Shown here: positions 1 to 32,547 of the stretch, piece by piece
Layout: every line of letters begins with the position of its first letter
Position numbering within the stretch: the first letter of the stretch is position 1
Source of the DNA: Ignavibacteriales bacterium
GTDB taxonomy: Bacteria > Bacteroidota > Ignavibacteria > Ignavibacteriales > SURF-24
Length of the DNA: 32,547 bases
Reading direction: 5' to 3'
Assembly (NCBI GenBank): GCA_026390815.1
Contig: JAPLFH010000029.1
Location: 1 to 32,547 of the forward strand
Program-made: the position numbers and the translations under genes
Notes under the pieces: generated by a model
Told to the model about the DNA's origin: nothing
Database searches by the model: none
The model's input: only the letters and a program-made list of their open reading frames with translations

Positions 1-4
1 CACT

Positions 5-1383
5 GTTGTCCGGTAAAAATAAATTATAAGTAAGAAATATGACTAAGTTTAATAAAAACGAAGAAATATTAAGAGAATAGAAAATAGAACCTCCGGTTAA
101 CCAAAAAGTAAAAGTTGTTCATCTGTTTTTGTAGTTAAAAAACTCCAATCGGCATCAGGTTTTTCCAGAAACTTAAATAAGTTTATGTATGTCATTAAAT
201 GATATCTAATGACAGAAACCATATTGGAATACGCCCAACTTCGTTTAATTTTTCTTTGTATTACTAACATTATAAGCTGAATAATCAGACTTACCCATAT
301 TTGTATTTCAATTGCATTTTGGCTATCGCCTAAAAAATATTTTAACGGGAAATTCTGTTTTAATCTTTTAAACATTTTCTCTATCTGCCAACGGTTCTTA
401 TATATTTCCGCCACTTTATCGGCTTCTATTTCAAAATTGTTCGTAATAAATTCATATACCTTTTTGTGTGGCTCATGCCAATATGCTATTCTTCTTAATT
501 CTATTGTCTTTTCTTTTTTTTGAACTTTTATTCTTTCATCCTTTATTACCCCAGGATCAATACCATCTTTAATATCAAATTCTGCTATGCTTTCATAGAC
601 AGCATTTTCTTTCTGCCTGGTAATAAAATATATCCCGTCTAATGTCCATTCCGAATATTGAGCATAGTCATTATATCCTTTATCGAAGACTACATAGGAG
701 CCTTTCTTTAATTCCAACTCTCTTAAGAACGTATGATCGTGTGTTGCTGCCGAGCTGAACTTAATTAAGCACGGCACGTCTTCCAGCGCATTTATCATTG
801 TATGCATTTTTATTCCCCCCTTCTTTTTCCCATTCACAGGGTTCCTTCCCGCTCCTTTCAATATATCACTGAACAGGCTTATTGTGGTACTATCTATTAT
901 TTTTAATCCCTCTATTGCCACCGCGCTTTTATTGCTGTCCGATAAAAATCCCTTATACTGCTCATATAGTCTGTTATAGATTTCTCTGAATACTTCGCTC
1001 TTTCTGTTTTTGTTTGCATCTGATATTGTACTGCGGCGTGGAAAGTGTTTCAGCCCTAAATGATTGATTTTCCCTTCGCACGCCAGTATTATGCTTGTTA
1101 TTTCTCTTAGTGAATTGCATCCGCTTAGTATCGTATATATCATGCTTACCAAATGGTCATACGTCTTGAATTTCTTATAATATTTATCACTCTTGTACTT
1201 TTCTGCTGTCCGGTATATTTTTGCCGGCTCTATGTACTTTAGTATTTGACTTATTATTGGTTGTCCGCTGAATTTATTAGTTTTGTTCATGGTTTATTTG
1301 TTTTCTGTTAATTACAAATTTAACCATGGCAAGGGATTTATCCTTTCGATTTTTCCCTTGTCTTTTATTTTTTACCGGACACT
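5..1383 (-). mobile_element. Complete IS4-family insertion sequence
   Basis: The element carries one transposase gene between imperfect terminal inverted repeats. The left end reads GTCCGGTAAAAATAAA at 8-23. The reverse complement of the right end reads GTCCGGTAAAAAATAAA (1364-1380), so the arms agree apart from one extra A. The outer few bases also partly match, so the exact ends are uncertain by a few bases. The window begins only four bases outside the left end, so no target duplication can be established; ACTG occurs on both flanks (2-5 and 1384-1387) but not symmetrically. The element lies about 300 bp upstream of the CHRD gene and does not interrupt a recognisable gene on its right side. 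Confidence 0.85.
97..1290 (-). CDS. IS4-family DDE transposase (DUF4372 N-terminus)
   Basis: This 397-residue protein is the transposase of the surrounding insertion sequence and would catalyse its cut-and-paste movement. The N-terminus (about 1-75) resembles the DUF4372 domain that precedes the catalytic core in many Bacteroidota IS4 elements. The DDE triad is visible as D133 (IIDSTT), D203 (VFDKGY) and E304. E304 lies in a textbook IS4 signature Y297-x2-R300-x3-E304-x6-K311 (YKNRWQIEKMFKRLK). Length is normal for the family, with no frameshift or internal stop, so the enzyme looks active. The start is ATG. The gene runs on the minus strand, away from the CHRD gene. Confidence in family is high; the IS subgroup is not assigned. 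Confidence 0.93.
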   Translation of the reverse strand: MNKTNKFSGQPIISQILKYIEPAKIYRTAEKYKSDKYYKKFKTYDHLVSMIYTILSGCNSLREITSIILACEGKINHLGLKHFPRRSTISDANKNRKSEVFREIYNRLYEQYKGFLSDSNKSAVAIEGLKIIDSTTISLFSDILKGAGRNPVNGKKKGGIKMHTMINALEDVPCLIKFSSAATHDHTFLRELELKKGSYVVFDKGYNDYAQYSEWTLDGIYFITRQKENAVYESIAEFDIKDGIDPGVIKDERIKVQKKEKTIELRRIAYWHEPHKKVYEFITNNFEIEADKVAEIYKNRWQIEKMFKRLKQNFPLKYFLGDSQNAIEIQIWVSLIIQLIMLVIQRKIKRSWAYSNMVSVIRYHLMTYINLFKFLEKPDADWSFLTTKTDEQLLLFG

Positions 1384-1387
1384 ACTG

Positions 1388-1683
1388 ATTTTAATTGAAA
1401 TGAATCAGAACTCGTTTTAGAAAAGCAACAGGGTGGTCTAATACAAACCAAAACAAGCCGGAGTTGTCCGCTTTTATTTTAAGCTCGCAGTAAATTATTT
1501 ATACAACAAGGAAACTAATTAATCTAATACAACTGTTAGAATATAATGGGAGTTAAATATTCAACTTAGTTAATTAGCCTTGTTGAATACAAAATTCTTG
1601 ATTAAAAACGTTCTGTATTAGCGACCAGTTGTTACAAAATTAAAGTAGCATCAATAAAATAATTTAATAAAGGAGTTTTATAA
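1388..1683. other. Spacer between IS and CHRD gene, with inverted repeat
   Basis: No gene is visible here. It holds an imperfect long-range inverted repeat: CAACAAGG (1504-1511) plus CTAATTAA (1515-1522) pairs with TTAATTAG (1570-1577) plus CCTTGTTG (1578-1585). That is 16 paired bases with a three-base bulge and a loop of about 47 bases. It lies 100-180 bp upstream of the CHRD start and could be an operator or leader structure. A good ribosome binding site (AAGGAG, about 1671-1676) precedes the ATG at 1684. I could not pick a promoter with confidence. Confidence 0.4.
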
Positions 1684-3516
1684 ATGAAAAATTTACCAAT
1701 CCGAATAGTGTTTTTATTTTTGATAATAATAAGCACATCATTTACAGGAACAGTTGTGGCACAAACTACTCAGTCTTCACAGACAGTCTTCGTATCAACT
1801 ATAAATGCTTTACTGGAAGGTTCATCTGATACTTCCAAAGCTACAGCAACAGCGTGGGCAATTCTATCCGGAGATAAAACCCAACTAACATATAGAATTA
1901 CTTACGCAAAGCTTACTTCAAAATTTACAGCTTCACATTTTCATTTGGGTTTTCCAGGAACAAATGGACCGGTGGTTCATGCAATTCAATATACCAGAAA
2001 TACAGCCATTGGCAGCTGGACAAATTTACCGGATAGCATTGTTACTGCACTAATAAGAGGGCAAATATATATTAATATCCACACGCAAAATTACCCTGGT
2101 GGTGAAATAAGAGGGCAGTTAAAACCGGTCGATGGTATTCCATTTTTGTTTTCGCCGGAACCCGGACAAGTAAATTCTCCAGATACATCAAAAGCATCTG
2201 GAACAGGTTGGGCTGTCTTAAGCTCTGATGGATCAGTTCCATATCTTACTTATGGAATGACGATAGCCGGATTAACCAGCAATTATACTGCCTCGCATTT
2301 TCATATCGGTGTGGCAACTCAAAATGGCGGAGTGGTTCATCCAATTGCATTTAGTGATAGCTCTGCTTATGGACGATGGGATAATATTTCTGATCAAAAT
2401 GTATTAGCACTTTTAAGAGATGGAATTTACGCAAATGTTCATTCAGCAAATTATCCGGGCGGAGAAATACGTGGACAGCTTATTAAATCCGGAACAATTT
2501 CCTTCTATGCTTCACTTGATGGCAACCAGGAAGTTCCGATTGTAACTACAAATGCAACAGGAACAGCATTGTTTGTTTTGAATGATAGTTTGTCATCACT
2601 TGCTTATAGAATTACTTTTGCCAATCTTCAGGATGGTTTTACTGCTTCTCATTTTCATCTGGGTGCATTTGGTGTTCCTGGTGGAGTTGTTAAACCGATT
2701 AATACATTTAAGGGAAATACGGCAGATGGTATTTGGAGTGGAATTCCAGATAGCTTGCTGGTTAGTTTGGTTAAAGGTAATCTCTACGTTAATATTCATT
2801 CCAAAGCGCATGGAGGCGGAGAGATAAGAGGGCAAGTATGGCTGAATGAAGGTATAGCATTTATTGCATCATTAAATAGTGCACAGAGCGGACAATCGGT
2901 TTCATCTTTAGGTTCAGGTACCTCCTGGCTTTCATTGGTTGATGATACATTAAAATTCCAGATAACATTTGCCGGATTAACTTCTGCTTATTCATCTTCG
3001 CATTTTCATCTTGGTGCTACAGGAGTTAATGGAGGAGTTGTTCATCCAATTGCATTTACGGATAGCACAACAAATTCTTTTTGGGCTTCTTTAGATAATT
3101 CTTCTCTTAGCGCATTGGTAAACAAAAATTTATATATAAACATTCATACGGCAAATTATCCGGCTGGTGAAATAAGAGGACAAGTTTTACCATCAACTTT
3201 CGAATCTGCACACAGTGTTACATTCGTTAGTGATGAAAATTCTTCAGTCATATCAAATTATAAATTAAGTCAGAATTACCCGAACCCATTTAATCCATCA
3301 ACTACTATTAATTTTTCAATTCCCCAAAATAGTTTTGTTACAATTAAAGTATATAATAACATTGGTAAGGAAGTAACAACTTTAGTTAATGAACAAAAAC
3401 CAACGGGTAATTATAATGTGGTTTTTAACGGAAATAATCTTGCAAGCGGAGTTTATTTTTATAGAATGATTGCGGATGGAATTGTTTATACAAAAAAATT
3501 AATGCTGCTTAAATGA
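1684..3516 (+). CDS. Secreted protein with four CHRD domains and T9SS sorting domain
   Basis: This 610-residue protein is predicted to be exported and handed to the type IX secretion system. Residues 1-27 are a signal peptide (hydrophobic FLFLIIISTSF, then VVAQ). Four CHRD repeats of about 120 residues follow. Each has a [TS]xSHFH[LI]G motif (at about 83, 203, 321 and 438), a VV[HK] element about ten residues later, and a closing N[IV]H...GEIRGQ motif (ending near 145, 265, 384 and 500). Residues about 526-610 are a typical type A sorting domain: NYPNPFNPSTTINFSI, then NLASGVYFYRM and a basic tail. The role of bacterial CHRD domains is not established; they occur in surface and matrix proteins. 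The gene has a strong AAGGAG site and appears monocistronic. Confidence 0.9.
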   Translation: MKNLPIRIVFLFLIIISTSFTGTVVAQTTQSSQTVFVSTINALLEGSSDTSKATATAWAILSGDKTQLTYRITYAKLTSKFTASHFHLGFPGTNGPVVHAIQYTRNTAIGSWTNLPDSIVTALIRGQIYINIHTQNYPGGEIRGQLKPVDGIPFLFSPEPGQVNSPDTSKASGTGWAVLSSDGSVPYLTYGMTIAGLTSNYTASHFHIGVATQNGGVVHPIAFSDSSAYGRWDNISDQNVLALLRDGIYANVHSANYPGGEIRGQLIKSGTISFYASLDGNQEVPIVTTNATGTALFVLNDSLSSLAYRITFANLQDGFTASHFHLGAFGVPGGVVKPINTFKGNTADGIWSGIPDSLLVSLVKGNLYVNIHSKAHGGGEIRGQVWLNEGIAFIASLNSAQSGQSVSSLGSGTSWLSLVDDTLKFQITFAGLTSAYSSSHFHLGATGVNGGVVHPIAFTDSTTNSFWASLDNSSLSALVNKNLYINIHTANYPAGEIRGQVLPSTFESAHSVTFVSDENSSVISNYKLSQNYPNPFNPSTTINFSIPQNSFVTIKVYNNIGKEVTTLVNEQKPTGNYNVVFNGNNLASGVYFYRMIADGIVYTKKLMLLK

Positions 3517-3534
3517 AAGGAAAATAAATTCAAT

Positions 3535-3840
3535 GGATTCCCGCCTGCTTACCAGTAGGCAAGCTTTCGCACATAGGCGTCAACTTAAGGTTAAATATTT
3601 AGTTTATGATGAAAATAGCCCCGACCCTGCTTATCGTAGGCAGGTTTTCAAGTCGGGGAAAGAATATTCTCTAAGAATTTAAGGCTTTAGCTCAACATAA
3701 GAATTGTACTTGCCTACTGCAAGTAGGTTGGACTAAAGTCCAGGATTTTTTGAGGATTCCGATACTCCGGCATAAATGCCCGAGTTATTCAAGTACAAAA
3801 TTTCCTTAAGTTGACGCCTATGTGCTTTCGCAGGAATGAC
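3535..3840. repeat. Dispersed palindromic repeat split by a MITE
   Basis: The outer sequences form one repeat once the inserted element at 3571-3823 and one copy of the 8-bp duplication are removed: GGATTCCCGCCTGCTTACC..., then ...AGTAGGCAAGCTTTCGC, joined to AGGAATGACAT. The same ends occur in an uninterrupted copy at 24268-24334 (GATTCCCACTTTCGTGGGAATGACA). This supports a dispersed GATTCCC...GGAATGAC palindromic family in this genome, of which this copy served as the insertion target. Confidence 0.65.
3571..3823. mobile_element. MITE-like element, 253 bp, perfect 20-bp terminal inverted repeats
   Basis: The left end ACATAGGCGTCAACTTAAGG (3571-3590) is the exact reverse complement of the right end CCTTAAGTTGACGCCTATGT (3804-3823). 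Both sides are flanked by the same 8 bp, GCTTTCGC (3563-3570 and 3824-3831), a target-site duplication. There is no open reading frame of note inside. The interior holds several hairpins: CCCCGAC (3619-3625) with GTCGGGG (3652-3658) enclosing a CCTGC...GCAGG stem (3626-3644); GGCTTTAGCTCAAC with GTTGGACTAAAGTCC (about 3683-3742); and ACTCCGGCAT with ATGCCCGAGT (3764-3785). Size, ends and duplication define a non-autonomous transposable element moved by a transposase elsewhere. Its ends do not match the IS4 element in this window. Confidence 0.82.
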
Positions 3841-4108
3841 ATACCGAATTTTTCAGAAGTTTCTACTAAGTTATTTTTCATTTACTAACTGTGGAAAAGT
3901 TTAGTGCATACCAACCACCAAAGGCACGTTAATAATTTTAATTCCATTGATAATGGATAAATAGTGCATCAATCTGGCAGCGGTCTTTGTTTCTTCTTAA
4001 TAACAATTGTAATTAAGAAAAGTAATTGATACAAAAATGCGGAAATCAAAACTAACCGGTAGTAAATTTATCCAATTCTTATAGTTATTGTTTCCGCTAT
4101 TTCTTTGG
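3841..4108. other. Spacer with no recognised feature
   Basis: AT-rich sequence between the palindromic repeat and the DUF1801 remnant. I see no convincing gene, tRNA or terminator. It is probably partly decayed sequence, given the truncated gene beside it. Confidence 0.4.
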
Positions 4109-4330
4109 TTATCGTTTTATTTTTGTTTCATAGATATTTATCCATTCAGCCGAACTCATTTTACCCGAAAGTCCTCCAATAAGTTCAAATGGTATTTGGT
4201 CAAGTTTTTTAAATCGGAGACAGCTTTTACCTATATCCATTTTTTTTGTGCACTGTTTAGGATATTCGTTAATTAACCATTCCATCAGTTGATGTCCTTG
4301 AAAAGTTATAGAAGTGTTATCGGAATCAAA
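4109..4330 (-). pseudogene. Truncated DUF1801 (YdhG-like) gene, C-terminal remnant
   Basis: Translating the minus strand from 4330 to a stop at 4111-4109 gives 73 residues without an internal stop. The text matches the C-terminal half of DUF1801 proteins: QLMEWLINEYPKQ, then KKMDIGKSCLRFKKLDQIP, then FELIGGLSGKMSSAEWINIY and a terminal KIKR. The family hallmark is the MGKSC[IL]RFKK-like stretch. The N-terminal half is missing: an in-frame TAA lies at 4333-4331, no suitable start codon is present, and the fragment abuts the stop of the acetyltransferase gene (4338). The reading frame has not decayed, so the truncation is probably recent. DUF1801 proteins are small cytosolic proteins, some studied as iron-chaperone-like, of uncertain function. 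Confidence 0.7.
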
Positions 4331-4337
4331 TTATTTG

Positions 4338-4874
4338 TTATTGTAATTCTGTTAATGAATAAATGATATTGTTTAAATTCTCTTCGTCTTTTCTTTCCAA
4401 ATCCAGTGTAAAATTATTCTTTTCAAGAAGTCTTGTTGATCTGCTATTATCTTTATGTGTGTAAGCATCAATTTTTTTTAGTCCAATTGTTTTAATACCA
4501 AAATCAATGATTGATCTTAATGCTTCATTCATTAATCCTTGTCCGTGGAATACCGGGTTTAACTCATAGCCAACTTCAGCAGTGGTTTTATCGCGGGAAA
4601 AATTCCATAAACATATTGTCCCGATTAAGTCCGGGTTGTTCCTTAAACTTATTGCCCAATAAATCCAATTGTTATGTTTTATTCCATCATTAATCTTTAA
4701 GATAAACGATTTAGCTTCATCAAGGTTGGCTGGTTTTTGTCGTTCAATATATTTGTTTACTCTTTCATCAGTACGTAAAAAGAAAATAGCTAAGTCATCA
4801 ACACCACTTAATTGCCGCAATGTTAATCTCTCAGTTGTTAAGATTGGGAAAGGAGTAAAATTTATTTCATTCAT
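4338..4874 (-). CDS. GNAT-family N-acetyltransferase (RimJ/RimL-like)
   Basis: This protein of 178 residues transfers an acetyl group from acetyl-CoA to an unknown amine, perhaps a protein N-terminus or small molecule. The N-terminal FPILTTERLTLRQLSGVDDL is the standard opening of the Acetyltransf_3/RimJ group. The acetyl-CoA loop is seen in VGYELNPVFHGQGLMNEAL, and the C-terminal KIDAYTHKDNSRSTRLLEKN with following NF is the family's closing motif. I chose the ATG at 4874; a TTG three codons upstream (4883) is possible but less likely. A weak AAGG lies upstream. The gene's stop is eight bases from the DUF1801 remnant, suggesting a deletion joined them. Substrate cannot be told from sequence. 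Confidence 0.85.
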   Translation of the reverse strand: MNEINFTPFPILTTERLTLRQLSGVDDLAIFFLRTDERVNKYIERQKPANLDEAKSFILKINDGIKHNNWIYWAISLRNNPDLIGTICLWNFSRDKTTAEVGYELNPVFHGQGLMNEALRSIIDFGIKTIGLKKIDAYTHKDNSRSTRLLEKNNFTLDLERKDEENLNNIIYSLTELQ

Positions 4875-5079
4875 TAAAATCAACCTTTTTTCTTATTAAG
4901 AAATGATCTTGAAAATTGCAGCACCACATTTTGATAATGAGCAATACGAATTAGAATTATTTATAAAATAAAAAATGGAGTGGTTAGTTTCAATAAAGGT
5001 TTTCGAGAGTGCCTCCCTTTTTCATAAATCTGGCAACGATATTACTTGTAACCGAATGCTTATTACCATCAAAGGAATT

Positions 5080-5274
5080 TCATAGGCTTAGGGCTTTTAA
5101 AACTTGCTTTATTATTTTGGGATGCAAAATTTGATTACTATGAAATGGAATTATAATTCTTGTTTGTTCTTTAATATAAATCCTATGGCTTCCTTTGGTC
5201 CGTAATAACTTGAACCCTTCCTTAAATAGCAGAGCTTCGGCAACTTTTGCTTTAATTATCGGTTGCTTAGGCAA
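5080..5274 (-). CDS. hicA: HicA-family mRNA interferase toxin
   Basis: This 64-residue protein fits the HicA (YcfA) toxin family, small double-stranded-RNA-binding-fold proteins that cleave mRNA. The family core is visible: an N-terminal helix with EGF, then LLRTKGSHRIYI with the catalytic-position histidine H30, then the IIIPFHSNQILHPKIIKQVL segment. The start must be TTG at 5274, since there is no internal methionine. It is supported by GGAG seven bases upstream, located inside the end of hicB. The coding regions overlap by eight bases, which implies translational coupling. Antitoxin-first order is known for hicBA loci. Size is normal for HicA. Confidence 0.87.
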   Translation of the reverse strand: MPKQPIIKAKVAEALLFKEGFKLLRTKGSHRIYIKEQTRIIIPFHSNQILHPKIIKQVLKALSL

Positions 5275-5491
5275 CTTTAACTCCGTATGTAGTAGTTATA
5301 ATTTCCTTACTAAATATTTCTTTTTTTTCTTTATCAGTTAAAGTTTCTAAATAAAGTTCAATGGCTTCTTTAATATTTGATAAAGCTTCATCTACATTAT
5401 CTGCCTGTGTTTGGCAACCTTCCAAATCGGGGCAATAGGCGTAATAACCAAATTTATCTTTTTCAATAATTACATTTAAGTTGAAGTACAT
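5267..5491 (-). CDS. hicB: HicB-family antitoxin (short form)
   Basis: This 74-residue protein matches the partial RNase-H-like fold of HicB antitoxins: FNLNVIIEKDKFGYYAYCPD, then LEGCQTQADNVDEALSNIKE and AIELYLE. It would bind and neutralise the HicA product encoded immediately downstream. It has no room for the C-terminal helix-turn-helix or ribbon-helix-helix that many HicB proteins use for autoregulation; the tail KEIFSKEIITTTYGVKVA is too short. Autorepression may therefore be absent or use another mechanism. The ATG at 5491 follows a good GGAG site (CTGGAGATATAA before ATG). It is the first gene of a two-gene operon. Confidence 0.87.
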   Translation of the reverse strand: MYFNLNVIIEKDKFGYYAYCPDLEGCQTQADNVDEALSNIKEAIELYLETLTDKEKKEIFSKEIITTTYGVKVA

Positions 5492-5655
5492 TTATATCTC
5501 CAGTTGAAAAATTTCTTTAATTATACTTGAGTGAACATAACCAAATTAGATTTTTATGTCAAGCGCATTTTTAACCTTGATTTTCTATTATTATTTCTCA
5601 ATTTTTCCAAGTGTAAAAGCGTCATTAATCCAGATTGATCAACAGGAGTTACTTT

Positions 5656-6717
5656 ATGCTAAAGCGCCATAGCGTTCTTTCTTCAATCTTACTCTTAATC
5701 ATATTCTTATTCTCTTTTATTTCTCAGCCTAATGCCCAAACTGTAATTGGTAAATATGCCGGCGAGTTTATGGCAATCGGAGTTGGTGGAAGAGCAAATG
5801 GAATGGGTGGCGCTTACGTTGCAGTTGCAAATGATGTTACTTCCGGATACTGGAATCCTGCAGGGCTGGCAAGCATCAATTATCCTCAAATTTCTTTAAT
5901 GCACGAAGAACATTTTGGCAATCTTGTTAATTATAATTATGGTTCGGTTGCGCTTCCTTATGGATCGGATATGAGCTTTGGTCTTAGCATAATCCGTTTG
6001 GGAATTGATGGTATACCTGATACACGGGAAGCTTTAATTGATAGAGAATCCAAAGTGGTTATTTATGATATTGGTAATCCGCGTGCGGGAATTGATCCAT
6101 CAAAAATTAAGGAATTTAATAACTCCGATTGGGCATTCTACTTAACATTTGCTAAAAAATACTCCGAAAATTTTTCTTACGGAGCTAACGTAAAGTTTAT
6201 TTTGAGAGATATTGCTGAGTACAGTGCATATGGAGTTGGTTTTGATATTGGGGCAATGTACATGCCGTATGAAAAATTTTATATTGGTGCCAATGTGCAG
6301 GATATAACAACCACTTTGGTAGCATGGAATACCGGCAGGAACGAACTTATTACCCCAACTTTAAAACTCGGAACAGCATATTTGCTGGATTTATCTTTCG
6401 GCAGATTTACTCCTGCTGTAGATTTCGACATTCGGTTTGAGAACAGACGATTTGCCTCTCAGTTTAACTTGGGTCCAGTCAGCTTCGATCCACACTTTGG
6501 ACTTGAGTATAGTTTCAAAAATGTAGTTTCAGTGCGCTTTGGTTATAATGATGTTAAACAATTTACGCTCGGCGCCGGAGTAAAACTTCCAAAACTTAAT
6601 ATTGATTATTCATTCTCCCGATTCAATATGTCTTCTGATGAACGTTTGCCGGATTCCCATAGAATTTCATTAATCTTAACTTTAGAAGAACCAAAATTCT
6701 TACGCAGTTCAAATTGA
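5656..6717 (+). CDS. PorV/PorQ-family outer-membrane beta-barrel protein
   Basis: This protein of 353 residues has an N-terminal signal peptide (SSILLLIIFLFSFISQPNAQ) and a barrel with the opening AGEFMAIGVGGRANGMGGAY, then VAVANDVTSGYWNPAGLA. This glycine-rich start with the YWNPAGLA motif marks the PorV/PorQ family related to FadL-type barrels. Characterised members shuttle or hold type IX secretion cargo at the outer membrane; many paralogues have unknown roles. I chose the ATG at 5656 because AGGAG lies at 5644-5648; a TTG at 5635 would add seven residues. The C-terminal strands (DSHRISLILTLE) fit a barrel. A lipoprotein gene follows. Its role here is inferred from family only. Confidence 0.85.
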   Translation: MLKRHSVLSSILLLIIFLFSFISQPNAQTVIGKYAGEFMAIGVGGRANGMGGAYVAVANDVTSGYWNPAGLASINYPQISLMHEEHFGNLVNYNYGSVALPYGSDMSFGLSIIRLGIDGIPDTREALIDRESKVVIYDIGNPRAGIDPSKIKEFNNSDWAFYLTFAKKYSENFSYGANVKFILRDIAEYSAYGVGFDIGAMYMPYEKFYIGANVQDITTTLVAWNTGRNELITPTLKLGTAYLLDLSFGRFTPAVDFDIRFENRRFASQFNLGPVSFDPHFGLEYSFKNVVSVRFGYNDVKQFTLGAGVKLPKLNIDYSFSRFNMSSDERLPDSHRISLILTLEEPKFLRSSN

Positions 6718-6843
6718 AGTTATTTGCGTGAATAGAAAACTATCAGTTTCCAGTCATCAGTATGCAGTAATCAATCGGCAATTTTCAATACTTGGTAGAC
6801 TAAGCAACTGTGCAATTTATCGATTTTATTATTCTCATTTTCC

Positions 6844-6866
6844 ACCTGCCTTGCCGGTAGGCAGGT
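6844..6866. repeat. GC-rich palindrome at the lipoprotein gene start
   Basis: ACCTGCCT (6844-6851) and AGGCAGGT (6859-6866) form a perfect 8-bp stem around TGCCGGT. The same motif, in degenerate form, occurs at 3543-3564, 3626-3644 and 12160-12179. Its base composition is unlike the surrounding AT-rich DNA. It overlaps the TTG I propose as the start of the downstream lipoprotein. Confidence 0.75.
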
Positions 6867-7465
6867 TATCCCTAAACCATCAACCATCATACATTCTATT
6901 TTATCTTCTTATTTCAATCTCCTGTTTCCTTATAAGTTGTGCTCCAACTAAAACCATCGAAACAACAAGCGCTTATTCAACAGACTTTCCTTTAACAACA
7001 GATATTGCATATTCTTCTTCCAGCGATTTAACAGTTAGAATTCCAAAAGGCTGGTTTACCGCTGAGGATAAAGAATGTAAGTGTACCGATCTTTGGCTTA
7101 TCCGTGATGATTTTTCAGCAACTATAAATCTTATTACCTATGAAGTTGATGATACAATAAGAAAGCATGTAATTGATGGTAAGATGGATACACTGGTAAG
7201 TTACAGCAAACAACTGAAAAAATCGAAACTGAAAATCGGATTAAAACTGGTAAAAGAAGACGAATTTTTCCAGTTGAATGAAAAACCGTTTGCCGCATAT
7301 GAATATTTAGGCGATGAAGGAATTCCAATAAGAGTTGTTTTATTCCAGTATCAGGGCAGAATTTTTGAACTATCGGCAATGCCGGCACAGAAAATCGGTA
7401 GAGGAAAAGTTGATTCGCAAGAACTTTTCAGAGTACAACAATCAGTTTTAGCATCAATCAAATAG
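6851..7465 (+). CDS. Predicted lipoprotein of unknown function
   Basis: The mature part is a lipoprotein: hydrophobic ILFYLLISISCFLISC with lipobox cysteine, then a domain with DLTVRIPKGWF, a CKC pair and the stretch PIRVVLFQYQGRIFELSAMP. I do not recognise a named family; the PsbP/DUF1795-like pattern 'RIPKGW ... YQGRIFELS' is a loose resemblance. The reading frame is open back to a GTG at 6728, but that would put the signal peptide 55 residues inside the protein and translate spacer-like sequence. There is no in-frame ATG. TTG at 6851, giving 204 residues, places the lipobox cysteine at residue 30, as expected. The start lies inside a palindromic repeat, so an original start may have been displaced. 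Weak ribosome binding site. Confidence 0.65.
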   Translation: MPVGRLSLNHQPSYILFYLLISISCFLISCAPTKTIETTSAYSTDFPLTTDIAYSSSSDLTVRIPKGWFTAEDKECKCTDLWLIRDDFSATINLITYEVDDTIRKHVIDGKMDTLVSYSKQLKKSKLKIGLKLVKEDEFFQLNEKPFAAYEYLGDEGIPIRVVLFQYQGRIFELSAMPAQKIGRGKVDSQELFRVQQSVLASIK

Positions 7466-7620
7466 AACACAGAAAACAGAAAACAGAATTCAGAATGAAA
7501 AACCAATGATATCCTGTCTTTTATCTTCTGTCTTCCGACTTCTGTTTTCCGACTTCTATTTTCAGTATTCTATTTTTTTTCTATCTTGCCGGCAACATTT
7601 TCATTTCTAAAGCATCTATA
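7466..7620. repeat. Low-complexity spacer with short tandem repeats
   Basis: A purine-rich run (ACAGAAAACAGAAAACAGA) is followed by a pyrimidine-rich run in which CTTCTGTCTTCCGA (7525-7538) is repeated as CTTCTGTTTTCCGA (7539-7552) and then partly as CTTCTATTTT. The two halves are roughly complementary (CAGAAAACAGAA against TTCTGTTTTC), so the spacer could fold. No gene is seen. Confidence 0.6.
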
Positions 7621-7641
7621 AAGTAAACGAGTGGAAATTCT

Positions 7642-8154
7642 TTGGTAAATTCTTCCAAGAGCATAATTGAATTCACTTTGATTTATAACCGGCATAAATC
7701 GCGGTTATATTTCTACATCTTTAAAATGGTGAATGATAAAATGCTTACGGAAGATATTGTACAGAATGTTTTTATTAAACTCTTTGAAAATTTGGAGAAC
7801 TTACGTGAAAAGGAGTTCGTAGCAACATGGATTTATACAACAGCCCGCAACGAAGTCTTTGATCACCTGCGAAGAAAGAAAAGGAAACCACTGGAAATAA
7901 CTGAAGATGATTTTGAATTCACTTCAGAAGATGATTTGGTTATTGATTACGAAAGCATTGAATTGAAAAAGATAGTTCTAACTGAGTTGGAAAAACTACC
8001 TGAGGAGCAAAGAGAGGTTTATTTACTTAAAGAGTATTCCGGTTTAAGCTATAAAGAAATTGCTGATATTCAAAAGATAGATGAAGTGCTAGTAAAGAGC
8101 CGGTTGTTTAAAACAAGACAAAAGTTAATTAAGCGTATATCAAAATTAGTATGA
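7642..8154 (+). CDS. ECF-type RNA polymerase sigma factor
   Basis: This 170-residue protein is a group 4 (ECF) sigma factor that directs RNA polymerase to a specific promoter set. Region 2 spans about 11-78 (LTEDIVQNVFIKLFENL, ATWIYTTARNEVFDHLRR). Region 4 spans about 105-165, with LPEEQREVYLLKEYSGLSYK and EIADIQKIDEVLVKSRLFK forming the helix-turn-helix. The acidic linker between them is normal. The likely start is TTG at 7642, since the next ATG would remove part of region 2. The anti-sigma gene follows after 21 bp, the usual arrangement. The regulon is not visible; the downstream TonB-type genes suggest envelope functions. Confidence 0.92.
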   Translation: MVNSSKSIIEFTLIYNRHKSRLYFYIFKMVNDKMLTEDIVQNVFIKLFENLENLREKEFVATWIYTTARNEVFDHLRRKKRKPLEITEDDFEFTSEDDLVIDYESIELKKIVLTELEKLPEEQREVYLLKEYSGLSYKEIADIQKIDEVLVKSRLFKTRQKLIKRISKLV

Positions 8155-8175
8155 ACAAAAATTAATGGTAAAATT

Positions 8176-8643
8176 ATGGACTGCGAAAAATATCAACTGC
8201 TGATTCAGGAATTCCACGATGGTGAGCTGGAGAAAGGAAAAGAACCGTTGATCTTTACCCACCTTTCCTTGTGCACTGAGTGCAGAGATTTTATGAAAGG
8301 ATTAAATCAATTAAATCTTTTTGCCCAGGAAGAAATAAAAGAATTTCCATCAAGTCTGGATGAAAAGATTATGCGGGCGATTGAAAAAAAAGAAACGTAC
8401 AACAACACAAATATTTTTATGCGCAGAACCCCGGCTTATGTTTCTTATGCGCTTGGAGTAATAGTAATTCTTTTGGGACTTTACTTATTCAACTCAACAA
8501 AAGAATACCAGGGCGATTTACGTGAAGCTGTGAGTATTATGAAAGAGCAGAATCAACAAATGCAGTTAATAATGAACAGCTTGCCGGAAGTAGAAGTAAA
8601 ATATCATATGCCTAATCCAATAATGATCTACTCTAAATTGTGA
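8176..8643 (+). CDS. Membrane anti-sigma factor with zinc-finger domain
   Basis: This 155-residue protein has a zf-HC2 type anti-sigma domain at the N-terminus. The metal-binding pattern is H29-x3-C33-x2-C36 (THLSLCTECRDF) with C3 nearby. A single membrane span lies at about 87-106 (YVSYALGVIVILLGLYLF), and a short extracytoplasmic tail rich in Gln and Met follows. It should hold the upstream ECF sigma factor inactive at the inner membrane until a signal arrives. Its stop overlaps a possible GTG start of the next gene (GTGA at 8640-8643), so these genes are probably one operon. The sensing domain is unusually small, about 50 residues, so a separate sensor partner is plausible. Confidence 0.88.
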   Translation: MDCEKYQLLIQEFHDGELEKGKEPLIFTHLSLCTECRDFMKGLNQLNLFAQEEIKEFPSSLDEKIMRAIEKKETYNNTNIFMRRTPAYVSYALGVIVILLGLYLFNSTKEYQGDLREAVSIMKEQNQQMQLIMNSLPEVEVKYHMPNPIMIYSKL

Positions 8644-8651
8644 GACAAAAA

Positions 8652-9482
8652 ATGAATACACTAATTAAAATATTAGGTATAGTTTTATTTGGTTTAATAT
8701 TAAACTCGTGTAAGCAAAAAGAAAATGATGTTCGGGATGATTTATTCTGGAATCCACAGATTGTTGATGAACCTGTAAAGTTGATTACTAATGTTGAAAT
8801 AATTCAAGACAATATCAGGAAAACATTATCAACTAAAACTATATCAGAATTTTTTGGAGCAGGTGAACAAAATTTTCCAATTGAAATAGCAATTGATAAG
8901 TATGGGAAATTTAACTCTCTTCAAATAAATGATTTTTCGAATCCGGACACAAAGACTAAAGTAATGTTTTTAATGAGTAATAAAGATTTTATCAATATCT
9001 TAAAAATGATTGAATGTAAACCCGCAAAATTAAGAGGTCGACCCGTTGGAAGTTTGTTGTATCTAAATTTGGTTGTTACTGTTAATCCAAATGGTGTCAT
9101 CGTGGTTCCTTGGACAGTAAAGGAGCTTAAGATTACAAAAGATACATTCAAAAAAAAATCTGATGATGAAGCATTTACATTTGTTGAACAGATGCCGGTG
9201 TACCCTGGCGGTATAGATGCGTTATTAAAATTTATTTCCGCAAATATCAAATATCCTGAAATTGCCAGGCGTGCTGGTGTTGAAGGAAAAGTAATTGTAC
9301 AATTTGTAGTTGATCAGCAAGGTAAAATAACTCATTCCCAAATATTAAAAGGTCTAGGCGCTGGTTGCGATGAAGAAGCATTAAGAGTAGTTAAAGAACT
9401 TAAAAACTTTCAACCTGGTAAGCAGGGCGGGAAGGCTGTAAAAGTTAAAATGGTAATTCCATTCAGTTTTAAGCTGGAATAA
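8652..9482 (+). CDS. Lipoprotein with C-terminal TonB domain and a degenerate second copy
   Basis: The protein has a lipoprotein signal (MNTLIKILGIVLFGLILNSC, cysteine 20) and a TonB C-terminal domain at about 178-276 (VEQMPVYPGGIDALLKFIS, KYPEIARRAGVEGKVIVQF, GAGCDEEALRVVKELKNFQ). The middle region (about 63-145) appears to be a degenerate copy: IAIDKYGKFNSLQI aligns with VVDQQGKITHSQIL, and CKPAKLRGRPVGSLLYLNLV with FQPGKQGGKAVKVKMVIPF. TonB domains contact outer-membrane receptors, but here there is no transmembrane helix or proline-rich spanner, so it cannot transmit energy in the classical way. I chose ATG 8652; GTG 8640, overlapping the anti-sigma stop, would add four residues. It is paralogous to the next gene. 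Confidence 0.85.
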   Translation: MNTLIKILGIVLFGLILNSCKQKENDVRDDLFWNPQIVDEPVKLITNVEIIQDNIRKTLSTKTISEFFGAGEQNFPIEIAIDKYGKFNSLQINDFSNPDTKTKVMFLMSNKDFINILKMIECKPAKLRGRPVGSLLYLNLVVTVNPNGVIVVPWTVKELKITKDTFKKKSDDEAFTFVEQMPVYPGGIDALLKFISANIKYPEIARRAGVEGKVIVQFVVDQQGKITHSQILKGLGAGCDEEALRVVKELKNFQPGKQGGKAVKVKMVIPFSFKLE

Positions 9483-9529
9483 ATAGGAATTAAAAATCAC
9501 TTTTAATCAAATTAAATTGGAGAAAAAAA

Positions 9530-9973
9530 ATGAAAAAGAATTTAATTCTCAGTTCAGCGGTGTGTTTGTTGTTAGCAATCCTTCTTCTCAATACAAATAT
9601 TTTTGCACAGGATGCAAAAAAAGAAGGAAAGGCTAAGATTTGTGAAAAAGTTGAAGTAATGCCGGAATATATTGGCGGTACTGATGCTTTGATCAACAAA
9701 ATTGCAAGAGAAATTACATATCCCGAGCTTGCAAAAAGAGCATGCATCCAAGGCAAAGTTATGGTAGAGTTTGTAGTGGATAAAGAAGGAAATGTTACTG
9801 ATGCGAAAATTTTAAAAGGAATTGGCTCCGGCTGCGATGAGGAAGCCTTAAGAGTTGTTAATGCTTTGGGTAAATTTAAGCCTGGTACGGATAAAGGTAA
9901 ATCTGTAGCAGTTAGTATGGTGATTCCAATTAAATTTAAATTGGATGACAAAATAAAGCCTGAAACAAAATAG
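9530..9973 (+). CDS. Exported stand-alone TonB C-terminal-domain protein
   Basis: This 147-residue protein has a signal peptide (LILSSAVCLLLAILLL, cleavage near IFAQ) and then little more than one TonB C-terminal domain (about 39-138). Its motifs closely match the previous gene: VEVMPEYIGGTDALINKIA, YPELAKRACIQGKVMVEF, GSGCDEEALRVVNAL and GKSVAVSMVIPIKF. The cysteine in GCDEEAL (C102) is shared by both paralogues. With no membrane anchor or lipobox it should be soluble in the periplasm or secreted. A GGAG ribosome binding site precedes the ATG. The 47-bp gap to the upstream gene fits one operon. Function is unproven; a receptor-interacting or competitor role is a guess. Confidence 0.86.
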   Translation: MKKNLILSSAVCLLLAILLLNTNIFAQDAKKEGKAKICEKVEVMPEYIGGTDALINKIAREITYPELAKRACIQGKVMVEFVVDKEGNVTDAKILKGIGSGCDEEALRVVNALGKFKPGTDKGKSVAVSMVIPIKFKLDDKIKPETK

Positions 9974-9989
9974 AATCCTCCTTTGGTGA

Positions 9990-10011
9990 CGGGCTTTTGC
10001 AAGAAAGCCCG
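9990..10011 (+). terminator. Possible transcription terminator hairpin
   Basis: CGGGCTTT (9990-9997) pairs perfectly with AAAGCCCG (10004-10011) around a six-base loop. It lies 17 bases after the TonB-domain gene. No T-run follows, so it may be a weak or attenuating terminator, or only protect the 3' end. Confidence 0.5.
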
Positions 10012-10052
10012 CCACTGTCAAATTAACTCATCATATTTTTTGTGGAATAAAA

Positions 10053-11360
10053 ATGTATTTCAAACTTCGAATAAAATTTCTTTTAGTCGTTCTAACTTTT
10101 TTTAATTCAATTCAATTAGGTCAATCTGATGGCTTAAATAAAATTGATTTATTGTTGCTGGAAGAAAATTATTCTGCCGCAATTTCAAAACTGGATTCCC
10201 TGATAAAAGTTGACTCTCTAAATTTGAAGTCATTGTACAAACTTGGTTTAGCTTACCAGGGATTATATCAAAACGCAAAAGCAATAAATGTTTTAAATAA
10301 GGCACATAACCTGGATACGAATAATGTGAATGTTATTCTATCGCTCGGTAATAGTTACGTAAATCTGAGTTATCTTGACAAAGCAGAAAATTATTATAAC
10401 CTTGCTTACAAAAAAGATTCGACAAAAATTTCTATTGCATTTAAACTGGCTGATGTGCACATCAATGGATCCAAATTTCAAAAAGCCGCTGTCATTTATC
10501 AAAAATTGTTAACCCACGATACATCAAATTCTTTCTTGTATAAAAAACTTGGCTACTGTGCAATGAAAATAGACAGCCTGAATCTTTCATTAAAGTATTA
10601 TCAAAAAGCGCTTGAACTAAATAGCTCAGATGCAAGCACGTCTGTTCAAATGGCAGCTATTTGTTATAAACAGGATAAACTTGATTCAGCGCTTCAGTAT
10701 GTTAATTTTGGATTGCAAGTTTATCCGCAAGAACCAAACTTCAACAAGTTGAAAGGAGACATTCTTTTTAAGAAGGGAAATACGCCCGAAGCGAAGGAAT
10801 ATTATCTTAAAGTAATTTCACTTGGCGATAGTTCAGCGCAAATTTATCAAAAGCTGGGATTTTGTTACTACTTCATTGCCTCAGCAAAAGACAGCTTTAT
10901 TTCTAATGATATTTATCGGGAGAAATTTCAGAATTTCTATAAAGCTCTGGAAGCATTTGAAAAATCGTATCAAAAAGAAAAAGATAACCGTATTACTTGT
11001 TATTATGCCGGCATTGCTAACGATAAGGTTGGCTATTTTGATAAAGCAATTTACTATTTAAATGAAACTTTAAAACTTTCGCTGCCTGATAATCTTGCGG
11101 ACATTTATACTTATTTAGGTAGAGCATACCAGGTTTCCCAGCATTACACGGAAGCAATTGACTCCTGTAAGAAAGCAATGTTTTATAAACCGGAACAAAA
11201 AGAATTTCTTTTTTACATCGGGCTCATTTACGATGATATGATTAAGGATAACAAAGAAGCCTTAAAGTATTATCAGGATTTTCTAAATGAAAAGGAAAAT
11301 ACTTATGCGGATTTAAAACAATTTGCCAGAGAAAAAATTAAAGCGCTGAATAAAAGGTGA
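10053..11360 (+). CDS. Exported tetratricopeptide-repeat (TPR) protein
   Basis: This 435-residue protein has a signal peptide (LLVVLTFFNSIQLGQS) and then about ten TPR units from residue 30 to the end. Typical repeat text includes LKSLYKLGLAYQGLYQNAKA, SLGNSYVNLSYLDKAENYY, YQKLLTHDTSNSFLYKKLGY and YTYLGRAYQVSQHYTEAID. It is thus a helical scaffold for protein-protein contacts in the periplasm or at the outer membrane. It follows the TonB-domain genes on the same strand after 79 bp with a hairpin between, so it may be partly cotranscribed with the sigma factor operon. The start is ATG with a weak GTGGAA upstream. No enzymatic domain is visible. Confidence 0.87.
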   Translation: MYFKLRIKFLLVVLTFFNSIQLGQSDGLNKIDLLLLEENYSAAISKLDSLIKVDSLNLKSLYKLGLAYQGLYQNAKAINVLNKAHNLDTNNVNVILSLGNSYVNLSYLDKAENYYNLAYKKDSTKISIAFKLADVHINGSKFQKAAVIYQKLLTHDTSNSFLYKKLGYCAMKIDSLNLSLKYYQKALELNSSDASTSVQMAAICYKQDKLDSALQYVNFGLQVYPQEPNFNKLKGDILFKKGNTPEAKEYYLKVISLGDSSAQIYQKLGFCYYFIASAKDSFISNDIYREKFQNFYKALEAFEKSYQKEKDNRITCYYAGIANDKVGYFDKAIYYLNETLKLSLPDNLADIYTYLGRAYQVSQHYTEAIDSCKKAMFYKPEQKEFLFYIGLIYDDMIKDNKEALKYYQDFLNEKENTYADLKQFAREKIKALNKR

Positions 11361-11370
11361 GTTGACATTT

Positions 11371-12012
11371 TTATTTTATAAAGTGTCTTGAAGAATATTC
11401 TTCAGATGCTTCTCTTAATATCTGAAGACCATATGGTTCTTCGTCAAACTTAATTTTGTTATAAACATCTGATAGTTTAAGCCGGCAATCAACTGAAGGA
11501 ATTAAGAAATTATTTTCAAGCGAATCATATTCTCTCAAATTCCAATCGTTTGGTTCTGATTTAATAAAATGTACAACACTAATTCTATCTTGTGCAATTA
11601 AAATATATTCTTTTAAAGAATCCAGTTTTCTATAAAACGAAAACTTCATTCCTCTGTCATACGCTTCTGTAGATTTTGATAATACTTCAAAGATAACAAC
11701 TGGATTTACTAAAGTATCAGTATTTTTATCAGCAAATTTTGGCTCCCCACAAACAATAATTATATCCGGGTAAGTAAATAAATCATGTTCTTTGATATAA
11801 ACTTTCAAATCAGATTGAAGCACATTGCACTTTTTCTTCCTTAATATAGGATGAAGTTTAGCAAAAATATTCCCGCATATAAGGTTATGCTTAAAACTCG
11901 CTCCGGCAAGCGCAAACAAGCGTCCTTTTTGATATTCACTTCTGCTTTCAGCGTTTCTTTCATGCTCCAGATATTCCTCAACAGTATAAAATTTATCTTT
12001 ATCCACTTGCAT
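11371..12012 (-). CDS. Uma2-family (DUF820) PD-(D/E)XK nuclease-like protein
   Basis: This 213-residue protein matches Uma2/DUF820: N-terminal YTVEEYLEHERNAESRSEY, GASFKHNLICGNIFAKL, then YPDIIIVCGEPKF and PVVIFEVLSKSTEAYDRGMK. The nuclease-type residues are present as P82-D83 and E109-V-L-S-K113, so the core looks intact. The family is abundant in cyanobacteria and Bacteroidota and is commonly labelled a putative restriction endonuclease, but a role in restriction is not demonstrated and no methyltransferase is nearby. The start is ATG with AGGTAA upstream. It converges on the TPR gene with only ten bases between the stops. It appears to stand alone. Confidence 0.85.
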   Translation of the reverse strand: MQVDKDKFYTVEEYLEHERNAESRSEYQKGRLFALAGASFKHNLICGNIFAKLHPILRKKKCNVLQSDLKVYIKEHDLFTYPDIIIVCGEPKFADKNTDTLVNPVVIFEVLSKSTEAYDRGMKFSFYRKLDSLKEYILIAQDRISVVHFIKSEPNDWNLREYDSLENNFLIPSVDCRLKLSDVYNKIKFDEEPYGLQILREASEEYSSRHFIK

Positions 12013-12120
12013 CTTATTTTACCTCTAATTTCAATTTCAAATTACAAAGTTAGATGAAGAAATGCAACGCAGCCATTAAATCCATATTAAATGTTATTGA
12101 AATTTATTAGTGCAGAAAAG

Positions 12121-12300
12121 ATTATAGTCTATCAGTTGTTTGAATTAAATTGTAAACCCCGCCTACCGGCTGGCAGGCGTTAAAACGGTTTTTATTTGCG
12201 TGGTTTATTAAGTAACCCACGAATTAATTCGTGGGTTGGCTAAAGAAAAGACTAGATCGTTAACTGTTTTAACAGTTTATCATTCTAAAATTTTTTAATT
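12121..12300. repeat. Repeat-dense spacer with three palindromes
   Basis: The stretch between the Uma2 gene and the lipoprotein gene has no gene but several palindromes. CGCCTACC...GGCAGGCG (12160-12179) is the GC-rich type seen at 6844. A perfect 24-bp palindrome at 12214-12237 has arms AACCCACGAATT and AATTCGTGGGTT. AACTGTT-TT-AACAGTT occurs at about 12262-12277. Sequence just after the 24-bp palindrome (GGTTGGCTAAAG) resembles the arm GGTTGGACTAAAG inside the MITE at 3727-3739, so these may be related repeats. Confidence 0.7.
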
Positions 12301-12309
12301 CACACAACC

Positions 12310-12345
12310 GGTTATAGTTTATAAAATACTATAAACTAAATAACC
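12310..12345 (-). terminator. Candidate terminator after the lipoprotein gene
   Basis: GGTTAT plus AGTTTATA (12310-12323) pairs with TATAAACT (12330-12337) plus ATAACC (12340-12345), a 14-bp stem with a two-base bulge and six-base loop. It begins 15 bases beyond the stop of the minus-strand gene at 12360. The stem is AT-rich and lacks a T-tract, so the call is tentative. Confidence 0.4.
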
Positions 12346-12359
12346 AGCTAAGAGTTATT

Positions 12360-13034
12360 TTATTTTAACACTACTCCCCATTCTGCAACAACAAAACCCT
12401 CTCTTGCAAATTTTGGAACTATTGGCTTAGACAAATCTATTACATTCTTTTCAGATCCTTTAATAATAAAAAAAAGGCGAAGTACATTATCAGGTGAAGG
12501 TGATATTTTTAATCTGATTATTTTATCAATATCATTTGAAAATTGTGGATATATAAAGTAGTAGGGATAAGTTATTAGTCTTTGAATCCAGTATTGAGTA
12601 AAGTCATTTATTTCTCGGTCAATGAATCCTGATTCAGAAAGTTTGGTTCTAAAGAATAAAGGAAGAGAATCTCTGTTAACAATCCAACCTGAACTGTATT
12701 GATAAATATCAGGAGTTTTAGCTTCGTAAAAAAGATAATCGTATTTGTTATCAATCTTACCGGTTGGTTCTGCTTGAACACTCCATTCTCCTAAATATGC
12801 AGGAATTGATTCAATAACAATTCCTCCCAAAGGGAACTCTAGTTTAACTGAAACAACACTTTTCACTTGCGGATAAATGTAAATGTTGGGTTTCCTAACA
12901 ACTGCACCGCCACCGGTTGTATCGATAGGTTCGGTTGGTGTGGATGAATTTTTCTTACAACCTGTAGAAGAGGAGAACAATATTGCAACTACGATTAGAA
13001 AAACTACTAATAATTTTTTTTTCACAAAACCCAC
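12360..13034 (-). CDS. Lipoprotein with KPxIYxYP...YLFYE pattern, unknown function
   Basis: This 224-residue protein has a lipoprotein signal (LLVVFLIVVAILFSSSTGC) and a short Thr/Pro/Gly linker. The mature domain begins KPNIYIYPQVKSVVSVKLEF and contains GEWSVQAEPTGKI and YDYLFYEAK, then a second half with SGFIDREINDFTQYWIQRL and LRLFFIIKG. I recognise the pattern 'KPxIYLYP ... W.V.A.P.G ... YLF[WY]E' from uncharacterised proteins of Bacteroidota and other phyla; no function is known to me. Likely starts are GTG at 13034 or GTG at 13025; no in-frame ATG precedes the signal peptide. The gene lies 45 bp after rseP on the same strand and may share its transcript. Confidence 0.75.
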   Translation of the reverse strand: MGFVKKKLLVVFLIVVAILFSSSTGCKKNSSTPTEPIDTTGGGAVVRKPNIYIYPQVKSVVSVKLEFPLGGIVIESIPAYLGEWSVQAEPTGKIDNKYDYLFYEAKTPDIYQYSSGWIVNRDSLPLFFRTKLSESGFIDREINDFTQYWIQRLITYPYYFIYPQFSNDIDKIIRLKISPSPDNVLRLFFIIKGSEKNVIDLSKPIVPKFAREGFVVAEWGVVLK

Positions 13035-13079
13035 TCTTTTTTGTGTCGACTATTGTTTTATTGTCAGTCGAATTATTTT

Positions 13080-14435
13080 CTAAAGACTAATTAAATCGTT
13101 ATAAATTATAAATGCCATTAAAAGAATTAGTAATACAAAACCGGTATTCTGAATTGCCATTTTAATTTTAATAGGTATTTCTTTCTTAATTATTCCTTCA
13201 ACTAAAATAATGACCAAATGCCCGCCATCTAACACAGGGAAAGGTAAAATATTAAGTATCGCCAAACTTAAACTTAACATTGCAAGAAAATAAATAAATG
13301 CAGAAAATCCTGTATCTGCGGATTTAGCCGCGAATTGTGCAATTTTAACCGGTCCTCCAAAAGCGGAAGAGAATGCAACATTACCAGCAATTACATTTTT
13401 CAACATTGAAAAAGTGAGTTCTGTGTATTTGCCAATATCGGTAATTCCAAACCAGAATGATTTGAAGAAGCCATAAGATTTGTATTCAACCTTTCCTGTA
13501 AACTGCTCTCCAAATCCAATACCGATTTTTCCGGTTTTATCGGGTGTTACAGCAATCTGAATAGTATCTTTATCCCTTAAAAGAACCATTGGCAATTGCT
13601 TTTCTTTGTTTGATGAAATAATATTGGATATTTGCACGTCTTTATAAATAGGAATATTATTTATTTTTAGAAAAACATCTCCTGCTTTTAGTCCAGCTTG
13701 TTCTGCGGGAGTATTTTTTATAACACTACCAATAAATACTTTAAATCCGGTAGGGAAGATCATCAATCCTTTTTTCATATCTGGTGAAAATGAATTACGC
13801 GGGATGGAAAGATTTTTTATTTCACCATTCCGTTCCAGATTAACATTTATGTCTTTTCCTATGTTATTGATGAAAAGTTTTGTATAAACATCATCCCAGA
13901 AAATAACCGGCTCATCATTTATACTGATTAATTTATCGCCCTTCTCAAATCCTGCCTTTTGAACTGGAGTGTTTTCTGCCACGTATCCAACAGTTGTAGT
14001 TTTTACATATTGTTTTGGTTGGAAAAAATTTACTGCCCAAAAAACCAGGAAGGCAAGTAAAAGATTCATTGTAACGCCGCCGCAAATTACAATTACTTTT
14101 TTCCAGGTAGATTTAGAACGGAATTCGTAAGGCTCGGGTTTTTTATCTGCAAATTTTATATCGAAACTTTCGTCTACCATTCCGGCAATTTTAACATATC
14201 CACCCAATGGAAGAAGGCTAAGTCGATAATCTGTATTTCCTTGTCCATCCCAATCTTCGGGTAAATCGCCGAATGTAAATCCGTTTAGCTTGTTCCAGCC
14301 AAATAATCTTTTACCAAATCCGATTGTAAAAATATCTACTCGCATTCCGGTTAATTTTGCAGTAACAAAATGACCGAATTCGTGAACAAAGACGATTATA
14401 ACAATTGTAATTAAAAAATAGATAATATAATTCAT
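13080..14435 (-). CDS. rseP: RseP-type site-2 intramembrane zinc protease
   Basis: This 451-residue protein is an M50 metalloprotease that cleaves membrane-embedded substrates such as anti-sigma factors. The zinc site is seen as H18-E19-F-G-H22 (VHEFGHFVTAK) and the second ligand motif L-D403-G-G-H (FPVLDGGH). Two PDZ domains lie at about 147-210 and 233-298 (NTPVQKAGFEKGDKLISIN, NTPAEQAGLKAGDVFLKIN). Four membrane spans are visible, near 1-20, 113-135, 375-397 and 428-448. GGAG precedes the ATG. It sits 21 bp after dxr, a widespread linkage. The anti-sigma factor at 8176 is a possible local substrate, which is an inference. Confidence 0.93.
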   Translation of the reverse strand: MNYIIYFLITIVIIVFVHEFGHFVTAKLTGMRVDIFTIGFGKRLFGWNKLNGFTFGDLPEDWDGQGNTDYRLSLLPLGGYVKIAGMVDESFDIKFADKKPEPYEFRSKSTWKKVIVICGGVTMNLLLAFLVFWAVNFFQPKQYVKTTTVGYVAENTPVQKAGFEKGDKLISINDEPVIFWDDVYTKLFINNIGKDINVNLERNGEIKNLSIPRNSFSPDMKKGLMIFPTGFKVFIGSVIKNTPAEQAGLKAGDVFLKINNIPIYKDVQISNIISSNKEKQLPMVLLRDKDTIQIAVTPDKTGKIGIGFGEQFTGKVEYKSYGFFKSFWFGITDIGKYTELTFSMLKNVIAGNVAFSSAFGGPVKIAQFAAKSADTGFSAFIYFLAMLSLSLAILNILPFPVLDGGHLVIILVEGIIKKEIPIKIKMAIQNTGFVLLILLMAFIIYNDLISL

Positions 14436-14456
14436 TAAAAGTTTTCTCCAGTTAAA

Positions 14457-15599
14457 TCAAAAAAGTTTTTCGGCAAAATCCCGTGTTTGCCTGTCGCATT
14501 CAAATATCGTTTCCATATCGGGTGATCTATGATTTTCAATTTTATTTAATGATTCCTTAATAATTTCCGGTATCCGCAGGAAACTTATCTTTCCTGCTAA
14601 AAATTTAGCAACGGCAATTTCATTTGCTGCATTTAAAACGCATGGAGTTGTACCGCCTTGTTCCATTGCATCGTAAGCTAATTTCAGACACTCAAATTTT
14701 TCCAGGTTTGGTTCAAAGAAAGTCAGATTCTTTATTAATGGCAACTTTGTAACCACATGCCTGCTTCTTAATCTTTCAGGAAAAGAAAGAGCGTATTGAA
14801 TTGGAATCTTCATATCGGGTAAACTCATCTGCGCCTTTATTGAACCATCAATATATTCAACCATTGAATGAATAATTGATTGAGGGTGAACCACAACTTC
14901 AATTTTATTTCTGCTTAAACCGAACAACCAATTAGCCTCAATAACTTCAAGTCCTTTGTTCATCATCGAAGCACAATCGATTGTAATTTTGTTACCCATC
15001 TTCCAGTTTGGATGATTTAGTGCTTCCTTAACCGTAACTTTACTCAAAGCATCTTGATCCAGATTCAGAAAAGGTCCACCAGAAGCTGTGATGATTAACT
15101 TTTCAATTTCTTCAACTTTTTCTCCAACAATGCACTGAAAGATTGCACTATGTTCGGAATCAACCGGGATTATTTCTGCATTATATTTTTTTGCAAGTTT
15201 GGTTATTAGTTCGCCGGCGACTACCAATGTTTCTTTATTTGCAAGAGCAATTCTTTTACTAAGCTTAATTCCCTCAATTGTTGGTGCAAGACCGGCAAAA
15301 CCAACTAATGCGCTAACCAAAATATCGTAATTACCTCTTCTGGTTGATTCAACTAATCCTTCATCTCCACCAAGCACTTCACACTTACCGGCAAGATTTT
15401 GCCTAAGTTTAGATGCGGCTATTTCATCCTTAACTACAACAATAGATGGCTCAAATTCTTTTACCTGTTCTTCTATAAGTTGAATATTAGAATTTGCGGT
15501 TAAACCTTCAATCTTAAATTTATCCGGAAATGCCCTGATTACATTTAAGGTATTAACACCAATTGAACCCGTTGAACCGAGTATAAAAACTTTCTTCAT
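14457..15599 (-). CDS. dxr: 1-deoxy-D-xylulose 5-phosphate reductoisomerase
   Basis: Dxr converts 1-deoxy-D-xylulose 5-phosphate to 2-C-methyl-D-erythritol 4-phosphate with NADPH, the committed step of the MEP isoprenoid pathway in the cytoplasm. The protein (380 residues from ATG 15599) has the nucleotide-binding GSTGSIG at 8-14, LANKET at 119-124, the metal/substrate motif VDSEHSA at 146-152, ASGGPF at 172-177, NHPNWKMG at 195-202, MNKGLEVIEA at 213-222 and HPQSIIHS at 238-245. All catalytic motifs are intact and length is normal. A TTG six codons upstream is an alternative start but would lengthen the N-terminus beyond the family norm. It forms an operon with rseP. Confidence 0.96.
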   Translation of the reverse strand: MKKVFILGSTGSIGVNTLNVIRAFPDKFKIEGLTANSNIQLIEEQVKEFEPSIVVVKDEIAASKLRQNLAGKCEVLGGDEGLVESTRRGNYDILVSALVGFAGLAPTIEGIKLSKRIALANKETLVVAGELITKLAKKYNAEIIPVDSEHSAIFQCIVGEKVEEIEKLIITASGGPFLNLDQDALSKVTVKEALNHPNWKMGNKITIDCASMMNKGLEVIEANWLFGLSRNKIEVVVHPQSIIHSMVEYIDGSIKAQMSLPDMKIPIQYALSFPERLRSRHVVTKLPLIKNLTFFEPNLEKFECLKLAYDAMEQGGTTPCVLNAANEIAVAKFLAGKISFLRIPEIIKESLNKIENHRSPDMETIFECDRQTRDFAEKLF

Positions 15600-15617
15600 T
15601 ATTAAATTATTTTTCAA

Positions 15618-15948
15618 TCAAAAGTTAGCTAAGATTCGTTTCTTAATCAATGTTAAAGATAATGATTGCAAAGTTGATAATTTTAACAAGAATTATGAAG
15701 AAGTAATTCTTTACAAAGGATTTGGCAGAAGTCAAATCACAACCGGAAAATTCTAAAATCCAATACCTCATTGTGGGATCAAAATCCAAATAAAATCTAA
15801 ATTCCAAATACTAATTTCTAATTTTCAAATCCCAATTTCCAATTTTCAAATCCCAATCATCAGTCTATAAGCGGTTTATGTTTGAGATTTTAATATTGAC
15901 ATTCCTTTGATCCAGCTAAGCTGGATTGGCAATTGTTATTTTGAACTT
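15618..15948. other. AT-rich spacer with tandem CAAATCCCAAT motif
   Basis: No gene is visible between dxr and the four-helix membrane protein. The sequence contains a 17-bp direct repeat, AATTTTCAAATCCCAAT, at 15820-15836 and 15841-15857, and further degenerate TTCCAA/AAATCC motifs from about 15756. This is simple-sequence spacer material of the kind also seen at 7466-7620. The start region of dxr and its promoter should lie at the left edge of this stretch. Confidence 0.55.
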
Positions 15949-16437
15949 CTAAAAGAATCTGTGTGTAATTGCCAGCAGAAAATTTATCAGGACTAAAATG
16001 TTAATGACAGTTACAATCTTCCATAAACCACGCAGCTTTTCATAAAAAGATGGTAGAAGTTCAACTGAAGATTCAAAATCATCGCTCAATTCCGTCCTTA
16101 CTTTTTTTGCTTTTGGAATTAAAACGGCAAAAGTTAATATGATAAGAATTACCATTATAACTTGCTTGGTTGCCAACCAGTGATTTACTGAGAATTGAAA
16201 GAATGAATAATATGGTAGTACAGAAATTAAAATTATTCCTGTAATCAAAATTCCAGTCATTCCAATTATACCAGTTGTATTTGTTAGTTTTAAGTATACT
16301 GAAAGTAATTTGCGTTCACCAGATTTTCCTTTAGAAGCTGAAATGAATTGACGAAGGATTAAATCGGCAGGTAGCAGGCTTAACCAAATAACTGCGGAAA
16401 GAATATGAACAACTAATAGAATAGCCTGAAGTGTCAT
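15949..16437 (-). CDS. Four-helix integral membrane protein (DUF2269/CopD-like)
   Basis: This 162-residue protein has four predicted membrane helices, near 4-26, 52-77, 90-110 and 138-158. The first contains a conserved-looking histidine in LLVVHILSAVIWLS, a pattern shared with DUF2269 and CopD-type proteins that may bind haem or copper. The fourth ends NFLLAITHRF. I cannot assign a function. The start ATG at 16437 is preceded by AAGGAA. The gene stands alone on the minus strand, with the acyltransferase gene diverging from it 274 bp away. Confidence 0.6.
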   Translation of the reverse strand: MTLQAILLVVHILSAVIWLSLLPADLILRQFISASKGKSGERKLLSVYLKLTNTTGIIGMTGILITGIILISVLPYYSFFQFSVNHWLATKQVIMVILIILTFAVLIPKAKKVRTELSDDFESSVELLPSFYEKLRGLWKIVTVINILVLINFLLAITHRFF

Positions 16438-16711
16438 GAAAATTCCTTTAATGAATTTATAATAAAATTTTATTTAAAAATAAGCATTATGAAAATGAAA
16501 ATCTTCTTATTAATTTGCGTTCGGGTATTTAAGCTATCAGTTGTTTGTAATCTGAATTTGGTTTCCGAAAATAAATCTGGTCTTCATTTGTTAAATTGTT
16601 GAATTGCTAAATTGTTTTAAGATTTATATTGATGTTGTTTCTATCTTCCGGAAAAAGATCATTCATAATAAAAGACCATAAAACTTTTTCAAATTAAATA
16701 TTGAGATAACC

Positions 16712-17830
16712 TTGGAAAAGAAAAGGCTGCTATTTATCGATTTGCTACGTGGCTGGGCTCTGCTTGTAATGATTGAGGTTCACGTCTTTAACGCAATGTT
16801 ACAACCGACTATCAGAGCTTCGGGATGGTGGTCCATTCTTAATTTTATCAATGGACTGGTGGCTCCCTCATTCTTATTTATCTCCGGTTTTGCGTTTATG
16901 ATAGCAAGCCAGCGGAAGCTAAACGATTTTAAGAAATTCAAATTTGATTTCTGGCGCCAGATTGGAAGAATATTTTTAATCTGGGGAGTTGGTTATTCTC
17001 TTCACATTCCATTTTTGTCCTTACAGAAAATTAAAGCGGAAGCCACTCCGGAACTAATGCGGCAATTCTATGCGGTTGATGTTTTGCAATGCATCGTATT
17101 CGGTTTATTGATGATGTTTCTTCTCCGCCTGATTATTAAAAAAGAAAAAATTTATAACATAATAATCTCTTCCCTTGCTTTTGTTTTTGCTGGCGTAGCC
17201 CCATTTGTTGATAAGATTGATTTCACTCAATGGATGCCATTACCCATTGCTGACTATTTTAACTCAGTTCATGGTTCTTTATTTCCACTATTTCCGTGGT
17301 TAGGATTTATGCTTGCTGGCGGAGTTATGAGTTCAATTTATATGAAGGTGAAAAATGAAAATCGTGAAGAGAAATTTCTAAAAAAATATTTATGGGGCGG
17401 AGTTGCTGCAACTGTAATTGGGATTGTAGTTTTAACTATTGATCCAATTCCAAACTTAAAACCACATCCATCTTTTTTTCTTGAACGGTTAGGAATTGTG
17501 GTTTTATTGTTGATTGGGCTTAGATATTATGAGAAATGGCGCAACACCCATAAATCATTTGTACTTGATGTTGGGCGGGAATCGCTATTAGTTTACTGGC
17601 TGCATCTACAAGTGATTTATAGAAAAATTTGGAATGGCAGGAGTTTAGAAGAAATTATTAATAACCACTTAAATGTGCTTGAGGCATTCTCAGCCACAAT
17701 CCTGCTTGCAATTCTTATGATTGTTACAGCAATTATTTGGGGAAAGTTTAAGAAAATTTTTAAGAAAGAAGCACAGGTTGTTGTGGTTAGCACTGTTTTG
17801 ATAGTAATACTCTGGCTCCTTGTAAAATAG
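16712..17830 (+). CDS. DUF1624/HGSNAT-like membrane acyltransferase
   Basis: This 372-residue polytopic protein begins with LLFIDLLRGWALLVMIEVHV, the signature opening of the heparan-alpha-glucosaminide N-acetyltransferase catalytic (DUF1624) family and of related acyltransferase 3 proteins. About ten membrane helices follow, with APSFLFISGFAFMIA, SLFPLFPWLGFMLAGGVM and SLLVYWLHLQVIY matching conserved helices of that group. It would transfer acyl groups across the inner membrane to a glycan or lipid; the acceptor is unknown. The likely start is TTG at 16712, since no earlier ATG exists and the motif begins at residue 6. It converges on the flavoenzyme gene with 14 bases between stops. Confidence 0.8.
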   Translation: MEKKRLLFIDLLRGWALLVMIEVHVFNAMLQPTIRASGWWSILNFINGLVAPSFLFISGFAFMIASQRKLNDFKKFKFDFWRQIGRIFLIWGVGYSLHIPFLSLQKIKAEATPELMRQFYAVDVLQCIVFGLLMMFLLRLIIKKEKIYNIIISSLAFVFAGVAPFVDKIDFTQWMPLPIADYFNSVHGSLFPLFPWLGFMLAGGVMSSIYMKVKNENREEKFLKKYLWGGVAATVIGIVVLTIDPIPNLKPHPSFFLERLGIVVLLLIGLRYYEKWRNTHKSFVLDVGRESLLVYWLHLQVIYRKIWNGRSLEEIINNHLNVLEAFSATILLAILMIVTAIIWGKFKKIFKKEAQVVVVSTVLIVILWLLVK

Positions 17831-17844
17831 AGTCCTGGAATGAA

Positions 17845-18795
17845 CTATTCAATGGAAGTCAAATTTTTATAAGCTTCATCGAATTCAATTAGTAATTGCT
17901 GAAATAATTCCTCAACAGTCGGAATATTTTTTATCAACCCGGCGCCTTGTCCTGCTTCCATCATTCCCTCGTTTTCGTCTCCTTCAAAAATGCCAAGCCG
18001 TTCTCTTTTCTTGCCGAGTAATTCTTTCAGTTCTTCTTCGGAGGCACCTTTTTTTTCAACTTCAAGAATTCGTTTTGTAAATTCATTCTTAAGAAGGCGC
18101 ACCAATCCAATTTTTTTCAGGATTAAAGTTGTGTCATTGTCTTTAGCTTCAACAATTTTCTTTTTATAATTCGGATGGGCTGAAGATTCCATAGTTACCG
18201 CGAACCTTGTTCCCATTTGTACACCTTTAGCACCAAGCGATAGTGATGCAAGAATTCCTCTTCCATTAACAATTCCACCAGCAGCAATCACCGGAATTTT
18301 AACTGCATCTGCGAGCATGGGAATTAAATTGAAAATTGTTATTTCATCAATTCCGTTATGTCCGCCTGCTTCAACTCCTTCGCCAACAACGGCATCGCAG
18401 CCTACGCTTTCAGCTTTAATAGCGTACTTTGTCGAGGGAACAACATGAACCACTTTAACTTTCTTGCTTTTTAACTTATCAATAAATTTTCCTGGGTGAC
18501 CTGCCGATGTAAAGACTATTTGAATATTTTCATCAATTACCGTTTGAACTAATTCTGAGGCATCTTCTCTGCGCAAGGGAATGTTCACTCCAAAAGGATT
18601 TTCAGTCGCCGCTTTGCATTTTTGAATGTGTTCTTTTAGTAGTTCAGTTTTCATAGAACCGGAACCAATTAAACCCAATCCACCGCAATTAGAAACAGCG
18701 GAAGCCAAGCGCCAACCGGAAACCCAAACCATTCCAGCCTGTATTACTGGATATTTAATATTGAATAATTCTGTTACTTCATTACTGATTTTCAT
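17845..18795 (-). CDS. Nitronate monooxygenase / FabK-like FMN enzyme
   Basis: This 316-residue TIM-barrel flavoprotein belongs to the nitronate monooxygenase / 2-nitropropane dioxygenase group. Seen motifs are YPVIQAGMVWVSG at the N-terminus, NCGGLGLIG, NPFGVNIPL, the phosphate-binding IPVIAAGGIVNGRGI and GAKGVQMGTRF, and the active-site segment GEGVEAGGHNG with H146. The C-terminus carries GMMEAGQGAGLI, common in this group. The family includes nitronate-oxidising enzymes and the enoyl-ACP reductase FabK; sequence alone does not separate them here, so substrate is left open. The ATG start lacks a clear ribosome binding site. No fatty-acid synthesis genes are adjacent, so FabK function is not supported by context. 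Confidence 0.82.
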   Translation of the reverse strand: MKISNEVTELFNIKYPVIQAGMVWVSGWRLASAVSNCGGLGLIGSGSMKTELLKEHIQKCKAATENPFGVNIPLRREDASELVQTVIDENIQIVFTSAGHPGKFIDKLKSKKVKVVHVVPSTKYAIKAESVGCDAVVGEGVEAGGHNGIDEITIFNLIPMLADAVKIPVIAAGGIVNGRGILASLSLGAKGVQMGTRFAVTMESSAHPNYKKKIVEAKDNDTTLILKKIGLVRLLKNEFTKRILEVEKKGASEEELKELLGKKRERLGIFEGDENEGMMEAGQGAGLIKNIPTVEELFQQLLIEFDEAYKNLTSIE

Positions 18796-18961
18796 ATTGT
18801 ATAGGTTCTTTTTCTTTGCGAATCTAAATAAAAAACTTTTAACCTCAAAAGAAGATGTTTGCTTTAACCGGAAATCTACTTATCGTTTTATCTGGTTTGA
18901 TATTCACAACCCTTTTTAGTAGTTTTACCTCAAAATTTTTTACATAATCACGGATAGTTTA

Positions 18962-19939
18962 TTGCGGGCAATAATACCTGTTGCGGGATTTGGAAGCAGA
19001 TTAAAACCTCATACTTATTCAATTCCCAAAGTGCTTCTTAATGTTGGTGGAAAACCAATTTTAGGACATATAATTGAAAAACTTCTTCACGAAGGTATTC
19101 AGAAAGCTACTTTTGTTATTGGTCATTTAGGAGAAATGGTTAAAGAATTTATTATAAAAACTTATCCTGAACTTCAAGCGGATTTTGTGGAGCAGAAAGA
19201 AATGCAGGGTTTGGGACACGCTATTTATATGGCTGTTCCTACTTTTGATGATAAGGAAATTTTTATAATTCTTGGCGATACTGTTTTTGATGTTAACATT
19301 ACTGATGTATTTAAAAATAAACAAACTGCATTGGGTGTAAAAACAGTTGAAGATCCGAGCAGATTTGGAGTTGCTGTTGTAGAAAATGGCTTTATAATAA
19401 AACTTGTAGAAAAACCGAAGCAACCAATTTCTAAACTTGCACTTGTTGGATTGTATTATATTTCAAATGCAGACAAGCTTGTTAAATCATTAGAAGATCT
19501 TATTAAAAGAGATATTAGAACAAAAGATGAATTACAATTAACGGATGCTTTACAACTTATGCTTGATGCAGGTGAAAAGATAACAACTTTTCCTGTAGAT
19601 GGTTGGTTCGATTGCGGAAAACCTGAAACATTACTTTCAACTAATCAGCATATATTAAATCAGGATAGTACACATACAGATTTGAAAGGAGTAGTAATTA
19701 ACAGTCCTGTTTATATTGCACCGAGCGCAATTGTAAAAAATTCTGTCATCGGACCCTTTACAACAATTTCTGAAGGTTGTGTAATAATTGATAGTATTAT
19801 CAGGAATTCGATCTTAGGCGACAATTCACATGTTGAAAAAGCCATGCTCGAAGATTCTATTATTGGAAATTCTTCAATTGTAAAAGGCAATTATAAAAGG
19901 TTAAATGCCGGGGATTCATCAGAAATAGAATTTTTTTAA
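18962..19939 (+). CDS. Sugar-1-phosphate nucleotidyltransferase with beta-helix tail
   Basis: This 325-residue enzyme would join a sugar 1-phosphate to a nucleotide, giving an NDP-sugar for envelope glycans. The N-terminal MRAIIPVAGFGSRLKPHT contains the G-x-G-x-R nucleotide loop (9-13), followed by IPKVLLNVGGKPIL with K23, and the metal-site ILGDTVF with D106. The C-terminal 240-315 carries left-handed beta-helix repeats (YIAPSAIVKNSVIGPFTTI, SIIRNSILGDNSHV). This architecture fits glucose-1-phosphate thymidylyl- or uridylyltransferase-like proteins; specificity is not decidable. The start is TTG at 18962, as the loop begins almost at once and there is no ATG. It precedes metK by 95 bp on the same strand. 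Confidence 0.85.
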   Translation: MRAIIPVAGFGSRLKPHTYSIPKVLLNVGGKPILGHIIEKLLHEGIQKATFVIGHLGEMVKEFIIKTYPELQADFVEQKEMQGLGHAIYMAVPTFDDKEIFIILGDTVFDVNITDVFKNKQTALGVKTVEDPSRFGVAVVENGFIIKLVEKPKQPISKLALVGLYYISNADKLVKSLEDLIKRDIRTKDELQLTDALQLMLDAGEKITTFPVDGWFDCGKPETLLSTNQHILNQDSTHTDLKGVVINSPVYIAPSAIVKNSVIGPFTTISEGCVIIDSIIRNSILGDNSHVEKAMLEDSIIGNSSIVKGNYKRLNAGDSSEIEFF

Positions 19940-20034
19940 GTTAAGCAGAAACAAAGGTGTTAGAATAAAAATCAAATCTTCAGCCTGCGCCTTGGTTTTA
20001 AATCAGAATTAGAAACAAATATAGGAATAGACAA

Positions 20035-21177
20035 ATGTCATATCTCTTCACATCAGAATCAGTATCCGAAGGACATCCGGATAAAGTTGCAGATCAAATT
20101 TCGGATGGAGTTCTGGATGCAATTTATGCACAAGATCCTTATGCTCGTGTTGCCTGCGAAACATTCGTAACAACTGGATTGGTTTTAGTCGGCGGTGAAA
20201 TTACAACCAAAGCTTATGTGGATATCCAGGATGTTGCAAGAAAGACAGTGGAAAAAATTGGATATACTTCAGCAGATTATAAATTCGATTCGGAATCCTG
20301 CTCAGTTCTAAATGCCATTCATTCACAATCTCCGGATATTGCAATGGGAGTTGATAAAGGTGGTGCCGGCGACCAGGGAATTATGTTCGGTTATGCTTGT
20401 ACACAAACTCCGGAATTAATGCCGATGCCAATTATGTATGCGCATAAATTAGTTAAAAAATTAGCCGATATTAGAAGAGCTAAAGATGGAACAATGTCTT
20501 ACCTAAGACCCGATGCAAAATCCCAGGTTACAATTGAATATGATGACAACAATGTTGTAAAAAGAGTTGATACTGTTGTAATTTCAACTCAGCACGATGG
20601 TGATGCAAGCCAAAAAAGAATTAAAGAAGACTGCATTGAATATGTAATTAAAAAAATTATTCCCGCAGAATTTCTTGATAAAAAAACAAAGTACTTTGTT
20701 AATCCAACAGGTAGATTTGAAATTGGCGGACCGCATGGTGATAGCGGGTTAACCGGTCGAAAAATTATTGTTGATACCTATGGCGGATGGGCTCCACATG
20801 GTGGCGGTGCATTCTCTGGTAAAGATCCTTCTAAAGTTGATAGGAGTGCTACTTACGCAGCAAGACACATTGCAAAAAATGTTGTTGCCGCAAAATTAGC
20901 AACAGAGTGTTTAGTTCAGGTTGCGTATGCAATTGGTATTGCACAACCGGTTTCTGTGTTTGTCCGGACAAACGGCACAGGAGTTATTCCGGATAAAGAA
21001 ATTTCTAAAATGATTATGAAAGAAGTTGATCTTACTCCCAAAGGAATTATAGAGCGATTGAAACTTAGAAAACCAATTTACCAAAAAACAGCAGCATACG
21101 GCCACTTTGGTAGAAGCGATAAAGATTTCACCTGGGAAAAATTGGAATTGGTTCCTCTGTTTAAGAAATATGCTTAG
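20035..21177 (+). CDS. metK: S-adenosylmethionine synthase
   Basis: MetK makes S-adenosylmethionine from methionine and ATP. The 380-residue protein has [14 protein letters not shown] (11-24), the loop [13 protein letters not shown] (109-121), and the core [18 protein letters not shown] (226-243). Length and motifs are complete. The start is ATG at 20035; a weak AGGAAT lies upstream. I looked for a SAM riboswitch in the 95-bp leader and saw none. The gene is followed by ahcY on the same strand, so the pair links synthesis of the methyl donor with removal of its product. Confidence 0.97.
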
Positions 21178-21277
21178 TTATTAAATTGCTAAAAACATTA
21201 AACAGTAATTCCATATAGTAAAATTGTTGAATTTAAAATAGAAAAAAGTTTAGTAAATAAAAGAATTGGAGAATTGA

Positions 21278-22555
21278 ATGGATTACAAACCTGGTAAATA
21301 CAAAGTTCGGAATTTAAAACTTGCTGCAGATGGCAGAATGAAGATTGAATGGGCGGAATCGAGAATGCCAGTAATGATGGCGTTGAGAGAAAAATACCGG
21401 AAGACTAAACCGCTAAAAGGTTATAAGATTGCCGGCTGTCTACACGTAACAAAGGAAACCGCTGTGTTGATTGAAACATTAGCAATTGCCGGTGCAAAAG
21501 TAAGTTGGAGCGGTTGTAACCCGCTTTCAACTCAAGATGAAATTGCTGCAGCTTTGGCTAAAAATGGAATTGAAATTTATGCATGGCATGGAATGAGCGT
21601 AAAAGAATTCTATTGGTGTATCGAAAGAACGCTTGATATGAAACCAAATCTAACTCTTGATGATGGAGCGGATCTAATTTTTACTGTTCACAATAAATAT
21701 CGCGACCTGGTAAAAAATATTATTGGCGGAACTGAAGAAACTACCACAGGCGTTCATCGCTTGCGTGCTATGGCTGCTGATAAAAAACTACTTTACCCGG
21801 TTATTGCAGTTAATGATGCAGAAACCAAATGGGATTTTGATAACGTTTATGGAACAGGTCAATCTTCTATTGATGGTATTCTTAGAGCCACATCTGTTTT
21901 GATTGCTGGTAAGAATTTTGTAGTTGCAGGTTACGGACATTGCGGTAAAGGTTGTGCAGCAAGAGCAAAAGGTTTAGGTGCAAATGTAATCGTTACGGAA
22001 GTTAAACCAACCGCGGCTCTTAAAGCAACTCTCGAAGGTTATTCTGTTTTAACAATGGATGAAGCAGCAAAGGTTGGCGATATTTTTATTACTGCTACCG
22101 GAGTTAAGGATGTAATTGTAAAACGTCATTTCGAAAAAATGAAAGAAGGTGCAATAATTTGTAATACCGGACATTACGACTGCGAAATTAATATTAAAGA
22201 ATTAGATGCAGTTTCCAAATCAAAGAGAACTGTCCGTGCAAACAACGAAGAATATACTCTTAAAAATGGCAAGAAGATTTATCTTTTAGCTCAAGGTAGG
22301 TTGGTAAACCTTGCTGCCGCAGAAGGTCATCCATCTGAAGTTATGGATATGTCTTTTGCTAATCAGTTTATGTCTCAATTAAGATTGGTTAATTTAGATA
22401 AGCAGGGTGCTCTTCTGGATGCCGATGTTTACGATATTCCCGTAGAACAGGATCAGGAAATTGCCACTGTAAAACTTTCAACCATGGGATTCAAAATTGA
22501 TAAACTTTCTAATGAACAGAAAAAATATATGGACGATTACTCGGCGGGGACATAA
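21278..22555 (+). CDS. ahcY: Adenosylhomocysteinase, short-C-terminus type
   Basis: AhcY hydrolyses S-adenosylhomocysteine to adenosine and homocysteine, relieving inhibition of methyltransferases. The 425-residue protein has TEETTTGVHRL (152-162), the dinucleotide motif GYGHCGKG (218-225), CNTGHYDCEI and HPSEVMDMSF (351-360). The C-terminus ends KLSNEQKKYMDDYSAGT. It lacks the KPDHYRY-type tail that closes over the NAD site in mammalian and many bacterial enzymes. This resembles the shorter Thermotoga/archaeal type. GGAG precedes the ATG. It lies 100 bp after metK and ends at a strong terminator, so the two are probably one transcript. Confidence 0.96.
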   Translation: MDYKPGKYKVRNLKLAADGRMKIEWAESRMPVMMALREKYRKTKPLKGYKIAGCLHVTKETAVLIETLAIAGAKVSWSGCNPLSTQDEIAAALAKNGIEIYAWHGMSVKEFYWCIERTLDMKPNLTLDDGADLIFTVHNKYRDLVKNIIGGTEETTTGVHRLRAMAADKKLLYPVIAVNDAETKWDFDNVYGTGQSSIDGILRATSVLIAGKNFVVAGYGHCGKGCAARAKGLGANVIVTEVKPTAALKATLEGYSVLTMDEAAKVGDIFITATGVKDVIVKRHFEKMKEGAIICNTGHYDCEINIKELDAVSKSKRTVRANNEEYTLKNGKKIYLLAQGRLVNLAAAEGHPSEVMDMSFANQFMSQLRLVNLDKQGALLDADVYDIPVEQDQEIATVKLSTMGFKIDKLSNEQKKYMDDYSAGT

Positions 22556-22578
22556 TAACTAGCCAAAAAAGAAAAAAT

Positions 22579-22607
22579 AAAAATCCCCTCCGCAAGATGG
22601 GATTTTT
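22579..22607 (+). terminator. Rho-independent terminator after ahcY
   Basis: AAAAATCCC (22579-22587) pairs with GGGATTTTT (22599-22607) around an 11-base loop, and the T-run continues to 22611. It starts 24 bases after the ahcY stop. It separates the SAM-cycle genes from dapA. Confidence 0.88.
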
Positions 22608-22669
22608 TTTTATTAATAGAAAAAAAGTTTTTATAAATGTATCTTTAAAGTAATTAGGGAGGAAAGAAA

Positions 22670-23551
22670 ATGTTTACTGGTGTAGGAACTGCTATAATAA
22701 CACCATTTGATGAAAACTATAATGTTGATTACGTATCACTCCGTAAGATCGTCAACTTTCAAGTTGAAAGCGGAATTGACGCAATAATTGTTCTTGGAAC
22801 AACAGGTGAAGCACCGGTTATTGATCTTATAGAAAGAGAAAAAATTATTTCTACAGTTGTTGAAGAAGTAAATGGAAAAACTAAAGTTATAGTTGGAACC
22901 GGAACAAACGATACACGAAATGCTGTTGAACTGAATAAAACCGCCGAAAAATTTAACGTAGATGGATTACTGATCGTGAATCCATATTACAACAAAGGTA
23001 CGCAGGAAAGTTTACTAACTCATTATAAATATATTTCTGAAAGAACCAATCTGCCAATTATGCTTTACAATGTTCCATCCCGTACTGGAATGAATCTATT
23101 GCCAGAAACTGCAGTTAAGATTCATGAACAATGCAGCAACATTACTTCAATTAAAGAAGCGAGCGGAAATATTTCACAGATTGCACACCTCTTTTCTATT
23201 AAACCTGATTCGTTTAAAGTTTACTCCGGAAATGATGACCAAACATTACCAATTATGGCAATGGGAGGAGCTGGCGTAATTTCTGTTTTTTCTAATGCTT
23301 ATCCTGCTGAAGCAAAGAAACTAAGTGATGCAATAATACAAGGAGATTATAAACAAGCGCAAGCGTTTAGCAATAAATATTTACGGATGATGAACCTGTT
23401 GTTTGTTGAAACAAATCCAAGCCCAATTAAATTTGTTATGAGCGAACTTGGATACTGCAAAAATATTTTGCGTCTTCCACTCGAGCCGGTATTGGAGAAA
23501 ACAAAAATGATTCTGCAGGAAGAAATGGAAAAATATAAACCGAATAACTAA
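22670..23551 (+). CDS. dapA: 4-hydroxy-tetrahydrodipicolinate synthase
   Basis: DapA condenses pyruvate with aspartate 4-semialdehyde, the first step unique to diaminopimelate and lysine synthesis. The 293-residue class I aldolase has VLGTTGEAPVI (41-51, T44-T45), YYNKG with Y107, LYNVPSRTGMNL with Y133 and R138, and the Schiff-base lysine K162 in SIKEASGN. All catalytic residues are present. A strong GGGAGGAAAG ribosome binding site precedes the ATG. dapB begins ten bases after its stop, so they are cotranscribed. Confidence 0.97.
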   Translation: MFTGVGTAIITPFDENYNVDYVSLRKIVNFQVESGIDAIIVLGTTGEAPVIDLIEREKIISTVVEEVNGKTKVIVGTGTNDTRNAVELNKTAEKFNVDGLLIVNPYYNKGTQESLLTHYKYISERTNLPIMLYNVPSRTGMNLLPETAVKIHEQCSNITSIKEASGNISQIAHLFSIKPDSFKVYSGNDDQTLPIMAMGGAGVISVFSNAYPAEAKKLSDAIIQGDYKQAQAFSNKYLRMMNLLFVETNPSPIKFVMSELGYCKNILRLPLEPVLEKTKMILQEEMEKYKPNN

Positions 23552-23561
23552 TTGGTGCAAT

Positions 23562-24224
23562 ATGGAAAACAATTTTAAATATGGATTACTTGGATCGACT
23601 GGAAGATTAGGAACGGAAGTTCAATCTGTTTTTTCTGAGTTGGGGCACCACCTGGTTTTTTCATATAGTCTTGATGGTGAAAAGAGAATTGATAAACCTC
23701 AGGTTTTAATTGATTGTTCACTTCCTGAAGTATTTGCAAAAACTATTTCATACACAGAGGAATTTAACGTTCCGCTTGTTATTGCTACAACAGCTTTATC
23801 AAATGAACAATTAGATATTCTGAAAAAAATCAGTGATTTAGTTCCGGTGGTTCAGAGCTATAATTATTCTATCGGCATTCAAATACTTTTTAAACTTGTT
23901 TCAATTGCAAAAGAAAAAATTCCTGATTGGGATGTTGAGATTGAAGAAACTCATCACCGGTTTAAAAAAGATAAACCTTCCGGTACAGCCAAAATGATAA
24001 AAAATATTTTTGATGGAAAAGAAATAAATGTATCCTCACTCCGGCTCGGTAATGTTCCGGGTGATCATACAGTTCATTTCGGTGGCTTAGGTGAAGTGCT
24101 ATCGATAAAGCACAGTGCAACTTCCAGAAGAACTTTTGCAGAAGGAATTTTAAAAGCTGCTGAGTTTGTTCTTCAAAAGAAAAATGGATTGTACAACTTT
24201 ACAGATGTAATATTCAATAAATAA
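23562..24224 (+). CDS. dapB: 4-hydroxy-tetrahydrodipicolinate reductase
   Basis: DapB reduces the DapA product with NAD(P)H to tetrahydrodipicolinate. The 220-residue protein has an N-terminal dinucleotide motif GSTGRLG (11-17) and the hallmark EETHHRFKKDKPSGTA (128-143). By comparison with the E. coli EAHHRHKVDAPSGTA segment, H131 and K135 are the catalytic pair. It is shorter than the roughly 270-residue proteobacterial form, with reduced linkers, as in several thermophile and Bacteroidota-relative enzymes. It follows dapA by ten bases. The start is ATG. Confidence 0.94.
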   Translation: MENNFKYGLLGSTGRLGTEVQSVFSELGHHLVFSYSLDGEKRIDKPQVLIDCSLPEVFAKTISYTEEFNVPLVIATTALSNEQLDILKKISDLVPVVQSYNYSIGIQILFKLVSIAKEKIPDWDVEIEETHHRFKKDKPSGTAKMIKNIFDGKEINVSSLRLGNVPGDHTVHFGGLGEVLSIKHSATSRRTFAEGILKAAEFVLQKKNGLYNFTDVIFNK

Positions 24225-24267
24225 TTTTAACTTTATTCTGAGGTTGTCTATAAGTTTAAGGTTTCTT

Positions 24268-24334
24268 TGTCATTCCCGTGTAAACGAGAATCCATAATTT
24301 CAAAAAATAGATTCCCACTTTCGTGGGAATGACA
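24268..24334. repeat. Dispersed GATTCCC...GGAATGACA palindromic repeat, intact copy
   Basis: Outer arms TGTCATTCCC (24268-24277) and GGGAATGACA (24325-24334) are perfectly complementary. Inside is a second hairpin, ATTCCCAC (24311-24318) with GTGGGAAT (24323-24330). It lies between dapB and dapH. The same outer sequences flank the MITE at 3535-3840, so at least two copies occur in the window. Confidence 0.8.
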
Positions 24335-24393
24335 TAGAAGAAATAATAAATACCTTTGATCATCTCGTGAGAGTAAGGCTTTAGGAGATTACA

Positions 24394-25092
24394 ATGGATT
24401 CATATGAAATAATCAGCTATATCGCTAACTCAACAAAAAAAACTCCGGTAAAAGTTTATCTGAAAGGAGATTTATCCAAAATTGATTTTTCTGATTATAA
24501 ATTCTTTGGTGGAAATGATTTCGGAATTCTCTTCTGTGAATATTCTCAGTTTATTGATTTCCTTGAAATAAATAAAAATTATATTTCTGATCATCATACG
24601 GAAGTCGACAGAAGAAATTCTGCCATCCCGCTTGCGGATATTACAAAATATAATTGCCGAATTGAACCAGGTGCGGTGATAAGAGATTTAGTTGAAATCG
24701 GTGATAATTGTGTAATTATGATGGGAGCAGTTTTAAATATCGGTGCAGTGATTGGCGAAAGAACAATGATTGATATGAATGTCGTTGTTGGTGGAAGAGC
24801 AATTGTTGGAAAAAACTGCCACATTGGTGCTGGAGCAGTTTTAGCTGGAGTAATAGAGCCGCCGAGCGCCGATCCGGTTATAATTGAAGATGATGTTCTG
24901 ATTGGAGCAAACGCTGTTGTGCTGGAAGGAGTTAAAGTTGGTAAAGGTGCTGTTATTGCGGCTGGGTCTGTTGTTGTTAAAGATGTAGAACCGTACAGCG
25001 TTATGGCTGGTGTACCAGCAAAAATGATTAAGAAGGTTGATGACAAGACAAGAAGCAAAACTCAATTGATGGATGAACTAAGAAAATTGTAA
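24394..25092 (+). CDS. dapH: Tetrahydrodipicolinate N-acetyltransferase
   Basis: DapH acetylates tetrahydrodipicolinate with acetyl-CoA, committing lysine synthesis to the acetylated-intermediate branch. The 232-residue protein has the DapH-specific N-terminal domain (about 1-80; ending [20 protein letters not shown]) and then a left-handed beta-helix of hexapeptide repeats ([60 protein letters not shown]) and [11 protein letters not shown]. The MIDMN...GGRA segment separates DapH from other hexapeptide transferases. AGGAG precedes the ATG. It completes a dapA-dapB-dapH run, with a palindromic repeat between dapB and dapH. Confidence 0.95.
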
Positions 25093-25328
25093 ATCAGTTT
25101 TAACAATTTGTTTTAAATAATTATCTGTTTGCAGATGCACTAATTTTATCAATTTAATCAGGCTGGTAAAAATTCATCTCTTATCAATTCCTAATTCATT
25201 TATAGAATTGATGACCAATTTAAATTACATTGTTTTTGGAACGCTTCTCCATTAGGATTCAATCATTTATTTGTGGAAGTTTACCTGCCCATTAAATTCT
25301 TTTTTAAACAAAATTGAACAAGGAAAAA

Positions 25329-26216
25329 ATGAATCCTAAAAAAATGTTAATCAAATTTTTGCCAGTTGTAATTGTGGTTTTTCTGGTGATATTATTTATG
25401 GTTTGCACAAAAAGAATTGATCCTGGTTATGCAGGTATTGAAGTTGATCTTTATGGAGGAAATAAGGGAGTTCAGAGCTACGCATTAAGAACCGGGATGG
25501 TTTTTTACAATCCGATGATTACAAACATAGTAACCTACCCGGTGTTTGTCCAAACGGCAATTTGGACCCGCAGTACTGAGGAAGGAAAAGCAACAAATGA
25601 GGAGATAACATTCAACTCAAAAGAAGGTTTAGTAATTACTGCCGATGTCAATTTATCTTATCAACTGGATGAAAAGCTGGTTCCTAATTTCTATGTAAAA
25701 TTCCGCCAGGATAATCTTGAGCATTTTACACATGGTATTATGCGTAACCTTACCCGCGATGCTTTTAACGAAGAAGCTGTTAATTATACAGTGGAAGAGT
25801 TATATGGAATCAAAAAGGAAGTCTTTTTAACAAAAGTTAAAGAAAGGGTAAATGCTAATATCCAGACTTATGGAATAAAAATAGAGCAGTTTGGATTTGT
25901 TGGTGCGTTAAGAATCCCAGAAAATGTTATTAACGCATTGAATGCAAAGATAGAAGCAACTCAAAATGCAATTAGGGCGGAAAATGTTTTACGACAAACT
26001 GAAGCTGAAGCACAACAACAAATTACACGGGCAAAGGGTGCCGCCGAAGCAAATCGGTTGTTAACTTCGTCTATCTCCACCCAGTTGATTGAATGGAGAA
26101 GACTTGAAATAAATGAAAAAGCTTTGAACAAATGGAATGGAAGTGTTCCTTCGGTGTACAGTGGCGCGGCAGGGAACAATATGATTTTACAGCTTCCTGG
26201 ATTAAGCGGTAGATAA
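25329..26216 (+). CDS. SPFH/prohibitin-family membrane protein
   Basis: This protein of 295 residues has one N-terminal membrane anchor (FLPVVIVVFLVILFMVC) and an SPFH/Band 7 domain beginning at about KRIDPGYAGIEVDLYGG. A long helical stretch rich in Ala, Gln and Glu follows (ALNAKIEATQNAIRAEN, TEAEAQQQITRAKGAAEA), typical of prohibitins. Such proteins form large rings in the membrane and often regulate proteases such as FtsH. No NfeD-like partner is adjacent. I chose ATG 25329, with AAGGA at 25320-25324, over a TTG five codons upstream. It converges on the ABC-F gene with a shared hairpin between. Confidence 0.9.
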   Translation: MNPKKMLIKFLPVVIVVFLVILFMVCTKRIDPGYAGIEVDLYGGNKGVQSYALRTGMVFYNPMITNIVTYPVFVQTAIWTRSTEEGKATNEEITFNSKEGLVITADVNLSYQLDEKLVPNFYVKFRQDNLEHFTHGIMRNLTRDAFNEEAVNYTVEELYGIKKEVFLTKVKERVNANIQTYGIKIEQFGFVGALRIPENVINALNAKIEATQNAIRAENVLRQTEAEAQQQITRAKGAAEANRLLTSSISTQLIEWRRLEINEKALNKWNGSVPSVYSGAAGNNMILQLPGLSGR

Positions 26217-26233
26217 AATTTGTGAATTATTTG

Positions 26234-26267
26234 TGTCTCTGTGATTGGATTATCTGCCACAGAGACA
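26234..26267. terminator. Bidirectional terminator between convergent genes
   Basis: TGTCTCTGTG (26234-26243) pairs perfectly with CACAGAGACA (26258-26267), a 10-bp stem with a 14-base loop. It lies 17 bases after the SPFH stop and about 36 bases beyond the ABC-F stop on the other strand. A short T-run follows on the plus strand only. Confidence 0.6.
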
Positions 26268-26303
26268 TTTCTAAAATATGTCGGATGGAGTTTTAAAGAA
26301 AGA

Positions 26304-28187
26304 TTAAATCCCGTTCTTTATTTTTTCCAGTTCTTCCCATCTATTATAAAGCTGCTGAACTCTTTCTTTTGCATCTTCCAATTGCTTATTAAGTTCGTTT
26401 GTTTGTACTGCGTATTTTTCATAAAAATCTCGTGAAGAAAAAATTCCTTCAATTCTTTCTATTTCTGCCTCGGCATTTACAATATCATCTTCAATCATTT
26501 CAAGTTCTTTGTTTTCTTTCCAGCTTAACTTTTTGGTTTTTATTTTAACCCGCGAATCTTCTTTTTTGACTATTTGTCCAACTGCGTCATTCTTTACAAC
26601 CTGCAATTTTCTTTTTTCAATGTAATAATCATAATCGCCCTCGCTGTAATAAATATCCCCATTCCCTTCCAATGCAAGAATTCCGTTACATACACGGTTC
26701 AAAAAATATCTGTCGTGGCTTACAACTACAACACAGCCTTCAAAAGCTATTAGCGCTTCCTCAAGTATCCGTAATGTTGGAAGATCGAGATCGTTGGTGG
26801 GTTCATCAAGAAGAAGAAAGTTGCCGCCGTTCTTTAAAATTCTGGCAAGTGTTAACCGGCTCTTTTCACCTCCGGAAAGTCTTCCAACTAATGTATTAAT
26901 TCTGTCATCAGTAAAAAGGAATCTTTTCAGATATGTCCAGATGCTTAATTGAAGTTTTCCAAACTTAATGAAGTCGCTGCCTTCGCCAATGGCTTGAATA
27001 ACTGTATCTTCATCGTTTAAAAGCAGGCGTGCCTGATCGATATAATTAAATTCAGTTCTCTCTCCTAATTCAATTTTTCCCGTTGTTGGTTTTAAATTCC
27101 CCAGAATGATTTTTAACAGAGTTGTTTTGCCAACTCCATTCTTTCCAACCACTCCAAGTTTTCCTCCGGCTTCAAAATTGAAATTGAAATGTTCAAAAAG
27201 ATTTTTTTCGCCAAGCCTAATGCCAACATCTTTTAGCTCAATAACTTTATTCCCTAACTTTTCCGGTGTGGGAATGATTAGATCAACATCTAATTCTACT
27301 ACAGAATTTTCCTGTTCCGCAACTTCATTATATTTATCCAACCGGCTTTTAGCTTTGGTTCTACGGGCGCGTGGTCCTCGCATAACCCAGTCAAGCTCTC
27401 GTCGTAGGAAATTTTGCCGCTTTCTTTCCTCAGCTTCTTTAATTGCTTTTCGTTCAGTTTTATTTATCAGGTAATCAGTATAATTTCCGTTGTGGGAAAA
27501 GAAAATCCCGGATGATAATTCTACAATTCTGTTTGCTATTCTATCCAGGAAATAACGATCGTGAGTTACAAAAATGCAGGTGCCTTTGTATTCAGCTAAA
27601 AAATTTTCTATCCACTCAATCGAATTTACATCAAGATGGTTCGTTGGTTCATCAAGAATTAATAAATCAGGATTTGCTATTAATGCGCGGCACAAAGCAA
27701 CTCTTCTTTTTTCTCCACCGGATAAAGTGGTTATATTTCTTTCACGTTCAGGAGCATTTAAAGATTTGATAAGAATATCAATCCGTTTGTCAAGCGTCCA
27801 TCCATCTGCCTGTAAAATCTTTTCTTCCAGAATGTGCTTGTTTGGTGAATCAAACGGTGTTATTTCATATTCTTCAATTAGATTTAATATATGCAAAGCG
27901 CCATCTAAAATATTTTCGTAAACATTTTTAGATTCGTCCAGGGTAAACTCCTGGGAAAGGAATCCGACCATCAAATCTTTTCTCTTTGCAATTTTACCGG
28001 AATCAGGGATTAGTAATCCAGATACGATTTTTAAGAAGGTAGATTTGCCAGCACCATTTCTACCAACCAACCCAATCCGGTCTTGTTCGTGGATAGTTAG
28101 TGAAGCTTTATCAAGAACAACTTGCTCACCGAAACGAACTTCCAGTTCCAATGCAGTTAAAATTACAGGATTTATATTATTAGCCAT
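26304..28187 (-). CDS. uup: ABC-F family ATPase (Uup-like)
   Basis: This 627-residue protein has two ATP-binding cassettes and no membrane domain, the ABC-F pattern of ribosome-associated ATPases. Cassette 1 has Walker A GRNGAGKST (42-50), signature LSGGEKRR (155-162) and Walker B LLILDEPTNHLD (175-186). Cassette 2 has GKNGVGKTT (348-356), LSGGEKSR (437-444) and DEPTNDLD (461-468). The linker contains the basic GPRARRTKAKSR. A C-terminal coiled coil (about 560-625; EDIVNAEAEIERIEGIF, LEDAKERVQQLYNRWEEL) favours Uup over EttA, which lacks such a tail. The start ATG is followed at once by the first cassette. The closest subfamily is an inference. Confidence 0.9.
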   Translation of the reverse strand: MANNINPVILTALELEVRFGEQVVLDKASLTIHEQDRIGLVGRNGAGKSTFLKIVSGLLIPDSGKIAKRKDLMVGFLSQEFTLDESKNVYENILDGALHILNLIEEYEITPFDSPNKHILEEKILQADGWTLDKRIDILIKSLNAPERERNITTLSGGEKRRVALCRALIANPDLLILDEPTNHLDVNSIEWIENFLAEYKGTCIFVTHDRYFLDRIANRIVELSSGIFFSHNGNYTDYLINKTERKAIKEAEERKRQNFLRRELDWVMRGPRARRTKAKSRLDKYNEVAEQENSVVELDVDLIIPTPEKLGNKVIELKDVGIRLGEKNLFEHFNFNFEAGGKLGVVGKNGVGKTTLLKIILGNLKPTTGKIELGERTEFNYIDQARLLLNDEDTVIQAIGEGSDFIKFGKLQLSIWTYLKRFLFTDDRINTLVGRLSGGEKSRLTLARILKNGGNFLLLDEPTNDLDLPTLRILEEALIAFEGCVVVVSHDRYFLNRVCNGILALEGNGDIYYSEGDYDYYIEKRKLQVVKNDAVGQIVKKEDSRVKIKTKKLSWKENKELEMIEDDIVNAEAEIERIEGIFSSRDFYEKYAVQTNELNKQLEDAKERVQQLYNRWEELEKIKNGI

Positions 28188-28512
28188 AAAAGTCAGATTT
28201 ATTTTTAAGAAACAACATTGATGGAAAACTACAGAAAAATTCCAGTGTGTAATATACTGGATTTCAACAAACGATATTTGGATTTAACTTATATTAGTTA
28301 GTATTTAGGTCGTTAAAGGCTTTCTTGCGAAAAAATAATAGGATGGACTATTTTCAAATATTTTTTGTACCTTTATACCAGTAATTAAAGAATTTATTGA
28401 GCAGATTTATTATTACCACGTAATTCTTCTAAAAAGATATAAAACCATCATAATGTGGTTTTAACTATTCTAGCCTGAATTATTTCCGCACGAATAAGAA
28501 TTTGCATTCTGT
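28188..28512. other. Spacer between divergent uup-like gene and 610-residue gene
   Basis: No gene or strong hairpin is visible. It should hold promoters for both flanking genes. A Bacteroidota-type -7 box candidate, TATTTTTTG followed by TACC (28359-28371), has TTG about 32 bases upstream (28325-28327). The box differs by one inserted T from TAnnTTTG, so this is weak. Confidence 0.3.
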
Positions 28513-30345
28513 ATGTTTTTAAACTTTGGTAACGTAATGAATAAAATAAATGACCATAAATTTCATATACCGGTACTTGGTGTTGGCTTTTCTGTTGATG
28601 CACCGCTTAAAGTATCAAAGTATGGTATTTCTTCTGTTATGTCTTTGGTTGATGATACTTTGATGGAAAAATTGCGAAAGCATTATTTAACCAAGCTTAA
28701 TAAGCAATATATACCAATCACTGATAAAGATTCAGATTCGAGAGCACACAGAATTACCGCATACCTTAATATGGTAAATCAAATGGTTAAAGATCAGTTT
28801 GAATCATTAAAGAATTCAGCTTTTATAGTCGGCAGCGAAATAAGCAAATACTTTGATATGCTCCCGGATTTTTCCGGACTTAAAGCAAAGTATAATGAAA
28901 TGATTATCTCTAAAGATGAGACTGTTATACAAAAGCTGCAAAACTGGCTGCGCGAAAATATTACGCATGGATCAATTGATGTTAACATTATGACCAAAGT
29001 TGATAACACAAATTATACACCAGAGGGCATAGCACTTTCCTCTGAATTCAATGATGCTCATGCGGCTTTAAGAGGTTTTGCTTTAAGTGAATTGGAAAGT
29101 TCAATAGTTTTCTCTGCTGGAATGAGCCCACGGTTATTCAGTTATATGGAAACATTTAAAGATTTCTATCCGCTTCCTGACGGTAGTTTTAAAAAGAAAA
29201 TAATTATTAAAGTAAGTGATTTTCGTTCGGCAAATATCCAAGGTAAATTTTTAGCTAAAAAAGGGCTTTGGGTTTCAGAGTATCGGGTTGAATCCGGTTT
29301 AAACTGCGGTGGACATGCATTTGCAACAGATGGGATGTTGTTAGGACCTATCCTTGAAGAATTTAAAAATAGAAAAGAGGAATTGTTTAATTCAGCCCGG
29401 GATTTATATCTACTGGCGCTTGAACAAAAACAAATTACTTTCGATTCTTCCAAACTGGATTTTAGCATTACCGTTCAGGGCGGAGTTGGGAAATCCTCTG
29501 AACAGGAATTTCTGCTTCGTCATTATCCGGTAAAATCAGTTGGCTGGGGGAGCCCGTTCTTGTTAGTTCCAGAGGTTATGAACGTAGATGAAGATACTTT
29601 GCAAAAACTTAGCGTTGCAGGCGAAAAAGATTTTTATTTAAGTGATGTTTCACCATTGGGTGTTCCATTTAATAGTTTGCGTGGAAATGGTAAAGATCTT
29701 GAAAAAATTGAAAGAGTGAAAAACGGAAAACCCGGAAGCCCCTGTCCTAAAAAATTTCTGCAATCAAATAAAGAGTTTTCTGAAAAAGCGCTCTGCATAG
29801 CTTCGATTACTTACGTTAATAAAAAAATAAATGACTTAAAAGAGAAGTTTACAGAACCTGATGAATTCCAGAAAGAATTTGATAAGGTAATTGATAAAGT
29901 TTGTTTGTGTGAAGGATTGACAGCTTCTGCACTAATTGTAAATGGAATTGAAACGCCTAAACAAAGTCAGGCTGTTGCAGTATGCCCTGGACCGAACCTC
30001 GCGTACTTTTCTAAAATAACCGGACTAAAGGAAATGGTTGATCATATTTACGGAAGAATTGATTTGATTACTGAACCGGACAGACCAAATATGTTCATAA
30101 AAGAATTATCCATCAATATTGATTACTTGATAAAAAAAGCGGAAGAAAATATAAAACCAATTTCTATAAAAGCAGAAGCACTATTGAATTTATTCAGCAA
30201 AAACCTGTTGGAAGGAATTAACTATTATAAAAAATTAATTCCGGAAATAATTGAAGAAACCGAAAAAGTTAAACAGAGAATGAATGAGGATTTAGAAGCG
30301 CTTGAGCAAAAACTTCTATCTTATTCTTTTGTGATTGCTCAATAA
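28513..30345 (+). CDS. Uncharacterised 610-residue protein, TIM-barrel flavoenzyme-like features
   Basis: I do not recognise a named family. The opening KFHIPVLGVGFSVDAPLKVSK and ISSVMSLVDD look like the substrate-facing start of FMN TIM-barrel enzymes, and FSITVQGGVGKSSEQEFLL followed by VGWGSPFLLVPE resembles the phosphate-binding end of such barrels. Six cysteines are placed in motif-like contexts: C265 (GLNCGGHAF), C411 (GSPCPKKF), C428, C464 and C466 (KVCLCEGLT), and C491 (AVCPGPN). This could be a metal or redox site. The C-terminus (about 530-610) is helical and charged. No signal peptide, so cytoplasmic. ATG 28513 or ATG 28537 (with GGTAACGTA upstream) are both possible starts. The helicase gene follows after 30 bp. 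Confidence 0.6.
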   Translation: MFLNFGNVMNKINDHKFHIPVLGVGFSVDAPLKVSKYGISSVMSLVDDTLMEKLRKHYLTKLNKQYIPITDKDSDSRAHRITAYLNMVNQMVKDQFESLKNSAFIVGSEISKYFDMLPDFSGLKAKYNEMIISKDETVIQKLQNWLRENITHGSIDVNIMTKVDNTNYTPEGIALSSEFNDAHAALRGFALSELESSIVFSAGMSPRLFSYMETFKDFYPLPDGSFKKKIIIKVSDFRSANIQGKFLAKKGLWVSEYRVESGLNCGGHAFATDGMLLGPILEEFKNRKEELFNSARDLYLLALEQKQITFDSSKLDFSITVQGGVGKSSEQEFLLRHYPVKSVGWGSPFLLVPEVMNVDEDTLQKLSVAGEKDFYLSDVSPLGVPFNSLRGNGKDLEKIERVKNGKPGSPCPKKFLQSNKEFSEKALCIASITYVNKKINDLKEKFTEPDEFQKEFDKVIDKVCLCEGLTASALIVNGIETPKQSQAVAVCPGPNLAYFSKITGLKEMVDHIYGRIDLITEPDRPNMFIKELSINIDYLIKKAEENIKPISIKAEALLNLFSKNLLEGINYYKKLIPEIIEETEKVKQRMNEDLEALEQKLLSYSFVIAQ

Positions 30346-30375
30346 CATTAGTTTTTAATAATAATACAGAGAAAT

Positions 30376-32292
30376 ATGATAAACACATTCGACGAAATGG
30401 GGTTAGATGAAAAGATCTTAAAAGCAATTAAAGAATTAGGATTTGAAATTCCGATGCCGATTCAGGAAAAAGTAATCCCGTATTTAATGCAGCCAAAGTG
30501 TGATGATATAGTTGCGCTTGCACAGACAGGTACCGGTAAAACTGCGGCTTTCGGTTTACCTATAATTCAAAAAACAGATACCACATTAAAAAATATTCAG
30601 TACTTGATTTTAGCACCCACCCGTGAACTTTGTCTCCAAATTGCAGATGATCTGGCAAATTATGCTAAATATAAAAGTGAAATAAAAATCGCTGCTGTGT
30701 TCGGTGGTGCCAGCATTGATAGACAAATCCAAATGATAAGGCGAGGAGCACACATAATTTCTGCTACACCCGGCAGGTTGCTTGATATGATTAACAGAAA
30801 TATAATCGATCTTTCCAAAATTAAAACTGTTGTTCTTGATGAAGCTGATGAAATGCTTAATATGGGATTCCGTGATGATCTTGAATCAATATTAAAAGAA
30901 ACTCCTAAAAGTAAAAACACACTTCTTTTTTCAGCAACAATGCCGCCCGAAATTCTTACAATCGCAAACCGCTATATGAACAAGCCAGTTGAAATAACAG
31001 TTGGTAAACGAAATGCCGGAGCGGAAAATGTTCATCACGTTTGTTATATGGTTCATGCTAAGGACCGGTATCTTGCGCTTAAACGAATTGCGGATTATAA
31101 TCCTGAGATTTATGGAATTATTTTTTGCCGTACCCGGGCAGAAACTCAAGAAGTTGCAGATCAACTAATGCAAGATGGATATAACGCCGATGCTTTACAT
31201 GGCGATTTATCTCAACAGCAGCGGGATGCAGTTATGAATAAATTCCGGATTAAGCATCTTAAACTTTTAGTAGCAACTGATGTTGCAGCACGCGGACTTG
31301 ATGTTGAAAATCTTACTCACATTATAAATTATAATTTACCTGACGAACTCGATTTATATACTCATAGAAGCGGGCGAACGGGACGAGCCGGTAAAGCGGG
31401 CATTTCAATTATTATTGCCAATCTTAAAGAGAAGTTTAAACTTCAGCAGATTGAAAAAAAATTGAATAAAAAGTTTTCTCATCTTCCGGTTCCATTAGGA
31501 AAAGATATTTGCGAGAAACAGCTTTTTTATCTTGTGGATAAAATTGAAAAAGTTGAGGTGGATGATTCCAACATTGATGCTTACTTACCAGAAATTTATA
31601 AAAAATTAGAATGGCTTGATCGTGAAGAGCTGATTAAGAAATTTGTTTCGGTGGAGTTTAATCGATTCCTTGATTATTACAAAAACACACCTGATTTGAA
31701 TATTCCGCTTGATGAAAAAAGATCCGGCAGAAGCAGAACTACCGACGCTGGTTTTACCCGATTCTTTATAAATCTGGGTAGAACCGATGAGCTTAGACCT
31801 GTTACTCTTATGGATATGATTAGCGAGTTTACAGGAAAAAGAAATATTGAAATTGGTGCCATAGAAATTCTTCAGAATTTTTCTTTCTTTGAAGTTGACA
31901 GCAATTATGCCGATGCAATTTTGAAATCCTTTGAGAATAAAAAACTGAGGAACCGTCAGATATCGGTTGAAGTTGCCGCGGCAAGAAAGAGTGAAGGACG
32001 TAGTGAATCCTGGAAAGAAAGAAAACCAAGAGTGGGAGATAGAAAACCTTTCCACCGAGAAAGATTTGAAAAAAGAGATGGAGCTCAAAGACCAGAACGA
32101 ACTTCAAGAACCGAGAGAACACCAAGTTCAGACAGATCTCCAAGAACCGAGAGGTCTCCCAGATCTGATAGTTTTTCAAAGCCAGATAAATATACAAGAT
32201 CAGAAAGGTCTCCAAGATCAGAAAAACCATCTGGATCTGGAAAATCATTCGGATCAGAAAAACCACTTAGAGAAAAAAAGCGGTTCAGATAA
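30376..32292 (+). CDS. DEAD-box RNA helicase with DbpA-like domain and Ser/Arg-rich tail
   Basis: This 638-residue ATP-dependent RNA helicase is of the DeaD/CsdA type, active in ribosome assembly and RNA unwinding at low temperature. The core shows the Q-motif region (FEIPMPIQEKVIP), motif I AQTGTGKT (49-56), Ia PTREL (81-85), TPGR (131-134), motif II DEAD (155-158), SAT (186-188) and motif VI HRSGRTGR (330-337). A DbpA-type RNA-binding domain lies at about 465-545 (FFINLGRTDELRPVTLMDMI, IGAIEILQNFSFFEVD). The last 90 residues are a low-complexity tail of Ser, Arg, Glu and Pro repeats (RSPRTERSPRSD). It is probably cotranscribed with the upstream 610-residue gene. Confidence 0.94.
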   Translation: MINTFDEMGLDEKILKAIKELGFEIPMPIQEKVIPYLMQPKCDDIVALAQTGTGKTAAFGLPIIQKTDTTLKNIQYLILAPTRELCLQIADDLANYAKYKSEIKIAAVFGGASIDRQIQMIRRGAHIISATPGRLLDMINRNIIDLSKIKTVVLDEADEMLNMGFRDDLESILKETPKSKNTLLFSATMPPEILTIANRYMNKPVEITVGKRNAGAENVHHVCYMVHAKDRYLALKRIADYNPEIYGIIFCRTRAETQEVADQLMQDGYNADALHGDLSQQQRDAVMNKFRIKHLKLLVATDVAARGLDVENLTHIINYNLPDELDLYTHRSGRTGRAGKAGISIIIANLKEKFKLQQIEKKLNKKFSHLPVPLGKDICEKQLFYLVDKIEKVEVDDSNIDAYLPEIYKKLEWLDREELIKKFVSVEFNRFLDYYKNTPDLNIPLDEKRSGRSRTTDAGFTRFFINLGRTDELRPVTLMDMISEFTGKRNIEIGAIEILQNFSFFEVDSNYADAILKSFENKKLRNRQISVEVAAARKSEGRSESWKERKPRVGDRKPFHRERFEKRDGAQRPERTSRTERTPSSDRSPRTERSPRSDSFSKPDKYTRSERSPRSEKPSGSGKSFGSEKPLREKKRFR

Positions 32293-32452
32293 ATTATTTA
32301 TAGAAATTGAAAAACTCATGTTTTTAAGTTTGGATACTTAATCATACCGAAACGTACCGGTTTTAATTCTAAATAAAAGTTTAGCTGGGTTAAAATTCCA
32401 GCTAATAATTATTAACTCACCTTACGCAACCCGATGCGTATAGTTATATTTT

Positions 32453-32547
32453 TTAGAATTTCATAGCGAAAGAAACTTTGAGATTTTCCAGTTGATTAAA
32501 AGCTGCACGATTTGCAGTAAGATACAATTTAGCTCGCAATGCTGTTG
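32453..32547 (-). CDS. C-terminus of an unidentified protein, runs off the window
   Basis: The minus strand from the window end to a stop at 32455-32453 is open and reads TALRAKLYLTANRAAFNQ followed by LENLKVSFAMKF. The final phenylalanine after alternating polar and hydrophobic residues would suit an outer-membrane beta-barrel end. Only about 31 residues are visible, so neither the family nor coding status is certain. The helicase gene converges on it with a 160-bp gap in which I see no terminator. Confidence 0.45.
   Translation of the reverse strand, partial: TALRAKLYLTANRAAFNQLENLKVSFAMKF

Follow-up and report, generated by a model that had tools for sequence, protein, structure and literature searches.

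The window, by which we mean the whole 32,547-nucleotide stretch analysed, is an entire contig (C29) of a 4.52 Mb assembly in 59 contigs. The contig starts with an IS4-family element (positions 7–1381, DUF4372 type) whose ends are TGTCCGGTAAAAA. Further in, between convergent reading frames, a short non-autonomous element that we call MITE1 lies 55 bp past the stop of a 610-aa ORF (ending at 3516) and approximately 500 bp before the next. The features discussed below are as follows.

3536–3571, no strand: left half of an interrupted dispersed palindrome (GATTCCCG, 20-bp mini-palindrome, CTTTCGCA)
3544–3563, no strand: 20-bp mini-palindrome CCTGCTTACCAGTAGGCAAG in the outer palindrome, absent from intact copies and from the L057 site, present in L059
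3563–3571, plus strand: left target duplication GCTTTCGCA, 9 identical bases, the tenth (A3562) mismatched
3572–3822, no strand: MITE1, non-autonomous element with IS231-type ends, 251 bp, 13 matches in the same genome
3572–3590, plus strand: left terminal inverted repeat CATAGGCGTCAACTTAAGG, its first 17 bases identical at both ends of the ISs L078, L093 and L095
3626–3644, no strand: 19-bp mini-palindrome in MITE1, site 1, absent from the 213-bp copies L010 and L012 and from the relative L107
3709–3727, no strand: 19-bp mini-palindrome in MITE1, site 2, absent from L010, L012 and L107
3804–3822, minus strand: right terminal inverted repeat, exact reverse complement of the left
3824–3832, plus strand: right target duplication GCTTTCGCA, 9 identical bases, the tenth (T3823) mismatched
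3824–3839, no strand: right half of the interrupted dispersed palindrome, GCTTTCGCAGGAATGA
24268–24334, no strand: inverted hairpin pair, a REPIN-like doublet of the outer-palindrome class (GTCATTCCC hairpins)

The ends of MITE1, CATAGG...CCTATG, were set by comparison with its other copies and with full-length ISs. The MITE recognised in an earlier note is indeed present, at 251 bp and not 253 bp. The 20-bp perfect terminal inverted repeats described there are also found, and by direct reading and a repeat search the arms (3569–3590 and 3804–3825) are complementary at 22 of 22 positions, the neighbouring GC dinucleotides included. As that note held, the interior has no plausible gene: an ORF check within the element gave nothing longer than 49 aa and nothing gene-like. 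Single-strand folding of MITE1 is far stronger than that of shuffled controls (z = -9.9), and a known RNA was rejected as the content of the interior as a comparison with Rfam gave no match up to E = 1. Hairpin clusters resembling the interior, without IS231 ends, occur in other genomes (L111, L112). When the interior hairpins were compared with approximately 380 kb of the same genome and with the surroundings of Y1 genes, there was some resemblance, with identity limited to short cores. As a lead, the interior may have been captured from REP-like arrays.

Copies and target duplications

A DNA search of the same genome returned 13 MITE1 matches, of which eight are nearly full-length (92–100% identity), two are of 213–215 bp and three are truncated (two at contig ends); a fourteenth is a partial match of 30 bases. 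The end sequence, used as a pattern, occurs in this genome at 35 places with no more than three mismatches, against 4 for the reversed control, and the extra ends mostly belong to a second family, MITE2 (284–355 bp), which shares the ends of MITE1 but not its interior. The search for genomic copies of the 20-bp end and their flanks that the earlier note had recommended is thus answered by many copies, the 13 MITE1 matches together with the MITE2 family. At four places MITE1 lies within the MITE2 palindrome: L045 (2272–2716), L046 (2433–2870), L053 and L055. Because the whole composite at L045 is flanked by TGCGGTAGGCA and TGCAGTAGGCA, a near-perfect 11-bp duplication, we suggest that it moved as a single unit by way of the MITE1 left end and the MITE2 right end.

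Many contigs of the relatives G044 and G010 end approximately 50–130 bp past one terminal repeat (L144–L150, L153, L156, L158, L160), a pattern suggestive of multicopy elements that did not assemble and that may be the autonomous IS.

Elsewhere in the same genome, elements with CATAGG...CCTATG ends are flanked by the duplications TGCGTTAGGCA, TGCCTACCGCA, GTATATAGCA, TGCTTTCGCA and TGCCTGCGGTA. When related genomes are included, 33 of the 66 candidate two-ended elements have a clear duplication, defined as 9–12 bp with at most one mismatch; the mode is 11 bp, with 28 of the 33 at 10–12 bp and five at 9 bp, and random re-pairing of left and right flanks yields a duplication in 1.8% of cases; together with the 13 genomic matches, this speaks against chance. 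The half of the 66 with no clear duplication counts against our reading, and may reflect age, recombination or mis-paired ends. As the duplication is at least 9 bp in the window and 9–12 bp in the family, the 8 bp given in the earlier note was an undercount. IS66, IS256, ISL3 and IS1595 are families with an 8-bp duplication; they were considered as the source and rejected, as the full-length relatives described below are IS4 elements with 10–11 bp.

The flanks also bear on whether the copies spread mainly as passengers of recombining or copied repeat clusters, palindrome and MITE together, rather than by transposition. At some sites, for example L116, L131 and L132 in G052, the flanks are common beyond the duplication, as would be expected of such passengers. 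However, the copies in the genome of the window lie in different sequences, each with a duplication of its own (TGCGTTAGGCA, TGCCTACCGCA, GTATATAGCA and others), which is the mark of independent insertion and makes passive spread as the main route hardly credible.

Autonomous elements with the same ends in relatives

Among relatives, the MITE end has matches in 18 of 59 genomes. One pair of ends, 1.47 kb apart, encloses a 460-aa transposase; this IS (L078) is on contig WPAE01000084.1 of an Ignavibacteria MAG. When 164 genomes of the order were searched with the transposase protein, 12 had matches, including full-length relatives at 43–52% identity. Three full-length ISs of 1427–1473 bp in the same order, L078, L093 and L095, have the 17-bp end CATAGGCGTCAACTTAA on both sides, and the same end is present on one side in L094 and adjoins the fragments L097, L100, L101, L104 and L106 and a decayed copy in G013.

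The transposase of these autonomous ISs belongs to the IS4 family, scoring 182 bits with NF033592 against a cut-off of 115. The family was recognised by a single ORF, the YREK signature Y(2)R(3)E(6)K and a D(60-110)D(100-150)E spacing; in transposase P0001, YREK is at 328–342 and the invariant D127, D206 and E335 are spaced by 79 and 129, as in that family. The IS231 subgroup is defined by the ends CAT-------AA--TAA--- and a 10–12-bp duplication (De Palmenaer and colleagues, PMC2266710). CATAGGCGTCAACTTAA carries this end signature on both sides of L078, L093 and L095, and fits the looser ISH8 signature CAT-----------T too; the duplications are TACCGCAGGCA (11 bp) at L078 and CGACAAGTCG (10 bp) at L093, both within the IS231 range. 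Lengths of 1473 and 1458 bp lie within the IS231 size range of 1450–5400 bp, L095 being slightly short at 1427 bp. In a transposase tree these proteins form a clade separate from Bacillaceae relatives (whose ends are, for example, CATACCCATCAAGCTAACGC, with a duplication TGTCTGTACCC); the tree, with poorly supported deep forks and no labelled ISH8 reference in it, neither confirms nor excludes IS231.

MITE1 has only its termini (approximately 17–24 bp) in common with the ISs, the interiors being unrelated, and we therefore rejected the possibility that it is an internal deletion of the ISs found. The IS4 element of the window (97–1290, DUF4372 type) was rejected as mobiliser since its ends, TGTCCGGTAAAAA, are unrelated to those of the MITE. 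The earlier note had seen as much and had placed the mobilising transposase elsewhere, which agrees with the presence of the likely mobiliser, a member of a different IS4 subgroup, in relatives and with its absence from this assembly. A full-length IS with the same ends, which that note advised looking for, does exist in relatives, but with a duplication of 10–11 bp instead of 8 bp.

Searches of the 59-contig draft assembly with the single protein and with a four-member profile did not find the transposase, while the profile gave E = 1e-229 or better in the positive controls G045 and G106, the genomes from which two of the profile rows came. Because neither search gave a match while the controls worked, the MITEs of this genome are orphans, at least in this assembly. 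A draft in 59 contigs could hide a transposase copy, and it is relatives in other families of the order that point to the mobiliser. The IS231-type IS of these related genomes is, from the ends it shares with MITE1, its likely mobiliser.

Palindromic targets and nested small palindromes

The 33 elements with clear duplications, among them the autonomous L078 and L093 as well as MITEs, give the palindromic target consensus TCC|(C/T)G-N-C(G/A)|GGA, with CC directly to the left and GG directly to the right of the duplication in 26 of 33. At eight symmetric positions the mean number of complementary pairs is 5.4, compared with 2.2 at random sites in the genome of the window, and at least six pairs are present in 14 of the 33 targets (0.8% expected); the effect is large, and the formal p of 5e-21 overstates the evidence because some target sites are copies of one repeat. 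The target preference for palindromes is real. In the genome of the window the palindromes struck are of two main sorts, GATTCC...GGAATGAC and CCTGC...GCAGG. The GATTCC...GGAATGAC repeat holds the window copy and the MITE2 copies L057 and L059, and most of the remaining copies are in other palindromes; the earlier note's proposal of a target preference, with insertion sites in the GATTCCC repeat, is upheld by these insertions.

It might be argued that the preference is no property of the transposase, and that insertion is near-random with only the intergenic copies surviving, where palindromes are common. None of 14 sites tested in the genome of the window splits an ORF of at least 90 aa, as this would predict. 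However, the consensus holds down to single bases and has its axis of symmetry in the duplication (26 of 33 sites have CC|...|GG). The genome also has few strict palindromes, with only 9 strict pattern matches of the GATTCC type without an element and approximately 14 CTGCYT..ARGCAG palindromes outside MITE1; survival alone is therefore insufficient, and we consider this account very improbable. The same 14 sites fit the statement in the earlier note that landing in repeats avoids genes, although avoidance as the cause we only infer, because the target motif is intergenic anyway. That the target is symmetric explains why the MITEs lie in repeated intergenic palindromes and in each other.

The outer palindrome is found intact elsewhere in the genome, for example as ATTCCTGCTTTCGCAGGAATGAC at C7:3502–3524. 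The earlier note had the outer repeat become continuous on removal of the insert; a palindrome is indeed interrupted here, but it also carries the 20-bp palindrome at 3544–3563, which is absent from intact copies, and the site is therefore nested one level deeper than described. The pair at 24268–24334, which had been called an intact relative, is of the same general class but not of the same sequence; a second REPIN-like inverted pair of GTCATTCCC hairpins is at C7:3461–3524 (L169:3461–3524).

We consider it highly probable that MITE1 was moved into palindromic targets by an IS231-type transposase from an autonomous IS that is absent here and present in relatives. In this model the IS, missing from the assembly, would have supplied the transposase in the past; the transposase would bind the CATAGGCGTCAACTTAA ends and excise the MITE, which would be pasted into TCC|(C/T)G-N5..8-C(G/A)|GGA palindromes by staggered cuts that leave a 9–12-bp duplication. 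The window copy would have struck a repeated intergenic palindrome that already carried the 20-bp mini-palindrome. Mobilisation in trans by that transposase, in the style of MIC231, is what the shared ends, the duplication length and the target consensus point to, and we infer a former presence of the IS in this lineage and an outer mini-palindrome older than the MITE insertion; cut-and-paste chemistry is presumed by analogy with IS231A. With the exception of the duplication length, the observation made earlier is thus confirmed, and its interpretation supported, in all main points.

The small palindromes themselves are present in some copies and absent from others. Precisely two 19-bp palindromes of the other copies, CCTGCTTACCGTAGGCAGG and CTTGCCTACTGCAAGTAGG, are missing from L010 and L012, the copies of 213 bp, and a MITE1 relative from another family of the order (L107, in G041), itself within a palindrome, lacks both as well (CCCCGACTTTTTAAGTCGGGG), because of which the state without them is most simply taken as ancestral. 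In MITE2, CTTGCCTGCTGCAAGCAGG occupies as many as two sites; relatives in two other genomes, L151 and L167, are empty at the first of these, and L151 at the second too. On C15, each of two terminator-like hairpins contains one mini-palindrome, further inserts are seen in hairpins at L056:1044 and 1547, and at L051:1922–1978 three 19-bp palindromes CCTGCCTGCAGTAGGCAAG are in direct tandem inside a GTCATTCCC hairpin. No target duplication is evident at the mini-palindrome inserts. Following removal of the 19–20 bp, 5 of 25 sites (some of the 25 being copies of each other) form a stem that exceeds the 99th percentile for random sites; hairpin stems are over-represented at these sites, and not every site fits. 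In an order-wide count, CTGCYT..ARGCAG palindromes exceed the control in most genomes, a result that has chance-like sequences mixed in and lends the mini-palindrome weak support. A literature search on its sequence found nothing relevant.

We take the mini-palindromes to be a very small mobile palindrome that has inserted at these places, while lineage-specific loss or an origin through replication may also account for them. Loss from the shorter copies by hairpin deletion during replication, rather than insertion into the longer ones, would sit well with the fact that L010 does not otherwise differ from the consensus of the long MITE1 copies, and palindromes are, as is generally known, prone to deletion. 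We nevertheless think it rather unlikely, as relatives from other families are empty at the same positions (L107; L151 and L167), the difference in length is exact and leaves an unbroken hairpin, and 19–20-bp palindromes related to these are found in unrelated places. Insertion is the reading we follow, and we suggest, tentatively and as somewhat less likely than not, that a palindrome of approximately CYTGCYTRCNGYARGCARG could be a precise mobile unit, which would insert without visible duplication, often beside hairpin loops, and then serve as a landing pad for IS231-type MITEs, with intergenic DNA growing by nesting. The proposed sites are two in MITE1, two in MITE2, the outer GATTCC...GGAATGAC palindrome and the terminator-like hairpins. 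If true, the mobile palindrome would rank with the smallest mobile sequences known, and be one without a known enzyme. Because their empty sites are seen in other species, the 19-bp insertions offer a concrete handle on the growth and spread of bacterial palindromic repeats, a process that is poorly understood.

Comparison with known systems

MITE1 is short, has inverted ends and a target duplication, is multicopy and contains no transposase gene, as do MITEs and mobile insertion cassettes, and on its sequence features it is a MITE with ends of the IS231 subgroup of the IS4 family, MIC231-like and of a known kind, with an unusual nesting. MIC231 cassettes have no transposase of their own and depend on that of IS231A, which mobilises them in trans (PMC3913671). 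IS231 and MIC231, which are mainly from the Bacillus cereus group, have the same CAT-------AA--TAA ends, a YREK transposase and a 10–12-bp duplication. Here, however, the host is an order of Ignavibacteria and not Bacillus, transposase identity to Bacillaceae relatives is approximately 24%, and the target has CC and GG as arms on either side of a palindrome; unlike MIC231A1, which carries a peptidase gene, MITE1 is only 251 bp and gene-free. IS231-type elements and their non-autonomous derivatives are thereby extended far outside the Bacillus cereus group, by a chain that is nearly complete and consists of the MITE, the autonomous IS in relatives, the duplications and a base-level target consensus.

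Insertion specificity has been reported for IS231A (PMC2266710), and ISRm22, an IS4-family element of Sinorhizobium meliloti, inserts on the axis of REP palindromes with a 6-bp duplication (PMC1525189); the target behaviour seen here is therefore of a known sort. ISRm22, which is assigned to subgroup IS4Sa (PMC2266710), and other REP-targeting ISs resemble our elements in that IS4-family insertion is on repeated extragenic palindromes, but the repeats struck here are several unrelated sequences with only the symmetric consensus in common.

There is also a likeness to REPINs and the REP-RAYT system (PMC3116915), in that the outer palindrome occurs as an inverted pair and the genome has six Y1-type (RAYT-like) transposase genes (L203–L208, on C5, C40, C33, C52, C32 and C7). 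At least four of the six Y1 loci are flanked by a hairpin class of their own, for example GTCCC..GGGAC or CGGCTTTAGCC. The GATTCC...GGAATGAC palindrome, which has few copies, is beside the Y1 gene at none of the six loci, and by this it departs from a REPIN. Finally, the mini-palindromes recall the small dispersed repeats of cyanobacteria, which reportedly are mobile and lie within other repeats (Elhai et al. 2008, cited in PMC3116915). The likeness is in mobile sequences of approximately 20 bp within repeats, whereas here the unit is a 19–20-bp near-palindrome that is often beside hairpin loops.

Follow-up and report, generated by a model that had tools for sequence, protein, structure and literature searches.

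The window, the whole 32,547-nucleotide stretch of Ignavibacteriales DNA analysed here, carries on its forward strand an open frame of 610 codons (28513–30345) that encodes every motif quoted in the first-pass annotation. The ORF is real, and the gene is ordinary in its placement. The ATG at 28537 (M9) is probably the start in preference to 28513, because conservation sets in around residues 9–15; the gene would then span 28537–30345 (+) and encode 602 aa. Immediately downstream, 30 nt away and on the same strand, begins the ORF of a DEAD-box helicase. On the other side lies an ABC-F ATPase of the EttA/Uup kind (26304–28187, −), transcribed away from the gene. Elsewhere in the window, 1684–3516 (+) encodes four stretches of CHRD domain with a T9SS sorting tail, a protein that by chance is also 610 aa long, and a DDE transposase (97–1290, −) sits close to the window edge.

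In Pfam and NCBIfam, no model matched the window protein at cut-off. The nitronate monooxygenase (NMO) model PF03060 gave no match to it at E ≤ 10 and was absent among the matches listed for 55 family members, which covered 25 of 75 families in one search (25 of 45 in the other). Searching the PDB by sequence returned nothing for the window protein and just chance-level apolipoprotein helices for the family profile. Weak KIX and apolipoprotein matches to the window protein were read as helix or chance similarity, as were, among the matches listed, PRK00420.1-2 in 39 of the 55 members (best E 6.7e-5) and hydroxylamine reductase in 6 of the 55 (best E 0.0017). We recognised no description of a ~600-residue family of this kind in the open-licence papers searched.

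Structure prediction and a fold search were both proposed as checks by the first-pass annotation. An AlphaFold2 model built from 55 sequences (pLDDT 90.0, pTM 0.90) has the strand order of a TIM barrel, after which come a Cys-rich domain and a tail of three helices. Among 350,542 PDB chains, Foldseek placed chains of FabX at the top, from E 6.6e-10 (9lt5) to 2.5e-9 (7e1q). FabX (HP0773 of Helicobacter pylori) is a decanoyl-ACP dehydrogenase/isomerase that carries FMN and a [4Fe-4S] cluster. Behind it came the DfnA/MlnA ER domains (trans-acting enoyl reductases), PfaD, FabK and NMO. VIA-align likewise ranked FabX first (7e1q: Z 22.4, rmsd 3.2, 330 of 366 residues, model 2–507 on FabX 12–363), ahead of FabK (Z 20.6, rmsd 4.0, 284 residues), NMO and PA1024-type chains (Z 19.6 and below) and PfaD (Z 19.4), with a lead over FabK of less than 2 Z units. 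The last aligned pair in the structural alignment (507 with 363) matches that of the sequence alignment (505 with 361). Folded alone, the C-terminal part (pLDDT 80.7, pTM 0.65) found helix-bundle look-alikes at Z up to 12.6, flagged as a possibly common arrangement, and FabX was absent among the matches listed. The predicted fold is thus an FMN-type TIM barrel of the nitronate-monooxygenase/FabK kind, and the closest solved fold to the model over barrel and C-terminal domain is H. pylori FabX. These results bear out the FMN/TIM-barrel oxidoreductase features seen earlier in the sequence, and the protein is indeed about twice the size of ordinary NMO and FabK proteins. The companion suggestion of a radical-type enzyme gained no support, and no radical-enzyme signature was found.

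For the conservation analysis, we reduced 118 loci to 96 family frames and 92 distinct stop-free proteins, of which 91 were aligned (one contig-cut frame was dropped); frames were read on the forward strand only, and the 96 therefore miss reverse-strand loci. Invariant positions number 79 of 610. The cysteines of the window protein number six (C265, C411, C428, C464, C466 and C491), were picked out from the start as motif-like, and are without exception invariant across the aligned homologues (91 of 91); individual homologues carry 6 to 13 cysteines, with only these six columns filled in every one. Also invariant are H268, N158, E260 and the motifs QGGxG, GW, SP and CPGPN. The loop first quoted as GGVGKS is the counterpart of the barrel's GG flavin loop: its invariance holds for Q322, G323, G324, G326 and E330, but not for the K and S, which vary.

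These positions fall into an ordered series along the forward strand. Strands 1–2 of the barrel, HIPVLGVGFSVDAPLKV...SVMS (28561–28644), are by model and profile alignment the counterpart of FabX PIFQGGMGVGIS. A mostly helical stretch of ~110 residues (28645–28974) separates strands 2 and 3 in the model, and N158 (28984–28986; invariant 91/91) follows as the counterpart of FabX Asn99, which is reported to contact FMN (PMC8626469). The ESGxNCGGH loop contains C265 (29305–29307), aligned on FabX S179 adjoining FMN, and H268 (29314–29316), which follows the GG pair of strand 6 and is the counterpart of the catalytic His182. Conservation, model and profile alignment place strands 7–8 and the flavin loops at the QGGxG...GW region (29476–29559). 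A Cys-rich domain with extra helices (29668–30066) then matches the [4Fe-4S] subdomain of FabX in structural and profile alignment. Within it, C411 (29743–29745) and C428 (29794–29796) align on the cluster ligands C300 and C320, the invariant C464-x-C466 (29902–29910) lies in a segment longer than that of FabX, and C491-P-G-P-N (29983–29997) aligns on F339-T-G-A-N, which packs on FMN. The three-helix tail of the model occupies 30067–30342.

How far sequence agrees with this mapping was gauged with hhalign, against a set made up of FabX (its sequence identical to the PDB entry), four of its homologues found within the phylum and 58 proteins of the NMO/FabK kind. The family aligned with the combined set at E 5.1e-4 (a single pairwise test) and probability 31%, with the FabX set alone at E 0.0064 and with the NMO/FabK set without FabX at E 0.0023; over all comparisons probability ran from 4.9 to 31% and E from 0.008 to 5e-4. 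The NMO/FabK value resembles those obtained with FabX, and sequence alone therefore does not favour FabX; we treat the profile alignment as weak, supportive evidence. Nor does the window protein reach the 43–44% identity seen in phylum FabX homologues, and a FabX query found nothing in the window genome at 1e-40. In this low-threshold alignment, FabX P18, G25, N99, G180, G181, H182, G220, G221, S273, P274, C300, C320, G341 and N343 are identical in the window protein and invariant in 91 of 91 homologues, while S179 and F339, both FMN contacts, are replaced by invariant cysteines. FabX Q240 falls on G344, and E175 reaches the invariant E260 only with a one-residue shift.

The window protein therefore shares with FabX, as invariant features, the catalytic His, the FMN-site Asn, the GG loops, the SP(V/L)GxP link and the counterparts of C300 and C320. 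It differs in lacking clear sequence similarity, in being ~240 residues longer, with helical inserts and the three-helix tail, and in having Cys at the two FMN-side positions. The cluster site differs as well. In FabX the cluster is reported to be held by C300, C304, C308 and C320, and to be completely lost in all mutants except those of C304 (PMC8626469). Neither C304 nor C308 has a Cys counterpart here: the former falls on F415, which is F, Y or H across the family, and the latter is unaligned. An extra invariant CxC is present instead, and C464-x-C466 may supply ligands in place of C304 and C308. The fold, the superfamily, the invariance of the His and the six cysteines and the absence of Cys at these two ligand positions were all computed directly. 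Because the six cysteines are invariant, an iron-sulphur cluster is likely, although it would be wired unlike that of FabX.

The family is widespread, unnamed and without annotation. Of 59 close genomes sampled, 40 hold a relative; 39 of the 41 matches there span more than 530 residues, one (G001) ends at a contig edge and one (G033) is a 131-residue remnant. Across an even draw over the phylum, 111 of 296 genomes carry a relative (E ≤ 0.001), including one (G322) with a match of only 134 residues, and even within single families the gene occurs patchily. Scanning the named genomes brought up 303 relatives, mostly labelled Ignavibacteria, Bacteroidota or near groups, with a few nominally under other phyla. 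A collection of plasmids yielded zero matches. One genome (G142) has, beside a full-length copy, a second, broken copy at C1:4371176-4372859, in pieces with several stops. The first-pass annotation had suspected an undescribed enzyme family; no Pfam or NCBIfam model matches at cut-off, but the family branches within the nitronate-monooxygenase superfamily, with FabX as its best match in structure, and is therefore not of a wholly new kind.

Gene neighbourhoods were compared at 80 named loci, the best 80 of the 303 relatives. No universal partner gene emerged at these loci, and even the most frequent neighbour clusters occur at no more than 10 of the 80. The proposed cotranscription with the DEAD-box helicase is plausible at the window locus, but a homologous helicase lies within the flanks of only 5 of the 80, which rules out the partnership as a family trait. 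At 8 of the 80 the family gene sits inside a flexirubin-type polyketide cluster. These eight form one clade (support 100), and hence one recruitment event. In each an O-methyltransferase follows immediately 3′, a carboxypeptidase-regulatory-like domain protein is usually upstream, and homologues of DarG, DarH or FlxY are close by as far as the contig extends; according to PMC3992019, FlxY is a 4-coumarate CoA ligase that takes part in making flexirubin. At G586:C156 the same strand also encodes a FabF-type synthase, a DarB-like synthase and an exporter with an acyltransferase part, with three further ketosynthases ~40 kb off. This context, which rests on one recruitment, points to acyl-thioester chemistry.

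As a separate observation, the large flexirubin-type cluster of these Bacteroidales-type genomes (L102, L087 and six similar loci, and G586:C156) also holds a C45 acyltransferase, B12-radical SAM enzymes and a CrtI-like oxidoreductase; its gene content exceeds that of published flexirubin clusters, as far as the sections of PMC3992019 drawn on here describe them. No such cluster surrounds the gene in the window, and a search of the window genome for FlxY found none at 1e-100. Across the phylum, the family is present in 16 of 24 FlxY genomes vs 95 of 272 others (p 0.0035, uncorrected for ancestry). In those 16 the two genes are on different contigs (11 genomes) or 124 kb to 2.5 Mb apart (5 genomes), never close, and the pigment link is therefore confined to one clade.

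We give about even credence to the reading that the window protein is an undescribed FabX-like FMN/Fe-S acyl-thioester oxidoreductase of the nitronate-monooxygenase/FabK superfamily. For such an enzyme we infer a bound FMN, the cluster and its ligands, the direction of reaction, the substrate and the electron acceptor. At the mouth of the TIM barrel, H268 and FMN would remove two electrons, along with two protons, from the alpha and beta carbons of an ACP- or CoA-bound acyl thioester, forming an enoyl product that is perhaps then isomerised. An electron would move on into the C-terminal domain, to a [4Fe-4S] cluster whose candidate ligands are C411 and C428 plus a pair drawn from C464, C466 and C491. 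C265 and C491, predicted beside the flavin, could tune it or join the redox chemistry.

An alternative is that the protein reduces enoyl substrates with NAD(P)H, as PfaD/trans-ER or FabK enzymes do; its cysteines would then serve its structure, through zinc or disulphides, and it would lack an Fe-S cluster. The PfaD/trans-ER and FabK proteins belong to the same FMN TIM-barrel superfamily and follow close behind FabX in both searches (Z 17–21), PfaD is comparable in length at ~500 aa, and the polyketide clade fits such a role. FabX nevertheless tops both Foldseek and VIA-align, with the enoyl reductases the weaker matches, and TIGR02814 (pfaD_fam) has no match anywhere in the window genome. The window protein also aligns with the Fe-S domain of FabX, two Cys ligands included, which according to the FabX study stands where FabK has its NAD(P)H motif (PMC8626469). 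We regard the enoyl reductase as unlikely, though deserving weight.

Superfamily membership would also admit a detoxifying flavoenzyme, nitronate monooxygenase-like or quinone-reductase-like, or else a redox sensor, in either case with no tie to acyl thioesters. A mostly stand-alone gene with unconserved neighbours and a patchy distribution would suit such a role, but FabX outscores the NMO and PA1024-type chains (Z 22.4 vs 19.6 and below) and in one clade the gene is part of a polyketide cluster, so that we find it rather improbable. Nitronate monooxygenase (PF03060) has the superfamily fold in common with the window protein, and the PF03060 proteins of relatives are ~315 aa long and do not have its Cys domain. 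A canonical member is encoded in the window itself at 17845–18795 (−; PF03060 E 6e-69), ~10 kb from the FabX-like gene, and the two proteins are distant relatives by fold.

Fatty-acid genes bear on a further possibility, a housekeeping maker of unsaturated fatty acids that functionally replaces FabX where a genome has none of FabA, FabX and the desaturases. At E ≤ 1e-40, FabX occurs in just 2 of the 296 phylum genomes, neither with the family (a different class yielded FabX homologues in 3 of 198 genomes); FabA is above cut-off in 0 of 49 relatives' genomes, and at 1e-10 a PF00487 desaturase is missing from 24 of the 111 genomes with the family. Desaturases nonetheless co-occur with the family instead of excluding it (87 of the 111 genomes with the family vs 86 of the 185 without it; p 6e-8 by Fisher's test, uncorrected for ancestry), and the family is therefore no plain stand-in for them. 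With a desaturase in the window genome itself, a patchy distribution within families and replacement weakened by the desaturase, FabX and FabA occurrence, we consider this role improbable. Separately, a gut Bacteroidales protein ~40% identical to HP0773 has been reported as FabX, its expression in B. theta being described as beneficial under ceftriaxone (PMC11300592); judged by identity it is a true FabX, outside the 600-residue family.

Returning to the FabX-like oxidoreductase, a fuller version of that reading, which we hold to be doubtful, makes the whole Bacteroidota-centred family an FMN/[4Fe-4S] acyl-thioester desaturase/isomerase. Its cluster would be re-wired, with two FabX-type ligands plus the new CxC, and C265 and C491 would flank the flavin; the enzyme might use an acceptor other than oxygen, make double bonds without oxygen, and have been recruited to aryl-polyene pigments in one lineage. 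The FabX study of 2021 describes the [4Fe-4S] cluster as lacking in every other family member then characterised (PMC8626469). If the FabX-like assignment is true, flavin and iron-sulphur wiring of acyl chemistry would be commoner than thought, with a second, abundant branch bearing a different cysteine set beside FabX. A gene that stands unannotated in more than a third of the sampled phylum genomes would gain a name, and the introduction or shifting of double bonds in acyl chains by these bacteria would become testable.
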